Positions 1 through 64,000 of a stretch of DNA of 64,000 nt are shown piece by piece. The stretch's first letter is position 1. Each line of letters opens with the position of its first letter. The stretch comes from a virus. Below the pieces are notes generated by a model. That model searched no databases. It was not told the DNA's origin and saw only the letters and a program-made list of their open reading frames with translations. Where the stretch lies: positions 19,239 through 83,238 of IMG/VR virus record IMGVR_UViG_3300042502_001136. One strand, 5' to 3'. The position numbers were made by a program, and so were the translations under genes.

Positions 1-643
1 TAATATTATTACTATCAAAAGTATTAGTATTCCACTGATAACCACCTTGTATTTGCCAATTTGATTTACTTTGATATACTCCAAATAAACTAAAATCTTT
101 ATTAAAAGTAGCATCTGCTCCAATACCTAATTTAACTTTAGGTTCTTCTGATAAAGTTTCAGTAACAGTTTCTTTAATAGTAATATATTCTTTTACTAAT
201 ATAGGGAATTTAGGTTTATATTCCAAATTTTGTTCCACAATTTCGCAATTCCTTGCGTCTATCACTGTTTTTATCGTTCCTGATATTAGAGTATCATTTA
301 TAGGGTTAAAGCTCGTATAAGCCACAGGAATCGATATGGGAGCATCTGAACCGGAATTTTGCGGTTTTACTTTCCATTTTATAAGGTAATTTGTCACCGT
401 ATCACGTTTAACAATAACATCAACATTAGTAACAAGTTTATTATATTTAAAATAAAGAGTATCATATTTAACACTAAGAGTATCTATTGTAGTAGTCATT
501 TCTCTTTTAGTATATCCTCCTAATAATTTTATAATATTAGGTCTAAGCCAATCTTTAGCTAAATGAAATAATAGTAATAATAACAATACTATTACTCCGG
601 TTCTAATAATCTTTTTATATTGTGTATATACAGGAATGTTCAT
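1..643 (-). CDS. Membrane-anchored protein, C-terminus beyond window edge
   Basis: A minus-strand reading frame opens with ATG at 643 and stays open for 214 codons to the left edge, so its C-terminus is missing. It begins MNIPVYTQYKKIIRTG, followed by a leucine-rich transmembrane segment at about residues 16-26. After that come a polar stalk with repeated DTL motifs and a glycine/aromatic beta-type tail (FSLFGVYQSK...WQIQGGYQW). One N-terminal anchor plus a long extracytoplasmic part fits a spanin-like or envelope-facing protein, but I do not recognise the family. It is the last visible gene of the leftward block, downstream of the lysis and fibre genes. Codons around 230-420 are richer in G and C than their neighbours, which may mark recombination. 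Confidence 0.6.
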   Translation of the reverse strand, partial: MNIPVYTQYKKIIRTGVIVLLLLLLFHLAKDWLRPNIIKLLGGYTKREMTTTIDTLSVKYDTLYFKYNKLVTNVDVIVKRDTVTNYLIKWKVKPQNSGSDAPISIPVAYTSFNPINDTLISGTIKTVIDARNCEIVEQNLEYKPKFPILVKEYITIKETVTETLSEEPKVKLGIGADATFNKDFSLFGVYQSKSNWQIQGGYQWNTNTFDSNNI

Positions 644-645
644 AA

Positions 646-1002
646 TTAATTTACATTAAGGTTAATACTTTTTTCAACATGATTTTTATCTATAAAATTT
701 AAAATAGTACATATAATTTTTCCTAATTTAGTAAGAGTTTTATCTCTTTTGTTTTTACCTAATGCACTACTAATAGTTTCTTTAAAATTACCAAATTGGT
801 AACCTTCTTTTGTTATTAGTAGTGTATTAAGTAAAGTTCTAAAGTTATGATTACCAAATCTATCTATATCAATAGCAGTTTGTTTAAAATAACCATTAAA
901 TACTTTCCAAGTACAACCATATTTATATAATACTACTATTAGGTTTAATAGCGTTAAAGGATTAAATAGTATTATTGCAATTATGTACAATAGTATTCCC
1001 AT
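646..1002 (-). CDS. Small membrane protein, function unknown
   Basis: 118 residues. The first 25 are strongly hydrophobic (MGILLYIIAIILFNPLTLLNLIVVL) and would form one membrane segment. The rest is polar, with a recognisable stretch DIDRFGNHNFRTLLN and a GKNKRDKTLTKLGK segment. I believe similar small proteins are common in Bacteroidota phages, but no function is known to me. It lies one base from the upstream gene's stop, in the distal part of the lysis and fibre operon. Confidence 0.7.
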   Translation of the reverse strand: MGILLYIIAIILFNPLTLLNLIVVLYKYGCTWKVFNGYFKQTAIDIDRFGNHNFRTLLNTLLITKEGYQFGNFKETISSALGKNKRDKTLTKLGKIICTILNFIDKNHVEKSINLNVN

Positions 1003-1003
1003 A

Positions 1004-1414
1004 TTAAGCTAATTCCCAAGCAGCTCCATATACTTGGTCTTGATTATTAATTAATAAATGTCCTAATTCTGCATATTTAGCTCTTCTACTACTACCTGTT
1101 TCTATAATGTTATACATTTGGTCTAGTATATTAGATACATAGTCTGCTTGAGCAAAAGAATAAGTAATATCTTTATAAGCTCTACCATCGGGCTGAATAA
1201 TAATAACTTTTTTAGTAAAAGTTTGTTTTTCCATTTCACCTAATTCATTTGTAACCTCTTGTACATAAGATATATTATAAAATTCTACAATTTTAAGTTT
1301 GTAAACTTTTAAATTATCTATTGCTAGACGTTCAATAATTTCCGCATAAACAATAACAGCTTGTTCATTTGGATTTCTTCCGTAAACTTTAACGGGAATA
1401 ACTGTCTTTACCAT
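1004..1414 (-). CDS. Hypothetical protein in fibre region
   Basis: 136 residues from the ATG at 1414. A longer frame exists, but it would need a TTG codon at 1432 and would overlap the upstream gene, so the ATG is preferred. The protein begins MVKTVIPVKVYGRNPNEQAV and looks like a compact alpha/beta protein with no membrane segment or obvious motif. It follows the fibre-like gene by 10 bases, so a role in tail-fibre assembly or as a small baseplate protein is possible but unproven. Confidence 0.65.
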   Translation of the reverse strand: MVKTVIPVKVYGRNPNEQAVIVYAEIIERLAIDNLKVYKLKIVEFYNISYVQEVTNELGEMEKQTFTKKVIIIQPDGRAYKDITYSFAQADYVSNILDQMYNIIETGSSRRAKYAELGHLLINNQDQVYGAAWELA

Positions 1415-1424
1415 AATGTTTAAA

Positions 1425-2753
1425 TTAAGCAATAGGAGAAAGTCCTATTGCAGTTAAATAATTGTTATATGCTGTTCTAAATAATTGTCCATCTACTACT
1501 ACTTCTGCACCCATTGAATAATATTTATACCTTCCTGCATTATTTCTATTAAGAGAAGCATAAATCCATTGTTCTCCATTATAAATAGAAGTTGAATTTG
1601 CAGTAGTATTTAATACAGTAGCTTGTTTAATTAGTGTTAAATTTGTTGAATTTATTCTATTTATTGCTACATAACCATAACCTGACGTATCTAATGAAGA
1701 TACAGGGTTATTAGCTCCTTGATTCACTCTTAGCTCAGTTGTTGAACTTCCTAATCTAATAAGATTATTAACTGTAGCTTCGGCAGAATCTAAATAATTA
1801 TTAGTACTTACATAACTATGTATTACTACATCTCTACTTGCATTATTAAGAGTATATTGATTAATCCCAACACTAGGATTAAAACCTGTTCTAATATAAT
1901 ATGTAAGAGGTACAGATGCTCCTTGAGGAATACTACCAAAGAATCCAATAGCATCATATTGTAAAGCACTATAAGAAGCACTTGTTTGTTGATAAGGTCT
2001 TAATCCATATCCTTCAGTTAATTGAGCACCCCATAACCACATAGTACCTAAAGTAACTCCTCCTGATATTCCAAAATTAATATTAGTTCCTGTTGCTATT
2101 ATATCTACACTACATCTATAAAAACCATAAGACTCTGCTGTTATAGTTGCATTAATACCATTACCTATAGCTGTTGCAGTAACAGTAGTTAAATTAAAAC
2201 TAGCTCCATTAGGAGAATTTAATTGGTCTCTTAATAAAACAATATCTTTAGTACCTGCTTTAGCATAGATACTTAAGTTGTATTTATTACCTATTAAAAT
2301 AGAGTTTATTATATTAGTAGTACCTTGTAATCTTATAGTAGTTGCAGTAGCTGTAAATAGGTCTGCTGTTAAATTTCCATCAGGAGCTGTAGTATTATTT
2401 GCTATAAAAGTACAGGATATTCTTGACCAATTACTGTTTTCAAATTCTTCACTTCTAGGAAGTAAATTATAATATAAATTAACTTCTTGTGCTAAAGCAC
2501 CGCTAGGATTTTTCCAATTAATCATTGAAAATCTTCTACAATTAATATCATTATAACAAAAGTTAAGAATTAAATCTCTTTTACCCCAATAACCACTTGC
2601 TTTCATTGCTTCTATAAGAACATCTATAGATAATAAAGTAGCTTCAGCAGGAATAATAAATCCTTCTAAATTAGCTCTATTAATTATAGCTTGTAATTCA
2701 CTAGAATATCCTGTTCCTGTAAATTGTAATAAAGTTCTGTATCTAGTACTCAT
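1425..2753 (-). CDS. Tail fibre / receptor-binding protein with carbohydrate-binding-like domain
   Basis: 442 residues. The centre (about 95-255) has the pattern of the phage spike/fibre carbohydrate-binding-like module: NLLPRSEEFENSNW, then TTAPDGNLTADLF, a SIYAKAGT strand, YGFYRCSV and a closing MWLWGAQLTEGYGLRPY. The C-terminal part (about 265-430) is a second beta-rich region ending in NGEQWIYASLNRN, reminiscent of concanavalin-like LamG folds. Such proteins decorate virions and bind cell-surface glycans. The N-terminal 90 residues may attach it to the tail. It sits downstream of the endolysin among likely adsorption genes. The domain call rests on remembered sequence patterns. Confidence 0.7.
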   Translation of the reverse strand: MSTRYRTLLQFTGTGYSSELQAIINRANLEGFIIPAEATLLSIDVLIEAMKASGYWGKRDLILNFCYNDINCRRFSMINWKNPSGALAQEVNLYYNLLPRSEEFENSNWSRISCTFIANNTTAPDGNLTADLFTATATTIRLQGTTNIINSILIGNKYNLSIYAKAGTKDIVLLRDQLNSPNGASFNLTTVTATAIGNGINATITAESYGFYRCSVDIIATGTNINFGISGGVTLGTMWLWGAQLTEGYGLRPYQQTSASYSALQYDAIGFFGSIPQGASVPLTYYIRTGFNPSVGINQYTLNNASRDVVIHSYVSTNNYLDSAEATVNNLIRLGSSTTELRVNQGANNPVSSLDTSGYGYVAINRINSTNLTLIKQATVLNTTANSTSIYNGEQWIYASLNRNNAGRYKYYSMGAEVVVDGQLFRTAYNNYLTAIGLSPIA

Positions 2754-2757
2754 AATA

Positions 2758-3399
2758 TTAAGGTTCTTGTATTATCCAACATTCAACTCTAGCAGATTCA
2801 CACCATTCAGCGTAAATAATATTATAGCTATTTATTACATATTCTCCATTAAGAATTACCCAATTAATAGGAATTGGATTATGACTACATTTACTATAAA
2901 TTTTTTGTATTATTCCAATTCTAGCACCTACTAATGAATTAGTTAAAACATTATTAATATAATTACTTGGTGTACCATATTGATATTCTTTTTCAAAATT
3001 TATAATATCTGTATTCAAAATAATAGGATATCTTTTAAAATCTAAAGTAATAGAACCATTAGTGTCAGCAGTAATACCATTTATATCTGTCACTAAATTT
3101 TCTCCATTACTCTTTGCTACATTAGCACCAATTAAATCTATTACTCCATCTGTAATAGTAATAGCAGCGACTAATTCATCGCTGCTATTAAAAAATTTAA
3201 TGCTTTTGTTGTATATCTCGATATCTTCTTTAAATTTAACAACTTCTTCTATTGTATAAAAATCTTCAAATATTACAAGTTTTCCTGCTTCTGTAATACC
3301 TATTACTTTTACATTTTTAGTAGTAGAAGTTCTATCATTAAATTTAATAATATCAGGAAATTTAATTTCCCCTTTGAGCATCTTAATGAATTTTAACAT
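2758..3399 (-). CDS. Putative tail or fibre-associated structural protein
   Basis: 213 residues, starting at ATG 3399 just downstream of the endolysin gene. The middle contains a short repeat-like beta stretch (LVTDINGITADTNGSITLDF) of the kind seen in fibre shafts, where NGxTGxVxLT-type repeats are common. The C-terminal 60 residues (VGARIGIIQKIYSK...NWVILNGEYVINSYN) may be a knob. No membrane segment. Position beside the fibre gene supports a virion role, but the family is not recognised. An eight-base-loop hairpin occurs within the coding sequence at 3162-3187. Confidence 0.55.
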   Translation of the reverse strand: MLKFIKMLKGEIKFPDIIKFNDRTSTTKNVKVIGITEAGKLVIFEDFYTIEEVVKFKEDIEIYNKSIKFFNSSDELVAAITITDGVIDLIGANVAKSNGENLVTDINGITADTNGSITLDFKRYPIILNTDIINFEKEYQYGTPSNYINNVLTNSLVGARIGIIQKIYSKCSHNPIPINWVILNGEYVINSYNIIYAEWCESARVECWIIQEP

Positions 3400-3410
3400 T
3401 TCTTAGATTT

Positions 3411-4046
3411 TTAAGGATAAATATGTTCACCATATAAATCAATATTAGCAGAAACTATACCATCAATAGTACATCTTGCGAGTAAATCAATGTTATTTTC
3501 ATCACTTAACCATTTGTAATCTTCATAGTTATCAAAGAACCCATATTCAATAAGAACAGAAGGCATTAAAGTAGCTCTAAGAACATACAAATTTGCTTCT
3601 TTATCTAAATCTTTATCCGTAGTATCAGTTCTTAATTTTCTATGAGGTAACATACTTTTAATTCGTTGTAATATATGTTCAGCATATATATCAGATAAAG
3701 TTTGTCCTATAGAAGTAAAAATTTCAGTTCCTTCTGCTTTTCCTGTAGGACTAGCATTATTATGTACAGAAAGAAAAAACATACTATTTTTACTAGGATG
3801 TTTATTAGCTTTAGCAACTCTTTCTGTAAGAGGTACATCTAAATGATTAGAAGGTAAAACACTATAAACTACATTAAATCCTGCTTCTTTAGCATATTTA
3901 GCAAGAGCTATAACATATTTATTGTTTTCTACACCTTCATAAACCTTTTCCCCATTAGGGAAACTTGCTCTTTTTCCGGGAGTAACATAATTTCCATTTT
4001 TATCAAGAGTTCCATGTCCTCTATCAAGCATTATCGTTGTTATCAT
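3411..4046 (-). CDS. N-acetylmuramoyl-L-alanine amidase (endolysin, Amidase_3 type)
   Basis: 211 residues covering one Amidase_3 domain. The zinc-binding set is visible: H11 in LDRGHG, a glutamate in the EGVEN stretch (E37 or E40), and H95 in SVHNNA. The catalytic glutamate is E167 in VLIEYGFFDN. The enzyme would cut the amide bond between MurNAc and the peptide stem of peptidoglycan at lysis. There is no signal peptide, so release should depend on a holin; the overlapping upstream genes encode small membrane proteins that fit this. The start overlaps the upstream frame by 23 bases. Confidence 0.9.
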   Translation of the reverse strand: MITTIMLDRGHGTLDKNGNYVTPGKRASFPNGEKVYEGVENNKYVIALAKYAKEAGFNVVYSVLPSNHLDVPLTERVAKANKHPSKNSMFFLSVHNNASPTGKAEGTEIFTSIGQTLSDIYAEHILQRIKSMLPHRKLRTDTTDKDLDKEANLYVLRATLMPSVLIEYGFFDNYEDYKWLSDENNIDLLARCTIDGIVSANIDLYGEHIYP

Positions 4047-4287
4047 TTTCTTTTGATTTTATTATGTTAATACAATCTTTTTCTTTTTCTTCTTTTTCTA
4101 TTCTTTCTTCTTCCTTTATTCTAGCTTTTCTTTTTGCATATGCTTCGTCTATTTTAAATCCTGTATAAACAATAGAAAAAGCTAGAACAAAAGTAGTAAA
4201 AACATCATTAATATTAGCATAAGCAAAAACAAGACTAATAAAAGAAATAAATAAAGCCTTATATTCAAAGAAATCTAAATTATTCAT
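4024..4287 (-). CDS. Small membrane protein, holin candidate
   Basis: 87 residues from ATG 4287 (MNNLDFFEYK). Two further upstream ATGs exist, but they would overlap the preceding gene more deeply. Two hydrophobic segments (ALFISFISLVFAYAN and VFTTFVLAFSIVYTGF) are followed by a highly charged Arg/Lys/Glu tail of about 40 residues, which is the usual holin plan. It overlaps the endolysin start and the stop of the preceding membrane protein, so the three are translationally coupled. Holin function is inferred from topology and position only. Confidence 0.65.
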   Translation of the reverse strand: MNNLDFFEYKALFISFISLVFAYANINDVFTTFVLAFSIVYTGFKIDEAYAKRKARIKEEERIEKEEKEKDCINIIKSKENDNNDNA

Positions 4288-4612
4288 TTTCAACATTGAT
4301 TTTTCTTTTATTTTTACTAACATCTTTAACTAAATTAGAAACTCCTAATCCAAGAGTAAAAAAAGCTGCATTAGAATTAGTAATATCTAGACCTAAAAAA
4401 GTTTTAAGAAAACCTGCAGTTTCAGGTTCTAAAGTTATAACTAACCCTATAAGAATAATAGTAATACAAGACCATAACCATTTATATTTATTATCTTTTA
4501 AAAAATAAATAATATTAAAAGTATTAGTTTGTATATAAGGTAAAGCTTTAAATAGAGTATATATAATTATACCTAATAAACTTAATAAAAGTTTTATTGC
4601 AATATCCTCCAT
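4280..4612 (-). CDS. Small membrane protein of the lysis cassette
   Basis: 110 residues with about two hydrophobic segments (IKLLLSLLGIIIYTLFKAL and WSCITIILIGLVIT), then a weaker one near FFTLGLGVSNLV and a basic tail. The segment LEPETAGFLKTFLGLDITNSNAAFFTLGLG is a soluble loop or amphipathic region. Proteins of this design sit next to endolysins in Bacteroidota phages as holins or holin partners. It overlaps the next gene by eight bases. Confidence 0.65.
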   Translation of the reverse strand: MEDIAIKLLLSLLGIIIYTLFKALPYIQTNTFNIIYFLKDNKYKWLWSCITIILIGLVITLEPETAGFLKTFLGLDITNSNAAFFTLGLGVSNLVKDVSKNKRKINVENE

Positions 4613-4636
4613 AATTCGTTTGGTTAAGTTTATTAA

Positions 4637-4966
4637 TTATTTTACTACCAAAAATAAGGTAAATACAGCTAATAGTGCTCCTGCACAACCGACTGCAATA
4701 TCATTAAAATCAGTTCCTTTTTTAATTGTAATACCATCTGCCTGTTCTATGGCATCAAGACGTTCTTTAAAAACATTAATCATACCTACCATAATAAAAA
4801 CTATAATAGCTATTTCATAGGGTCTTAAAGTGTTTCTAAACATAGGTATAAAATATATGATAATAAAACCATATACACCTAATACATAACTCCATGTAAA
4901 ATGTAGTTGTTTATCTATTGCATAAACATACAAAAGATTTCTAATAAATTTTAGTGCATTTTTCAT
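4637..4966 (-). CDS. Small polytopic membrane protein, possibly VanZ/YfiM-like
   Basis: 109 residues with about three membrane segments. It carries polar motifs at segment ends: DKQLHFTWS near the N-terminus, KERLDAIEQ in the middle, and GTDFNDIAVGCAGAL before the last segment. This spacing (DK..HF, then D..D with N/G-A) resembles VanZ/DUF2279-type small membrane proteins. Its position beside the lysis genes suggests a role in the envelope at lysis or during infection, but the family match is only a remembered pattern. Confidence 0.6.
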   Translation of the reverse strand: MKNALKFIRNLLYVYAIDKQLHFTWSYVLGVYGFIIIYFIPMFRNTLRPYEIAIIVFIMVGMINVFKERLDAIEQADGITIKKGTDFNDIAVGCAGALLAVFTLFLVVK

Positions 4967-4985
4967 CTTTTTAATTTTAAATTAA

Positions 4986-7247
4986 TTAATCAGTTATTAT
5001 TATTTGACAAGGAGCAATATTACTAACATACCCATTTACATCAGTAAAAGTATAATAAAATAATACACTATTAGGAAAAGGAATAGCATTATTAATATCA
5101 TAAAGATATCTAAATCTATCATTTAATTGACCAACATTATAATTAAGAACTAAATTTTGATTAGCACTTAATGCAGGTAGTCCTTCAACTTCTAATATAC
5201 CTGCTGCAGGTAAAGTAATAATAGTAATAGAAGTAGGAAGTAAACCTTGACTATGTTGATAATTATTAATTAATAATTGCATTAAATTTACTGTTTCTCC
5301 TGTATAAAATCCATTACTATCAACTACTGTTAAAATATAAGCAGTGTTTAAGATATTAATAGTAGGAACATTAGAAAGAATAGCAATATTAACTTCATAA
5401 GTATAGGTATCTCCATCATTAATAATAGTTAATAATAAACTAATACTTTGTCCATTTTGTACAAATGTTAATGTAGGAGATAATGTAGTAGCATTAGTAA
5501 GAACTACACCATTAGGTGCAGCTCCAACAAAAGTCCATAAAATAGAAGATGTATTAACATTACTACTTTCTACTGCAATGATAGTAGCTAAGCTAGTACC
5601 AGCAGGTAAAACTACTTGATTATTAACAACCGGAATACTATTAACAGTATTTATACTTGCTGAATAAGTAGCTGCTTTATTTTTAACAACAGTAACAATT
5701 ATATTACCATATGCTCCAAATACATCAGAACCCTCATCAGATACTTGAAATAATAAGGTATAAGTTCCAACAGATGTAGTACTAGGAACATTAATTCCTA
5801 AATGTCCTTGAACAAAAACATCATCATAACTAATACTAGCTCCTGCAGGATAAGCAATTTCAGAATCAAGATTAGATAACAATACTCCTGCTGCGAATAA
5901 ATTAACAATTTTAAGATTCTTTAAAGCATCATTTTCAGGATCAACATATCCATCTAATATATTTTGAATAGGGACAGCAACAGTTGCATTTTCTGTATTA
6001 TCAATAATCATAGTAACACTACCAACTTTAATAGGTGGCTGATTTGCTAATCCAAATTCATTATCACTGATTACAATACTAATTCCATTTCCTGCTCCAA
6101 AGGTATTACTTCCACTATCAGAAATATTATAAGGAATAAAAAAAGAGCTAATAACATCAGTTTCATCTACTTCAATAGTTAAATTTCCTGCAATAATATC
6201 TTCAAATGAAATAACTTGATTTTCTTCTACTTCAACATCAGATAATAATAGTCTAATATAAACAGGAAGAATAAAAGTATTAATTCTTATAGCATTAGGA
6301 GGATTATTTTCAGGGTCAATATAATCAACAAGAAAATTATTACTAGTAAGTGTTACTACTTGTGTAGTCACTTGTTCAGTTTGAAATTGAGCAATAACTA
6401 GACTTGCTTGTGTAGGAGGTAAATTAGAAACTACTATTGCTTCATTATTTTCATTTGCAATATCTTCATAGATTTCTTCTAATTCAGAAAAAGAAATACC
6501 TAATACATAAATACATTCTTTAATAGCTTCAATATCATATAAGGTATCTAATGTAGTAATTTGTAATTCTGTTAAAGCAGGATTAGTAAATTTTTCACTA
6601 AAATAAGCACCTAAATAATATAAAGCTATATAATATTTATATAAAGTAACATTACTATATGGTTTACCTTTTAAAGAAATTTGTAATAATTGTTTACATA
6701 ATTCTTTATTTAATTTACAATATTGAGTAGATGTTACTAGTTGTATAAAAGTAAATAGACTATCATTACTTACAACATAAGTATTAATCATTAATCCCCC
6801 TAAATAATATTTATAGGTTTCTAATGTATTAAATAAACTTTGATGCTTTAAACAAATTTTAGCTTCTTTACTCATACAATCTCCATCATTGCAATTATTA
6901 CAATTACATTTATCACATAATAAAGATTTAATATCTTTAATTAAAGATACTCTAATATTACTATAATGATAAAATCCAATAAAATCATCAGGGTCTAAAC
7001 TAGAACCAAGACTAGGACTTACTATAAAAGATAATTTATATTTACCATCTAATACAACAGGAAGAAAAGTAAATTGTTCAAATGTTACTAAATTTCCGGT
7101 AGCTATTAATATAAAAACATTAGTATTACAATCATGCTTATATAAACTATAAGTAAGTGTAACACTATCATTAGTATTTTTAATAACTTTATAAGTATCA
7201 AGAGATTTAATTACAGTATAATTAATATTATTTATTATATTATTCAT
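4986..7247 (-). CDS. Large virion protein with tandem Ig/cadherin-like repeats
   Basis: 753 residues. Residues about 1-110 form an N-terminal beta domain. A cysteine cluster follows (CDKCNCNNCNDGDC, about 111-124) that could bind metal. An alpha-helical part continues to about 265. The C-terminal half has two clear tandem repeats, each opening with VDYIDPENN or LDGYVDPEND and closing with SDSGSNTFGAG or SDEGSDVFGAY, about 110 residues apart. Two more Ig-like beta domains follow. DPEN and DxGS motifs are typical of calcium-binding cadherin-like folds. It is probably a tail or appendage protein that contacts the host surface. A hairpin terminator at 7263-7299 separates it from the preceding gene. 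Confidence 0.65.
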   Translation of the reverse strand: MNNIINNINYTVIKSLDTYKVIKNTNDSVTLTYSLYKHDCNTNVFILIATGNLVTFEQFTFLPVVLDGKYKLSFIVSPSLGSSLDPDDFIGFYHYSNIRVSLIKDIKSLLCDKCNCNNCNDGDCMSKEAKICLKHQSLFNTLETYKYYLGGLMINTYVVSNDSLFTFIQLVTSTQYCKLNKELCKQLLQISLKGKPYSNVTLYKYYIALYYLGAYFSEKFTNPALTELQITTLDTLYDIEAIKECIYVLGISFSELEEIYEDIANENNEAIVVSNLPPTQASLVIAQFQTEQVTTQVVTLTSNNFLVDYIDPENNPPNAIRINTFILPVYIRLLLSDVEVEENQVISFEDIIAGNLTIEVDETDVISSFFIPYNISDSGSNTFGAGNGISIVISDNEFGLANQPPIKVGSVTMIIDNTENATVAVPIQNILDGYVDPENDALKNLKIVNLFAAGVLLSNLDSEIAYPAGASISYDDVFVQGHLGINVPSTTSVGTYTLLFQVSDEGSDVFGAYGNIIVTVVKNKAATYSASINTVNSIPVVNNQVVLPAGTSLATIIAVESSNVNTSSILWTFVGAAPNGVVLTNATTLSPTLTFVQNGQSISLLLTIINDGDTYTYEVNIAILSNVPTINILNTAYILTVVDSNGFYTGETVNLMQLLINNYQHSQGLLPTSITIITLPAAGILEVEGLPALSANQNLVLNYNVGQLNDRFRYLYDINNAIPFPNSVLFYYTFTDVNGYVSNIAPCQIIITD

Positions 7248-7262
7248 ATATTTTTAAATTAA

Positions 7263-7299
7263 AAAGCTACTGATAATGAATATCAGTATCAGTAGCTTT
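7263..7299 (-). terminator. Intergenic hairpin, terminator or attenuator
   Basis: A perfect 13-bp stem (AAAGCTACTGATA at 7263-7275 with its complement at 7287-7299) and an 11-nt loop lie between two leftward genes. On the minus strand the stem is followed by a U-rich run (CTTTTTAATTT). It would reduce readthrough from the tail-protein gene into the Ig-repeat gene. Confidence 0.65.
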
Positions 7300-7325
7300 A
7301 GGATTAACAACAAAATAATATCAAA

Positions 7326-8246
7326 TTATTCAACAGGAGTTTCATCAATATATGTATCTCCGGATAAATATCTTAAAAGTGTTTCAACTGTATCTATTAC
7401 AGCAGCTCCAGTAGGAAATGCAATAGTAATAGATTGTGTACCGACACCCATAGTAGAACTTGCAGTAGGAGATTCACCTTTCCAAGTAATAACAAGTAAA
7501 TCATAATTTTGACTTGCTACTGCTTCTGTAGGAGCATTATACCAAAGGTCTGTTAATTTTTCATAACCTTGATTACCAAGATGTTTAGAAAAATCTTTTT
7601 CCAAAGCTACAATATCAGCACCGTAACCATTACCAACAACAGCAGCAGTAGGATTTGTAATTAGTGTTCCTTCGAACATACCATCACATTTAATACTAAT
7701 ATCAGCTTCTCTTGTTAAAGCAGTAATATTAATAAAATAATTAGAACCACTATTAGCTAAAGTAGCAGAAAAGAATGGGACAGAAAGGGCACTAGCTTGT
7801 GTATTTAAATTAGCAACTACTCTTGCTAAATATGTAGCAGTAGTTTCAGCAGATTTTTTAGTTACATTACTGGAAACTCTTTGTGTATTAATATTTCTAT
7901 TATAAGATTTATTAAATACAGTAATTTCTCCTTCTCCGGTAGTTTCAACATTTAATCCTGTTGTACCATCTGCTAATCTAAATACAGGTAATACTGCGGC
8001 AACATAATCTTTTTTAGTAATACTTACTATATTACGTCTTTTAATTATTGCAGATGTTCTAAATTTACCACTTGTTAATTTAGTAGTAAGACAAAAAGCA
8101 TCTACACCAACACAATCAGCAGGGTCTTCTAATACAACATTATTAGTACCAAGAACTATTAATTCTCTAGCAGCTAACCCTTCAATACTTGCAGTTGTGG
8201 AAGCTTCTTTAGTTCCTACTGCACTAATAACAAATACATTTTCCAT
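7326..8246 (-). CDS. Putative tail or neck structural protein
   Basis: 306 residues, mixed alpha/beta, no membrane segments. Features include a basic strand KRRNIVSITKKD at about 70-80 and a long helix-forming piece (SAETTATYLARVVANLN). It lies in the row of virion genes after the capsid gene and ends at a strong hairpin, so a structural role (tail tube, sheath or ring) is likely. I cannot assign a family. Confidence 0.6.
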   Translation of the reverse strand: MENVFVISAVGTKEASTTASIEGLAARELIVLGTNNVVLEDPADCVGVDAFCLTTKLTSGKFRTSAIIKRRNIVSITKKDYVAAVLPVFRLADGTTGLNVETTGEGEITVFNKSYNRNINTQRVSSNVTKKSAETTATYLARVVANLNTQASALSVPFFSATLANSGSNYFINITALTREADISIKCDGMFEGTLITNPTAAVVGNGYGADIVALEKDFSKHLGNQGYEKLTDLWYNAPTEAVASQNYDLLVITWKGESPTASSTMGVGTQSITIAFPTGAAVIDTVETLLRYLSGDTYIDETPVE

Positions 8247-8262
8247 AAATTTTTAAATTTAA

Positions 8263-9303
8263 TTATTCAACAAGACTATTTTCTCTAATAAACTTTTCAT
8301 AACCATCATCAGAAATAATACCTTTTAAAGTTCTAGCAACATTATCAATAACTTCTTCAAGAGCACTATCTGATATATCAGTATTATGATTCAAAAATAC
8401 ATCAACTTTTTTAGGGTTACAAAGATATGTTAAATTTACAGTACTAAGTATAACAGTATCCGTTATTGGAAAGATAACAACTTTATCTCTAAGGTAAGCA
8501 ATACGACTATTATCTTTATTACCTGATAAATTAGAATGTTTAATAGACGTTTTAAATTCTTCATCTACAATTCTTACTTCTGCATCTAAAGTGTTAGCTA
8601 ATTCATAAACATTATAAGTTTCTTGTACTTCTTCTACTGTTATGTCCGTTTCCCCAATAGAGAAAGTTGTTGTTGAGTTTGTGTAACTTGCAATAACAAT
8701 TTTATTATTAACTTTATCATATGTTACTTCAAAACCAATAGGAAGATTTCGTTCAATAAGACTTATAATAAGATTATTATAAATAAAAGCTTTTTTATAA
8801 ACACTAACATTATCAGTAGGAAAATACTCATCAGGAAGTGTAGCAGTGTCTACTAAAGTAATAGTATCATCATCTACTTCTAGTATAATAAGTATATCAC
8901 TTATATCATCCAAACCACTATCTTCTATTGGGGGAAGGTATGTAAAATACTTTACTTTCTCGACAGTTTCCACTGTTTGACAATTACAACAAACAGAGGC
9001 TTCTGCACTAATATAATATAAATGATTAAAAGGAAGCTGAATAACAGCTTCCTTTTCATTTAATTGTAGTACAGGAACTTCTATTGTTTTTACTAAACTA
9101 TTAACATCTAAGATACGTTTGATAATATCGTAAGCCCCTTGTCTTTTTTCATTAGATAAAGGACTAAGACGTTGTTTAATAAACTTTAAGATTTCTTTAT
9201 TAATAAATATATCTTTTTCTTGTGGTAAAAAGTTATTACTCCAATTACTACTAACTTCTTGTAACAGTAAGTCTATATTTACGTGTAATTCCTGTGTAGT
9301 CAT
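8263..9303 (-). CDS. Putative head-neck connector or ring protein
   Basis: 346 residues. The N-terminus is helical (NIDLLLQEVSSNWSNNFLPQEKDIFINKEILKF), then QRLSPLSNEKRQGAYDIIKR. The middle is beta-rich, and the C-terminus has a helix, LEEVIDNVARTLKGII. I recall this NWSNNFLP...NKEI signature from structural genes of Bacteroidota phages, where helical N-termini often contact the portal. A CC pair (EASVCCNCQT) may bind metal or form disulfides. Two copies of the CCCCAATAGA motif lie inside this gene (8652-8661 and 8934-8943). Confidence 0.55.
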   Translation of the reverse strand: MTTQELHVNIDLLLQEVSSNWSNNFLPQEKDIFINKEILKFIKQRLSPLSNEKRQGAYDIIKRILDVNSLVKTIEVPVLQLNEKEAVIQLPFNHLYYISAEASVCCNCQTVETVEKVKYFTYLPPIEDSGLDDISDILIILEVDDDTITLVDTATLPDEYFPTDNVSVYKKAFIYNNLIISLIERNLPIGFEVTYDKVNNKIVIASYTNSTTTFSIGETDITVEEVQETYNVYELANTLDAEVRIVDEEFKTSIKHSNLSGNKDNSRIAYLRDKVVIFPITDTVILSTVNLTYLCNPKKVDVFLNHNTDISDSALEEVIDNVARTLKGIISDDGYEKFIRENSLVE

Positions 9304-9306
9304 TTC

Positions 9307-10458
9307 TTATGTAAGATTAACTTCTTTTAATAATGTATTCTTAATATTAGTCATTTCTTCTCTACCACTATTTAACTCAATAACTGCTTCATCAATAGTT
9401 CTACCAATTAAAACTTGATTATAGTAATAAACAGAGCTATTAGTTGGATTATTTAATTTACCTTTACTAACAGCTAAGTTAATAAGATATTTTGTTTCCC
9501 AATTTGCATCACTAGCAACAGCTATAAAGAATTTAACTGTTTCGGTAGTTTTATTATAAAGTTCATCAATTTTAAGTAATTTCTCTAAAGCATCTTCATA
9601 AGCAGTAGGATTTTCTTTAAATGCTAAAAGAACAGAATCTATTTTCTTTTCATCATTAGTTAAACTTTCATATAACTTCATAGCCATACTTCTATTTTTA
9701 ACTAATAAATCTTGAGCTTTAATAGCATTAGCTTTTTCATAGATATAAAATTCTATTTTAGGAGAAGCTTCTACATCAACAAAACTATTAGCAACTCTTG
9801 AATATTTTAAACAATAGTTTAATAATAAGAAATCAGAAATAGAATCATCTAAAATTACAGCTCTTTTATTAGAATTAGTAGCTGAAATAGGAGTAATTAA
9901 TGCTTCATTAATATATTCCATTTTCTTTTCAGTACTTGTTTCTCTTTCAATTCTGTTTTTAAGTACAGCACCAACTACATGAAGTTGAATTTTAATAGGA
10001 ACTCCCATTTTATGTTTAGGAAGAAATTCTTCATCAGCAGGAACAGGAAGTCCAAAGAAAGACCAATATTCATCAACTGCTTTTTTAAATTCAGGAGCAT
10101 TATGACTAACATTAACAATACTAGGCATAATAAGAATTTCAAGTTCTCCTGAAATTCCTTTTAAAGCTCCCCTAGAACGAGCATCTAAAGAAGAACCAAT
10201 TCTATAAACTCTTTCAGCAGGGTCAGCACCAGGAAGTCCAACCATTCCAGGTCTACGTCTAATAGCAACTTCAACAGTTATTAAATATTTGGCAAAATCT
10301 TCTTTAACTTCTGCAGTTAATACATCATTAGGAGTTACAGTAGGAGCATTAGGAGAGGCATTAGTAGCAGCAGTAGAATCAGTAGCAGCATTAGCATTAG
10401 GAGTAGCACTTGGTGTGTTTATACCTTGTTGTGGTTTTACATTATTACCAGTTTCCAT
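9307..10458 (-). CDS. Putative capsid-associated or neck protein with disordered N-terminus
   Basis: 383 residues. The first 50 are low-complexity Ala/Thr/Asn/Pro and probably disordered. The rest is folded and largely helical, with a basic IRRRPGMVGLPG segment near 68 and long helices toward the end. Directly downstream of the major capsid gene, it is likely a head-completion, decoration or ring protein. No family is recognised. Confidence 0.6.
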   Translation of the reverse strand: METGNNVKPQQGINTPSATPNANAATDSTAATNASPNAPTVTPNDVLTAEVKEDFAKYLITVEVAIRRRPGMVGLPGADPAERVYRIGSSLDARSRGALKGISGELEILIMPSIVNVSHNAPEFKKAVDEYWSFFGLPVPADEEFLPKHKMGVPIKIQLHVVGAVLKNRIERETSTEKKMEYINEALITPISATNSNKRAVILDDSISDFLLLNYCLKYSRVANSFVDVEASPKIEFYIYEKANAIKAQDLLVKNRSMAMKLYESLTNDEKKIDSVLLAFKENPTAYEDALEKLLKIDELYNKTTETVKFFIAVASDANWETKYLINLAVSKGKLNNPTNSSVYYYNQVLIGRTIDEAVIELNSGREEMTNIKNTLLKEVNLT

Positions 10459-10500
10459 GTTTTATTTATTTTAATTATTAAGAATAGTTTTAAGAAAAAT

Positions 10501-10533
10501 AAGACTACTAATAGGTTTAGTATTAGTAGCCTT
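10501..10533 (-). terminator. Hairpin terminator after the major capsid gene
   Basis: A nine-bp stem (CTACTAATA at 10505-10513 with TATTAGTAG at 10521-10529) extends by three more pairs across one mismatch; the loop is GGTTTAG. Read on the minus strand it is followed by CTTATTTTTCTT. It lies 20 bases past the capsid stop. A partial terminator here would keep capsid transcripts far above those of the downstream genes. Confidence 0.6.
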
Positions 10534-10552
10534 ATAATTATATTAATCAATA

Positions 10553-12064
10553 TTAGATGTTACAATATAAAGAGAAACAATGAGTATTTCTACGGATAGC
10601 TACTCCACAAGTTTTAAGGTAGTGAATAGCAGTTTTATCTTGTGATGTAGATAATTGAATATCCATTACATTTCCTTTGTAAGAACCATAATCAACACCA
10701 CTTAATAAAGTCATACCTTGTTCAATACCTCTAATTAAAGAACGACCTTTTTGAGTAACAAGTTTAACATTGTTTTCTCCATCATATGTAGACATATCTA
10801 CAAAGTGCATTTCGTGAGAAGTCATAGGTTTACCTGAAATAGGGTGTCTAGGAGCATTTTCAGCAGTACCACCAAAATCTAAATAAGGAAGGTGTACTAC
10901 ATTAATAACATGACCATCAACGTGTCTAAATCCAGTAAAGAATGCACCATATACTAGATTACGTGGTCCACCTGTAATAGTACTATTTAATGCACCATCA
11001 TATGCAGACCAACCACTCATTTCATTCATAATAGCACTAGAAAAATCTTCTTTACCACCCATACCGGTAAATAAAGTAATATTCATGTTTTCAGTATCAG
11101 TAGCACCATAAGTTACTTCAGATACAACATTTTTAATTTTTCTAGCAGTAAGAATACCAAAAGTATCTCTATTAGGAATTTGTTCTTTAATACCTGCACC
11201 AAAAGGAATAGGAAGTTGAGTATCAGGGTCTATATTCATAATAGTTCCATTCTCATCTCTATTGTATTTAGATTCCCATAAAGATTCTTCTACAGCTTCC
11301 TTAAACTGCATCTCATGTTGCCACTCCTCAAATGGTAAGTAGTAATTAGACATACCTCCTGCACCTTTAGGGAAATGAAAAGTCATCATACGTTGACTAA
11401 CATTACCACCTACTTCATAAGATTTTCTAAGAATACCAATTTGATTCTTAAGTTTTCCGGGAAATTGTTTATTACTTTCATTACCAACAGAATAACTTTC
11501 AGAAACGTTAGCTCCGGCAGACATTGCCCACATTGTATTTGGTGCTAATTCAGAAAGACTAACAAAAGCAGTATTACTTGTTCTGATAATATCTAATTGA
11601 TAACGGTATCCATTAGCTACTTTTTCAGGTTTAGACATAATACGACATTGTGTACCATTAGGAGAAGTAACATTATGTTGATACTTTAACCATCTTGTTT
11701 TAAAAGTAACAATAACAGCTGTTCCACCAAGACCCGGTTTATCACCAGTAACATATTCAGTAGAAGCAACAGCATCTGTACGTCTTAATCTACCAAATAC
11801 CGGCCAATCATATTCAACATCTTGTATTTCTACATATTTAGTTCCACCTTTTTGTCCTTCTGTAAGGAACAACAATGGGAACTTCTTACTCTCTTTACCC
11901 ATTAAATGTGTAATAACAGGATTAAGAGTATCAGGGTTTGTCATACGGGCTTTAGTTAAGGATAAGTTATTTGTATAACCTTCATCTCCAAAACTTTCGT
12001 GTTGCACAACTCTATAAGTTTGATTACCTTGAAGTGCAAATGTACTATTAGGGGTACTAATCAT
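10553..12064 (-). CDS. Major capsid protein
   Basis: 503 residues. The N-terminus (QGNQTYRVVQHESFGDEGYTNNLSLTKARMTNP) and overall size match the major capsid proteins of crAss-like phages as I remember them; these have the HK97 fold. The position after TerL, portal and a scaffold-like gene, and before neck genes, is what is expected of a capsid gene. It has its own terminator just downstream, consistent with very high expression. Identification is from order, size and remembered sequence. Confidence 0.8.
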   Translation of the reverse strand: MISTPNSTFALQGNQTYRVVQHESFGDEGYTNNLSLTKARMTNPDTLNPVITHLMGKESKKFPLLFLTEGQKGGTKYVEIQDVEYDWPVFGRLRRTDAVASTEYVTGDKPGLGGTAVIVTFKTRWLKYQHNVTSPNGTQCRIMSKPEKVANGYRYQLDIIRTSNTAFVSLSELAPNTMWAMSAGANVSESYSVGNESNKQFPGKLKNQIGILRKSYEVGGNVSQRMMTFHFPKGAGGMSNYYLPFEEWQHEMQFKEAVEESLWESKYNRDENGTIMNIDPDTQLPIPFGAGIKEQIPNRDTFGILTARKIKNVVSEVTYGATDTENMNITLFTGMGGKEDFSSAIMNEMSGWSAYDGALNSTITGGPRNLVYGAFFTGFRHVDGHVINVVHLPYLDFGGTAENAPRHPISGKPMTSHEMHFVDMSTYDGENNVKLVTQKGRSLIRGIEQGMTLLSGVDYGSYKGNVMDIQLSTSQDKTAIHYLKTCGVAIRRNTHCFSLYCNI

Positions 12065-12110
12065 AATAATAATAATTTAAATGTTTTTAATTAATTAAAA
12101 AGTAAGTATA

Positions 12111-13418
12111 TTAGCCTAAGAGTCTTTCTAGTGATAAATTATCATCAGCTTGTTGTGCAGTTCTTGGTACACCAGTATCTGTTATAACTTTAGCTTTTTG
12201 TTGTTTTAATCTATCTTTAAGACTTGAGACTTTTTGTTCTTTAGCAATAACTTCTGCAAGTTTGCTAATATCGTATTTTTTAAAACGTAAAAAAGAAACC
12301 ATTAATTGGAAGTTAATATCTTCTTTGGCTTCATCTAACATTTCAGCACTATTTCCTTCTGCATCTACCGGTTTAGATAGGTAAGTAAGAAAAGCATCTT
12401 TATCTTTAATAGGAATATTAATATTTCCTAATTTTCCTTCTTTTACAGTTTCAGAAACTTTATTCCAATATTGTTCTACTTGTTGTCTTTCAAGAGCAAC
12501 CTGTTGTTTAATTTGATTATCTCTTTCAGCAATATCTTGATGTTGTTTTTGGTTTAAATAGGCAACAGCAGTAGCTAATTCAGCATCTACAATTTCTTGT
12601 CCACCTTTTTTAAGTCCTTCTATAATATTAGTAGGATTTGCAATACCTTGTTTTTTATAGTAACGAGATAATAAATCTTCTTTAGAATTATTATCAAGAG
12701 CAGTTAGATTAATTTTCTTATAATCAACTATATCTTGAACAAATGTAGAAGGGTCATCACCTAATAACAAGTGTTGATAGAATTGTTTCATTCTATAATC
12801 ACTGTCTAAAAATTCTTTAATACTATTAGCTTTACCGAGTTTAACAGCTTCTTCTACTACGGTAATCATTCCTTCTATTGTATCATCTACTTGTAGATGA
12901 GATAAATCAAGACCGAATTGAGTATTTAAAGCATTTTTAGTTTCTTCTACTAAAGGTAAATCTACTTGAGCAGGTGTAACTACTTCTCCTTTTGCATTAA
13001 CTAAATCTCCTTTATCATTTAAAGGAAGATTATCATTTTCAATATATTCTTTTAATTGAGCAGCAGTAAAGATAATTTCATTCTTATCATTTAATAAATT
13101 ACCACTTTTATCAATATTACTAGCTTTAAATACATCAAGTATTCCAGCTTTAAGTTCTTTTTCTTCTGCAGATAAAGCTTCATCAGCTTTAATTAAAGAA
13201 GGTAAAGTACTTTCAAAAGATTCTACTGCCGGTTCCCCACTAGAAGAAGGTGTTTGTGTTGTTGGTACAACAGGTACAACAGGTGCTTCAGGAGCAGGTG
13301 TTTGTGCAGCGGGTTGTGCAGGTGGAGTAACTTGTTGTACTCCATCAATAATATTGTCAAGGGTTACTAATGGTTCATCTACAGCAGGTGCTGTATTACC
13401 TTGTGCTTGTCCTTCCAT
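12111..13418 (-). CDS. Putative capsid scaffolding protein
   Basis: 435 residues, acidic. The N-terminal 65 residues are rich in Pro, Ala, Gln, Val and Thr and look disordered. The middle is helical. Residues about 290-325 (QKQHQDIAERDNQIKQQVALERQQVEQ) form a coiled coil, and the C-terminus holds the basic helix SSLKDRLKQQKAK. This build and a position between portal and major capsid genes are typical of phage scaffolds or head chaperones that leave the capsid during maturation. No protease domain is visible. Confidence 0.65.
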   Translation of the reverse strand: MEGQAQGNTAPAVDEPLVTLDNIIDGVQQVTPPAQPAAQTPAPEAPVVPVVPTTQTPSSSGEPAVESFESTLPSLIKADEALSAEEKELKAGILDVFKASNIDKSGNLLNDKNEIIFTAAQLKEYIENDNLPLNDKGDLVNAKGEVVTPAQVDLPLVEETKNALNTQFGLDLSHLQVDDTIEGMITVVEEAVKLGKANSIKEFLDSDYRMKQFYQHLLLGDDPSTFVQDIVDYKKINLTALDNNSKEDLLSRYYKKQGIANPTNIIEGLKKGGQEIVDAELATAVAYLNQKQHQDIAERDNQIKQQVALERQQVEQYWNKVSETVKEGKLGNINIPIKDKDAFLTYLSKPVDAEGNSAEMLDEAKEDINFQLMVSFLRFKKYDISKLAEVIAKEQKVSSLKDRLKQQKAKVITDTGVPRTAQQADDNLSLERLLG

Positions 13419-13429
13419 CTTAATAATGT

Positions 13430-15742
13430 TTAATTAGTTTTTGCTTTTTTATTATTTTTATCGATATTAAGTTTTTTATCTTTCAATTCTAAATCTTTAT
13501 TCTCTTTTTGTATTTTATGGTCAGCTAATCTACGTTCAACTTCATTACTAGGTCTTTCTTCATTTCTACTGTTAGCTTCAGAACGAATACTAGCACTATC
13601 AACTGCTTTAGCGTATTCACTATCAATTTTATAATATTCTATTTCTCTATTTTGTGCATCATTAGCAGCAATAGAATCTTGTAATGCTTGTTGAGCATCT
13701 TCTGCTTGTTTTTGCATTAACATAGCTTGGTCGTTTTTCAACTTTTCCATCTTCTCTAAAACCTTATCTAATTTGGCTACATTATTAGTACTATATAGTC
13801 CACTTAAACTTTGATAAGGAGCATTATTTTGAATAAGATTTAAAGCTTGTCCTCTAATAGCAGTAACAGCTTCAGTATTTAATGCGGCATCTTTAACAAA
13901 AATACCAAAACTACTTTCACTTCTACTTGCTGCTTCATCAGCATTAATATTAAGAAAAGCAAGAGAACCATCAGTTCTAATATATCTTTTCTTTTTACCA
14001 TTAATCCATGCTACTTTACTATAATCTAATAAACCTGCATAATCTTTTTCAATTAATTTATCAAATTGTCTTGTAAGTTCAGCAGTAATAATAGCACTAC
14101 GAACAATAGCTTGTTCTGTAACAGCTTTACCTGCATTTTGTCCAACATCAGAATAACGTTGAGCGTTCATTCCAATCTCTTCCCAATACTCTGATTTAAT
14201 GAACTTCATTACCTCAACAGTATTACTAATATAATTACCTAAACCCATATCAACGGATTTAATCATTTGAGCAGCAAAAGATGCATTAGGAGCAGTTTCA
14301 TCTACCCATAATATAGAAGTAGCATCAGCATGATACATAGTACTTTTAGTATTCATACCTGCTTTTTTATTAATTAAACCATATGGCATAATTAATAGTT
14401 TATCTTTATTTTTATTAATAAGTTTTTCAGTTTGATAATGTAATACATTAACTAATACTTGATAAGGTAAACCTTGTTTAATAATAGATTGTAATTCACC
14501 AGTAAAACTTCTTTCTATAATACCATTATAAGAAAGTTTTTGTTCTCCATTACTATTTAAATCAGCTCTATTAACTTCAAGAGGTCCGCAATCAAGATAA
14601 AATCCTAGAGCTCTATAACCTTGCATTATTTGAGATTCATAATCCCATATAATATTAATATCTCCTTGTGCTTTATTAAGTTTATAAGTTTCATCTACTT
14701 CCATTTCTCTTTCTTGTCCAATTTCATCAATGTAAGTAAGAACACCAAATTTTCTCCAAGTTCTATATTGAACATGAAACACTTCAATACCACTAGAATT
14801 AGTTAAACCAAAAGCATCAGTATAATTAGCAGAAGCATAGTTAGCAGGTAATGTGATAATACCATTTCTTCCTGTAGCTTGAACATCAACAAAGTTCATT
14901 TCAAAACCTTTATTTATTCCTTGTTCTAAAGCTTCCATAAGTTCTTCTCCTACTCTACCTCTAAAAAAATCAACTACTTTAAATACAGGAACTATGTTAC
15001 GTCTAACAGCAAAACTATAATCTTCAATAAATCTACTATGTTTTTCATTAGGAACAAATAATTCATGTGCAGGAACAGCTTCCCACATAACATCATCATG
15101 ATTAACAGCTTTATATGTAAAAGCTCTACCGGTTACAACCCAATCCCAATATAAATCAATATATTTATTATCAAGGTCACAATTCCATCTAATATAATCA
15201 ATTGCATCTTGTCCACTAATAACTCTAGTAGTAGTATACTTTTCTTTAAATCCTGCAACATATTCTTCTAGTGGGGGAAGTTCTTGTACTTGTTGTCCAA
15301 CTTTCATACCAAGTTGAGCTAATTCATTAGCAATATGCTGAGCATAATAACCTCTAACTAAAACAGCTAAACCTTCTTTATAACTATATTCTGCATCAGG
15401 ATTAAAATCAAATACTACAAATTCATGACTTCTTCTACCAAATTCTCCCATAAGAAGATTAGCAATACCTTTAAGTATATTATAGTTACGAAGTTTAGCA
15501 CCATAAGTAGGAATTTCTCCACCTTTACCTTCTATATTAAAAGGGTTTTGAACATATTTATATTCATTAGGATGAATAATACCTTCAACAGCAGCATAAA
15601 GATTTGCTATCTCGGTGGTTTGATTTGCCCATGTACATTGACTAATATAATAATCAATAGTTTCTTCTATATTATTTTTACCAGATTTTTCATCTCTAGC
15701 TATCTTTTCAGCATAAGATAATTTTTGTGGTGGATATATCAT
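13430..15742 (-). CDS. Portal protein
   Basis: 770 residues from ATG 15742 (MIYPPQKLSYAEKI), which follows the TerL stop by four bases. A longer frame to 15844 would overlap TerL by about 100 bases and translates to an unlikely Leu-rich leader. The size, the conserved-looking RWNCDLDNKYIDLYWDWVVTGRAF core, the interior QNAGKAVTEQAIVRSAIITAE helices and the long charged coiled-coil tail (about 690-770) fit crAss-like portals. Twelve copies would form the DNA channel at one capsid vertex and dock the terminase. Confidence 0.8.
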   Translation of the reverse strand: MIYPPQKLSYAEKIARDEKSGKNNIEETIDYYISQCTWANQTTEIANLYAAVEGIIHPNEYKYVQNPFNIEGKGGEIPTYGAKLRNYNILKGIANLLMGEFGRRSHEFVVFDFNPDAEYSYKEGLAVLVRGYYAQHIANELAQLGMKVGQQVQELPPLEEYVAGFKEKYTTTRVISGQDAIDYIRWNCDLDNKYIDLYWDWVVTGRAFTYKAVNHDDVMWEAVPAHELFVPNEKHSRFIEDYSFAVRRNIVPVFKVVDFFRGRVGEELMEALEQGINKGFEMNFVDVQATGRNGIITLPANYASANYTDAFGLTNSSGIEVFHVQYRTWRKFGVLTYIDEIGQEREMEVDETYKLNKAQGDINIIWDYESQIMQGYRALGFYLDCGPLEVNRADLNSNGEQKLSYNGIIERSFTGELQSIIKQGLPYQVLVNVLHYQTEKLINKNKDKLLIMPYGLINKKAGMNTKSTMYHADATSILWVDETAPNASFAAQMIKSVDMGLGNYISNTVEVMKFIKSEYWEEIGMNAQRYSDVGQNAGKAVTEQAIVRSAIITAELTRQFDKLIEKDYAGLLDYSKVAWINGKKKRYIRTDGSLAFLNINADEAASRSESSFGIFVKDAALNTEAVTAIRGQALNLIQNNAPYQSLSGLYSTNNVAKLDKVLEKMEKLKNDQAMLMQKQAEDAQQALQDSIAANDAQNREIEYYKIDSEYAKAVDSASIRSEANSRNEERPSNEVERRLADHKIQKENKDLELKDKKLNIDKNNKKAKTN

Positions 15743-15746
15743 ATTA

Positions 15747-18029
15747 TTATGTATTAAAAGGGTCATTAAAATAAGATTCTTCTTCTCTATCAATAACAGC
15801 AGTACTAGGAGCAACTTGTTTAAATACTGTTTCTTTAATATCAAACATACCTACAATAGCACAAGATATTCTATCAAAATTACCTTTACCATTAAATTTA
15901 AGTAGTTCCCTTAGTAGTCCTATATCAAAAACATAATGCAAATTTAATAAAGTATTCCCATTACTGTCAATACCTCTTTTTGTTAGTAACCAATCTTTAA
16001 AGTATATAACACCGTTGGCTTTTCTCTGTGGATTTGTACCAATAGAAACTCCTCTTTTTCTACCTTTACCTCCAGCAGTTATATCTTTTTGAAATTGAAA
16101 AGTTGTTTCTTCTTTAAGAAGGTCTAATAATCCTTTACTTAATGCATTATTATATACATCTCCCCTATCATTTTCATAAAGTATTTTAGCATTAAAGTAT
16201 ATAGCAGCTTGAAACATTTGATTATCATAATCTTTAGTTTCTTCTGTTCTACCATGATACCATCCTATAATTCTATCTCCTTTAGAATGTGTAAAGTTAT
16301 TAGCGTGTTCATATATATAACAAGAACCAAGAGAGTCTGTTAATTTAAATTCACCTTTATCTTTAGAAATACCAAAAGGGTCATTCCAAATACTATATAA
16401 GTTATCAGGAATACTACCACTAGCATCACGATATGGCTGTTCTACTAATACAAAACAACCTGTTAAATCTTTATCTTCGTCTCTAAGAGGATAATTATTT
16501 AATTCAGGTTTAATAAATTGTTTTTGAAATGAATCAGCAGTAGCTTCATCAATAAATTTAATATTTCCTTTATCTCCTTGTACAAAATATCCTTTTCTAC
16601 CAATACCTTGTAAACTAGGTTCATGTAAACATCTTCTTAATTGTTCATTAATTTCTTTAGAAGGATAAATGTTATTAGCAGAACGACTAAATGCTTCAGA
16701 AGGTTTTCTAGGTTCTTCCATTTCATGAGCATTAAGTTTAGAAGGATTATGTTTAACAAGAGATTTTTCATAATCATCAAAAGCAAGACTACCTTGAATA
16801 TCACTATTACCGTGTTTATCAATAAGTCCCGGCTTATTCATAAAACTACCATGAAAATAACCACAACTAGTACCTTGCATATCTTCATCCCATACATTTT
16901 CAAAAGACATAAAATGTCTAGCAAAAGTTTCATAAAATAAATCTTCAAATCCTTGCCATTGATTATCTTCTCCACCACCAGTACCAAACACAATCATAAG
17001 ACCTGTAATAAAAGCACCATCAGAAAGTGTTTTAAGTGTAGCATCTAATACAGCAGAAAGATTAGGACATTTTCCTGATTCTTCTAAAAGAAGTAAATCG
17101 GCATCTTTACCTCTCATTCCACCTGGATTAGTTTTTAATACAGCAGTATATATATTAGAAAGAAAACCTCTTGCTACATCACTACCTCTAAACTTATATC
17201 CAATTTCAATATGTTCAAGGGTGTTATGAAGTCTACCTTTATTCCAATCAGTATGTTTACAAATAAAGTTAAGATAATTCATAACTTTATTCATAGTACC
17301 ATCATCAAATAAAGAACCTGCATCATAAGCACCAACAACAGATGTACTACGTCTATATAAATTTGCTCTATTTGCTACTAACCAACCATTTTTATAACTA
17401 TATCCTTTTCTACGTGCTTTACCTACTACAAGATGTTTACCAATTTGTCTACATAATTCAATAGCTTTAAAGAAGTAATAATCACCATCCCAAAAAGCAG
17501 GAAGACTAAATGTTTTTGTATGTCCACCTTTATGAGTACTATTAATAAGTTCACCACTTGGACCAACTAATGCACCTTTTTTAATTTCAAATTCTTTAGA
17601 ACGTTTAATTTCTGCATAGTTAAGATATCCGTAATGTTCTCCTGTAATATGAACATTCTGCATAGCATAACTACCGTCAGCAGATTTAATTAATTTTCCG
17701 GGAAGAGTCATACCTTCAATACATCTCTTTTCTTCTCTATCCCAAAAAGCATTATATTCTCTACTATCGAATTTAGGGTGAGCTTTAGTATACTTTCCTG
17801 TTTTAATAAATTCTTGTCCTACTTTACTAAATTCTGCTGTATTAACAAAAGCAATATCTTCTGCTGTAAACATAGTAAGTTTACTATCATCATTAGCAAG
17901 AGTGTGTAAAGGAACTTCTTTATAAGGAGTAGTATATAAACCAGATTTAGGGTCAAGTGTTAATCTTTGAATAACACTATCTCCTAAATTATTTACAACA
18001 TCAAAAGCAGTAGAATTAATCGTTCTCAT
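15747..18029 (-). CDS. terL: Terminase large subunit (TerL)
   Basis: 760 residues. The ATPase part shows a variant Walker A (VGKARRKGYS, about residues 198-207) and a Walker B run DLLLLEESGK (about 309-318), followed by FGTGGGEDN. The C-terminal part has acidic stretches expected for the RNase H-like nuclease (SIWNDPFG and ILYENDRGD). The enzyme pumps DNA through the portal and cuts concatemers. It is coupled to the portal gene (4-bp gap). No small terminase subunit is recognised upstream, although one of the short genes between here and 21535 could serve. Confidence 0.88.
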   Translation of the reverse strand: MRTINSTAFDVVNNLGDSVIQRLTLDPKSGLYTTPYKEVPLHTLANDDSKLTMFTAEDIAFVNTAEFSKVGQEFIKTGKYTKAHPKFDSREYNAFWDREEKRCIEGMTLPGKLIKSADGSYAMQNVHITGEHYGYLNYAEIKRSKEFEIKKGALVGPSGELINSTHKGGHTKTFSLPAFWDGDYYFFKAIELCRQIGKHLVVGKARRKGYSYKNGWLVANRANLYRRSTSVVGAYDAGSLFDDGTMNKVMNYLNFICKHTDWNKGRLHNTLEHIEIGYKFRGSDVARGFLSNIYTAVLKTNPGGMRGKDADLLLLEESGKCPNLSAVLDATLKTLSDGAFITGLMIVFGTGGGEDNQWQGFEDLFYETFARHFMSFENVWDEDMQGTSCGYFHGSFMNKPGLIDKHGNSDIQGSLAFDDYEKSLVKHNPSKLNAHEMEEPRKPSEAFSRSANNIYPSKEINEQLRRCLHEPSLQGIGRKGYFVQGDKGNIKFIDEATADSFQKQFIKPELNNYPLRDEDKDLTGCFVLVEQPYRDASGSIPDNLYSIWNDPFGISKDKGEFKLTDSLGSCYIYEHANNFTHSKGDRIIGWYHGRTEETKDYDNQMFQAAIYFNAKILYENDRGDVYNNALSKGLLDLLKEETTFQFQKDITAGGKGRKRGVSIGTNPQRKANGVIYFKDWLLTKRGIDSNGNTLLNLHYVFDIGLLRELLKFNGKGNFDRISCAIVGMFDIKETVFKQVAPSTAVIDREEESYFNDPFNT

Positions 18030-18032
18030 ATC

Positions 18033-18488
18033 TTATAAATCTGTTATATCAAAATAGTTAACAATAGCTACTTCTTCAGCAGCTTTTCTATCGTCATAAG
18101 AACTTCCAATAAAACAAGAATTTTTAATATCTAATTCATAGTCACAAGCTAATTCAAATATAAGTCCAGGATTAGGTAAAGCTCTATATGATGCTGCTTC
18201 AAAACAATAACTATAAGATATAGAGTTTTTTCTCAATTTTAATGCTTTTTCAACATTAGTAATAACATCTTCTAATTTTTTTAGAAATGCTTTAGGTGTA
18301 GTAAGTCCATAGGTAACTTGAAATTGATTACATATAATACAAATTTTATAATCTTTATTATAATAATCTTTAATAACATTTAATATATTATCTTTAAATT
18401 TCCAATCTTCACTATGAACAGAATAAGACTTTCCACTTAATGTAGTTATAAGTGTATTGTCTAATGTTATGAATACTGCTTTTTTCAT
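18033..18488 (-). CDS. HAD-superfamily-like protein with degenerate active site
   Basis: 151 residues from ATG 18488; a longer frame would need TTG at 18509. The fold pattern is that of HisB/PNKP-type HAD phosphatases: FITLDNTLI (motif I), IICNQFQVTYGL (motif II), and LPNPGLIFELACD...CFIGSSYDDRKAAEEV (motifs III-IV). However, the nucleophilic Asp of DxDGT is Thr8, the usual KP lysine is replaced, and the GDxxxD motif reads GSSYDD. It is therefore probably a non-catalytic relative, or it uses altered chemistry. It sits just upstream of TerL in the same operon. Confidence 0.65.
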   Translation of the reverse strand: MKKAVFITLDNTLITTLSGKSYSVHSEDWKFKDNILNVIKDYYNKDYKICIICNQFQVTYGLTTPKAFLKKLEDVITNVEKALKLRKNSISYSYCFEAASYRALPNPGLIFELACDYELDIKNSCFIGSSYDDRKAAEEVAIVNYFDITDL

Positions 18489-18512
18489 ATATATAAAATT
18501 AAAAAACAACCT

Positions 18513-19445
18513 CTACTTTAGTAAAGATTGTTTATGATGATTTAACATTATCTGTACCTCATTTTTTAAATAAGGCATTTTTAGTAGTCTAGGAGCATTA
18601 CCAACAGGAAAGTGAATTATCTCTAATCCATTCTCAATAAAATTATATCCCCACTGTTCTAATATAAAAGCATAAGTACTTAATTGTAAAGCCATAATAT
18701 TAAATTTACTAGCTTCAATCATATCAAGAGGGTATTTAAATGTTTCTCCAGTTGCTATAAATAAATCACTTTTAATCCATTTACCACCAACATTAATTTT
18801 TTTATAATAACCTGCTTGTTGTTTTATAGTATCTTTATTAGTCTTCCAATCTAATATACAAAAGTGTTTATCTTTAACAACAGGACAATCTATCATACCA
18901 GCAATACCATATTCTCTAAGAAATACTTTTTTCTCAGCAAATATAGAAAAACCTCTATCAAGATAAGCACTAAGTCTAGTATGAACTTCAGGATATTTTT
19001 CTGCTATAGGAGTACCATCTAATTCGTGCTTTAACGTTATTATCTTTTCCCCTCTAGGTGTGATGTTTGTGTTGGTCGTGGCAAAGTAATCTCCTTTACT
19101 TTGATTAATACTAAGCTCTAATTCATTGTGGGTAGCATTTCCTCTTTCACAAGCTTCAAAATTAAGTCCTTTCCATTTAGCTACAACTTCATCATACCAA
19201 TTCTTAAATCTTGTATCTAACATTAAATTCTTTAAAGGATATAAAACATTATTAACATAAATACTTCTAGTTTCAGGTTGAGGTTTAACTTTATAGTTAT
19301 GGTCTTTTAAACAAGTATACATAGCCCAAAATTCATTATCAAATTGATTAGTATATTTACCTATTAAAGTAGTAACAGATGTATAAACTGTACCTTGTTC
19401 ATCGTAATACTTATGTTCTGCTTCATTAAATAATATAGTATCCAT
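18513..19445 (-). CDS. PD-(D/E)XK nuclease, RecB/Cas4-like
   Basis: 310 residues. The nuclease signature is visible in order: a helix with H106 (CERGNATHNELE), a strand with D186 (AGMIDCPVV), the D199-x-K201 pair in CILDWKTNK, and a QLSTYAFILE helix. This is the RecB-family arrangement of single-strand exonucleases. Its place among terminase-side genes suggests DNA end processing at packaging or host DNA breakdown rather than replication. It is a good candidate partner of the RecT-like annealing protein at 37855, although the two lie in different transcription units. Confidence 0.8.
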   Translation of the reverse strand: MDTILFNEAEHKYYDEQGTVYTSVTTLIGKYTNQFDNEFWAMYTCLKDHNYKVKPQPETRSIYVNNVLYPLKNLMLDTRFKNWYDEVVAKWKGLNFEACERGNATHNELELSINQSKGDYFATTNTNITPRGEKIITLKHELDGTPIAEKYPEVHTRLSAYLDRGFSIFAEKKVFLREYGIAGMIDCPVVKDKHFCILDWKTNKDTIKQQAGYYKKINVGGKWIKSDLFIATGETFKYPLDMIEASKFNIMALQLSTYAFILEQWGYNFIENGLEIIHFPVGNAPRLLKMPYLKNEVQIMLNHHKQSLLK

Positions 19446-19447
19446 GA

Positions 19448-19828
19448 TTATCTTCTGTTATTAGAGTTAGCACTACTACTATCATTATCTAAATTTTGAG
19501 AAGATATAAAAGAACGTTGTACCTCTACTATATAATCTTCTAAACTTTTACTATAAGAAATACATTCTGTTACATGACTAAAATCTACTATTCTCATTTT
19601 ATTAAATGTATCAAGTAAATCAATAAATTTAACAGCAGTATTAATATTACTAGAAGGTATATCTCCCATACTATTATTTTCTATAATAGCATATCCTGTT
19701 TCTTCTTGTTCTGTAATAGTTTTAATAGTACTAAAGTTAATAGGAGTTATACTAACTTTAATTTCACCTTCAAACTTATTAGTTATCGGGTTAATTATTT
19801 GTATTGGTAATAATAATATTGGTATCAT
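19448..19828 (-). CDS. Hypothetical protein
   Basis: 126 residues. It has a beta-rich first half (MIPILLLPIQIINPITNKFEG), a helical second half and a disordered Ser/Asn-rich end (DNDSSSANSNNRR). Its stop lies two bases before the nuclease ATG, so they are coupled. Not recognised. Confidence 0.6.
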   Translation of the reverse strand: MIPILLLPIQIINPITNKFEGEIKVSITPINFSTIKTITEQEETGYAIIENNSMGDIPSSNINTAVKFIDLLDTFNKMRIVDFSHVTECISYSKSLEDYIVEVQRSFISSQNLDNDSSSANSNNRR

Positions 19829-19844
19829 AATTATAATTTTATTA

Positions 19845-20528
19845 TTAATCTTCTCTATTTCCTACTTCACGTCCACCTACTGCTAATTTTAATTCTCCTC
19901 CTGCTTCTGCATATGCTGCGGCTAAATCATTTTTAACTTTAGTCATAGCAGGAAGTTCTTTAATAATTTTACTAGCATCAAGTTGTAGTTTTTGTATTTG
20001 TGAATACAATGCAATAGCTTTATCAATATTAACTAATTTTTCAGTTTCACTAAAAACATTAGTACCTTCTGCTGTAAGTTGTTTCATTGTTTCTTTACAC
20101 ATACGTTTCAATTCACTTATATCATTTTGCATATCATGTATATCTTCAGCAGTATTATAAAGATTCTTTTCTGCAGCAAGATAAGCATTAGCAGTAGAAT
20201 CTAATTTAAGATGTATCTCATAATATAATAAAGCATTAACAACAGCTTCATCAGGAATCCAATTTTGTGGTAGGGTTGCGTGTATCTTAGCTTTACGTCT
20301 TTTTTCAGTAAGAGAAAGATTGTAATATACACTTCTAGGGTCTGCTATAAGATATATGTATAATAACTCACGCTTAGCCATTGACTTCTTTCTACCATCA
20401 GCGTCACCAACAGAACCTTTATCCTTTTCTAATATTACTTTAAAAGCAGGATGTTCTCTAACTTCAGGTTTATTTATTTCAATAAGCCCTTGTTCATTAA
20501 GTATAAATATTGAATTATTTTGACTCAT
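19845..20528 (-). CDS. Conserved-looking helical protein of the packaging block
   Basis: 227 residues from ATG 20528 (MSQNNSIFILNEQG). Earlier in-frame starts would overlap the HU/IHF-like gene by nearly 100 bases, while this one overlaps it by 14. The core KRELLYIYLIADPRSVYYNLSLTEKRRKA looks conserved, and I believe it recurs in Bacteroidota phages. The C-terminal 120 residues are long helices or coiled coil. Position upstream of TerL would suit a small terminase or head-assembly protein, but no helix-turn-helix is evident. Confidence 0.6.
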   Translation of the reverse strand: MSQNNSIFILNEQGLIEINKPEVREHPAFKVILEKDKGSVGDADGRKKSMAKRELLYIYLIADPRSVYYNLSLTEKRRKAKIHATLPQNWIPDEAVVNALLYYEIHLKLDSTANAYLAAEKNLYNTAEDIHDMQNDISELKRMCKETMKQLTAEGTNVFSETEKLVNIDKAIALYSQIQKLQLDASKIIKELPAMTKVKNDLAAAYAEAGGELKLAVGGREVGNRED

Positions 20529-20967
20529 TACTTCTGATTCTATGCATTGGTCTAAATTGTAGTTTATTATATGTAGAAGCATCAGGAGCTTCAAGTACTT
20601 GTTCAGCATCTAATCCAACAGGTTTATTAGTACTTTTTAATATAGCTTGTTTTTCTTTACCTTTTTGAATAATATATTCTTTTCGTAAAGCAACTTCATC
20701 TAGTTCAGGGTGAATTTGTTTTAGAGCAGTTAAATTTTTAACAAATTTAGTACCTTCTATTGCAACTTCTTTTCTTTTAACATTAACAAATTTACCAAAA
20801 CCTGTAAAGAAAACATTAAAACCTTTAAGAACACCATATTTAAAACCTTCTACTTGAGCATTTAAAACATTTAATAGTTGTTCATCTGATAATTCTATAT
20901 TATATTTCTCCATAACTATCTTTCTAGTTTCAGAGAATATACCTAATAAAGTATCATCTATTTTCAT
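20515..20967 (-). CDS. HU/IHF-like DNA-binding protein
   Basis: 150 residues. Residues about 5-60 follow the HU/IHF core: paired helices ending in QLLNVLNAQVEGFKYGVLKG, then the strand-turn VFFTGFGKFVNVKRK that corresponds to the GFGxF...R signature. After it, where HU has the DNA-bending arm, there is a longer charged tail. crAss-like phages carry IHF-type genes beside terminase, so the context agrees. It could bend DNA for packaging or replication, or bind the divergent control region upstream. Confidence 0.65.
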   Translation of the reverse strand: MKIDDTLLGIFSETRKIVMEKYNIELSDEQLLNVLNAQVEGFKYGVLKGFNVFFTGFGKFVNVKRKEVAIEGTKFVKNLTALKQIHPELDEVALRKEYIIQKGKEKQAILKSTNKPVGLDAEQVLEAPDASTYNKLQFRPMHRIRSNESK

Positions 20968-20968
20968 A

Positions 20969-21535
20969 CTATTTATTATTACCTTTATCTGTTAATATAA
21001 GTGGTGGATTTTTTTCATCTATATAGGCTTTAACTTGGTCAACTACGCCTACTATTGGTTCTGCTCTATTATTAATAATAGCAGCTTCTCTTATAGCTTC
21101 TTCTACAGTAATATCTTCAGGAGTTACTACTGGTTTACTAATACTATTAATATAAATAGCAAAGCTAGTATTAATATAACTAGCAATACCATTAAGAAAG
21201 AAATCTTTATATGCTTGTAGTTCGCATTTTGTTGCATTTTCCCCAATAGAAGGAGGATAGTAGTTATTTACTAATTCAATTCGTTTACCAATAATACTTT
21301 CACTTTTATCAGTAAGTACTAATATAAAAGCATAATAATTAGTAATAGGTTTAACTCCATCAAGAGTAATAACTTTATCACCTTTAACAAATTCAATAGT
21401 ATATGAATATTTACGTTTATTAGCATAAGCTTGATTAGTAAGAAAAGCTAATATAGATTTAGCTTGTAGACGATAATTAGTAAGTTCTTGAGGAACAACT
21501 TTATTACCTTTGTCAGTATTATTAGATTCTATCAT
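20969..21535 (-). CDS. First gene of the leftward block, unknown
   Basis: 188 residues. It has a polar N-terminus, a beta-rich middle (YSYTIEFVKGDKVITLDG) and a helical segment, CELQAYKDFFLNGIASYIN. The C-terminal 60 residues are charged. No known motif. It is the promoter-proximal gene of the leftward unit, one base from the HU/IHF-like gene, and may be a second subunit of that complex. A CCCCAATAGA motif copy lies inside (21241-21250). Confidence 0.6.
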   Translation of the reverse strand: MIESNNTDKGNKVVPQELTNYRLQAKSILAFLTNQAYANKRKYSYTIEFVKGDKVITLDGVKPITNYYAFILVLTDKSESIIGKRIELVNNYYPPSIGENATKCELQAYKDFFLNGIASYINTSFAIYINSISKPVVTPEDITVEEAIREAAIINNRAEPIVGVVDQVKAYIDEKNPPLILTDKGNNK

Positions 21536-21580
21536 CTTTATAATCTTTAATAGTTATTAATATTAGTTCATAGTCAGTAG

Positions 21581-21588
21581 CAAATATA
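21581..21588 (-). promoter_or_regulatory. -7 box candidate for the leftward structural operon
   Basis: Minus-strand TATATTTG fits the Bacteroidota TAnnTTTG consensus and lies 46 bases before the first leftward ATG (21535). No TTTG is found 19-21 bases further upstream, so the -33 half is missing or replaced by an activator site. Confidence 0.35.
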
Positions 21589-22140
21589 CAAATACTTTTT
21601 TAATATACCTATTTTAAAGCGAAAATTCGTATAATATTTTTCATTCTTACAAAACCATCTTCTATTGGGGAAAAGCCGGTACGAGTGTTAAAAATGTTAA
21701 ATTATTAGTATATCAAATCCATATACAATATATTATATATATAGTAAATTATAATATATGTATTTTTGATAGAGGTAATATAGGTGGAACTATTTAATAC
21801 TTGTAAATGTGCAAGTATAGGGTTTCTTGTGGGTGGTTTTGACGAAAGTCTTGAGGGTAATCGATGTTGGTGTTAGGTAGAGGTGTAAGGATTTTGTAGG
21901 AAAAAGGTAGAGGGTAAGGTGTTTAAAGAGAGGGATTTAAATGAGGTTGTATAGGGATTGTAATAAAAGGGGATTTTGTTGTAGGAGTTTATGGAGGGTA
22001 AGGGGATTTTGTTGATGGTGTTGGAAGGGTTGATGTGGGTGTAGGGATTAGAGGATTGGGGTGTAGAGGAATAGGTACTTATATATTAGACCCGTACACG
22101 TGTACCCACCCTAGAAAGAACCCCTACCAAGTTTTGGCGA

Positions 22141-22177
22141 TTTAACATAGCCCGTACTATTGGCTACAATCGTTAAA
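22141..22177 (+). promoter_or_regulatory. Foldable leader element
   Basis: Nested inverted repeats occur upstream of the first rightward gene: TTTAAC (22141) pairs with GTTAAA (22172), and inside it TAGCC (22148) pairs with GGCTA (22162) around a nine-base loop. A second hairpin follows at 22266-22284 (TCATTGC / GCGATGA, five-base loop, one G-U pair). Together they suggest a structured 5' leader. Confidence 0.4.
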
Positions 22178-22317
22178 CAACATAATGCTTAAATTAAAAA
22201 TGAAACTATTGCCGAAATAAATGGTAATGGAGTTCGAGCTTCATTTAGGCATTAACCACGTTCTGTCATTGCTCGTTGCGATGAAAATATTATTTATTAA
22301 TCATTAATTGTTTTACA

Positions 22318-22938
22318 ATGAAAAAGTCTTTATTAATTACAGGTGTTAGAGTAATACCTGCTAACGCAAAGGTTGCAAGACCTTTAGTAATCTTCAGTGT
22401 TCAAGGACACGATGATATTGTATTAGCACCAAACCAAGCTCTTATCGGTTTACAAAACAGTGGTAGAGCATTAGGTGTTACAGACGCTATGTCAGCAGAC
22501 GCTCAACAAGCTTACCGAGAAACTATTGGTGCAATTGTTACTGCTGATATTTCTTACCATAAAGCAGGAGAATTCTATGTTATTGACGAGAATCATCCTG
22601 CTATTACAGGTAAAACTCCTCATGAACTTGCAGGACAAGTTAAAATTGGAGATAAAGTTGCTTATAAAGAAGACGGTATGCGTATTGAGGGATTTATTGA
22701 TATTCCTTATACACAAGCTGAACTTATGCGACGTGATATCTCCAAAGAAGTTGCTAAAGGTTTTATGTCCATGTTTGGAGTACAATCTTTTGCTATTCCT
22801 TCTGCTACTTCTTCTGCTACTCCTGTTATAGAGGGTGCACAAGCAGAGCCACCTTTTGAGCCTATTTCTGAACCTGCTACTGAACCTGCTACTGCTGAAT
22901 CAGAGGCTTTTGGTAAACCTGCTAGAAGAACCAAATAA
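22318..22938 (+). CDS. First rightward gene, unknown, likely highly expressed
   Basis: 206 residues. Residues 1-155 look like a compact folded domain (MKKSLLITGVRVIPANAKV, then LVIFSVQGHDDIVLAPNQAL). The last 45 residues are an Ala/Pro/Glu/Thr tail with EPATEPAT repeats ending in basic RRTK. Codons are less AT-biased than in neighbouring genes, as in strongly expressed genes. No family recognised. As the first gene behind the long control region it may be an early host-takeover or DNA-binding protein. Confidence 0.65.
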   Translation: MKKSLLITGVRVIPANAKVARPLVIFSVQGHDDIVLAPNQALIGLQNSGRALGVTDAMSADAQQAYRETIGAIVTADISYHKAGEFYVIDENHPAITGKTPHELAGQVKIGDKVAYKEDGMRIEGFIDIPYTQAELMRRDISKEVAKGFMSMFGVQSFAIPSATSSATPVIEGAQAEPPFEPISEPATEPATAESEAFGKPARRTK

Positions 22939-22985
22939 TCATTTCATGTAATTGTTTACGGGAATGATTACGTTGACAAAGATTA

Positions 22986-23099
22986 TGGTAACTACACGTG
23001 CTCGTGTTCGTGGTCACTTCGGTGCTACGACACGTGCTCGTGTTATGGTTACTATACTTGCTCAACATTGTGGTTACGACACGGAGCGTTACGTTGACC
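22986..23099 (+). repeat. Degenerate tandem repeats with CACGTG cores
   Basis: Four imperfect units begin with TGGTnAC at 22986, 23011, 23046 and 23071 (lengths 25, 35, 25, about 29). ACACGTGCTCGTGTT occurs twice exactly. The stretch is far richer in G and C than its surroundings and non-coding. TTACGTTGAC is found just before (22967) and at the end (23089). It may be an operator array. Confidence 0.5.
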
Positions 23100-23178
23100 T
23101 CTGTCTGTGCGAGTAATCGAAGAATTAATACAAATCAAATCAATACAAATAATCGAAGTAAAATTAATAATCAAAACA

Positions 23179-23634
23179 ATGAAAAAAGTATTACCAATTA
23201 CAATTACCATCTTCTTACTAATAGCATTAGTATTAATGATGATGCAAACAGTTACAGTATATAAAGTAGAACCAGTATCACATGGTATAACTACAATGAA
23301 GTTTTATGCTAGTATATCTTTACTATTTATTAATGTTATAATAGTAGGAGGATTAATAGTTCATACATTGTTCTTTTATAAAGTATATAAACTTAATAAA
23401 AAGAAAGCTAGAATGAAAGCTATGGTTGATGATGCTATTAAGACTATATTTAAAGATGATAAATATTTTGAATCTAGTAGTATTAAGAAAGAAGATTTTG
23501 ATAAGGCTATGAAAGAGGATATATTTGAACGTAAGGTAGATGATAGTATGAAGATGAAACATGAAGATATATTTGGTAAACCTATTAGGAAGAGTAATAA
23601 GGTTAGAGTTGATGGGGATGGAGATAGTGATTAA
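23179..23634 (+). CDS. Two-helix membrane protein with charged cytoplasmic tail
   Basis: 151 residues from ATG 23179 (MKKVLPITITIF); upstream in-frame codons overlap repeat-rich leader sequence and are not favoured. Two membrane segments (about 5-24 and 40-65) are followed by an 85-residue tail rich in Lys, Asp and Glu. The early position suggests a host-envelope or superinfection-exclusion role, but this is speculation. The 3' end of the gene turns G-rich and C-free. Confidence 0.55.
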   Translation: MKKVLPITITIFLLIALVLMMMQTVTVYKVEPVSHGITTMKFYASISLLFINVIIVGGLIVHTLFFYKVYKLNKKKARMKAMVDDAIKTIFKDDKYFESSSIKKEDFDKAMKEDIFERKVDDSMKMKHEDIFGKPIRKSNKVRVDGDGDSD

Positions 23635-23994
23635 GGTGTTAAGGGTTTGGGGAGTGTTATAGCTGATTGGAATAATCGTGAGAGAGATGAACCATAGGCA
23701 CAAGCACGTAGAGGCAGGAGAGGTAGTGATAGTTAATAGTATTGTTGGTTAATACTCAAATTATACAAGTCATTTTACTCCTGCATTCTCCCCTAATCAT
23801 AACCCTCATAATAAACACCATCAAAACCCTACACACACACACCCTAATAACCCTATTCCTATTCCAATCCACACACAACAACCTCAACAACCTACTAAAC
23901 CTTATACACCATTAACACCAATACACGACCATTACAATACAATTACAGTAACCAATGTGATTATCAACAACTTACCTAATACTACAATATTACA
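23635..23994. other. Non-coding region with a G-rich to C-rich strand switch
   Basis: 360 bases without a convincing gene. The first 130 are G-rich, continuing the C-free stretch 23583-23662 of the previous gene. An inverted repeat GCAGGAG (23714-23720) / CTCCTGC (23778-23784) encloses an inner hairpin AGTATT (23738) / AATACT (23751). From 23784 to 23926 there is not one G in 143 bases, with CA-rich runs such as ACACACACACACCC. The end becomes ordinary AT-rich leader before the next ATG. Confidence 0.55.
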
Positions 23995-24285
23995 ATGTAT
24001 AGACCAAGAAAAATACAAGTTTGTAGCACTGCTACTGCACTTAAAGCATCTAATAGAAGATTTCTTATTATTAGAAAAGAAAAAGATGATAAAACTATTA
24101 ATATGATTCATATTAAATCCTTAACAGCTGAAACAGGTGAAGAATTAGGAGCAGGTAGTCATCTATCAATTAATAAAAAGGTAAAGTATTCATCAATAGG
24201 TTTAACTGATGATGCTGCTAAAGAACTTTATGTATGTTTACATCATTATTTAAAAAATAGTATAAATATACCAAATACACAATAA
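23995..24285 (+). CDS. Small early protein, beta-strand plus helix family
   Basis: 96 residues. Beta-type N-terminal two thirds (RRFLIIRKEKDDKTINMIHIKSL) end in the helix pattern IGLTDDAAKELYVCLHHYLK. The same C-terminal pattern occurs in the gene at 25512 and, more loosely, at 25748, 26980 and 48562, suggesting a paralogous family. Function unknown. Confidence 0.6.
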   Translation: MYRPRKIQVCSTATALKASNRRFLIIRKEKDDKTINMIHIKSLTAETGEELGAGSHLSINKKVKYSSIGLTDDAAKELYVCLHHYLKNSINIPNTQ

Positions 24286-24287
24286 TC

Positions 24288-24419
24288 ATGATGAAACACA
24301 TTATACTAAATGCAATAATAGTAATAATTATTATACTAATAGGTAATTTATATATTGGTTATTATTTGAAGATTAAATCAATTAACAATCTTAAAAATAA
24401 AGGTCATGAATCAGTTTAA
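24288..24419 (+). CDS. 43-residue single-span membrane protein
   Basis: ATG at 24288 two bases after the previous stop; the frame ends at TAA 24417-24419. The translation starts MMKHIILNAIIVIIIILIGN and has one hydrophobic helix (about 5-27) and a basic tail. Its end overlaps the ATG of the next gene at 24406. Tight packing and a clear membrane helix support a real small gene. Function unknown. Confidence 0.5.
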   Translation: MMKHIILNAIIVIIIILIGNLYIGYYLKIKSINNLKNKGHESV

Positions 24420-25158
24420 AAGAGCACAAGTAATAATGTTACCTACAAAAGATAAAAATTCAGGTATTATTCTTAGTAATAAAAAACCTTATATATATAA
24501 TAGAATAGGAAAAAATAATAATTTACTAGGTAATGATGATTCAGTATCTTTTCAACATTTATCTATTATTTCAGATGATGAAATTAAAAAAAAGGATTGG
24601 TATATTAAAGCAGGTTGTGAATTACCTATTAAGGCAAGTTATAATATAGGTTTATGTAAAAATCGTAAAAAAATTATAGCTACAATAGATACTTCATTAA
24701 AAATTACTAAATCTGTTACTCATTCAAGTCCTAATAATACAAATAGTATTAGAAAAGAATTAATTGTAGAAACATTACCTCAACCATCACAACAATTTAT
24801 TGAAAGATATATTGAATCTTATAATAAAGGTGAAGTTATTACTGATGTATTAGTTGAGTATGAAACTAAATGTATTGGTTGTGGTGCTTATGTTAATAAA
24901 GATATGAAATATTGTTCTTATCCTGTACCTGATGAACATAATAGATGTTTACATGATGTACTTAAAGTAAATTCTAAAGACAATACTATTACAATTAAAA
25001 AACTAAAAGATAGTTGGAGTAGAGAAGAGGTTATTGAATTTGCTTATAATTTATTAAAAGCTACGGGTAAAGAAATTAAAGCAGAAATGGTAGAAATTAG
25101 AACAAATCCTCATATTGAATTTACAGGAGTAGATGAATGGATTGAAGAAAACTTATAA
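24406..25158 (+). CDS. Hypothetical protein with a putative zinc knuckle
   Basis: 250 residues. The N-terminal half contains the run KKIIATIDTSLKI, and the middle LPQPSQQFIERYIESYNKGEVITDVLVEYE looks conserved; I believe similar proteins are widespread in Bacteroidota phages. It is followed by CIGCGAYVNKDMKYC, a possible zinc site, and by ITIKKLKDSWSREEV. The C-terminus is acidic. Role unknown; a DNA-binding or regulatory early protein is plausible. Confidence 0.65.
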   Translation: MNQFKRAQVIMLPTKDKNSGIILSNKKPYIYNRIGKNNNLLGNDDSVSFQHLSIISDDEIKKKDWYIKAGCELPIKASYNIGLCKNRKKIIATIDTSLKITKSVTHSSPNNTNSIRKELIVETLPQPSQQFIERYIESYNKGEVITDVLVEYETKCIGCGAYVNKDMKYCSYPVPDEHNRCLHDVLKVNSKDNTITIKKLKDSWSREEVIEFAYNLLKATGKEIKAEMVEIRTNPHIEFTGVDEWIEENL

Positions 25159-25187
25159 ACAAACACAAATAAAACCAATACAAGATT

Positions 25188-25508
25188 ATGAACACAGAAA
25201 ACATAGAAACAGTAAAAGCTCCTATTGATTTAACATCTAACTTAACCAATGAGAGTGTATTAATACCTAGAAAAGTATTAGATGCTTTAATAGGTAATCT
25301 TATGATGGTTAACTTTGACTATTATAGAAAAAGTTTATCTAATAAAATATTAGATGCTAAATCAATGAAAGATTTAAAAGATATAATATTCTTTGAAGCT
25401 GAATATTGGAATACTCTTGATAAGTATGAAACTATACTAAAAGAAGAGATTGAAATAGAAGTAACAGCTGATGAAGCTACTGAAAGTGTTGAATATAAAG
25501 CTCATTAA
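25188..25508 (+). CDS. Hypothetical helical protein
   Basis: 106 residues, mostly helical and acidic, with no membrane segment. The segment LIPRKVLDALIGNLMMVNFDYYRKS is the most structured. Spaced 29 bases after the previous gene and 3 before the next. Not recognised. Confidence 0.55.
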   Translation: MNTENIETVKAPIDLTSNLTNESVLIPRKVLDALIGNLMMVNFDYYRKSLSNKILDAKSMKDLKDIIFFEAEYWNTLDKYETILKEEIEIEVTADEATESVEYKAH

Positions 25509-25511
25509 GCT

Positions 25512-25742
25512 ATGTCAATACAAATAGCACGTTTATCAGCTGACATTGAAGTAGGAGGAACTATTCATAAAATTAACTACGTTCAAACAAAATTGGACGT
25601 AGTTAAATTTGCAGGAGGTTCTGAAAGAGGAACATCATTACAACTATCATTTCTAAATGAAGATAAAGAAAGACAACATATTCAATTAGATAATGATAAT
25701 GTAAAAGAATTAATACAAGCATTAATAGAATATTTTAAATAA
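25512..25742 (+). CDS. Small early protein, beta-strand plus helix family
   Basis: 76 residues. A beta-rich body (IARLSADIEVGGTIHKINYV...SLQLSFLNED) ends in IQLDNDNVKELIQALIEYFK, which matches the end of the 23995 protein at nine positions including the I.L..D..KEL...L..Y.K pattern. Probably a paralogue. Function unknown. Confidence 0.6.
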   Translation: MSIQIARLSADIEVGGTIHKINYVQTKLDVVKFAGGSERGTSLQLSFLNEDKERQHIQLDNDNVKELIQALIEYFK

Positions 25743-25747
25743 TAATC

Positions 25748-25990
25748 ATGACAAAAGTAAAAGAAATAACAGTAGCTATTGCACAACATAGTTTCTTTAT
25801 AATAGAAGAAAATAATAAAGTTAATAGAATTATTGATGGTAATGAAGGAGATAATACTGTATTTAAAATAGTTAATTTATCGCCTTCAATAGCTTTAAAA
25901 CTTACTGATTTTTTATTAGATGCTGTCGATAAAGATATTCTTGTAAAGTTATTTAATGATACACATTCATTAATTTTTAATCCAAAATAA
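25748..25990 (+). CDS. Small early protein, loosely related to its neighbour
   Basis: 80 residues with the same plan as the gene before it: strands (EITVAIAQHSFFIIEENN), then VNLSPSIALKLTDFLLDAV. A duplicated gene that has diverged is the simplest reading. It starts five bases after the previous stop. Confidence 0.55.
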   Translation: MTKVKEITVAIAQHSFFIIEENNKVNRIIDGNEGDNTVFKIVNLSPSIALKLTDFLLDAVDKDILVKLFNDTHSLIFNPK

Positions 25991-25994
25991 TAAT

Positions 25995-26396
25995 ATGTTT
26001 GACATGAATTATATAATACTAACTATAGCCATTATCGTTGTATTTGGACTAATAGTAACTTTATTAGTTATGAAGATATCTTCTGCTACTATTAAAGAAA
26101 GACAACATGATGTTGCATTTAATTGTGATATATATACTCCTTTTAATGATAAAGAAGTGTATGAAAGACAGTATAGTGTTACAATACACTATTTAGATAA
26201 TCTTATCCAACTTTTAGAAAGTTCAGATTATGCTATTAAAGATGGAACAATTGCAAGATTTAAGGGAAATTATTATATTTATTGTACTACTAGTATACAT
26301 AAAGATAAATGGATTCCTTGTAATGTTGTTCTTATTGCAGATAAAATTAAATTTATATCCATAAAACAAGATGTACTACTTAAACAAAAACCTTAG
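25995..26396 (+). CDS. Single-span membrane protein
   Basis: 133 residues. One strong N-terminal transmembrane helix (YIILTIAIIVVFGLIVTLLVM, about 6-26) precedes a soluble domain of about 100 residues with mixed beta strands (NYYIYCTTSIHKDKWIPCNVVLIADKIKF). ATG at 25995 or 26004 are both possible. The end overlaps the next gene by 26 bases. Unknown function. Confidence 0.55.
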   Translation: MFDMNYIILTIAIIVVFGLIVTLLVMKISSATIKERQHDVAFNCDIYTPFNDKEVYERQYSVTIHYLDNLIQLLESSDYAIKDGTIARFKGNYYIYCTTSIHKDKWIPCNVVLIADKIKFISIKQDVLLKQKP

Positions 26397-26781
26397 AATA
26401 TCTACACCTGCTCTTATTACTTTACTTGAAGCTAATAATTTCAAGATTAATAAAGATGAAACAAAAGTAATTATTGTAGATAAAATCAGACTTAGTGAAG
26501 CTTCTTGTACTTTAGAAGAAGCTCACACAGAATTAAAACGATTATCTCCTATTTATAATAAATATGAAAAAGTACCTGAAAATCTACTTAAACTTAAAAC
26601 AATAAATCATATGTTTATTGATATTGAGAAAGAATATAGAGAATTAAGAGAAAAACTTGTTTATTATTATTGTATTCAAAATTGTGTTAAACGATTAGGA
26701 AGAGTTAATAAAATAATCGAAAAATCTATTACTACTCCTTTTGCTATTGATAGCCCTTGTGATAGTAATACTCCGACATAA
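26371..26781 (+). CDS. Hypothetical helical protein
   Basis: 136 residues, basic and helical, starting inside the end of the previous gene. It includes EYRELREKLVYYYCIQNCVKRLGR and a Ser/Pro-rich end. Its stop codon directly abuts the start of the multi-hairpin non-coding element. Not recognised. Confidence 0.55.
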   Translation: MYYLNKNLRISTPALITLLEANNFKINKDETKVIIVDKIRLSEASCTLEEAHTELKRLSPIYNKYEKVPENLLKLKTINHMFIDIEKEYRELREKLVYYYCIQNCVKRLGRVNKIIEKSITTPFAIDSPCDSNTPT

Positions 26782-26955
26782 TATGTGCCGATATATTAGA
26801 GTCACTACCTGTAAAGGTGGCAGCATAGAAATATGCCTTACACATAGTAATATGTTATCAGTTAACCAATAACACTGATATTAATGTAAGTAGTTAATAA
26901 GAATCTTATTAACATTGTGCAAATAGACAACACTCCTGCTTGTGTTTCTATTAAG
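26782..26955 (+). ncRNA. Candidate structured RNA: six consecutive hairpins, three with GNRA loops
   Basis: Six hairpins can be drawn in a row. A: CTACCT/AGGTGG with loop GTAA (26805-26820). B: GCATA/TATGC with loop GAAA (26823-26836). C: ACATA/TATGT with loop GTAA (26842-26855). D: TATCAGT/ACTGATA with an 11-base loop (26856-26880). E: GTTAATAAG/CTTATTAAC with loop AAT (26893-26913). F: AATAGA+AACAC/GTGTT+TCTATT with one bulge (26922-26952). Three GNRA-type tetraloops in 50 bases strongly suggest a folded RNA rather than DNA palindromes. It has no tRNA features. It could be an independent small RNA or a leader of the 26980 gene. Confidence 0.6.
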
Positions 26956-26979
26956 TATTAACAAAAAAACAACCAAATA

Positions 26980-27354
26980 ATGGAAGCATTTAAAGACTAT
27001 TACAAATTTCCACTCAAACAAGAACCAGTATTAGAAGAAGTAGTATTAACTGCTGATGATAATTTTGCTATTGAGTTTGTAGAAGAAGATGATAAAAAAG
27101 GATTATATCTTTCTGATGTAACTAAAAAAGAAATAATTCATGCTCTTAATAAAGGAAATAAAATACAACAGTATTTTCCTAATCTTAATATTGAAGGAAG
27201 TTATATTAAATCAGGTAACAAAACTCTTATATCTATAAGAGGTTGGGGTAATCTTACTGGTATTGGTGGACATAATTTAGATGTTGATAAAGCTAAATCT
27301 ATTCAACATCAATTTGCTCTTTATATAGTTAATTGTTTGACTAAATCTTTATAG
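26980..27354 (+). CDS. Hypothetical protein downstream of the structured element
   Basis: 124 residues. Acidic N-terminus (LEEVVLTADDNFAIEFVEEDD), beta-rich centre with GSYIKSGNKTLISIRGWGN, and a C-terminal helix (DVDKAKSIQHQFALYIVN) that loosely resembles the ends of the small early proteins at 23995 and 25512. Function unknown. Confidence 0.6.
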   Translation: MEAFKDYYKFPLKQEPVLEEVVLTADDNFAIEFVEEDDKKGLYLSDVTKKEIIHALNKGNKIQQYFPNLNIEGSYIKSGNKTLISIRGWGNLTGIGGHNLDVDKAKSIQHQFALYIVNCLTKSL

Positions 27355-27356
27355 AT

Positions 27357-27533
27357 ATGAGCAAAGAAAAACGACCTAGAATAGCAATAGGACAATTAGT
27401 TCGTTCAACAAATGAAGTACAACAAAGTTGTATTAGACAATTATGCATTGCTCAATATTATAATCCTAATAATTATACTCGTATTAAACGAAAAGTAATA
27501 CAATCAGAAGATGAACAAGAAAAAACCAATTAA
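27357..27533 (+). CDS. 58-residue basic protein
   Basis: ATG at 27357 two bases after the previous stop, TAA at 27531-27533. The translation begins MSKEKRPRIAIGQLVRSTNE and is basic, with two Cys. It fills the gap between neighbours exactly and keeps the local codon style. Unknown function; possibly nucleic-acid binding because of its charge. Confidence 0.5.
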   Translation: MSKEKRPRIAIGQLVRSTNEVQQSCIRQLCIAQYYNPNNYTRIKRKVIQSEDEQEKTN

Positions 27534-27547
27534 ATAAATAACTAATA

Positions 27548-27751
27548 ATGAAGAAGAAGCCTAAGTATGTGGTAGTAGTACCTACACATAGAAGAACAGG
27601 TGCAACAGCTCCTGCAATTACAACATCAGTAACATATGTTAATATTGATGATTTAAATAATAATGATCGAAAAAGAGCAATAGATGAAGCTGAACAAGCA
27701 TCAAGACTAAGTGCTTCTGATGAATACGATTTTAGAATCAAAGAAAACTAA
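27548..27751 (+). CDS. 67-residue hypothetical protein
   Basis: Begins MKKKPKYVVVVPTHRRTGAT and ends in a charged helix (DRKRAIDEAEQASRL). It is the last gene before a 622-base non-coding stretch. An overlapping opposite-strand frame is less plausible because all neighbours run rightward. Not recognised. Confidence 0.5.
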   Translation: MKKKPKYVVVVPTHRRTGATAPAITTSVTYVNIDDLNNNDRKRAIDEAEQASRLSASDEYDFRIKEN

Positions 27752-28373
27752 GATTGTAGAGGTTAAACATTGAAACCTTGTATCTAAATCACCTGATACA
27801 AAAGAAAGAGTATCGAAAATAGTAATATATAAGATGCTCCACACAACACTTGAAATGGTATTTGAGAGTGAACATAGGATATTAGTAGTATTTAGAGATA
27901 CTTATAGTGATATATCTGTTGATATATCTGTTGATGTGTGATGGGTTACCAGCATGACCATTATAAATAATAAAAGTATTAGATAACAAATCTAAAATTG
28001 GGATACTTAAAGTTTATGATGGTGCTAATGATTAAAAAGGAGAAATCCATAAAGATACTCATTTTTGGTTGAGTTTTATTTGTTTGTTTGATGTACTACC
28101 CCGCTACACTTACATAGTGTAGCGGAATTACATTTTTACCCCTTTGTAGTACTATAATATTACTTTAGATATAAAGTTCAATACAAGTGTTTAAAATAAG
28201 CCAAGAATTTTACTAATGATGATATTTACCCCAATAGAAGATAGTGTTCGTTTGAGGTAATTGAAATATATCATTATATTAGTGATAATATTAATGCTCA
28301 TATTACAGACAAAACAAACATTCCCTCTATTGGGAAAAATATTAACTATAGAAACTTTAATAATTATATATAT
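27752..28373. other. Non-coding region with hairpins and an inverted motif pair
   Basis: 622 bases without a convincing gene; a 35-codon frame at 27834-27941 is possible but weak. It holds a TGTATC/GATACA inverted repeat (27779-27800), a 12-bp tandem duplication GATATATCTGTT (27909-27932), the strong nested hairpin 28093-28152, and an inverted pair of the dispersed motif: CCCCAATAGA on plus (28229-28238) and a one-mismatch copy on minus (28326-28335). It precedes the GroES-like gene and the replication block, so it probably carries promoters or a control RNA. Confidence 0.5.
28093..28152 (+). promoter_or_regulatory. Nested hairpin element
   Basis: A perfect 10-bp GC-rich stem, CCGCTACACT (28101-28110) with AGTGTAGCGG (28116-28125) and loop TACAT, is enclosed by a second stem, GTACTAC (28093-28099) with GTAGTAC (28146-28152). 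A short T run (TTTTTA) follows the inner stem after seven bases. It may be a terminator for the upstream unit or a structured leader. Confidence 0.5.
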
Positions 28374-28706
28374 ATGGCGTTAGAACTAGAACAAATCAAA
28401 TTGAAACATGGTCTTCTACTAATAGAAGAAGAAAAACCAATGGTAGCAACACACTCAGGTGGTGTAGCTAAAACACAAGACACTATTAATGCAGAAATTG
28501 CAAAAAAACAAATTTACATAGGTAAAGTTGTTAAAGTAATTAAATCATTAAAAGACGAAGATGAAGATTGTATTGATTGCAAAGAAGGTGACATAGTATG
28601 TTATCAAAAACAAGCTTGTGACCCTTTTGATATTCCTATTAATGGATATAACAATCTTAAAACAATAAGACCTGTTTATATCATTGCTATTATTACAAGT
28701 GAGTAA
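28374..28706 (+). CDS. GroES-like (chaperonin-10 fold) protein, tentative
   Basis: 110 residues. The order of elements resembles chaperonin-10: an opening strand LKHGLLLIEEEK, a middle loop containing ATHSGGVAKTQDTINAEIAKKQ where GroES has its mobile loop, then IGKVVKVIKS, CKEGDIVCYQKQACDPFDI and a closing VYIIAIITSE. GKVV...GDIV.Y...I is the Cpn10 rhythm. If correct it could redirect host GroEL to fold virion proteins, as T4 gp31 does. Sequence similarity is weak, so this is a hypothesis. Confidence 0.5.
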   Translation: MALELEQIKLKHGLLLIEEEKPMVATHSGGVAKTQDTINAEIAKKQIYIGKVVKVIKSLKDEDEDCIDCKEGDIVCYQKQACDPFDIPINGYNNLKTIRPVYIIAIITSE

Positions 28707-29031
28707 TGTAATCACAAAATATCTATTAGAACAAGGAGAACTTATTGCACAAACTACCAGCTATGGTAGAGCAGAAAAATTCAATAAAACTCTTGAAGCT
28801 ATAGAAAAAGAAAGACCTAATTGGGTAACTAGAATAGGTTATTTTAAAAAACTTATTGTTCCAAATAAAATAGAGTTTAATAATGTTAATAAAGAACCTT
28901 ATCCTATAACTCTAAGCATACTTCCTACATTAGATGTTCCAAAAGAAAATATTAAATATGAAATACTATTTACTATTGGAAGTGAAGATGATGGAAAATT
29001 ATTAAGTTATATAGAAATAGAAGAACCTTAA
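28699..29031 (+). CDS. Hypothetical protein, likely GTG start
   Basis: 110 residues from GTG 28699 (SNVITKYLLEQGELI), which overlaps the previous stop by eight bases; a TTG at 28684 is the only longer alternative and no ATG fits. A helical first half (YGRAEKFNKTLEAIEKERPNW) is followed by beta strands. No motif recognised. Confidence 0.5.
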   Translation: MSNVITKYLLEQGELIAQTTSYGRAEKFNKTLEAIEKERPNWVTRIGYFKKLIVPNKIEFNNVNKEPYPITLSILPTLDVPKENIKYEILFTIGSEDDGKLLSYIEIEEP

Positions 29032-29049
29032 CTATTTATACTCTCTCAT

Positions 29050-29322
29050 ATGGATAAAAATACACCCAATTTAGAACATGATAAATATCCACAAGTATTT
29101 AATAGAGAATATCCTATTAAAGATATGTCTGTTGGATATTTAAAGACTCAAATTGAAAAGATAGAAAGAACTGAAATTAATTCTGAATATCTTAAAGATT
29201 TGAAAGCTGAATATAAATTTAAAACAACTATTAGATTTGTATCTCTTACAACTAAAACTAATTGTGATTTTACAATTAAATCAAAAATTACTATAACCCT
29301 TAATCCTAATAATCTAAAATAA
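29050..29322 (+). CDS. Hypothetical protein
   Basis: 90 residues, basic. Helical middle (VGYLKTQIEKIERTEINSEYLKDLKAEYKF) and a C-terminal pair of strands (TTIRFVSLTTKTNCDFTIKS). Followed two bases later by the next gene. Not recognised. Confidence 0.5.
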   Translation: MDKNTPNLEHDKYPQVFNREYPIKDMSVGYLKTQIEKIERTEINSEYLKDLKAEYKFKTTIRFVSLTTKTNCDFTIKSKITITLNPNNLK

Positions 29323-29324
29323 AA

Positions 29325-29507
29325 ATGAACGATAGATTCAAAATCCTTAAAGGAACGCCACAAGATGTAGAAGAAGTATTAAATGAACTTGTAACAAAAG
29401 GACAATTTGTTAAAGTAATTAGTAGTTGTGCTATGGGCACAAAAGATATTGCTGTTACTTGTTTTGTTCGTCCTGATAAATTAACTGCCGGTAAAGGTAC
29501 AAAGTAA
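29325..29507 (+). CDS. 60-residue hypothetical protein
   Basis: Compact alpha/beta protein: helix PQDVEEVLNELVTKG then strands FVKVISSCAMGTKDIAVTCFV. It begins two bases after the previous stop and ends three before the exonuclease gene, so it is part of that operon. Not recognised. Confidence 0.5.
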   Translation: MNDRFKILKGTPQDVEEVLNELVTKGQFVKVISSCAMGTKDIAVTCFVRPDKLTAGKGTK

Positions 29508-29510
29508 GAA

Positions 29511-30179
29511 ATGAAAAGAATACTAATTTTTGATACAGAAACACATGATAGAGCTAAGAATTTTGGTAAACCTGAAGATGATTTAACTAATTATCCTTAT
29601 GTTTTACAAATTGCTGGTAAAATCATTGAAGTTGATGAAACTCTTGCAGATTTTAATCCTAAGATAATATATACTTTTAATAAGTATGTAAGACCTACTA
29701 GGGATAACAAAGAATTTATAATAACTCCTGCTTCTAAAAAAATACATAATTTATCAGAAGAATTACTTTTTAAAGAAGGAGAAGATATTAAAGATATTAG
29801 TTATCACTTTAATGGATTAGCAAATGCAGTAGATTATATAGTTGCTCATAACATTCAATTTGATAGAAATGTTATGGCTTCTGAATTACTTAGATTAGGC
29901 ATTAAACCTACAGCTAAAAAAGGTTGTAGAGCATTTTGTACTATGAAATATAATACTAACATTATTAAACTTCCTAATCCTAACTACCCTAATAGTTTTA
30001 AATTTCCATCATTAAGTGATATGTATTTGTATTACTTCAAAAAGGAATTAGCAGAGAACTATAAAGCACATGATGCTATGGGTGATGTAGACGCATTAAC
30101 AGATTGTGTATTAGTTATGCTATTAACTGATAATAATTTTGCTGAATGGATTAAAGGAAATGTTGAAGATATTTATTAA
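29511..30179 (+). CDS. DnaQ-like 3'-5' exonuclease (DEDDh)
   Basis: 222 residues. The acidic exonuclease set is visible: D8 and E10 in LIFDTETHD, the ExoII-like VAHNIQFDRNVM, and ExoIII HDAMGDVDA with the histidine of the DEDDh class. It would proofread or trim 3' ends alongside the phage polymerase, which also has its own exonuclease domain (next genes). The pairing of a stand-alone exonuclease and a Dda/RecD-like helicase suggests end processing or recombination. Confidence 0.8.
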   Translation: MKRILIFDTETHDRAKNFGKPEDDLTNYPYVLQIAGKIIEVDETLADFNPKIIYTFNKYVRPTRDNKEFIITPASKKIHNLSEELLFKEGEDIKDISYHFNGLANAVDYIVAHNIQFDRNVMASELLRLGIKPTAKKGCRAFCTMKYNTNIIKLPNPNYPNSFKFPSLSDMYLYYFKKELAENYKAHDAMGDVDALTDCVLVMLLTDNNFAEWIKGNVEDIY

Positions 30180-30200
30180 CATATTTTAATATTACATTTA

Positions 30201-31556
30201 ATGACTCTTACACCTGACCAAGAGTTAGCAAAAACACAAATATTAGCATGGGCTGAAAACACTATTCTTAAAACTGATTATGATTATTTTATTACACTAG
30301 CAGGTTATGCTGGTACTGGTAAAACAACTGTAATTAATAATATCTTACAACAGTTAAGACATAAAAAGATAGTGGTTTCAGCTCCTACACATAAAGCTAA
30401 AAATGTAATTGCTGCCTCTACAAATAAAACTGCTGAAACTATACAAAAACTATTAGGTTTAAGACCTGATGTTGATTTAGCAGATTTTAATCCTAATAAA
30501 CCTGTTTTTATGCAAATGGCAGAAGAAACTATTCAATTTTATAACATACTTGTTATAGATGAAAGTTCTATGCTTAATGAAGCCGCTGTTAATCTTATTT
30601 TTGAAAAAGCAGTTAAACACAGAGTTAAAGTAATTTTTATGGGAGATAAATATCAACTTCCTCCAGTAGGAGAAGTATTAAGTAAAATATTTAATCTACC
30701 CAATGTTGTATATTTAGATACTATTGTTAGACAATCTAATACTAACCCTAATCAAAAGTTAATTGAAATAGCTAGAGATGATGTTAGAAATGGAACTGAC
30801 CATATTCATAAATATATTAAAGAAGTTAAACATGATATGAATGACAAAGAAGGATTTAAAGTCCTTAATAAAGAACATTTTTATCCTGCATTAATAGAAA
30901 AGTATTATGATGCTGAATACAATCAAAATCCTAATTTAGTTAAAACTATTGCATGGACAAATAAATCTGTTAAAGCATTAAATCTTTATATTAGAAGTAA
31001 ACTTCTTCCTAATAGTGATTTAGTTACAGTAGGTGATATTCTTATGGGATATAAACCTATTACAAAAGAAATACAAGCTCCACCTTATTATATTCCATTA
31101 GTAGAAAACTCTGCTGATTATATAGTAACTAAAGTAACTAAAAAAAGTAATTTTATTGTAGGTGTTCCTATTGAAGGCTATGATGTAGAATTTAAAGATA
31201 AAAAATATCCTGTTTTTATTCTAGCTAGAGAAAGTTATCCTGTTTTTATTGAACAATATAAACAAAGACTTTCAGTAGGTAAAACACAAAGACGTTGGAA
31301 ATCTTTTTATGAATTTAAAGATGCTATTTGTATCATTGAAGATATTTATGATGAAAACCTTCAATTAGTTTGTAGTAAAGATATTGATTATGGTTATGCT
31401 ATTACAGTACATAAATCTCAAGGTAGTACGTATACAAATGTTTGTACATTATTATCTGATATTTGTCGTAATAGAACTGCTGCTGATAGAAGAAAACTTA
31501 TTTATGTAGCTCTTTCAAGAACTTCTCAAGAAAATATAATATATGATAACTCTTAA
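30201..31556 (+). CDS. SF1 DNA helicase, RecD/Dda-like
   Basis: 451 residues. Motifs in order: Walker A GYAGTGKTT (residues 35-43), Walker B VIDESSML, motif III GDKYQLPPVGE, a UvrD_C-type segment DYGYAITVHKSQGSTY, and motif VI YVALSRTS. This set defines 5'-3' helicases of the RecD2/Dda type. In T4, Dda acts in replication initiation and strand invasion; a similar role fits here. It is followed by a small unknown gene and PolA. Confidence 0.87.
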   Translation: MTLTPDQELAKTQILAWAENTILKTDYDYFITLAGYAGTGKTTVINNILQQLRHKKIVVSAPTHKAKNVIAASTNKTAETIQKLLGLRPDVDLADFNPNKPVFMQMAEETIQFYNILVIDESSMLNEAAVNLIFEKAVKHRVKVIFMGDKYQLPPVGEVLSKIFNLPNVVYLDTIVRQSNTNPNQKLIEIARDDVRNGTDHIHKYIKEVKHDMNDKEGFKVLNKEHFYPALIEKYYDAEYNQNPNLVKTIAWTNKSVKALNLYIRSKLLPNSDLVTVGDILMGYKPITKEIQAPPYYIPLVENSADYIVTKVTKKSNFIVGVPIEGYDVEFKDKKYPVFILARESYPVFIEQYKQRLSVGKTQRRWKSFYEFKDAICIIEDIYDENLQLVCSKDIDYGYAITVHKSQGSTYTNVCTLLSDICRNRTAADRRKLIYVALSRTSQENIIYDNS

Positions 31557-31576
31557 TTATAATAAATATACTCTAA

Positions 31577-31882
31577 ATGGCTAATCCTCTAATTACAACA
31601 TTAAATCAAAGTCCTAATACTTTTAAAGAGTGTAGACTATATTTATTGGCGAAATTAGGAGATAAAGAAACATTATTTAAAGTAGAAGCATCTAGTGTTG
31701 ATGCTTGTCTTAAATACTATATAAGCTTTTTAGAATATAAAGAACTTAACATTTCAAATGTTATAAGTTATTATACTTATGAACGACCAGATATTACAAG
31801 TTATTGGGAGCTACTTAAAATAAGTATAATAGGTGCTTTTAGAAAACTAGAAAAAGGAGATACTAACTTTGATATAATTTAA
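31577..31882 (+). CDS. Hypothetical protein between helicase and polymerase
   Basis: 101 residues, helical with an aromatic-rich centre (KYYISFLEYKELNISNVISYYTYE). It starts 20 bases after the helicase stop and ends two bases before the PolA start. An accessory replication role is suggested by position alone. Confidence 0.5.
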   Translation: MANPLITTLNQSPNTFKECRLYLLAKLGDKETLFKVEASSVDACLKYYISFLEYKELNISNVISYYTYERPDITSYWELLKISIIGAFRKLEKGDTNFDII

Positions 31883-31884
31883 CT

Positions 31885-34212
31885 ATGATATACTTTGTAA
31901 CAGAAAGAAAAGAATATTATAGAGAACGTATTAATAAAGATATATTTTCTGATATTATTATTCTAGATAGTATCGAAGGAAAAGAGCTTTATTATAAATT
32001 ACTAGGTAAACGAAAAATACTAGCATTTGATATTGAAGCTAATGGATTGGATGCTCATACACTTAGTCCCATACTTTATGGTATTGGTGTTAAAGGTATT
32101 CAATTTATGTTTGATTGGACTGTTGATATTAAAGATATTTTTGAACACATATTAAAGTATAATATTATATTACTAGGACACAATTTAAAGTATGATATAA
32201 AGGTAATAGCAGTAAATTATAATATACTGTTTACAAAACTTTATGATACTATGATTGCAGACCAAAGAATATGGATGAAAACTGGATATAGATTTAGTTA
32301 TGCTGAATTAGTACAAAGATACTTAAATAAAACAGTTCTTAAATCTACTAGAAATGAATTTATTGATGCAGACCCTTCTACATTTAAAATAACTGCTTCT
32401 CATTTATATTATCTTAAAGGAGATTTAGTTGATTTATTTGATATTAGAAAAATACAACAAAAACACATTAAGAAATATAATATTCCTTTTCTTATTTATG
32501 GTATAGAATTTCCATTAATCTCAGTTATAGCAGAAGCAGAACTTACTGGTTTTGAATTTAACATAGATTTATGGAGAGAACGTATTAAAAAAGATAAAGA
32601 AGAATTATATAAACTTAAATTAGCTTTAGATGCTGAAGTTAAAAAGTTAAAAGAGTTTGTAAGTTTATTTGGAGATAATGGAGATATTAGTATTAATACT
32701 CTATTAGGCGGACAAAAATATAATAAAGAACGCAAACCTAGTGAATTAGAAGATTTTGTTAATACTGATGATACTGTTAATCAACCTGATTTATTTGGTA
32801 ACAAAATGACTACTAGAGCTTTTACAGGACTAAAAAAGAAGATTGATATTAATGTAGGAAATATTAATTATAAATCTAAAAAAGATATAGTTTTTATATT
32901 TGCTGCATTAAAAGAACCTCTTATTACTCCTTTAGAAACTATTGCCGTTCCACAACTAGATAAAAAAGGTAAATTAATTGGTAGCGTTGATAATTTTACT
33001 ATTAAAGCTGATTTATTACAAAAGTTTATATTGTTAAAGCCTAATTCTAAGATGATACCATTTATAGAATTAATTATAAAACATAGTAAACTTGAAAAAG
33101 CTTTAAGTACTTATGGTGAAAATTTTATTAATAAAATTAATCCTAAGACTGGTAAAATTCATACTATCTTTAGACAATGTGATGCAGATACAGGTAGATA
33201 TCAATCCGGAGGAGGAGATAATGAACCTGATAAATATAATGCACAAAACATTCCTAGAGATAATGCTTATAGAAATTGTTTTACTGTTGATACAAGTAAA
33301 TATAGTTTAGTTACTGCTGATTATGAAGGTGCAGAATTAGTAGTTATGGCATCTCATGCTCAAGACTTTAAACTAATAGAGATATCTAAACAAGATATGC
33401 ATAGCTATATGGCAACTAAATGTTGGAAAAATATTTACTATTATAGAGCTAAAAGATTATTTGATTATTTTAGTGGTAATATTGCAGGAAAAACAACAGA
33501 ATTAATAAATGAATATAAACAATTAAAAGACTTATCACAAAACTATTTAGTTACTAAAGCTATAAAATATGTTCGTGATGCTTTTAAACCTATGACTTTT
33601 GGAGTTATTTATGGTATGTATCCTAAAAAAGCAGGAGCAACCTTAAATATACCATCAGAAGAAGGTAAAATTGTTATTCAAACTATTGAAGCTGAAATTC
33701 CTGATACTATTAAAATGGTTAAACAAGCTTCTGCTTTTGCTAAAGCTAATGGTTATGTTATTTTAGAATCTAGAACTAATGCACGTGCATGGTTTCCTAA
33801 TCTTATTAAACTTCTTAAAAAAGAAATTAATGAAAAGGATAACTTTTATGATATATCTAGTGAATTATCGGCTGCTCGTAATATTAGAATTCAAGGTACT
33901 CAAGCTACATTTCTTAAAGAAGCCGCAGTAGTATTACGTAAATATTTTAAAAAACATAAAATAGATGCTATTCAATTATCTTGGGTACATGATGAATTTA
34001 TTATTCAAATACCTCTTCATTTAGATGGTCAATCAGATGAATGGAAAGAATGGAGTAAGTCAAATTCACTCAAACACCCTCTATCTATTGGGGAAACTGT
34101 TGAAAGTCTAGCAGATGTTATTAAAATTGTATTACAAGAAGTTGCTAATAAATATTTAGAAAATATTACTATTAGAGTTGATTTACAAGTAAAACCTTAT
34201 TGGTTTAAATAA
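31885..34212 (+). CDS. polA: DNA polymerase, family A, with 3'-5' exonuclease domain
   Basis: 775 residues. Exonuclease domain: D49/E51 in AFDIEANGLD, LLGHNLKYD (ExoII), and a Y...D ExoIII near YLKGDLVDLF. Polymerase domain: DADTGRYQS, motif A VTADYEGAEL with catalytic D479, motif B RDAFKPMTFGVIYGM, and motif C WVHDEF with D703. It is the main replicative polymerase of the phage. Insertions in the thumb region (about 245-330) make it longer than T7-like enzymes. The dispersed CCCCAATAGA motif occurs inside it on the minus strand (34084-34093). Confidence 0.92.
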   Translation: MIYFVTERKEYYRERINKDIFSDIIILDSIEGKELYYKLLGKRKILAFDIEANGLDAHTLSPILYGIGVKGIQFMFDWTVDIKDIFEHILKYNIILLGHNLKYDIKVIAVNYNILFTKLYDTMIADQRIWMKTGYRFSYAELVQRYLNKTVLKSTRNEFIDADPSTFKITASHLYYLKGDLVDLFDIRKIQQKHIKKYNIPFLIYGIEFPLISVIAEAELTGFEFNIDLWRERIKKDKEELYKLKLALDAEVKKLKEFVSLFGDNGDISINTLLGGQKYNKERKPSELEDFVNTDDTVNQPDLFGNKMTTRAFTGLKKKIDINVGNINYKSKKDIVFIFAALKEPLITPLETIAVPQLDKKGKLIGSVDNFTIKADLLQKFILLKPNSKMIPFIELIIKHSKLEKALSTYGENFINKINPKTGKIHTIFRQCDADTGRYQSGGGDNEPDKYNAQNIPRDNAYRNCFTVDTSKYSLVTADYEGAELVVMASHAQDFKLIEISKQDMHSYMATKCWKNIYYYRAKRLFDYFSGNIAGKTTELINEYKQLKDLSQNYLVTKAIKYVRDAFKPMTFGVIYGMYPKKAGATLNIPSEEGKIVIQTIEAEIPDTIKMVKQASAFAKANGYVILESRTNARAWFPNLIKLLKKEINEKDNFYDISSELSAARNIRIQGTQATFLKEAAVVLRKYFKKHKIDAIQLSWVHDEFIIQIPLHLDGQSDEWKEWSKSNSLKHPLSIGETVESLADVIKIVLQEVANKYLENITIRVDLQVKPYWFK

Positions 34213-34719
34213 ATGGAAGAAAAAAAACAAAATTTAGTATTTAATAGAATTGCTACAAAAGATAGTACTGATAAAGCTGTAACTTCCCCCAATAAAGGAA
34301 AGGTTAGTTCAAGTCCTCGTAATGGTACATCTAATTCTATTAGTGAATCTAGTTTAATTAAAATTACTCTTAAAAAAGGAGCAGTAGTTAAACTTGTTAA
34401 AAATGAAGAAGAAGATTATTCACATCTAACTACTTCACAGGATATTATAGATTTGGATATTAGAAATCCTAATGCTATATATAGTTTTGAACCGGCTTTA
34501 TTTAATGATTTTATTGATAAAGCTACACATAACATTAACCCTTTTGTTAAAATAGGTGATACTGTTATTGTTAAAAAGAAATATGCAAATAGTAAAGGAC
34601 ATATACCTAGAAAAGTAAAAGATATTTATTTTAAGTCTTTAGGTAATATGACTGTTATTATTGCAGTATTACAAGATGGAGAACTTGAACTTTGTAATAG
34701 ATTACAATTATGGAAATAA
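34213..34719 (+). CDS. Hypothetical protein with a disordered N-terminus and small beta domain
   Basis: 168 residues, directly abutting the PolA stop and overlapping the helicase gene by 10 bases. The first 60 residues are Ser/Lys/Asn-rich and probably disordered. The C-terminal 60 (KIGDTVIVKKKYANSKGHIPRKVKDIYF) look like an SH3- or KOW-like beta barrel. It could be a polymerase or helicase accessory factor. Confidence 0.55.
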   Translation: MEEKKQNLVFNRIATKDSTDKAVTSPNKGKVSSSPRNGTSNSISESSLIKITLKKGAVVKLVKNEEEDYSHLTTSQDIIDLDIRNPNAIYSFEPALFNDFIDKATHNINPFVKIGDTVIVKKKYANSKGHIPRKVKDIYFKSLGNMTVIIAVLQDGELELCNRLQLWK

Positions 34720-36119
34720 ATCAAATAAAACTAGAAAGACAATTACTAGGTAGAGATATTTGGTTTAATAATAATTGTGACGGTATACTAGATTATGCTC
34801 CCGGAGTAGGTAAAACCTATACTACATTTCTATGTCTTAAAGCATTAGAAAATATTAAAAGACACAGTTATTTAATAGTAGTTCCCGGAGCAGAACTAGT
34901 TAAACAATGGGAAGATAAACTTGTCCTTGAATTTCCTAAATATTTTTTAGATAGAATATTTGTTAAAACAGTACAAACACTTTTATCTGAAAATAATAGT
35001 TATGAAGTAGATGTTCTTGTTATTGATGAAATTCATGAATTTACATCAGAAGAAAGACTAAAAGTTATTAATGGTACTTTAGTTAAATGTAAACATTTTT
35101 TAGGTCTTAGTGGTACTACTACTAATTATAATTTTAGAAGTATTATAAAATATCATAAAATTATAGATACTATTACTATTGAAGAAGCTAAAGAAAAAGG
35201 ATTTGTTGCAGATTTTGTTGAATATAACATGGGATTAGCTTTAACTGAAAAAGAAGTAGAGAAATATAATATTTATACTAATCGTATTTCTGATAATCTT
35301 CCTAAATTTAATAATGATTTAGCTTTAGCACAAAAGATTATTACAGGTGGATATGATAAACATAAACGTTATTTTGTTGGAGCTAGTTGGGCAAGGTCTT
35401 ATGCCTATTCAAAAGGATGGAAAGAAAACTTAAATATGTCATTAGAACAGCATCAACTATTAGAAGCTATATGGAATCCTAATACTGTTATAGGTTATGC
35501 ACGAAGTTTATTAACTGCTATAAGAAGTAGAAAAGAACTATTAAATTTAGCAGAAAGTAAATATATTGCTACATTAGACCTTGTTAATAAATTCAATAAA
35601 GTTAAAACTATTATATTTTCAGAATCTACTGAATTTGCAGATATAATAGGAGATACTTTAAATAAAAATAATCATCCTACTGTTATTTATCACTCTAATC
35701 TTCAAACTAAAATTATTACTTCTGATAAAACAGGTAAATTAATTAAATTTGGTAAAACAAGATTAAAAACAAAAGCAATAGCAGATATTAAAACAGGAAA
35801 AGCTAGAGTTTTAAGTACTGCAAAATCTCTTGATAGAGGTTTAGATATTGAAGATTTAAGATTTGGAATTACTACAAGTGGTACACAAAATGCTACACAA
35901 TATAAGCAACGAAGAGGAAGAACAGGAAGAAAAGAAGCTAATATATTTGGAGATGTACCTGTATTACTTGTTAATCTATTTATAGCTGATACACAAGATG
36001 AAAAATGGTTAAGAAATAGACAAAAAGATAGTGTACATGAAATTATATGGGTTACTACTATTGATGACATATCTTATACACCTCCGCCTAATATAGAATT
36101 TACTATTAAAGATTTATAA
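34710..36119 (+). CDS. SF2 helicase/translocase, SNF2-like
   Basis: 469 residues. Walker A APGVGKT (30-36), DEIH box in VLVIDEIHEF, motif III LSGTT, a second RecA domain with TVIYHSN, and motif VI QRRGRTGR. The architecture resembles the phage DEAD/SNF2-type helicases seen in replication blocks. It may remodel forks or displace proteins from DNA. It overlaps the upstream gene, so the two are coupled. Confidence 0.82.
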   Translation: MEINQIKLERQLLGRDIWFNNNCDGILDYAPGVGKTYTTFLCLKALENIKRHSYLIVVPGAELVKQWEDKLVLEFPKYFLDRIFVKTVQTLLSENNSYEVDVLVIDEIHEFTSEERLKVINGTLVKCKHFLGLSGTTTNYNFRSIIKYHKIIDTITIEEAKEKGFVADFVEYNMGLALTEKEVEKYNIYTNRISDNLPKFNNDLALAQKIITGGYDKHKRYFVGASWARSYAYSKGWKENLNMSLEQHQLLEAIWNPNTVIGYARSLLTAIRSRKELLNLAESKYIATLDLVNKFNKVKTIIFSESTEFADIIGDTLNKNNHPTVIYHSNLQTKIITSDKTGKLIKFGKTRLKTKAIADIKTGKARVLSTAKSLDRGLDIEDLRFGITTSGTQNATQYKQRRGRTGRKEANIFGDVPVLLVNLFIADTQDEKWLRNRQKDSVHEIIWVTTIDDISYTPPPNIEFTIKDL

Positions 36120-36120
36120 G

Positions 36121-36681
36121 ATGATATCAGAGGATGCGTATGTAGATTTTTTAGTTAAATACAATTTAACTCAAGCACAAGTTTTATTATTATATCTATT
36201 ATACAAAAATAGAGTAGATTTAATAAGAAAATATAAAGAAAAATTTCCTACTGAAAATGGTACTATGATTGAAGAATATTTTATTAAAGATTTAATTAAA
36301 AAAGAATTTTTAATAGAAAATAAAGAAACTGGTGCTATTAAATTAGGACAGAAATTTTATCTTGCTTTTATTGATAAACACGAAGCTTGTGAACATGTAT
36401 TTAGTGTTTATCCTACTCATATTACTAAAGATGGTGTTGATTTACCTCTTAGTGCTATGGATAGAAATGTTTTTGCTAATTTATATGATACTTATATTAG
36501 AAGTTCTATAAATGAACATCTTGAAGTTATTAAAGATATAGAATATGCAAAACAAAATAATTTACTTAACATAGGAATTGAAAAATTTCTTAAAAGTAAA
36601 TATTGGTTAATTTTAAGACCTAAAAGAATTGAAGGAAAATTAAAAGAAACTACTTTCTTAAAAGCTGATAATGAATATTAA
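36121..36681 (+). CDS. Hypothetical replication-block protein
   Basis: 186 residues, starting one base after the helicase stop and overlapping the DnaB-like gene by 11 bases. The N-terminus (VDFLVKYNLTQAQVLLLYLLYKNR) looks like a winged-helix-type opening, with DLIKKEFLIENKETG as a possible wing. It is plausibly a helicase loader or DNA-binding adaptor, judged only from position and fold impression. Confidence 0.55.
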   Translation: MISEDAYVDFLVKYNLTQAQVLLLYLLYKNRVDLIRKYKEKFPTENGTMIEEYFIKDLIKKEFLIENKETGAIKLGQKFYLAFIDKHEACEHVFSVYPTHITKDGVDLPLSAMDRNVFANLYDTYIRSSINEHLEVIKDIEYAKQNNLLNIGIEKFLKSKYWLILRPKRIEGKLKETTFLKADNEY

Positions 36682-37699
36682 GAAGGCTAAAGAACCATAT
36701 GTACCAGTTTTAAAAACTAAAAAATCTATTAATGAAGAAGCTAAAATTAAAATTCAAGAAGAACGTAGTGGTAAACAACTTGGATTAAAAACAAGATTTG
36801 GTAGGCTTAATATTGCTATTGGTAGATATTTTAGATTTAAACAAGTTACTTCTATTAATGGATTATCAGGACATGGTAAGTCAACTTTACTTAATATGAT
36901 TTTAGAAGATTTTACTAATGCTAAAATTAATAGTAAATTTACTGAACCTGTTGTTATAGTTCATAATACATGGGAAATGGTTCCGGAAGATGAAGTTATT
37001 AGAGGATTAGCCTCTAAGGTAGAAAAGTCGCATTTATATCTATTAAGTTCTGAATTTGATAGAGAAACAGGTAAATACAATACTGTATCTGATTTAGAAA
37101 TAGAAGAATTCTTTAATGTATTAGATAAAGAGGAAGATAAAGACCATTATTATTTTGATGAAGCTACTACTTTAAATGGTATTATTGAAAATATTAAACA
37201 TGCTATTAGATTCTATCAAGATAAATATGCACAAGAAATAGAAGTAGGTAATAAGAAAGCTATTCCTAAAGTAGTTGTTGCATTAGACCACACATTACTA
37301 ACTGTAGGAGAAAAAGGTGAAACAATTAATGATATTATGTTTGGGCTTTCAAGACTTGCTATATACTTAAAAAAGAAAGGTTATATGGTAATTTTTGTAG
37401 GACAACTTAATAATGAAATTGAAAAGCTTGAAAGAGTTAGAAATATAGAAGGTCATTTTCCTATTAAATCTGATATATATGCACAAGCTCAACTATTTAA
37501 TGCTTGTGATACTGTTATTACTATACATCAACCTGAATTACTTGGTATTTTCTTTTATGGTAGGAATCAATATAAAACTAGTAATCTTATGCACCTTCAA
37601 ATATTAAAACAAAGATTTGGAAAAGTAGGAAGTGTTTGGCTTTATAATGATTTAGGTAAAGGTAGAGTTTATGAAACAACACCCGAAAAAAAAGAATAA
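36671..37699 (+). CDS. DnaB-like (RecA-fold, SF4) replicative ATPase
   Basis: 342 residues. Walker A GLSGHGKST (64-72), then VIVHNTWEM (H1a-like), Walker B VVVALDHTLLT, and a downstream MVIFVGQLNNEIEK segment corresponding to the DnaB H3/H4 region. The N-terminal DnaB domain is absent, so it is a single-domain helicase. It would unwind DNA at the fork and partner with the primase at 40342. The last gene before a strong host-type promoter. Confidence 0.8.
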   Translation: MNIKKAKEPYVPVLKTKKSINEEAKIKIQEERSGKQLGLKTRFGRLNIAIGRYFRFKQVTSINGLSGHGKSTLLNMILEDFTNAKINSKFTEPVVIVHNTWEMVPEDEVIRGLASKVEKSHLYLLSSEFDRETGKYNTVSDLEIEEFFNVLDKEEDKDHYYFDEATTLNGIIENIKHAIRFYQDKYAQEIEVGNKKAIPKVVVALDHTLLTVGEKGETINDIMFGLSRLAIYLKKKGYMVIFVGQLNNEIEKLERVRNIEGHFPIKSDIYAQAQLFNACDTVITIHQPELLGIFFYGRNQYKTSNLMHLQILKQRFGKVGSVWLYNDLGKGRVYETTPEKKE

Positions 37700-37751
37700 T
37701 ACTTTTTGAATAAAAATAATAGGAAATTTTTAAAAAATTATTAGTAATTAA

Positions 37752-37782
37752 TTTGGTAAAACAAAAAAAAGAGTTATATTTG
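37752..37782 (+). promoter_or_regulatory. Bacteroidota-type promoter (-33 TTTG, -7 TATATTTG)
   Basis: TTTG at 37752-37755 and TATATTTG at 37775-37782 are separated by 19 bases, matching the known Bacteroides vegetative promoter (TTTG / TAnnTTTG). Transcription should start near 37789, about 65 bases before the RecT-like gene. It is the clearest host-type promoter in the window and marks a new unit for recombination and SSB genes. Confidence 0.65.
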
Positions 37783-37854
37783 TATCACATTAAACCGGTA
37801 CAAGGCAATTAGAGAGTTTTATTATCTAATGTACTAATAATAATTGTAAAGCAC

Positions 37855-38784
37855 ATGACAAACCAAGACGAAAACAAAGTCGAAGTAGAAAATAACCAAG
37901 AGGTTATTGAAAAAGAAAAAGGAGAAGTTGTTGAAGTAGTTGAAGTAGTTACTGATGAAGATAATCAAGGGATTGAAGAAGATAATCAAAACACTAATGA
38001 AACTATTGAAAACCAATTAACTCCTTTTTTCGTTTCTAATAATGAACCTCTTACTGGTAATTTTGCTGTTATTAGAGAAACTGCTCAAGCTTTAGCAGAT
38101 ATGACTAATATAGCAAATATTATATGTAAAAGTAAACTTAGTCCTTTAAAAACATCTGCTGATATTGTATTAGCTATTATAACAGGTAATCAATATGGTT
38201 TTCCTTTTATGGTTAGTATAGCTAATATTTATCCTATTAATGGTAGACCTTCTATGGGTACTCACTTAATAAGAGGATTGATAATAAAGAATAAGATTAT
38301 TTTTAAAAAAGTTTATAACTATGAACCTGTTTATGAATATGCTAAAGCTAAAAAAGAAGATGGTAAGATAGTTTTAGTTAAAGTAAAAAAACAAGTAAAT
38401 GGTGAAACGAAAGAAGTTCCGGTATTAATAGGAAGATTTACTAAACAAGAAGCACCAGAAGAAGTACATATCAGAGGAGAAATAGTAGATTATATTACTA
38501 AATATACATTTACTAGAAAAATGAAAGATATAGACGGTTCTTGGACTTCCTTAGAAGTAGAATCTGAATATAAAATATCAGAAGCTCGAAACGCAGGTTT
38601 TCTAGATAAAGATAATTGGATTAATCACCCTGCAAGAATGTTAGATGCTAGAGCTTTTAATATAGGAGCAAAAGAAATAGCAGCTGATATACTTCTTGGT
38701 ATGTATTCAATATCTGAACTAGCAGACGAAGCAAACCTTAAATACTCTATTGATAGTTCTCTACAAGAAACTATTATTCCTTAA
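37855..38784 (+). CDS. RecT-like single-strand annealing protein
   Basis: 309 residues. The first 55 are an acidic, Glu/Asn/Val-rich disordered stretch. Then come SADIVLAIITGNQYGFPFMVSIANIYPINGRPSM and, near the C-terminus, NHPARMLDARAFNIGAKEIAADILLGMY, which follow the RecT/Redbeta rhythm (G.....INGKP, W..hP..ML..RA......PD...GmY). It would anneal strands during recombination-linked replication. It is the first gene after the host-type promoter. Confidence 0.7.
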   Translation: MTNQDENKVEVENNQEVIEKEKGEVVEVVEVVTDEDNQGIEEDNQNTNETIENQLTPFFVSNNEPLTGNFAVIRETAQALADMTNIANIICKSKLSPLKTSADIVLAIITGNQYGFPFMVSIANIYPINGRPSMGTHLIRGLIIKNKIIFKKVYNYEPVYEYAKAKKEDGKIVLVKVKKQVNGETKEVPVLIGRFTKQEAPEEVHIRGEIVDYITKYTFTRKMKDIDGSWTSLEVESEYKISEARNAGFLDKDNWINHPARMLDARAFNIGAKEIAADILLGMYSISELADEANLKYSIDSSLQETIIP

Positions 38785-38821
38785 CAACAAATTATTATTA
38801 AATTTTTAATTAAAAAACATT

Positions 38822-39469
38822 ATGTTACAATTTAAAAACATTACAGGTAAAAAAGAAACTAAATCTTTTACACATCCAGTTATTATTGCTAATTCTACTA
38901 AAGGAGAATGGAGAATTGCTCCACCTATTCAAGAAAAATTAGAAATTGTTGAAGGTGATTTCGTTATCATGGTTGAACACCCTGAAGATAATAAACGTGT
39001 ATTCATTGGTAAAGGTGTAAAAGGAGTTCCTGTAATTGATGCTGCAACCGGTAAACAAGCAGTAGATGGAAGAGGTCGTTTAGTTTATGAAGATAATACT
39101 TGTTTTGGTGCTGTTGTTCGTCCTGCTTCTGAAGGTAGTTCAATGTTTAAATTAACAGTTGCATCTGCTTGGAATAAATTATCAGGTAATGAAGAAACTC
39201 TTGATTACTTTACTTTATCTGAAGGTATTGAAGGAGAAATTCCATCTGATATTGTAGATGAAAATGGTGATTCTACAATGCACGTTACTACTCTTTATGA
39301 ATTGAAATTCAAAGAATCTAAAGCTAAAGCTAAAAGAGAGAAAAAAGGAGAAGAAGGTGCTGAAGAAGAAGAAGAAGATGATGCTACATTTGAATTAGGA
39401 GAAACTAATGAAGAAGGTACATCTGAAGCTCCTGAAGCAGAAGCCTCTGAATATGAAGAAGAAGTTTAA
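38822..39469 (+). CDS. Putative DNA-binding protein with long acidic tail
   Basis: 215 residues. A folded beta-rich domain of about 160 residues (IIANSTKGEWRIAPP, VIMVEHPEDNKRVFIGKG) is followed by a very acidic tail (EEGAEEEEEDDATFELGE...YEEEV). Acidic tails are usual in phage SSBs, where they recruit partners. Together with the next gene it may form an SSB pair. It ends just before an intrinsic terminator. The family is not recognised. Confidence 0.55.
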   Translation: MLQFKNITGKKETKSFTHPVIIANSTKGEWRIAPPIQEKLEIVEGDFVIMVEHPEDNKRVFIGKGVKGVPVIDAATGKQAVDGRGRLVYEDNTCFGAVVRPASEGSSMFKLTVASAWNKLSGNEETLDYFTLSEGIEGEIPSDIVDENGDSTMHVTTLYELKFKESKAKAKREKKGEEGAEEEEEDDATFELGETNEEGTSEAPEAEASEYEEEV

Positions 39470-39490
39470 TCAACTTTAAATATGTACTTA

Positions 39491-39520
39491 AAGCGTCTGC
39501 TATTGTAGACGCTTTTTTTT
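39491..39520 (+). terminator. Intrinsic terminator
   Basis: Stem AAGCGTCT (39491-39498) / AGACGCTT (39507-39514), eight-base loop, followed by a run of eight T ending at 39520. It lies 22 bases after the acidic-tail gene. Confidence 0.85.
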
Positions 39521-39566
39521 GATTTAAAATTATAGCTATTATTTTAAAATTTAAAATTATTACAAC

Positions 39567-40280
39567 ATGGATTTGAATTTAAGTATTAATAAAGATACTA
39601 GAGGAAGTGCTAATAATCCTATTCCTGCTCCTCGTTTGTTAGCTCTTGCTACAACCATATTTCCTTATAAATATGAATTTCCTGTTGCTCATTTAGTTAA
39701 TGTTTCTTTTGACCCTAAGAAAGAAGTAAAACGTAATGATGTAACAGAAAATGTTCCTGCTCTTATTTTCTTATTTAAAGATAAGGATAAAAGACAATTT
39801 ACTCATATTGAGTTCCCATTAGACCCAACAGATGATAAAATTAAGAAAAAACAAGATGCTTTATTATCTCGTATTAAACATATTTGGGATGAAACTATTG
39901 GAGCTGATAAACTTCCTGCCGGTGTATTAGAAGGTAAATCTTTTGCTGAATTTTATGAAAATGTAGCAAAAGGATTTAATGCAATTACTTATACTAAAGA
40001 TGATAAAACATATAAAACTTACTCTGCTAATGCTTTATATATTAAATTATCTTATTATAATGCTAATTTGCAACTTCCTCAATACCCTAATTTCATACAA
40101 CCTGCTACTAGTGGGGGAAATCAAAAAGTATGTGAATTGAGAATTAATCCTACTTATGACTCTGTTGAGCCTAAAGCTAAAGCTAAAGCAGGAGGAAATC
40201 AAAGTGGACATAATAATGAATTTGGTGGAGGAGAAAGTTTTGGTGGTAATTTCTCTGAAGATTTACCTGATATTGAATAA
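39567..40280 (+). CDS. ssb: Putative single-stranded DNA-binding protein
   Basis: 237 residues. A core of about 190 residues is followed by a Gly/Asn/Lys linker (AKAKAGGNQSGHNNEFGGGESFGGN) and an acidic tip, SEDLPDIE, the layout of SSBs whose C-terminal peptide binds partner enzymes. It is enclosed by two strong terminators, so it can be expressed on its own at a high level. The core itself is not a recognisable bacterial OB fold. Confidence 0.65.
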   Translation: MDLNLSINKDTRGSANNPIPAPRLLALATTIFPYKYEFPVAHLVNVSFDPKKEVKRNDVTENVPALIFLFKDKDKRQFTHIEFPLDPTDDKIKKKQDALLSRIKHIWDETIGADKLPAGVLEGKSFAEFYENVAKGFNAITYTKDDKTYKTYSANALYIKLSYYNANLQLPQYPNFIQPATSGGNQKVCELRINPTYDSVEPKAKAKAGGNQSGHNNEFGGGESFGGNFSEDLPDIE

Positions 40281-40301
40281 ATAGAAACAACAATTATTAA
40301 T

Positions 40302-40335
40302 AAGCAGGGTATATACGTATACCCTGCTTTTTTTA
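40302..40335 (+). terminator. Intrinsic terminator
   Basis: A perfect 12-bp stem (AAGCAGGGTATA at 40302-40313, complement at 40318-40329) with loop TACG and a T run to about 40334. It lies 21 bases after the SSB-like stop. Confidence 0.87.
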
Positions 40336-40341
40336 TACTAT

Positions 40342-41475
40342 ATGATAAACTTAAAGTTACTCCCTACTTTAACAAAACCATACTTATTAGAGAGGGTAAG
40401 TCAAGAGGAAATAATGTTATATTATATAGGTATTCCTGTTAATACACAAACATTAGAAGGCAGTTCCTTTTTATCTCCATTTAGAAGTGAAAATAACCCT
40501 GATAAAAATCCAACTTGTAATTATTATTATAGTGAAAATGGTAAACTACGAATCAAAGATTGGAATGGTTCTTTTCATGGAGATATATTTGATGTTGCAT
40601 CTTGGGCAACAAAAATTAATAGTAAAACATCTCAAGGTTTTAAACTATTATTAAACAAAATTGCTTATGATTTTAAAGTACATAAATATAGTGTTGATGA
40701 AGAAAGAAAAAAATTCAATATTCTTTATAAACAACATATTACTACTAAAGAATTAAAAGTATTTAAAGTTATACCAAGACCATTTAATAAATTTGATGGT
40801 AAAACTTGGTATGATAGATGGGAAATTTCTAGTAGTTTACTTAAATTAGGAAAAGTTATTCCTGTACAAGAACTACAAGTAGAAGGAAACGATGGGTATC
40901 TTCATACTAAATATGTATATAATTCTTATAATCCTGGATATGCTTATTATGGAGGAGAAATAAATGGAATTATATTATGGAAAGTTTACTTTCCTCTTAC
41001 TAAAGATAAGAACAAAAAATTTATTACTAATTATTCTTTTATTCAAGGACTAAATCTATTAGTACCTGCTAGAGTAATTGTAATCACTAAATCTTTTAAA
41101 GATGTATTATGTTTTAGAGTATTTGGAATTGTAGCTATTTGTGTACCTTCTGAAACTTATGTAATTTCTAAGGAAATTATGTTTAAGTTAAAAAGCTATG
41201 CAGATATAGTAGTTACTAATTTTGATTACGATAAAACAGGTATATTACTTGCTAATAAATATAAGAGAGTACATAATTGTTATCCTATTATGTTTACTCG
41301 TGGTAGATTTAATCAACCTGATTTTGGAGTTAAAGATTTTACAGAGTTCCGAGAAACATACGGAACAGAAAAAACAAAAGCATTAATAATTAATACTTTT
41401 GATAAATACAAAGAATTATTCACATACATCGATAACCTAAACAAACAAGCAATAAAATGGATAGAGCCGAATTAG
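40342..41475 (+). CDS. Toprim DNA primase without zinc ligands
   Basis: 377 residues. The N-terminal region follows the DnaG/T7-primase zinc domain in shape (SPFRSENNPDKNPTCNYY, LRIKDWNGSFHGDIFDVA), but the paired cysteines are gone. The Toprim part shows VITKSFKDVLCFRVFG, NFDYDKTG and VKDFTEF; the usual first glutamate reads T/K while the DxD pair is kept. I recall the TKSxKDV form from other Bacteroidota phages. It would make RNA primers for PolA together with the DnaB-like ATPase. Confidence 0.72.
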   Translation: MINLKLLPTLTKPYLLERVSQEEIMLYYIGIPVNTQTLEGSSFLSPFRSENNPDKNPTCNYYYSENGKLRIKDWNGSFHGDIFDVASWATKINSKTSQGFKLLLNKIAYDFKVHKYSVDEERKKFNILYKQHITTKELKVFKVIPRPFNKFDGKTWYDRWEISSSLLKLGKVIPVQELQVEGNDGYLHTKYVYNSYNPGYAYYGGEINGIILWKVYFPLTKDKNKKFITNYSFIQGLNLLVPARVIVITKSFKDVLCFRVFGIVAICVPSETYVISKEIMFKLKSYADIVVTNFDYDKTGILLANKYKRVHNCYPIMFTRGRFNQPDFGVKDFTEFRETYGTEKTKALIINTFDKYKELFTYIDNLNKQAIKWIEPN

Positions 41476-41963
41476 ATAAAATTAATAATTTTAACTTAAA
41501 TCAAGTTAAAAAAACTTCAGTAATAATTCTTAAGAAAAAAGTAAGTGAATTTAGAACAATCTATTACGTAGTAGTTAGTGCTACAGAAAAAGAAATAGAA
41601 GATACTAAAAGAGCTAAAGCTTTAACAGAAGGAACACTAATGGTATTAAAAGATAATAATCTTATTACTCTTAGAGAAGAGGTTAAAACTGTTGTATTCT
41701 TAGGAGAATTAGAAAATTATTATCCTAATGATGAAATTGTATATAAATTTCCAAAAAGAAAAGTAGATATACGAGAAAATAAACCTGATTACTATAGAGA
41801 TTATAGTAAAACTCTTGAACAACAAAAAAATAGTATGTGGTTAGTTAATACTGCTCCTAGTCTTAGACATTGTTGGGAATCTATTATTAGAAAATGTAAT
41901 AGTAAATACGGATTAATTCTAGAAATTGTAATAAAGAATGAGAATAATACTAGAAACAGTTAA
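41457..41963 (+). CDS. Hypothetical protein
   Basis: 168 residues, overlapping the primase by 19 bases. Basic first half with strands (SVIILKKKVSEFRTIYYVVVSA), then a helix AKALTEGTLMVL. C-terminus KLRHCW-like aromatic region. No family recognised; coupled to the replication block. Confidence 0.5.
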   Translation: MDRAELDKINNFNLNQVKKTSVIILKKKVSEFRTIYYVVVSATEKEIEDTKRAKALTEGTLMVLKDNNLITLREEVKTVVFLGELENYYPNDEIVYKFPKRKVDIRENKPDYYRDYSKTLEQQKNSMWLVNTAPSLRHCWESIIRKCNSKYGLILEIVIKNENNTRNS

Positions 41964-42291
41964 TAATGGAGTAATATCTATTATTATTGACAGAGATTTT
42001 AATTATACTAATTTAGCTATTATTAAAAATCAAACAGAATTTATTTATATTGATAGAATTAAAAAATCATCAAAAGAAATAAGAGAAAAAGTAAATCTTT
42101 TAATAAAAAAATTTGATGTTAGACTAATTACAGAACTTGATAGTCTATTTGCTAATACTCAAACTCTTCAAAGAATTCATTATGATAATGAAATTGAAAA
42201 ATTAAAATTAAAAGATAATTGTGGTATTAATAAAGAAGATAAAGAAGAGAGAGTTCTTAGATTTACTGCTTTTAATAAAATTTATAATTAA
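41938..42291 (+). CDS. Hypothetical protein
   Basis: 117 residues, overlapping the previous gene by 26 bases. N-terminal strands IILETVNNGVISIIIDRDFN are followed by charged helices. The opening resembles an RNase H-like first strand, but no catalytic pattern can be confirmed. Confidence 0.5.
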   Translation: MRIILETVNNGVISIIIDRDFNYTNLAIIKNQTEFIYIDRIKKSSKEIREKVNLLIKKFDVRLITELDSLFANTQTLQRIHYDNEIEKLKLKDNCGINKEDKEERVLRFTAFNKIYN

Positions 42292-42298
42292 ATAACTA

Positions 42299-42538
42299 AT
42301 GAAAAATACAGCACTTTATGAAGGAAATGTTGTTGAACTTAAAAAAGATGTAAAAGGAACTTCAGAAAGTACTACGTTTACATTAGGAGAAATTGATGTT
42401 ATTACTACTATAAATATAAATACTACTTCTGATACAACTGGTATTGAAGTAGTATTTGTTAGTGGTAAAGTTTTAAATCAACAAGATGCAACAAATTATA
42501 GTAGTTGGTTGCATAGACACTTTAAATTAACAATCTAA
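42299..42538 (+). CDS. 79-residue hypothetical protein
   Basis: Beta-rich protein (NVVELKKDVKGTSESTTFTLGEIDVI) that ends in a short helix SSWLHRHFKLTI. Plan reminiscent of the small early proteins near 25500. Eleven bases before the ligase gene. Confidence 0.5.
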   Translation: MKNTALYEGNVVELKKDVKGTSESTTFTLGEIDVITTININTTSDTTGIEVVFVSGKVLNQQDATNYSSWLHRHFKLTI

Positions 42539-42549
42539 AACCATAATTA

Positions 42550-43842
42550 ATGGAAAAGCTATATAAAAAAGATAGTAAAGGTAAAATACTTGAATGGTCA
42601 GCTGAATATGAACACACTTCAAATGGTGTTGATATTCATCTATATTCAGGTGAAATAAACGGAAAAATTACAAAGACTGTAAGAGCCGGAATTAAAGGAA
42701 AAAACATAGGAAAATCTAATGAAACTTCTCCTTTAACCCAAGCAGTTAATGAAATTGAAAGTTTATATAAAAGAAAAAAAGATTTAGGATATAAATCTCT
42801 TATAGATTTAAATTATAATTTTGGTAATGGTTTTGATACTGTTATGTCTATAAGTGATTTTCTTAATCAAACACTAACAAAAGATACTACTGATGCTGCT
42901 GGTAATCTTAAACCAATGAAAGCACAACAATATTATCGTAGTAAAAAAGATTGGGTTGATAATCAAGGTAATATATGGAAAGATAGAAAATACTTTTATT
43001 TACTTAACCCATATGAAAGAAAAGAAAGAGGAGCAATAATTATAGGTTTTCCTTGTCTTATTCAACCTAAAATTAATGGTGTAAGATGCACTATTAGTTT
43101 AGATGAAAATAATAATGTTCAGATTCTTAGTAAAGAGGGTAAACGTTATAATCTTCCCCATATAGAGGAAGTGTTCGTTCAGTACAAATCAATATTTACC
43201 GTATATAAAGAAGATGAACAAGAAGAAATTTTCTTTGATGGTGAATTATATATTCATGGTGAAAAATTACAAGTAATAAGTAGTGCAGTTAAAGCACCAA
43301 ATTTAGATACAAGTAGAGTTAAATTTGTTTGTTTTGATTTAGGTACAACATTATTTAGTAATTTAAAAAGAATACAATTAATGAAACAGTTAATAACTCA
43401 ATTAACTTCTCATATAATTGATGCTTCAGTAGAATATTTAGCTACATATCGTGTTGGTTCTGATGCAATTGTACAAAGTATGACTGATAAGTTTATTGAA
43501 CAAGGTTATGAAGGTTCAATATTAAGAGAAGAATTTGGTGTATATGCTTTTGGTAAAAGACCTATGTCAATGGTTAAACTTAAAAGAGTTATGGATACTG
43601 AATTTTTAATTGTTGATATTATACCACAAGAAAAAGATAATAATCTAGGATTATATGTATGTAGAACTTCTGAAGGTAAAGAATTTAATGTTACTCCTAC
43701 TGGTAATAATGAATTCAAAAGTTTAATATTATTTCAAAAACATCTTTATATAGGTAAAATGTTAACTTGTAAATTTTATGAATATACAGAAGCAGGAATA
43801 CCTTTTCATGTATTAGATAATATTGTAAGAGATTATGAATAA
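42550..43842 (+). CDS. ATP-dependent DNA ligase with N-terminal WGR-like domain
   Basis: 430 residues. Residues 1-80 resemble a WGR-type domain (YKKDSKGKILEW, GKNIGKSNETSPLTQAVNE). The ligase core follows: adenylation motif I CLIQPKINGVR with K174 as the likely AMP-accepting lysine, motif III FFDGELYIHG, motif IV EGSILR and motif V SMVKLKR. The motif I aspartate of KxDG is Asn, as I recall from other phage ligases. It seals nicks during replication and repair. Its stop overlaps the ATG of the GHKL ATPase. Confidence 0.85.
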   Translation: MEKLYKKDSKGKILEWSAEYEHTSNGVDIHLYSGEINGKITKTVRAGIKGKNIGKSNETSPLTQAVNEIESLYKRKKDLGYKSLIDLNYNFGNGFDTVMSISDFLNQTLTKDTTDAAGNLKPMKAQQYYRSKKDWVDNQGNIWKDRKYFYLLNPYERKERGAIIIGFPCLIQPKINGVRCTISLDENNNVQILSKEGKRYNLPHIEEVFVQYKSIFTVYKEDEQEEIFFDGELYIHGEKLQVISSAVKAPNLDTSRVKFVCFDLGTTLFSNLKRIQLMKQLITQLTSHIIDASVEYLATYRVGSDAIVQSMTDKFIEQGYEGSILREEFGVYAFGKRPMSMVKLKRVMDTEFLIVDIIPQEKDNNLGLYVCRTSEGKEFNVTPTGNNEFKSLILFQKHLYIGKMLTCKFYEYTEAGIPFHVLDNIVRDYE

Positions 43843-44914
43843 TAAAAGTATAAAAATAGTTAATTACGGTATAGGAGAAAATTATCTTAAAGATTGGGGT
43901 ATTCAAGAGGCTCTTAGAGAAATATATCAAAACTTTATTGATTATGGTAGCTTTAAACAAAAGATTGAAGTAGATGCTAGTAAAACAGTAACAACTATTA
44001 CTCTTAGTAATGATTTTAAACCTAATGATTATTCTTTTCTTAAAATAGGAGAATCACAAAAAGTTGATAAAGAAAATTCAATAGGTCAACACGGAGAAGG
44101 ACTTAAAATGGCTTTTCTTATATTTCTTAGACTTGGTTATTGTATCAAACTTAAAGCTAATAACCATGAAATAAAACCTATTTGGCAAAAACAACCTATA
44201 TTAGGTACTACATTAGCTTTAAGATTTGCCCCTTTTGATTTAAATGATGATTTTTATATTAAATTTACTATACTTAAATCTGACTTTGATTATTTTAATA
44301 ATAATTTAATTAAAAAGAAAGATATAGTATATTCACATTCTTTTCATGGTGATATAGTAGATAAACCAATAGGTAATATTTATTCAGGTAAATTATTTGT
44401 ATGTAATCTTAAAAACATTAAAAAATCTTATAATCTTCCACCTGCTAGACTTAAATTAGATAGAGATAGAAAAGTACCAGGAAGTTTTGAGGTTAGTTAT
44501 CATACTTCTAAAATTAATGAAGCACAAGCAGAAATTAATTTTGTAGACCAAAATTATGATGATTTTAGACACGTAAGTAGTATTCCTCGTACTTATTATC
44601 CTTCTATTAGAGCTAAAGCAGTAGGAGAAAATGTAGAATTTATTGCAAAAGTGATAGATAAAGAAACTAACGAAACTAAAGAAGTTCTTATTACTAATCA
44701 AAGTATAAAAGAACATCTTAAACAACAAAGTTTCTTTCAAAAAGCAATTAATGGTATTAAAAATTTTATAGCTTCTAAATTTGGTATTAAAGAATTATTA
44801 ATTAAATTTAGAAATAATCATTGTTACAGTGATGAAGCTAAAAGAGATTTTGATATTATATTAATTAAATTAGGTATTACATTAGATAATACTCAAGAAG
44901 ATTTTCCTTTTTAA
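43835..44914 (+). CDS. GHKL-type ATPase (Hsp90/MutL/histidine-kinase fold)
   Basis: 359 residues. The N-box is LREIYQNFIDYG (E29, N33, D36), followed by KIGESQKVDKENSIGQHGEGLKMAF, which contains the lid and GxGLK motif (G87-E-G89-L-K91). These are the ATP-binding signatures of the GHKL superfamily. The C-terminal 200 residues are not recognised. Coupled by overlap with the ligase before it and the radical-SAM gene after it, it may act in DNA repair like MutL, or in a modification step. No histidine-kinase H-box is seen. Confidence 0.68.
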   Translation: MNNKSIKIVNYGIGENYLKDWGIQEALREIYQNFIDYGSFKQKIEVDASKTVTTITLSNDFKPNDYSFLKIGESQKVDKENSIGQHGEGLKMAFLIFLRLGYCIKLKANNHEIKPIWQKQPILGTTLALRFAPFDLNDDFYIKFTILKSDFDYFNNNLIKKKDIVYSHSFHGDIVDKPIGNIYSGKLFVCNLKNIKKSYNLPPARLKLDRDRKVPGSFEVSYHTSKINEAQAEINFVDQNYDDFRHVSSIPRTYYPSIRAKAVGENVEFIAKVIDKETNETKEVLITNQSIKEHLKQQSFFQKAINGIKNFIASKFGIKELLIKFRNNHCYSDEAKRDFDIILIKLGITLDNTQEDFPF

Positions 44915-45774
44915 TGATACAAAATAAACAACTTAAAGTATTAACAATAAAACCTAGTGGTAGAAGTAGTGACTTTATTAGTCCTTCTTTTGCCACTGGT
45001 TGTTTGTTAGAATGTTTATATTGTTATATGAAACGTAATACTCCTAATGGGGTTACTTTTTATAACAATACAGATGAAATTCTATTAGCTATAGATAAAC
45101 ATAGTAAAAAGAGTAAAATAATTAAACCTAATCAAACTGATGAAAAATATATAACTTATGATATAAGTTGTAATGAAGATTTTGGATTACATTTACCTCA
45201 TCATAATTGGGAACAAATATTTACATTTTTTAAACAACATCCTAGAGCTAAAGCTACATTTGCTACTAAAGTAATTCCTAAAGCATTATTAAAATTTAAT
45301 CCTAATGGTAAAGTTAGAATTAGATTTAGTCTTATGCCTCAAAGACTTTCTGATATACTTGAACCTAAATCAACTAAAATATCAGATAGAATTAAAGCTA
45401 TTAATACATTTATTGAAGCAGGTTATGATGTTCACGTTAATTATAGTCCTGTTATATTATATGCAGGTTGGGTAATAGATTACTATAAATTATTTAAAGA
45501 AATTAATATAGTAGTTAAAGATGAATATAAAAATAGAGTAAAATCTGAAGTTATATTTCTTACTCATAACAAAGAAAAGCATTATAAAAATATGCTTATT
45601 AATCCTAAAGGTGAAGAACTTCTTTGGCAACCACATTTACAAGAAGAAAAAGTATCTCAATATGGTGGTAATAATATTAGATATAAAGCAGGTCTTAAAG
45701 CTGAATATATCGAACAATTTAAAACATTACATAGTGACGTTATTGATTGGAACACGATAAGATATATCTTTTAA
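44914..45774 (+). CDS. Radical-SAM protein of spore-photoproduct-lyase type
   Basis: 286 residues. The iron-sulfur site is C30-x3-C34-x2-C37 in FATGCLLECLYCYMK, the radical-SAM signature. The surroundings (SPSFATGC...CYMKR, DISCNEDFGLH, VRIRFSLMPQ, VHVNYSPVILYAGW) follow the SplB plan. SplB repairs UV thymine dimers; a phage version may repair or modify DNA. It overlaps the GHKL gene by one base. Confidence 0.77.
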   Translation: MIQNKQLKVLTIKPSGRSSDFISPSFATGCLLECLYCYMKRNTPNGVTFYNNTDEILLAIDKHSKKSKIIKPNQTDEKYITYDISCNEDFGLHLPHHNWEQIFTFFKQHPRAKATFATKVIPKALLKFNPNGKVRIRFSLMPQRLSDILEPKSTKISDRIKAINTFIEAGYDVHVNYSPVILYAGWVIDYYKLFKEINIVVKDEYKNRVKSEVIFLTHNKEKHYKNMLINPKGEELLWQPHLQEEKVSQYGGNNIRYKAGLKAEYIEQFKTLHSDVIDWNTIRYIF

Positions 45775-45893
45775 AGGCTCGTACACGCACACAAGTCAAA
45801 CCAAACCTATCTTCTATTGGGGAACATACTAGAATACCAAAATACTATTTCGATTGAATACAGCCCTTTAAAATAACTCAAAATTTTAACATT
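45775..45893 (+). promoter_or_regulatory. Intergenic region with a dispersed-motif copy
   Basis: 119 bases between the radical-SAM gene and the next. It contains CGTACACG (also part of the palindrome at 22094) near 45780 and a minus-strand CCCCAATAGAAGAT copy (core 45813-45822). No TAnnTTTG promoter is seen. Confidence 0.4.
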
Positions 45894-46499
45894 ATGCCGG
45901 AAAATAATGAATTTGATGATAATCACGTATTTGAATTTGAACAAGAAGAAGAACAAGAACAAATATCAGGTGATGGATTACAAAAAATGGTAAATCTATA
46001 TGATGTAGACCATAATATTGTATCAGGTAATTTAGTAGAATCACTTAAAAGTGGTCAATTAAATCCTATACAGTTTCATTTATCTTTGAAAAGAATGGAG
46101 AAAATAATTGAATTAGTAGGAAAGAATACTGCTGCTAAAGATGTTATTATGGAAGAAGTTAGAAAAAACTTATCAGGTAATGTTAAAACTGTTAAAATGT
46201 ATGGAGCTTCATTATCAGTAGCTGCTACATATACTTGGTATGATTTTGCTAATTGTAATGATATTTATTTAGAAAGACTTAAAGAAATTAAGGATGAAGT
46301 TGATGCTCTTATTAAAAACAGAGAAGATGAACTAAAACTTCTTATACCTAAAGATAATTTCTTAGGTCTTGCAACTGCTACTAAAGTTATTGATAGATTA
46401 CCTAGTTTAACATGGACTGAATTAGGACAAGATTGTGTTGTTAGTCCTCCTGTTAAAATACAAAAAGAAGGAGTTAAAGTTTCATTTGATAAAAATTAA
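45894..46499 (+). CDS. Hypothetical protein
   Basis: 201 residues. Acidic Glu/Gln-rich start (NHVFEFEQEEEQEQ), then helices (FHLSLKRMEKIIELVGKN), the segment TVKMYGASLSVAATYTWYDFANCND, and a helical lead to the end. I believe similar proteins occur in other gut phages, function unknown. It begins a new run of genes after a 119-base gap. Confidence 0.55.
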   Translation: MPENNEFDDNHVFEFEQEEEQEQISGDGLQKMVNLYDVDHNIVSGNLVESLKSGQLNPIQFHLSLKRMEKIIELVGKNTAAKDVIMEEVRKNLSGNVKTVKMYGASLSVAATYTWYDFANCNDIYLERLKEIKDEVDALIKNREDELKLLIPKDNFLGLATATKVIDRLPSLTWTELGQDCVVSPPVKIQKEGVKVSFDKN

Positions 46500-46504
46500 A
46501 TTAT

Positions 46505-47140
46505 ATGAGAGTTATTAATGAAGAATTTCCATTAACTATAGAAGAAGCTAAATCTTTTGGTTATGGAGTAAATTACATAGATAAAGTTAAAGAATTTATG
46601 ACTTTATTCGGACAACCTGTAGTAGATAAACCTGCTATTATGCCTGAAGATAGAAATAAATTACGTATTGCTTTAATTTTTGAAGAACTTAAAGAATATG
46701 CAGAAGCTAGTGGATTGAGAGGGTATTTTAATACTTTATGTGAAGAAGCTGAAGGAGAATATGAATTAATTACTAATTTAGAAGACGATGAACCACCTTA
46801 TATTGAAAAACCTATTGATATAATTGGACAATTTGATGCTTTACTTGATTTACAATATGTACTATCAGGTGCTGTAATTGAAAACGGTTTTACTAATATC
46901 TTTGATGAAGGATTTAATGAAGTTCATAGAAGTAATATGAGTAAAATTTGTAAAGATGAAAAAGAAGCAGAGCAAACTATTGAAAAATATAGTAATGAAC
47001 AAATTGAAGTGTATGCTGAACCTTGTGCACATGATGATAATGCTATTCTTATTAAAAAAAGAGGAAGTGATAAAGTACTTAAATCTATTAACTACTCTCC
47101 TGCTAATTTAGAACCAATTATTAATAAACATGATGAATAA
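46505..47140 (+). CDS. MazG-like NTP pyrophosphohydrolase
   Basis: 211 residues. The metal-binding helices are recognisable: IFEELKEYAEA (E60, E61, E64) and FDALLDLQYVLSG (D111, D115), followed by FDEGFNEVHRSNMSK, the usual all-alpha NTP-PPase ending. Such phage enzymes hydrolyse (d)NTPs or lower ppGpp-like signals. It lies next to ThyX and near the dNMP kinase in a nucleotide-metabolism group. Confidence 0.72.
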   Translation: MRVINEEFPLTIEEAKSFGYGVNYIDKVKEFMTLFGQPVVDKPAIMPEDRNKLRIALIFEELKEYAEASGLRGYFNTLCEEAEGEYELITNLEDDEPPYIEKPIDIIGQFDALLDLQYVLSGAVIENGFTNIFDEGFNEVHRSNMSKICKDEKEAEQTIEKYSNEQIEVYAEPCAHDDNAILIKKRGSDKVLKSINYSPANLEPIINKHDE

Positions 47141-47360
47141 TATAACAAAACAATTAGAGAATATTATATTTATACTATTGTTGCAATTATTCTTATCTTT
47201 TTTATTTGGAGTTGGATTACATTTAATTACTTGTTTAATTAATAATAATAATGTATTTTTATATAAAGATGAAATATATAAATACACTGCTATAACTTTA
47301 ATAGGAACTTGGGTAACAACAATATTAATATTAATTGTAAATAAAAGAACAAAAAAATGA
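47130..47360 (+). CDS. Two-span small membrane protein
   Basis: 76 residues with two hydrophobic helices (IIFILLLQLFLSFLFGVGLHL and TAITLIGTWVTTILILIV). The end overlaps the ThyX start by four bases. Unknown role. Confidence 0.55.
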   Translation: MMNNITKQLENIIFILLLQLFLSFLFGVGLHLITCLINNNNVFLYKDEIYKYTAITLIGTWVTTILILIVNKRTKK

Positions 47361-48391
47361 TACAAGCAAAAGTAGTAGCTGACTCAATTTGTCCTAAAGG
47401 ACACCGATTAACAACTTTAGAAATAGTATTACCTCGATATATATTAGCAGAACTTAATACTCATAGAGTACTAAGTAAAAATAGTGCTAGTAGTAGAGCT
47501 ATTCCATTTAAAAAGATGATTAGAGAAGTAAAAGCTAATCCTTTTATTCCTTATGCTTTTCAAAAAGACCATTCAGGTATGCAAGGTACTGAATATATTG
47601 ATAATCCTGAAGATTTAAGAGATGTTAAATTTGCATGGTTAAAAGCCTTAGATTTAGCAGTAATGAGTGCTGAACTTCTTAATGATGGATTTAATGTTAC
47701 TAAACAATTAGCTAATAGAATAATTGAACCATTTATGTGGCATAAAGTTCTTATTAGTGGTACTGAATGGGAAAATTTCTTTAATTTAAGATGTCCTCAA
47801 TATAAAATACATCAAGGTACATATAAAAGTAGAAAAGAAGCTTTAAAATATGCTTTATCTAATGGAGAATTAAAACATTGGACTATTTTAGATTGGTTAA
47901 TTGTAAATGAAGGACAAGCTGATATTCATATGATGTTTCTTGCAGAATCTATTTATGATGCTATTAATGAAAGTACTCCTGTAAATTTAAAAGAAGGAGA
48001 ATGGCATATTCCTTATGGAGATTTAATAGACTTTACTTCTAAAGAATATTCAGAAGCTGTAGATGATAATACAGATTTAACTTGGCAAGATTATGCTATT
48101 AGAATAGGTATTGCTCGTTGTGCTAGACTTTCATATCAAACATTAGGAGATAATCCTGTTATTGATTATAAGAAAGATTTAGAACTTTATGAAGTTCTTA
48201 GTAAATCAGGACATTGGAGTCCTTTTGAACATGTTGCTAAAGTTATGACTACACAAGAATATGAACTTAATGTTAAGGGTGAATTAAAATGGACAGGAGG
48301 ACAATATGATAAACCTTTACCAGTAGATAATGCACAAGGTTGGTGTAGAAACTTTAGAGGATTTATTCAACAACGAGCTTTAATTGATTAA
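47357..48391 (+). CDS. thyX: Flavin-dependent thymidylate synthase ThyX
   Basis: 344 residues. The ThyX signature appears as ELNTHRVLSKNSASSRAIP: H36-R37 then S40, N42, S46 and R47. Later GHWSPFEHVAKV matches the conserved substrate-binding histidine stretch. ThyX makes dTMP from dUMP using folate and FAD. At over 340 residues it is longer than the typical 220-250, which I attribute to insertions. It belongs to the nucleotide group with MazG and the dNMP kinase. Confidence 0.85.
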   Translation: MIQAKVVADSICPKGHRLTTLEIVLPRYILAELNTHRVLSKNSASSRAIPFKKMIREVKANPFIPYAFQKDHSGMQGTEYIDNPEDLRDVKFAWLKALDLAVMSAELLNDGFNVTKQLANRIIEPFMWHKVLISGTEWENFFNLRCPQYKIHQGTYKSRKEALKYALSNGELKHWTILDWLIVNEGQADIHMMFLAESIYDAINESTPVNLKEGEWHIPYGDLIDFTSKEYSEAVDDNTDLTWQDYAIRIGIARCARLSYQTLGDNPVIDYKKDLELYEVLSKSGHWSPFEHVAKVMTTQEYELNVKGELKWTGGQYDKPLPVDNAQGWCRNFRGFIQQRALID

Positions 48392-48392
48392 C

Positions 48393-48542
48393 ATGATATT
48401 AATTCCAATAGTAGCAAAGTCTTTATTTATTAAGGACTTTGCTTTAGTTGAAGGTAAAGATTGGATAGAACATTATTATAAAGAACAATGTGCTATTAAA
48501 GAATTGTATGGTATTAAAAGTAGTATTAAATTTATTAACTAA
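48393..48542 (+). CDS. 49-residue hypothetical protein
   Basis: ATG 48393 one base after the ThyX stop, TAA at 48540-48542. Begins MILIPIVAKSLFIKDFALVE. It fills the gap to the next gene and uses the local codon style, but a 13-bp tandem duplication (AAATTTATTAACT, 48528-48553) spans its stop codon. Unknown function. Confidence 0.45.
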   Translation: MILIPIVAKSLFIKDFALVEGKDWIEHYYKEQCAIKELYGIKSSIKFIN

Positions 48543-48561
48543 ATTTATTAACTAAATAATT

Positions 48562-48816
48562 ATGAAAATAGAACAAAATACAAAAAGTGAAGATATACAT
48601 ATTTATTCTGTTGGTCTTGTTGTTCTTTATTCTGTTTATGGCAGCTTATTAGAACTTAGACAAGAAACAACAGAAACTTCTACATTTAAAATAAGTGTAT
48701 TAGACCAAGACATTGATAAAGAAACTGATGGTTATAGTATAGAATTTTGTTCATCTAATGAATTAATTAAAATAATTGAAGATTTTAAAAAGAAATTAAA
48801 TAATAGTAAAAAATGA
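48562..48816 (+). CDS. Small protein, beta-strand plus helix family
   Basis: 84 residues: strands (IHIYSVGLVVLYSVYGSLLEL, TFKISVLDQD) and a final helix SSNELIKIIEDFKKKL. The plan matches the early small proteins at 23995 and 25512. Overlaps the next ATG by four bases. Confidence 0.5.
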   Translation: MKIEQNTKSEDIHIYSVGLVVLYSVYGSLLELRQETTETSTFKISVLDQDIDKETDGYSIEFCSSNELIKIIEDFKKKLNNSKK

Positions 48817-49277
48817 ATAAAATATTAATAACTCTTGTATTTAAAGGAGAAGATGATTGGAGTAGACCAGTTTTTAAACATATTCATGCTAATATTTATT
48901 TTGGTAGTACTAATATACTAATACCTAATAAAGAACTAGGATTGATAAACGAAGAAAGTATTGTTAAATATTTTAATGAAAATATAGAACAAATAGAATA
49001 TTTTGGTAGTCAATTTAATTGTGAACCTAATGGGGGAGCAATAAGAGAAAACTATGAATTAATAATTATAACTAATAAAGAAGCTAAAGAAAGAAGAGCT
49101 TTATTAGATAAAAATGTTAAAGGATTAGAAACTCATAAATATGCTCCAGAGTTAAACAGATTAGTATTAATTAATACAGCTGAATATAAAGTTAATGGTA
49201 TTACTGATTTAAAAGATGCAGTTGATTATGTATTTAGAAGTATTAGATGGGAACAATTAAAACTTAATTTAAAGTAA
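48813..49277 (+). CDS. Hypothetical protein
   Basis: 154 residues, mixed alpha/beta (KILITLVFKGEDDWSRPVFKHIH, YELIIITNKEAKERRALLD). It starts inside the previous stop and overlaps the next by one base. Not recognised. Confidence 0.5.
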   Translation: MNKILITLVFKGEDDWSRPVFKHIHANIYFGSTNILIPNKELGLINEESIVKYFNENIEQIEYFGSQFNCEPNGGAIRENYELIIITNKEAKERRALLDKNVKGLETHKYAPELNRLVLINTAEYKVNGITDLKDAVDYVFRSIRWEQLKLNLK

Positions 49278-49465
49278 TGAAAGTATCTGATAATATTAAA
49301 AGAGAACAAAGAAAAATATTAAAACATTATAGAGATACTTTAGATAAAAGAGATATGTCTATAAATGTTATAACATTAACAAAACATAGTAAAAATCATA
49401 TTGATAGAATTATATTTGTTGTACATCAACCAGTAAGAATTATATCAATGAATAATCATAAGTAA
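49277..49465 (+). CDS. 62-residue basic protein
   Basis: Strongly basic (KREQRKILKHYRDTLDKRD), with strand ending HIDRIIFVVHQPVRII. Starts on the last base of the previous stop. Possibly nucleic-acid binding; not recognised. Confidence 0.5.
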   Translation: MKVSDNIKREQRKILKHYRDTLDKRDMSINVITLTKHSKNHIDRIIFVVHQPVRIISMNNHK

Positions 49466-49477
49466 TTATGTTAATAA

Positions 49478-49560
49478 TAATAACTGTTAAAATTTAGTTA
49501 AATTAATCGGAATAACTGATAAAATTTATTTATCTTTGTCAGAATAACTGATAAAATTTA
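49478..49560 (+). repeat. Three direct repeats of 32-bp period upstream of the homing endonuclease
   Basis: GAATAACTGATAAAATTTA is found exactly at 49510-49528 and 49542-49560, and with small differences at 49478-49496, each 32 bases apart (about three helical turns). The last copy ends five bases before the ATG. A -7-like box TATCTTTG lies between copies two and three. This looks like an operator array or autoregulatory promoter. Confidence 0.6.
49531..49538 (+). promoter_or_regulatory. -7 box candidate for the homing endonuclease gene
   Basis: TATCTTTG matches the TAnnTTTG box and lies 28 bases before the ATG, between two direct repeats. No TTTG -33 element is found at the right distance. 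Confidence 0.35.
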
Positions 49561-49565
49561 AAAAT

Positions 49566-50426
49566 ATGACAACAAAAATTTATGTACTTAAATGTCCTAA
49601 TACTAATGAAATTAAATATGTAGGAAAAACTAATAATCCTGAACAAAGACTAAAAGCTCATAATAATAAAACTAGAGATTTAGGAACTCATAAAAGAAAT
49701 TGGATTAATAAATTAAGAGAAGAAAAAAAGAAACCTATATTTGAAATTATAGAGGAAGTACCTATAGAACTTTGGCAAGAAAAAGAAAAATATTGGATTG
49801 AATATTATATTAATATTGGATGTAAATTAGTAAATAATATAAATTCTATAGGAAAAGGGTTAACTTTTGGAAATAAAACTTCTTTTAATGGAAGTAATGC
49901 TAGACCGATAATTGCTTTAGATAAAACTGGAGAATTTTTTGCTTCTTTTAATAGTATTAAAGAAGCAGAAGAAATTATAGGTAAAAAAGGAATTGAATCT
50001 GTATTAGCTAAAATAACTAAAACAGCAGGAAATTATATTTGGTTATACGAAGAAGATTATTATCAATTATCTTTAGAAGAAATTAATAATATTATATTAA
50101 ATGCAAATGATAATTCTTTAAAAGGCTTAAAAGGAAAAAGATTTGAAGAAGGACATATTGCTTGGAATAAAGGTAAAAAAGGTAAACTAAAACCAGATAA
50201 ACATGTATTTCAATATTCAGGTTTAACAGGAGAATTAATTAAAGAATGGAATACCGCAAAAGAAGCAGGAGTAACATTAAAAATTAATGTAGAAGGAATA
50301 GGACAAGCTTGTAGAGGAACAGCTAAAACAGCTGGAGGATATTGTTGGTCTTATAATAAATTAGAAAAATATATAATAACTTATGGTAATAAAGCTAATA
50401 CATTATCAATTAAAAATTTAAAATAA
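49566..50426 (+). CDS. GIY-YIG homing endonuclease with NUMOD-type repeats
   Basis: 286 residues. Nuclease motifs: YVL (6-8), YVGKT (18-22) and R28 in NNPEQRLKAH. The C-terminal part has two NUMOD1-like DNA-binding repeats, PIIALDKTGEFFASFNS.IKEA (about 113-140) and FQYSGLTGELIKEWNTAKEA (about 215-240), each followed by a serine/tyrosine W-containing tail. It would cut a homologous site in competing phages and promote its own spread. It has its own repeats and promoter-like box and sits between unrelated genes, as mobile homing genes do. Confidence 0.8.
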   Translation: MTTKIYVLKCPNTNEIKYVGKTNNPEQRLKAHNNKTRDLGTHKRNWINKLREEKKKPIFEIIEEVPIELWQEKEKYWIEYYINIGCKLVNNINSIGKGLTFGNKTSFNGSNARPIIALDKTGEFFASFNSIKEAEEIIGKKGIESVLAKITKTAGNYIWLYEEDYYQLSLEEINNIILNANDNSLKGLKGKRFEEGHIAWNKGKKGKLKPDKHVFQYSGLTGELIKEWNTAKEAGVTLKINVEGIGQACRGTAKTAGGYCWSYNKLEKYIITYGNKANTLSIKNLK

Positions 50427-50427
50427 T

Positions 50428-51231
50428 ATGAGTATTATAGCGATTTCGGGAAAAATAGGAAGTGGTAAAGATACTGTAGGAACAATAATAAGAAGTTTAA
50501 CTAATAAAGATGGTGCTATTTTTACTCCTAAAAGATTAGTAGAATGTATAAATACTACAGGAAGTATACCAGTAATAGGATTTAATAGTAATTGGGAAAT
50601 CAAAAAATTCGCAGATAAACTTAAAGATATAGTATGTTTACTTATTAATTGTACTAGAGAACAATTAGAAGATGCTGATTTTAAGAATACTGAATTAGGA
50701 GAAGAATGGTGGTATTTACAATTAAAAGATAATTATGGATATAAAATACCACAATTATATAATTATTTAGAATGGAAAGATATTAAATCTCCATCAATAG
50801 ATTATACTCTTTTACAACCTATTAAATTAACTCCTAGACTTTTACTTCAATTATTAGGTACAGAGTGTGGGAGAGATATTATTCATCCTAATGTATGGGT
50901 TAATAGTTTAATGAGTGAATATAAAATGAATTATGCTCAACATCCTGATATTGATTATATAGAAAGTAAACAATATCCTAATTGGATTATTACAGATATG
51001 AGATTCCCTAATGAATTACAAGCTATTAAAGATAGAGGTGGTATTACTATTAGAGTTAATAGAGTACCTTTTGATAGTATAGAAGAAACAATGAGATTTC
51101 ATCCTTCTGAAACAGCATTAGATAATGCTAAATTTGATTATACTATTATTAACAATGGTACAATAGAAGATTTAATAGAAAAAATAAAAGTAATATTAAT
51201 AAAAGAAAAAATTATAAATGAATCCAACTAA
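50428..51231 (+). CDS. Deoxynucleoside monophosphate kinase
   Basis: 267 residues. P-loop GKIGSGKDTV (8-17), and an interior WIITDMRFPNELQAIKDRGGITIRVNR that matches the phage dNMP kinase family. It phosphorylates dNMPs to dNDPs to raise the DNA precursor supply. It follows the homing gene by one base and overlaps the next gene by 14. Confidence 0.78.
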   Translation: MSIIAISGKIGSGKDTVGTIIRSLTNKDGAIFTPKRLVECINTTGSIPVIGFNSNWEIKKFADKLKDIVCLLINCTREQLEDADFKNTELGEEWWYLQLKDNYGYKIPQLYNYLEWKDIKSPSIDYTLLQPIKLTPRLLLQLLGTECGRDIIHPNVWVNSLMSEYKMNYAQHPDIDYIESKQYPNWIITDMRFPNELQAIKDRGGITIRVNRVPFDSIEETMRFHPSETALDNAKFDYTIINNGTIEDLIEKIKVILIKEKIINESN

Positions 51232-51682
51232 TAATATTAAAGAAGCTAATACTAATGCTATTAATACATTAATATTAAATTTAAAATCTAATAATTTGAT
51301 TAATGAAACTCAAGTATCAGATTGTTATCATACATTTGATGAATTATATGAATTTAGAAAGATGTATAATGCTGTTCTATTTAGTGGGTGGGCAGAAGCA
51401 CACTTATCTAGTATATCTTTAGTAGAATCTAAAGTATATGATAAAGTATTAATAGAACCAAAATATAATGTTCATAAATCATGGAAACATAATGATGGAG
51501 AACTTTGTTTTGGAGGAGGTTGGTTTATTGTAAGTGCAATGTTACCTACAGGATTAATTAGTAATCATTATAAAGCTGAAGATTGGGATTTATTTAAAGT
51601 ACCTGAAGTAGAAAAAGCTTTATATGAATTTGATGGTCATACTGGTAAAGATGTATTAAAAAGATTAAAAGCTTTAATATAA
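51218..51682 (+). CDS. Hypothetical protein
   Basis: 154 residues. The helix CYHTFDELYEFRKMYNAVLFSGWAEAH and later HNDGELCFGGGWFIVSAMLPTG look conserved; I recall similar short proteins (HTFxELYxxR) in many phages and prophages, function unknown. Coupled by overlap with the kinase. Confidence 0.6.
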   Translation: MNPTNNIKEANTNAINTLILNLKSNNLINETQVSDCYHTFDELYEFRKMYNAVLFSGWAEAHLSSISLVESKVYDKVLIEPKYNVHKSWKHNDGELCFGGGWFIVSAMLPTGLISNHYKAEDWDLFKVPEVEKALYEFDGHTGKDVLKRLKALI

Positions 51683-51720
51683 AGTATTGTAGATAAATTA
51701 GAAATAACTAAATAAATATT

Positions 51721-51891
51721 ATGACAGAAGTTCAAATTAAACAAACTATTGGTCAATTAGAAGCATCTATTAATAAAGTAGAATCGTTTGCTAATGAAGA
51801 AGAATTTAAAGAATATTGTGATAATATTCAAACTTGTATTACTCACTGGAAAATAATCTTAAAAAAAGTTAAAGAAAATGAAAGGAAATAA
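51721..51891 (+). CDS. 56-residue hypothetical protein
   Basis: ATG 51721, TAA 51889-51891. Helical, acidic (MTEVQIKQTIGQLEASINKV). Overlaps the next start at 51878. Tight arrangement supports a real gene. Unknown function. Confidence 0.5.
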   Translation: MTEVQIKQTIGQLEASINKVESFANEEEFKEYCDNIQTCITHWKIILKKVKENERK

Positions 51892-52381
51892 AGTAGAACT
51901 AAATACTAAACTTTATCAAATTGATAGAAATAAAAGAGAAGAAGGCTTAGTAGAAAATAGATTTAATATTTTTAATTGTATTTTAATTACTAAATTAGGT
52001 AAATATTATTTATATCAATTTGCTTTAAATAGTTTTGGTACTATTACTACAAAATCAGCTCAAGCAGATTATAATAATATTATTAATATATTTGAATTAG
52101 ATAAACAAGACAGAAATAAAACTTTTACTGAAATTATTAAAAAGAATAAAACTAAATTAGGTTTTTATTATAGTACTTTACATTCTGTTTTTTATTTTAG
52201 TGAAACTAATCAAGTTGAAGATTCTTTTGCAGGTTTTGCTTTAAATTATAAAGATTTAAAAGAAGATGTTAATAAATTATTAATTGGAGAAATACACGCT
52301 TTAGAAACTAAAAAGAAAGAAATAGAAGAAAAACTAGATAATCTTATAAAACAAGTTAAAGAAAATGGCACACAATCTTAA
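51878..52381 (+). CDS. Hypothetical protein with C-terminal coiled coil
   Basis: 167 residues. Alpha/beta body (FNIFNCILITKLGKYYLYQF) and a final 30-residue coiled coil (ALETKKKEIEEKLDNLIKQV). It overlaps the DUF932 gene by 17 bases. Not recognised. Confidence 0.5.
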   Translation: MKGNKVELNTKLYQIDRNKREEGLVENRFNIFNCILITKLGKYYLYQFALNSFGTITTKSAQADYNNIINIFELDKQDRNKTFTEIIKKNKTKLGFYYSTLHSVFYFSETNQVEDSFAGFALNYKDLKEDVNKLLIGEIHALETKKKEIEEKLDNLIKQVKENGTQS

Positions 52382-53399
52382 TTTTACAAATAATAGAGCT
52401 AGTTTTGCTTCACGTAAAGAAATAGCTTGGCACAGTCTTGGACAAGTAGTAGATGCTATGACTTCAGAAGAAGCAATTAAACTTGGTGGTTTAGATTTTG
52501 AAGTTGAAAAAAGAGCAAAATATTATCATTCTAATAAGCATATTCTTTTTGATGATGCTAAAACTTATGATGTTATTTCAAGAGTTAAACTTAAAGATTC
52601 TAATATTTATAAACAAGAATTTGTTATTCCTGATAAATTTGTAACTGTTAGAAATGATACTAATCAATATTTAGGAGAAGTAGGAGCAAAATATGAAGTT
52701 ATTCAGAATTGGGAAGCTTTTGATTTTATGGATAGTATTATAGGAAAACAAGCTTCTTATGAAACTGTTGGTGCTTTAGGTAATGGAGAAACAGTATTTA
52801 TTACTGCTAAATTAACAGAAGAATTAGTAATTAATAAAGACCAAATAGATAAATATTTACTTGTTACTATGTCACATGATGGAAGTAGTAGTATTCAAGT
52901 AATGTTTACTCCTATTAGAGTTGTATGTAATAATACTTTAACTGCGGCTATTAAAGGTAATCAGAATAAAGTTAGTATTATGCATACTAGAAATGCTAAA
53001 GTTAAATTAGAAGCAAGTAAAAAGATACTAGGTATAGTAGACCAAGGAAGTCTAGCTTATAAAGAAATATTTAGTGATATGTTTAATTGTTACGTTAATG
53101 ATAAAGATGCTAAATCTGTTATTGAAAAATCATTAGGATTAGTTCGAGATGACAAAAACAACCTTTCTACTAGAGGGGAAAATATACTATTTCAAGCTAA
53201 TAAATATTATCATCAAGGTATTGGACAACAAGAAATTGTAGGTAATTATTGGGGAGTATACAATGGTGTAACTGGATATCTTCAAAATGTAAAAGAATAC
53301 AAAAATGAAGAAGTTAAATTCAAAAATACTTTTGATTCCGGAGATAGTAATGCAAGACAAAGAGCTTTTAATATTATTACTAATTTAATATATCAATAA
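52365..53399 (+). CDS. DUF932 phage/plasmid-like protein
   Basis: 344 residues. The start KEIAWHSLGQVVDAMTSEEAIKLGGLDFEVE and the later LVTMSHDGSSSIQVMFTPIRVVCNNTL are hallmarks of the DUF932 / TIGR03299 family found in phages, plasmids and ICEs. Its biochemical role is not established. It lies near the end of the rightward block. Confidence 0.82.
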   Translation: MAHNLNFTNNRASFASRKEIAWHSLGQVVDAMTSEEAIKLGGLDFEVEKRAKYYHSNKHILFDDAKTYDVISRVKLKDSNIYKQEFVIPDKFVTVRNDTNQYLGEVGAKYEVIQNWEAFDFMDSIIGKQASYETVGALGNGETVFITAKLTEELVINKDQIDKYLLVTMSHDGSSSIQVMFTPIRVVCNNTLTAAIKGNQNKVSIMHTRNAKVKLEASKKILGIVDQGSLAYKEIFSDMFNCYVNDKDAKSVIEKSLGLVRDDKNNLSTRGENILFQANKYYHQGIGQQEIVGNYWGVYNGVTGYLQNVKEYKNEEVKFKNTFDSGDSNARQRAFNIITNLIYQ

Positions 53400-53405
53400 G
53401 CTAAA

Positions 53406-53942
53406 ATGACTAGACAAGAAAGACAAAACATTATTATAAATGTTTTAACAGATTGTAGTACATTTAGTGGTAGAAAACTATTAGATGAATTTTCCCCAAT
53501 AGAAGTTGTGGATTTTTCTAATCATTTGATAAATACAACACCTGATACTTTTGATGAACATATCATTAAAACAACAGAAAGAATATTTATTAATTGGAGC
53601 AAAGAAAATATTAAAAATCATTGTGTAGGAGAGATTAATAAATTATTAAGAAGTTATATTAGTCTTACTTACAATAAAGAGAAATTAATATTATTAATGT
53701 ATTATCTAGGAATACTATATAAACTAGATAATGAAAGTATTACCAAAGATTTAAACAAAGTAGAACAATACTTTGAGTCATTACTTATATTAGATACTGA
53801 TGAATTAAAAGAAGAAGTAGCTAGTAACAATATCGAAGCACAAACCAAAAATGCAGGACACTATTATACAAGAGTATTAGATAATTTTATAATACTACCT
53901 ACATTAAAAACCAAAGAACATTTTAGTAATTTTATTCCGTAA
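53406..53942 (+). CDS. Hypothetical helical protein
   Basis: 178 residues, mostly helical (NIIINVLTDCSTFSGRKLLDEF; EKLILLMYYLGILYKLDN). A CCCCAATAGA motif copy lies inside (53494-53503, plus). Not recognised. Confidence 0.55.
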   Translation: MTRQERQNIIINVLTDCSTFSGRKLLDEFSPIEVVDFSNHLINTTPDTFDEHIIKTTERIFINWSKENIKNHCVGEINKLLRSYISLTYNKEKLILLMYYLGILYKLDNESITKDLNKVEQYFESLLILDTDELKEEVASNNIEAQTKNAGHYYTRVLDNFIILPTLKTKEHFSNFIP

Positions 53943-53947
53943 AAAAG

Positions 53948-54523
53948 ATGCAAACAATTCAAACAATTTTAGTCATTTTATTAGTACTAGTAGCAATAAT
54001 ACTAGCATTAAAAATTAGAGAGGTTATAAAACTGAAAAAACTAGTAAAACAGAAAGACAAAGAATACAGTTTACTTAATAGTGAGTATCATGATACTAAA
54101 GACACTTTAGTAACTATTAGAAGAAATCATGTATCTCAATATGAAACTCTTCAAGATAGATATGAACAAGAAAAAGTTGATTTATTAAAAGCTAATATTA
54201 ATAAAACTATTTATTTAAAATATTTATTAATAGTTATTAATAAAGTATTTAATAATTTAGGTAAACATATTATGTATACTGATGAAACAGGTGTACCTAA
54301 AAATATTTGGCTTGTTTATAGTAAAGAGGCTAAAGCATATAAAGTACAAGCAGCTTTTGGAAAAGAAGATATTTCAAATATTCTTTCTTTTCATAATGAA
54401 AAAGAAGATATAAAAGCCTTAATAGAAAAAGGTATTATTGGAGAGTATGAAACAGAACAATTTGAGAAAACTCTCGATGTTACAGAATTTGATGTTCTTA
54501 GAGAATCAATTCTAAATAAATAA
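53948..54523 (+). CDS. Membrane-anchored coiled-coil protein
   Basis: 191 residues: one N-terminal membrane helix (IQTILVILLVLVAIILALKI, about 4-23), then a coiled coil (KLVKQKDKEYSLLNSEYHD...QDRYEQEKVDL) and a small C-terminal domain. It may anchor a complex to the membrane. The next gene has the same plan. Confidence 0.55.
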   Translation: MQTIQTILVILLVLVAIILALKIREVIKLKKLVKQKDKEYSLLNSEYHDTKDTLVTIRRNHVSQYETLQDRYEQEKVDLLKANINKTIYLKYLLIVINKVFNNLGKHIMYTDETGVPKNIWLVYSKEAKAYKVQAAFGKEDISNILSFHNEKEDIKALIEKGIIGEYETEQFEKTLDVTEFDVLRESILNK

Positions 54524-54532
54524 ATAAGAAAA

Positions 54533-54958
54533 ATGGAGATAGCAATTAAACTCGCTGCCTTATTTACAATAATGCTTTTATTATTTAAAATGAAAGCATT
54601 ATTAGATAAGATAAAAGTACAAAATTCTTATATTAAAAGTCTTGAAAAAAGAGATAAGACAAAAATATTAGGAGAGCAAAAATATAAAGATAATCATGAA
54701 CTCGATGAAAGATTATATGCTTTTTGTGAAGGTAAATTTTATAAAGTCTTTAATGTAAACAGTAAAGGAGAAGCATATATTAGAAACAAAGATCTTAAAA
54801 CTGGTAAAAGAGAAAATAAAATTTGTGAATTATATTTAAAAGTAAAAGGTATTGATGCTTATGTAGATTTAGAAACTGTAAAGACATATATAATTAATAA
54901 TCTTTATACTAATAAATATAAAAGTTTTGAAGATATAAAAAAAGGGACTCTTAATTGA
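54533..54958 (+). CDS. Membrane-anchored protein, last gene of the rightward block
   Basis: 141 residues: N-terminal membrane helix (IAIKLAALFTIMLLLFKM), a charged stretch, and a C-terminal domain (EGKFYKVFNVNSKGEAYIRNK). Likely a diverged relative of the gene before it. Its stop codon is inside the terminator hairpin. Confidence 0.55.
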   Translation: MEIAIKLAALFTIMLLLFKMKALLDKIKVQNSYIKSLEKRDKTKILGEQKYKDNHELDERLYAFCEGKFYKVFNVNSKGEAYIRNKDLKTGKRENKICELYLKVKGIDAYVDLETVKTYIINNLYTNKYKSFEDIKKGTLN

Positions 54959-54966
54959 GTCCCTTT
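54941..54966. terminator. Bidirectional terminator between convergent blocks
   Basis: A 10-bp stem, AAAGGGACTC (54941-54950) with GAGTCCCTTT (54957-54966), loop TTAATT. It is followed by TTTTATT on the plus side and by a T run with TATATC on the minus side, so it can stop transcription from both directions. It includes the last codons of the gene ending at 54958. Confidence 0.85.
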
Positions 54967-55015
54967 TATTAATACTTCTACCTAAAAAATTTGTAAACAA
55001 ATAACAGCTCTATTT

Positions 55016-58000
55016 TTATCGTTTATCATATGTTTGTGAAGCTGAATTATAAATACTATAAGCTTTAGATGTAAAAGGTAATAGTTTAGATGATGCTTTT
55101 ACCAATCTGCTATCCCCTGCATGAATACCTGCTTCAAATTCATCTTCTCCAATTAAAGCTTTACCACTAGCATAAAAGAAATCAGCAACTTCTTTAACAA
55201 TACTTACAGCCGGAATAATATCTCTTATTAAATTTCTAGCTTCCATAGGATTAACATATAACATTAAATCAGTTCTTAATCTAATTCCTTGATTAATTAA
55301 AACATTTAATACTTGCAATTTTTCTTCATCATCATCGTCATCTTTTAATCCTGCAACAACAAGTAATAATAAATTAAGATTAATAGCCATAGTAACTTCT
55401 GTTAAAACTTTTCTCATATTAGCAGCATCAACAGCTTTAATTTTATTATTTTCTACTAATCCTTCAAAGGTTCCACCTTTATAAGCACCGAATGTATATC
55501 TTCTTAATATTCCTTTCATAAATTCAAGTGCAAATTCTCCAACAGTAGTTCTTTTATAAACATCTCCAACTGAACGATATCTACCTTTTACTTCAACTCC
55601 TAAGATATCATCAAATCTCTCTTTTTCAACTCTTACTGCAATAGCATCTATCATCCAAGTTCTAAATTGTAATGCAAATCTACCTAATACAGAACGTTTA
55701 GCATTAATAGTTGAAGCAGGGTCATAATTACCATGATTACGTTTAATTATTTGATTTAATTTTAATCGTAATTTAATAATAACATCTTTAGGCTCTTCTC
55801 CAAATTCAGCAGTATTCCAATTAAAATCATTATCCATAGCATCCCAAACAGTAGTTTCTCCTTTTTCTGTTTGTACTTTAGTATCTTTAGCTAATGCTAT
55901 TAATAATGGAGCCTGATTAATATACTCTGTTCTCTTTTGCATATTATAAGGACTTAACCATCTAAAGCGTTTATTAAAACTATTAGGAGTAGATTCTGTA
56001 TAAAGTTCATTAGATGCATCTTTAAGTACATCCCATTTATTCATACCTGCTCTAATCTTATTAGCTACCTCTAAATCATATAATCCAGTTTCATGATTAA
56101 AACTAGCATTTCTACCAATACTATTCATTACTAATTTATAACCATAATTTAAAGATTCTTTAGTATAAACTTGTCCTCCTGCAGCTTCTATGTAATTAGC
56201 TATCCAACCAAATCCCATATTACTAAATCCACTTAATACATTCCAACCCATTAATTTTACTTGTAAATATTTAAGTAAATTATCACCTGCTTTAGAGTAT
56301 ATAAATGTTTTACCTAATTTAGCTAATTGGTCTTGTATTAATTCTGCTCCTTCTGTATATACTTCTACAGTAATTACATTATTAGCTAAATCTTCTTCTA
56401 GTTGTATTAAACTATTCTCTAATTCCTTCTTAGTAGCTTTTTCAGTAGGAGTTAATACTTTTCCACCTTTACCCTCTTCATCTCTAATATCATTATACAT
56501 ATTAGCTTTAATAAAGTTTTCAGTAGCTTGTTTAGTTTTAACAAAAGATTCAGCTGTTGGTTTCTTTTGAATTAATCCTAATCCTGCTGTAATAGGTGTA
56601 CCATCAGGTCTATAAAAAGACTCTTTATATGAATCCATTACAGTAGTAGCAATTTTAATACCGTCTTCTATTTGAGCTTTATGCTTATGTGCCATTACTA
56701 ATGCCGTATATACCTTAATTACTTTAGGTAAATCAAAAGATTTTTGTTGAGATATTTCATCAATAGCTTCTTCTTTAAATCTATATAATTCAACATTATT
56801 AGGCTCTCTTTTATTTTCAACAATAAATTCTACTGTTTTCTTTTCAACAATATCTTTAATAGCTTCATAGTTGTTTTTTATCATTGGTATTCTCATTTCC
56901 TGAACAGGTTTACCTGTATTAGGGTCAATAACACCACTACTATTATCAGAAAAAGAACTTTGCATTGATTTAATAAAAGCATCTTGAATAGGTTTAAATC
57001 CTAATTGAAAACCTTTTTCAGAATACATTTCATATAAACTCTTTTCAATAAAAGGAATACCACCATAAGCTAAAGCTTCTTGTTGACTATCAGGAACAAA
57101 TTTTTTCAAAGTACTAAAAGTATCATTAACAAATTCATAGAAAGCTAATAAAGTTTCATCACTTTTAATAATATCAAAATTACTATCAAAATAATCAGCA
57201 GTTACTGCTTCTCGTTTAGGTATTAATTCATAATATTTATGTGAATTAAAATATTTATAATCTTCTATACTTTTAGGTGCTCCTTTAAAAGCATAATGTT
57301 CTAATGAATAAGGACTATTAGCTTTTAACCAATTTTCATATTTTCTATTAGTTTCTTCAGTATTAGTAATATCAGCTTTAGATTTTAAGTTATAACTACT
57401 AACTAATATTTCTAAATATCCTTCTTTATGTTCATTATATGAATCAATTTTCTTTTGTTGATTTTTCATATATGAATTATAAGCATACTCACCTAATTCT
57501 TGTTTTAATGCTTCTCTAGCAGCAATAACTTCAGGAGTAATAACATTATTAGCAGGGAAAAGACTAGCAATATTAGTATTTAATCCTATGTTTCCAATAT
57601 GATTAAGATAAGCATTAAAATTACTAAATACATTATTAGCATTTATCCCACTAATGAGCATTGCTTTTCTTTCATAGAATTTTTTAGAATATTGATTAAC
57701 TAAATGTCCTGTCAATTTACCATTTTCAGTACGTTGTCTAAAAATATCAAATAATTCTTTATATCCTCTAGCTTTTAAATTAGCAAGAACTTTATCAGAT
57801 AATTCTTCAAAACCTTCTAATTGTTTATTAAAATCATCTTCAGCTTTAATATTAGCTGTTTGAACAGCAGCCCAAATACTAGTTAGAAGTTCATTATCAT
57901 AAGTACTAATATCTTTAAAACTATTTTGTAAAGAATTAATATCTTTAAATTCTGAAAATATTTCATCAATAGTAATATCTCTATTAATGTAAGTTTTAAC

Positions 58001-61000
58001 AAAATTTCTAAGGTATTCTTTTTCTACTAAAGATAGTTGGTCTGATAATGATTTAGCTTCTGATTCAATACCTGCATAAAGATTAGTTAATATCTTAGAT
58101 TTTTTAGCAACAGGACTAAATAGTAATTCAGTAGAATCTTTCCAAAAATTAGTAAGACTTCTTGCATATACTAAATCTTCTGAAGTTAAAGGTCTTTTTA
58201 ACATCTCTTCAACTGTCTGTAAATCTTGTTCAGCAAAATCAGCTAAATTATCTAAATATTTAACATCTCCTGCATTTTCTAATAGTTCTGCATCTTTATT
58301 ATATTGTTCTTGTAATACAGCTACTCTATTAAAATCTTCAATATCTCTAGCTTTTTTAATACTACTTTTTAACTTCTTAACTCTAATTTCTAATGCTTTA
58401 ATATAATTAGGAAAAGAATTAACACCTCCTTCAACTATTTCAGAAGTTAAACCAATATTTTCATCATAAGCAAAATCAGCAAATCTATTACTATCTAATA
58501 CTACTCTACCATCTATATTTCTTGCTACAACATTTACTATATTCTTGTTAATAAAATCTACAATTTCTTGTGCATTATCTTTTTGAATAGGAACATTGTT
58601 TTCATTTACTAGATTTAACTTCTTATTAAGATAGTCTTGTGTTCTAACATAAAGAGGAACACTAGGTACATAAAAAGCAGGATCTTTAGTAATATCATTT
58701 TCAAACAAGTTAAGAATTTCATGTAAAACAGCTTCTAAATTACTATCTTTTTTAACTCCTAATCTTTGTAATAAATCAGTAATAGCTTTAATAAAACGTT
58801 GCCAAAGAGTTTTAGCTTTTTCATTAGCAGGTTTATTTAAGTATTCTTGAAATAATTTATTATTAATAGATGCAGCAATAAATTCTTGTAAATTAATAAT
58901 AGGATAAAGAATATTACGGTCAAGTTCAGTAGTTAAACCTAATCCATGTTTAGAATTATATTTAACTCTATCAATAGCTTTTTGTCCATAAGTATTAATA
59001 AGATCATTCTCAACTGATTTTCTTAATGCTTCTAATTCTTTAACAAAAGTACTACTTCCTTTTTCTACTTCCATTGCAGTAATACCATGTATAATTTCTT
59101 CTATAACTACTAAATGTAAATCTTCTTCAGAAACAAAACTATTAGGATTAACTCTAATTTGAAAAGGTTCTGCAAACATATTACTTTTAAGTAATACTCC
59201 TCTAGCTTTTAAGTTAGTATCTACATAAAATGGTACAGCAGAAAGAAGTGGAGTAAGTCCTTTTATTTTATCAGCAAAATATTTAATAATAGGATTGTTA
59301 CTATTATTTCTAATTTGTCGCAAAATAAGTCTATATTTTTCTTCTACAGCTAAAGAATTATCATCTAAATAATATTTCTTAGTTAAATCAGCCATAGCAG
59401 TATTATATATTTTAGCTGAACTTAAATCAGAGACATTATTATCTAAAGATAAAAATTCATCAGTAGCAGTACCAGGTTGAGGAAGATTTTCAGTACTAAG
59501 TTCAGAAAGATTAGAAAATAAATCTAATTGTACTGAAGTAGTATTACTAACAGTAGGAGTACTATAATTAAGAGTATTAATACTATTTTTTGTAACAACA
59601 TATACATCTTTAATAGCTTGTTTAGCTTTATCTTCTTTTTCCTTACCTACATACTCTTGTCTTGGTTGCCACTTATCATCTTTTTTAACATTATAATTTT
59701 CAATATCTCTACTACCTATACCTGCAAAGTTTTTAGTTAATATAGGAGTTTCTGTTTTTTCAAAAACTTTATTATTAAATTTATACCATTGTTCAGTATT
59801 AATATCCCATACATAAACAGGTTTATTTAATTTAATTCCTAATTGAATTGCTGTATTAGTACCACCACTAACTGATTTATTATTACTATTTAATTTAGCA
59901 ATAGCATAAACAGCATCTGAATTATAAACTTGATAAAAGTTTCTTACTTGTAAATTACCTTCTAATGTATTAGGATATTTTTTTCCTAATAATCTTTCTA
60001 CTTCACTTCTAGCTTTATCCATTTGTTCTTTAGATAAAACTACAGCTGTAACTTTATTATTTCTTAATTGTTGAGATAAATTAGCATTACCTGCATCTTT
60101 ATAATGATTATGTTTAGTAAATCCAAGAGGTCTACCGATTATATCCCAAAAAGTATCTCCTCCATATGCTCCGCCTGAATGATTAGTAAAGTCTGATAAA
60201 CTTGTAGCTTGTTCTTGACTAGTAACAGGAGGATTAATAGATGTTATCTTAGGGATATATTCTTTTTTAATAACTTGTACCTCTTCTTCAACTTTATCAT
60301 TAAGTCTTTCAAATCCGCTATCAGCTTGATTAATATAAATAGTACTTTTACCTGCAAAAGGTAAAGTAATATCATATTCTTTCATACCTTTACTACCTAA
60401 TACATCTATTTCAATATATTCTTGAATATCAGGAATAAATTTAAATATTCTATATTTATTAGGCATAGCAGAAGGAAAAACAACAAAACTTCTAAATATC
60501 TTAGCCCTATCTTTAGCAACTAATTTATTATTAACAATCTCAAAGTTTTCTAATACTCTTTCATTATAAAATTCTTCTGGATTATGTTGAACATATTGAG
60601 TTGTAAAAGCTTCTTTAGCATTTTTACTAAATTCATCATTATCTAGTAAATTAGCAGTAGCTTCCATTTCTTTATAAAATCCTATTGTTTTAAGATAATC
60701 ATAAGGAATATATTTAATAAATTGAGCAGATTGTTGAACACCACCTGTAACTAACTGATATTGTATTAATTGTTCAGCTAATATACGAGTAGTTAAACGT
60801 TCTCCATTATAATCACCTAAATATATATCATTAACAAGCATATCAATTATACTATTAATAATAACTTCATCATTCATTTCAATAACACCTGCATTATAAT
60901 ATTTAATTTCAGTAGGTATTTTTCCTGTTCTAGTAGCAGTCATAGTACTTCTACCAATTTGAAGTTTTTCTAATAAAGGATTAGTATAAGGTTTTAATGC

Positions 61001-64000
61001 TCCGGTACGTTGACGTAAATCTAATATTATAGTACCAAGACTATCATGAGTTTCAGTATCATAAAGTAGTTTATATCTTGTATCATATATGTTGTTGTCT
61101 TTCCCCAATAGATGGTATGTGTTTGATACAAGAAATGATTTGAACTCATTAGTAGCTTTATTTAATAAATCAGCTTCTTCATTAACAGTACTAACATTAC
61201 CAAATCTAATATTAATTAAATTAGATAAAATATCTCTAATATTACCTTTATTATAAGGATAATGCTTATTCCATAATACATTATTAAATAGTACACCATA
61301 TACACCAGCAAAACCACTAATAGTAGTAGGTCTAATCCATGTATCTCCGTATCGAACAAACCCATCTTCTATTGGGGAAGAGTATTCATAATCTCCAATT
61401 AGCTTACTTACACCTCTAATTTGTTTATCGTATTCAGGTAGTTTAATAATTTGGTCAGCTTTTTGTAAACTATAAAATAAGTTTTTACCAACTCCTTTAC
61501 TATCAGAATTTAAAGTACTTTGTATAACTTTAATTACTTCTCCTTTAGTTTTAAAATCATTAAAAAAGTATAATACTGCATTTTGATATTGAGTATCAGC
61601 TTCTCCATTAAGAGCTTCTATCATTTCATTTAATGTAGTTGTTTTTAATAAAGTTCTATATTCAGGATTATAAGACGGAACATCAGTTAATCCTTTATTA
61701 AAAGCTAATACACTTGGTTGATTTATAAAAGGAACAATAATATCTTCAGTAAAACCCATTAAAGCCATAACTCTAATAACATCAAATGTATCAGAATTAA
61801 TATTAAGTTTACCTAATAATTGTTCATTCTCATCATCTAATGCAGCAGATTGAAAAGCTGATATAACATCTGATTTATATTTACCTTTTTCAACTGAATG
61901 AGGATTATTTAAATCGGAATTATTAAATCCTGCTATATTAACACTATAATCAACTTCTCTTTTTAATTTCTTATCATATCTATAGAAATTCATATTAACA
62001 GGAATATGTTGAATAAGAGCATTAAAAACGTTATCAAGTGAAAATAAACCAACAGCAGACTTACCAGCTCTAGCACGTAAATATTTAGAACTTTGGTAAG
62101 TATTACTAAAAGAAGTAAAATCAGCAGAACTCTTAGCTTGTGGTATTTTACTAACTAATTCTTTTAAATTACCAAGACCAAGAGGATTAGCTCTAGCTGT
62201 TTGTACTTCTTTAGCAGGATTATCTAATACAGCAAAGTGTACATCTAATATCTTATTCTGTAATAAATCATCTTCAATGCCAACATATTTATATATTGCA
62301 CCTTGTTTAAGTTTTCTTATTTGACTTGATACAATAGTGATTCTATTAGCAATATCTATTTTAAGATTACGATGCTTTTCTATTTTCATAGCTTTCTTTA
62401 AATCTCTACTATGATTTCTTAAAGTTTCAAGACTTTTGAGTACATTTTGTCTTCTTTTTATATGTATATCACTTAAGATTTCAAAACTACCACTAGTTTT
62501 ATCAAAATAAGTATTATACATATGTGTATAAAGTTTATCAACATCAAAGTCAGAACCCATTTGTCTAACAAAATCAAGAGGAGCAACAATAATATCTCCA
62601 TAAACGTCAGGAAGAAATCCTACTACTTTAAGTAAAGACATACTATTTAAACCTTGTGTAGGAATACGATATCCAAAAGATTCAAGAGCTTTTTCAGGAA
62701 TTTTAGTTAAATCTAACATCCCATCTACCATAAAATCTTTAACAGATAAAGCATTTCCATCATTATCCCAAAATTTAAAAGGAACAAGAATTTCAGCATA
62801 AGTAATAGTACCGTCTACTTCTTTAGTAGCCGTTAATTCCCCATTCCAACCAGGAACTCTAATAATAGCATTTTCATCAATACTATCTAATGTTTGTATA
62901 TTAGTATTAGTTTTATCTAATCTAATTCCTGCTTCAGATGCTAATATAAAAGATTTACCTTTAAATTTTCTTTTTCTTACTTGATTATCTACAATAGAAT
63001 TTAATAAAGCACTAATTTTATTTTCAGAGTTATTTAACCATAAAGGAGTAGCAAAAGCAGTACCTAATTCATTTAATTCTAAACTATTAATATCATTAAT
63101 ATTATAATTTCGAGCTAATCCTTCTTTAATAAGAATTTCTCTTAATTTATTCATATTATTAATAGTACCAGTAATAGGATTAAATTCTAAATCATTAATA
63201 AGTTTATTATACTTATTCTCGAATAACTTACCATAATAACCATTATAAGAGGTTAATAATGTTCTACCATCTACTTTTTCTCCTGTTTCAGGATGAACAA
63301 AACCTTTAATATCTAATAAGTTAGTAAATAACATTTTACTTTGTTGAGTTCCATCATTTACATGATTTTTCTCTTCATCATAAGGATTTACCTGTTGAAT
63401 ACCGTGTCCTTCTCTAGGAATATTATCTAATAAACCGTCTTTCCAATTCTTAGGAATTATAACATCTTTACCATCTTTAGTAAATAATTTAGGAATATTT
63501 CTAGGTTTACCAATTTTAACAGCAGAAGCAAAAGCTACTCTATCAATAGATTCAGTTTCCATCAATACTCTTATTTTATCTAAAGGAGTATTAACTGTTA
63601 ATTGTTTAATTAATGGATAAGAAGAAGATTTAATATGAACTCTATAATCAATACCATTACGAAGAAAGTTATTTCCATATAAAGGTTTCATAGGTTGTAA
63701 AATTATACCTAAATCTTCTTTATCTACTAATCCTGTTTTATCATAAGTAGATAAAATACTATTCATTTTAGCTTTTGTAATTTCTCCTCTTTTAAATAAT
63801 ATTTTAAGGTGTTCAGCTAATGTAGTAAATTCTTGCCCATCAGCAGCATCAATATCTTTATAAAGAGAAGGTATATCTGAATTAACTCCAAATAAACTAT
63901 TTAAATAAGATAAAGCAGTACTAGTCATTTTAACATCATCAATAACTAATACATTCATAGTTTCATCTTTATCTGATATAATAGGACTCTTACCACCATT
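55016..64000 (-). CDS. Giant virion RNA-polymerase-type polyvalent protein, N-terminus beyond window
   Basis: At least 2,994 codons; the frame stays open through the right edge, so the ATG at 63958 (numbering below) is only the first in view. Residues 470-474 are DFDVD in QMGSDFDVDKLY, matching the catalytic DxDxD loop of crAss-like virion RNA polymerases. Residues about 1262-1430 form a SLOG-like nucleotide-binding domain (GGAYGGDTFWDI...SGGTNTAIQLGIKLNKPVYVWD...FAGIGSRD). At 1620-1624 is EEIIH, where a zincin would have HExxH. The C-terminal 1,000 residues are mostly helical, with coiled coils and one hydrophobic stretch (AINLNLLLLVVAGL). It is probably packaged and ejected to transcribe phage genes. 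Confidence 0.72.
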   Translation of the reverse strand, partial: NGGKSPIISDKDETMNVLVIDDVKMTSTALSYLNSLFGVNSDIPSLYKDIDAADGQEFTTLAEHLKILFKRGEITKAKMNSILSTYDKTGLVDKEDLGIILQPMKPLYGNNFLRNGIDYRVHIKSSSYPLIKQLTVNTPLDKIRVLMETESIDRVAFASAVKIGKPRNIPKLFTKDGKDVIIPKNWKDGLLDNIPREGHGIQQVNPYDEEKNHVNDGTQQSKMLFTNLLDIKGFVHPETGEKVDGRTLLTSYNGYYGKLFENKYNKLINDLEFNPITGTINNMNKLREILIKEGLARNYNINDINSLELNELGTAFATPLWLNNSENKISALLNSIVDNQVRKRKFKGKSFILASEAGIRLDKTNTNIQTLDSIDENAIIRVPGWNGELTATKEVDGTITYAEILVPFKFWDNDGNALSVKDFMVDGMLDLTKIPEKALESFGYRIPTQGLNSMSLLKVVGFLPDVYGDIIVAPLDFVRQMGSDFDVDKLYTHMYNTYFDKTSGSFEILSDIHIKRRQNVLKSLETLRNHSRDLKKAMKIEKHRNLKIDIANRITIVSSQIRKLKQGAIYKYVGIEDDLLQNKILDVHFAVLDNPAKEVQTARANPLGLGNLKELVSKIPQAKSSADFTSFSNTYQSSKYLRARAGKSAVGLFSLDNVFNALIQHIPVNMNFYRYDKKLKREVDYSVNIAGFNNSDLNNPHSVEKGKYKSDVISAFQSAALDDENEQLLGKLNINSDTFDVIRVMALMGFTEDIIVPFINQPSVLAFNKGLTDVPSYNPEYRTLLKTTTLNEMIEALNGEADTQYQNAVLYFFNDFKTKGEVIKVIQSTLNSDSKGVGKNLFYSLQKADQIIKLPEYDKQIRGVSKLIGDYEYSSPIEDGFVRYGDTWIRPTTISGFAGVYGVLFNNVLWNKHYPYNKGNIRDILSNLINIRFGNVSTVNEEADLLNKATNEFKSFLVSNTYHLLGKDNNIYDTRYKLLYDTETHDSLGTIILDLRQRTGALKPYTNPLLEKLQIGRSTMTATRTGKIPTEIKYYNAGVIEMNDEVIINSIIDMLVNDIYLGDYNGERLTTRILAEQLIQYQLVTGGVQQSAQFIKYIPYDYLKTIGFYKEMEATANLLDNDEFSKNAKEAFTTQYVQHNPEEFYNERVLENFEIVNNKLVAKDRAKIFRSFVVFPSAMPNKYRIFKFIPDIQEYIEIDVLGSKGMKEYDITLPFAGKSTIYINQADSGFERLNDKVEEEVQVIKKEYIPKITSINPPVTSQEQATSLSDFTNHSGGAYGGDTFWDIIGRPLGFTKHNHYKDAGNANLSQQLRNNKVTAVVLSKEQMDKARSEVERLLGKKYPNTLEGNLQVRNFYQVYNSDAVYAIAKLNSNNKSVSGGTNTAIQLGIKLNKPVYVWDINTEQWYKFNNKVFEKTETPILTKNFAGIGSRDIENYNVKKDDKWQPRQEYVGKEKEDKAKQAIKDVYVVTKNSINTLNYSTPTVSNTTSVQLDLFSNLSELSTENLPQPGTATDEFLSLDNNVSDLSSAKIYNTAMADLTKKYYLDDNSLAVEEKYRLILRQIRNNSNNPIIKYFADKIKGLTPLLSAVPFYVDTNLKARGVLLKSNMFAEPFQIRVNPNSFVSEEDLHLVVIEEIIHGITAMEVEKGSSTFVKELEALRKSVENDLINTYGQKAIDRVKYNSKHGLGLTTELDRNILYPIINLQEFIAASINNKLFQEYLNKPANEKAKTLWQRFIKAITDLLQRLGVKKDSNLEAVLHEILNLFENDITKDPAFYVPSVPLYVRTQDYLNKKLNLVNENNVPIQKDNAQEIVDFINKNIVNVVARNIDGRVVLDSNRFADFAYDENIGLTSEIVEGGVNSFPNYIKALEIRVKKLKSSIKKARDIEDFNRVAVLQEQYNKDAELLENAGDVKYLDNLADFAEQDLQTVEEMLKRPLTSEDLVYARSLTNFWKDSTELLFSPVAKKSKILTNLYAGIESEAKSLSDQLSLVEKEYLRNFVKTYINRDITIDEIFSEFKDINSLQNSFKDISTYDNELLTSIWAAVQTANIKAEDDFNKQLEGFEELSDKVLANLKARGYKELFDIFRQRTENGKLTGHLVNQYSKKFYERKAMLISGINANNVFSNFNAYLNHIGNIGLNTNIASLFPANNVITPEVIAAREALKQELGEYAYNSYMKNQQKKIDSYNEHKEGYLEILVSSYNLKSKADITNTEETNRKYENWLKANSPYSLEHYAFKGAPKSIEDYKYFNSHKYYELIPKREAVTADYFDSNFDIIKSDETLLAFYEFVNDTFSTLKKFVPDSQQEALAYGGIPFIEKSLYEMYSEKGFQLGFKPIQDAFIKSMQSSFSDNSSGVIDPNTGKPVQEMRIPMIKNNYEAIKDIVEKKTVEFIVENKREPNNVELYRFKEEAIDEISQQKSFDLPKVIKVYTALVMAHKHKAQIEDGIKIATTVMDSYKESFYRPDGTPITAGLGLIQKKPTAESFVKTKQATENFIKANMYNDIRDEEGKGGKVLTPTEKATKKELENSLIQLEEDLANNVITVEVYTEGAELIQDQLAKLGKTFIYSKAGDNLLKYLQVKLMGWNVLSGFSNMGFGWIANYIEAAGGQVYTKESLNYGYKLVMNSIGRNASFNHETGLYDLEVANKIRAGMNKWDVLKDASNELYTESTPNSFNKRFRWLSPYNMQKRTEYINQAPLLIALAKDTKVQTEKGETTVWDAMDNDFNWNTAEFGEEPKDVIIKLRLKLNQIIKRNHGNYDPASTINAKRSVLGRFALQFRTWMIDAIAVRVEKERFDDILGVEVKGRYRSVGDVYKRTTVGEFALEFMKGILRRYTFGAYKGGTFEGLVENNKIKAVDAANMRKVLTEVTMAINLNLLLLVVAGLKDDDDDEEKLQVLNVLINQGIRLRTDLMLYVNPMEARNLIRDIIPAVSIVKEVADFFYASGKALIGEDEFEAGIHAGDSRLVKASSKLLPFTSKAYSIYNSASQTYDKR

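Follow-up and report, generated by a model that had tools for sequence, protein, structure and literature searches.

A candidate structured RNA with compensatory base-pair changes between two genes of related crAss-like phages

Does the gap between two neighbouring phage genes hold a folded RNA that is kept by selection, and what would such an RNA do there? The question is posed by a gap of 198 bases in the window, by which we mean the whole stretch of 64,000 bases analysed here, part of a virus record in IMG/VR that is 83,238 bases long. The gap is flanked by two + strand genes (26371-26781 and 26980-27354), and genes for a helicase and a family A DNA polymerase lie a few kilobases beyond it. 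Few known viruses are as abundant as the crAss-like phages, and the virus is treated as a crAss-like phage of Bacteroidota because its terminase, portal and major head protein can be assigned to PHROG families (E <= 1e-77) and because the named phages with a related terminase, less than 60% identical, are for the most part crAss-like phages or phages of Flavobacterium or Bacteroides. Contigs from two other IMG/VR metagenomes (L029, L030) carry a terminase 100% identical to that of the window and represent the same virus elsewhere. A terminase scan also found a related record of 81 kb, IMGVR_UViG_3300042691_032784 (L042 below), whose terminase is 76% identical and which matches the gap itself at 75% identity over about 95 bases (E 1.5e-11). 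The element of L042 lies in the same gap, flanked by homologues of the same two genes. The locus comprises the following features in the window:

26371-26781 (+): upstream gene, an ORF of 136 aa whose last 7 nt overlap helix P0
26775-26803 (+): hairpin P0, loop GCCG, a 5' hairpin overlooked by the initial annotation
26805-26820 (+): hairpin A, loop GTAA (GNRA class), peripheral because absent from L042 and present in the window only
26819-26825 (+): conserved GGCAGCA
26823-26836 (+): hairpin B, loop GAAA
26837-26841 (+): 5' strand of P3, CUUAC, whose partner is 26886-26890 and which would close the three-way junction of C and D
26842-26855 (+): hairpin C, loop GTAA
26856-26880 (+): hairpin D, 7 bp, loop UAACCAAUAAC
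26881-26892 (+): conserved UUAAUGUAAGUA, identical in both genomes, holding the 3' strand of P3, GUAAG (26886-26890)
26893-26913 (+): hairpin E, also a DNA palindrome (10-1-10)
26914-26920 (+): AUUGUGC, conserved in the two-genome comparison
26922-26952 (+): hairpin F, with no T run behind the stem
26953-26979 (+): unpaired A-rich leader running to the start codon, 27 nt (26 nt in L042)
26980-27354 (+): downstream gene, an ORF of 124 aa, phrog_12467, with a counterpart 67% identical in L042

All six hairpins that the initial annotation had drawn in the gap (A to F) were recovered where it had placed them, most of their pairs with a probability above 0.8 in the ensemble of the extended sequence. 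Shuffled sequences had been expected to fold less stably than the real one, and this proved to be the case: against dinucleotide shuffles the real fold reached a z of -3.3 for the 198 nt of the gap, -3.7 for the 174 nt originally delimited and -4.05 once P0 was included by beginning the sequence 27 bases earlier. The reverse strand folds comparably (z -3.2), and when folding was scanned along the entire window (mean z -0.77, sd 1.43), several places proved stronger than the element. Because the other strand folds equally well and such places exist, the folding energy by itself is only moderately unusual and would not carry the claim; it is also what could be put forward for a chance origin, in which AT-rich intergenic DNA folds by accident. 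The grouping of the GNRA loops is of another order. The rarity supposed for three GNRA hairpins within 50 bases was borne out, as counting hairpins with a stem of at least 5 and a GNRA loop gave three in none of 20,000 segment shuffles (each gave 0, 1 or 2), and nowhere else in the 64 kb, on either strand, do three such hairpins fall within 60 bases.

The decisive evidence comes from L042. Its element on its own beats its shuffles (z -3.0), and the cores of the two elements align without dispute in a MAFFT alignment made from sequence only. Of the 21 pairs of P3, C, D and E in this alignment, none is broken in either phage. The covariation proposed as a check on the hairpins was found in the same alignment: each of the five pairs that differ between the two sequences is changed on both sides with pairing kept, two in hairpin C (C-G/A-U, A-U/G-C), two in hairpin D (C-G/U-A, U-A/C-G) and one in hairpin E. 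When the partners were slid by 1-3 columns, no compensatory change remained; a letter-shuffle control gave 23/500, a weak test since the alignment consists of two rows. RNAalifold, given no structure, returned exactly the helices P3, C, D and E at -13.9 kcal/mol, as against a mean of -2.5 in column shuffles, none of which was as low (0/1000, z -6.2). A longer alignment, A4, gave an RNAalifold z of -5.3. An accidental fold is therefore extremely unlikely, given the GNRA cluster, the absence of any equally good shuffled alignment and the compensation of all changed pairs.

Outside the core, P0, B, E and F are found in both phages with other sequence and other length. The counterpart of P0 in L042 has 10 bp and the loop UAUGCCGGAAAC; hairpin B is rebuilt there as GCAATTAT/ATAATTGC with an inserted sub-hairpin; E is replaced by GCUAUA-AUUU-UAUAGC; and F reads AGAAGGU/ACCUUCU, a new sequence that is still paired. 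The end-to-end stems of P0, B, E and F were reached by at most 0.2% of shuffles of their own letters, with bounds picked by eye. As a shared feature the three GNRA loops hold in part, since hairpin C keeps the class in L042 (GCAA), while A is absent and the GAAA loop of B is gone. Support is good for hairpins C, D, E and F. Compensation at homologous positions is thus seen in two sequences, the covariation resting on five changed pairs and the rebuilt hairpins, and selection on base pairing is demonstrated by this comparison of genomes. The stretch very probably works as RNA, because L042 carries the element at the corresponding place and its altered base pairs have changed together, partner with partner.

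The same replacement bears on hairpin E as DNA. The near-perfect palindrome of 21 bp pointed out in the initial annotation is real and unique in the window, and it had been suggested that a protein operator might lie within it. More broadly, the palindrome and its neighbours could be protein-binding or replication sites whose folding as RNA is incidental, with which the equally good folding of both strands would agree. An operator is disfavoured by L042, where the sequence of E was replaced and its pairing kept, and no other copy of the palindrome was found in the window or IMG/VR. As the other hairpins also covary and the GNRA loops appear only when the + strand is read, a DNA element is very unlikely.

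The gap was also compared with known genes and signals. A small protein was considered and rejected: the only ORF of the gap (29 codons, from 26783) scores -0.65 bits per codon against a gene mean of +0.40, below every real-gene piece and with a GC3 of 0.31 vs 0.09, and the ORF at its place in L042 is unrelated. An intrinsic terminator was likewise rejected, a G+C-rich stem with a T run being absent from both strands of 26782-26979. Matches to the host-type sigma promoter consensus in or just before the gap are no more than chance. The reported lack of tRNA features agrees with ARAGORN, which finds no tRNA or tmRNA genes. Rfam release 15 gave no match in the window at gathering score, the best sub-threshold hits (E 0.77-1.7) being far below the gathering bits, and the L042 homologue is likewise outside the Rfam families. 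The proposal of a candidate novel phage RNA is thus supported by a homologue with compensatory changes and by the lack of an Rfam family.

Known members of the element number two among everything searched, the window and L042. A covariance model of the element core (R1) scored the L042 copy at 109.5 bits and others at no more than about 20, among 27 related records and the pattern matches in IMG/VR and GTDB. A model search without filters of four related loci gave a best score of 20.3 bits (E 0.1), which was taken as chance. Loci sharing the exact 16-mer of hairpin A were set aside as chance matches, and pattern scans for CTTAC...ATGTAAGTAG...TTGTGC in IMG/VR and GTDB genomes gave the L042 record as the sole real match. 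BLASTN of the gap against named phages gave no match; no relatives of the terminase were found in GTDB genomes, and none of the upstream gene in a direct search. Searching by the DNA polymerase or by either flanking gene led to relatives that are too distant. One such DNA polymerase relative, L006, is syntenic and has neither the element nor the downstream gene. In L002, L004, FpV4, G010 and G017 the homologue of the downstream gene is preceded by an ORF that ends within about 70 bases, so close that there is no room for the element, and L001 has a longer gap before its homologue with no match to R1. Because homologues of the downstream gene elsewhere go without it, the element is a lineage-specific partner of the gene pair rather than a leader that the gene family requires. 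In FpV4, a Flavobacterium phage, 2.3 kb without annotated genes lie behind the homologue of the 26980 gene (L028:3381-5711).

The position of the element suggests what it may do. In both phages the same gene stands downstream and the distance from hairpin F to its start codon is conserved (27 nt in the window, 26 nt in L042), while the spacing to the upstream gene varies, P0 overlapping the gene end in the window and starting about 18 nt past it in L042. Since the start-codon spacing is kept while the upstream distance differs, and since neither a promoter nor a terminator belonging to it was found, we infer that the element acts in cis on the gene at 26980. The reading we favour, at a probability of about 0.5, is that 26775-26952 (+), about 180 nt, is a structured RNA whose pairing is under selection in two or more related crAss-like phages and which acts as a cis leader of this gene. 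It would be the structured leader of the 26980 gene within a polycistronic + strand mRNA. Hairpin F, at a fixed 26-27 nt before the start codon, precedes the unpaired A-rich initiation region, and the multi-helix body would govern how accessible this region is, or else where the message downstream begins and how stable it is. The downstream protein has a confident AlphaFold model (pLDDT 83.5) for which no fold relative was found in PDB or BFVD; the upstream gene has no Pfam or PHROG match, and its counterpart in L042, in the same place, is 43-44% identical.

The main rival is a structured phage RNA acting in trans, cut from the operon or transcribed within it, which as a free molecule would address targets of the phage or the host; RNA, RNA polymerase, the ribosome or a defence protein are proposed. 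Many free RNAs have peripheral hairpins that vary around a conserved unpaired core, as A (window only) and B (enlarged in L042) do here, homologues of the downstream gene elsewhere do without the element, and a second structured RNA 850 bases on is not bound to one fixed downstream neighbour. These points make a trans-acting RNA a genuine possibility, against which stand the conserved start-codon spacing and the failure to recognise a promoter or terminator of its own in scans that covered host-type promoters and intrinsic terminators. It is unlikely that the element serves only in the processing or stability of the mRNA, as a cleavage mark or a protection from exonucleases that needs neither ligand nor trans target. 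Its place between two co-directed genes would suit such a role, as would its stable terminal hairpins, P0 at the stop codon of the 26371 gene and F before the leader; plain protection, however, needs no conserved unpaired UUAAUGUAAGUA, AUUGUGC and GGCAGCA, and the conservation of these segments exceeds that of the helices.

Read as a cis leader, the element can be set beside the cis-regulatory leaders of bacteria and phages (riboswitches, ribosomal-protein leaders and RNA thermometers). It resembles them in being structured, in its length of about 180 nt, in the same-strand gene directly downstream, in the fixed distance to the start codon and in having two mutually exclusive conserved pairings, and it differs from them in the lack of an Rfam match and in its restriction to one phage lineage. 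phi29 pRNA, GOLLD and ROOL are phage-encoded structured RNAs, and the element is like them a conserved multi-helix noncoding RNA in a phage; it has no Rfam match to any of them and lies between replication-region genes, and no correspondence with them in sequence or structure was found. For GOLLD and ROOL, cryo-EM has been reported (PMC12286853). tRNAs and introns (group I) have been reported in crAss-like phages (PMC7886860), with which the element shares being a structured RNA in the same phage order; unlike these, it interrupts no gene, is no tRNA and has no intron match in Rfam. None of the terms noncoding RNA, small RNA, riboswitch and promoter appears in a review of the order published in 2023 (PMC10136315). 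The literature on crAss-like phages and structured or noncoding RNA yielded no report of such an element, in a search that reached few subscription papers, so that absence is not proof, and the only RNAs of these phages in the literature found are tRNAs and introns. The element is an RNA family in none of the catalogues searched. A structured RNA with compensatory changes offers a concrete, testable handle on gene control in crAss-like phages, and hairpins picked out by eye in a single raw sequence can lead to a real family.

Three further pairings are leads, not results. P3 (CUUAC/GUAAG) is conserved in sequence and invariant, and hence gives no covariation; in single-sequence ensembles it forms only in a minority of structures, with a probability of about 0.2. 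A competing pairing of UGUA (26885-26888) with UGCA (26918-26921) spans hairpin E, is possible in both phages and excludes P3. That two conserved pairings are mutually exclusive suggests, but does not show, that the element could switch between two folds. UGCC in the loop of P0 (26786-26789) could also pair with a later GGCA, conserved as it is, in a putative pseudoknot, which shows no covariation. An intergenic two-state regulatory RNA, the first known from crAss-like phages, that times the expression of a replication-region gene, in a lineage with a second uncatalogued structured RNA 850 bases downstream, is an unlikely extension of these leads.

This second structured RNA (27829-28033) lies in the gap 27752-28373, whose fold reaches a z of -7.3 against shuffles, and is in no Rfam family. 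It is conserved in six crAss-like phages (L042, L041, L038, L034/L062, L036 and the window), with the conserved blocks ACACUUGAAAUGGUAUUUGAGAGUGAAC and GUUACCAGC. The closing helix P1 forms in every one of the six; three of its four pairs differ on both sides, and P2 adds two more such pairs. The covariation score of 0.63 compares with 0.21 in shuffles, none of 500 being as high. With the model built for it (R2), all six are recovered at E <= 4e-19, and G016 is a seventh candidate (E 2e-4). It stands upstream of the gene at 28374, which by eye looks GroES-like and has no Pfam or PHROG match. The second RNA is better sampled than the first element and merits a study of its own.

Several other features of the window were recorded. 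The strongest fold of the window scan (3061-3240; z about -10 with 24 shuffles) is antisense to the gene at 2758-3399. Three AT-rich gaps (37700-37854, 39470-39566 and 51683-51877; 20-22% GC) are 74-93% identical in the related phage G018, a conservation above that of most genes, and are perhaps promoters. Two gaps of high G+C, 22939-23106 and 23635-23994 (44% and 37% vs 27% for the window), show no similarity to G018. A motif, TTTCCCCAATAGAAG(ATAG), is dispersed on both strands in 13 copies with at most 2 mismatches, where 0.9 are expected (for example at 8922, 21238, 21659, 28226, 45811, 53491 and 61366), none of them within the element's gap; it is possibly a regulatory or DNA-binding site of the phage, and a motif resembling it precedes the GroES-like gene in L006.
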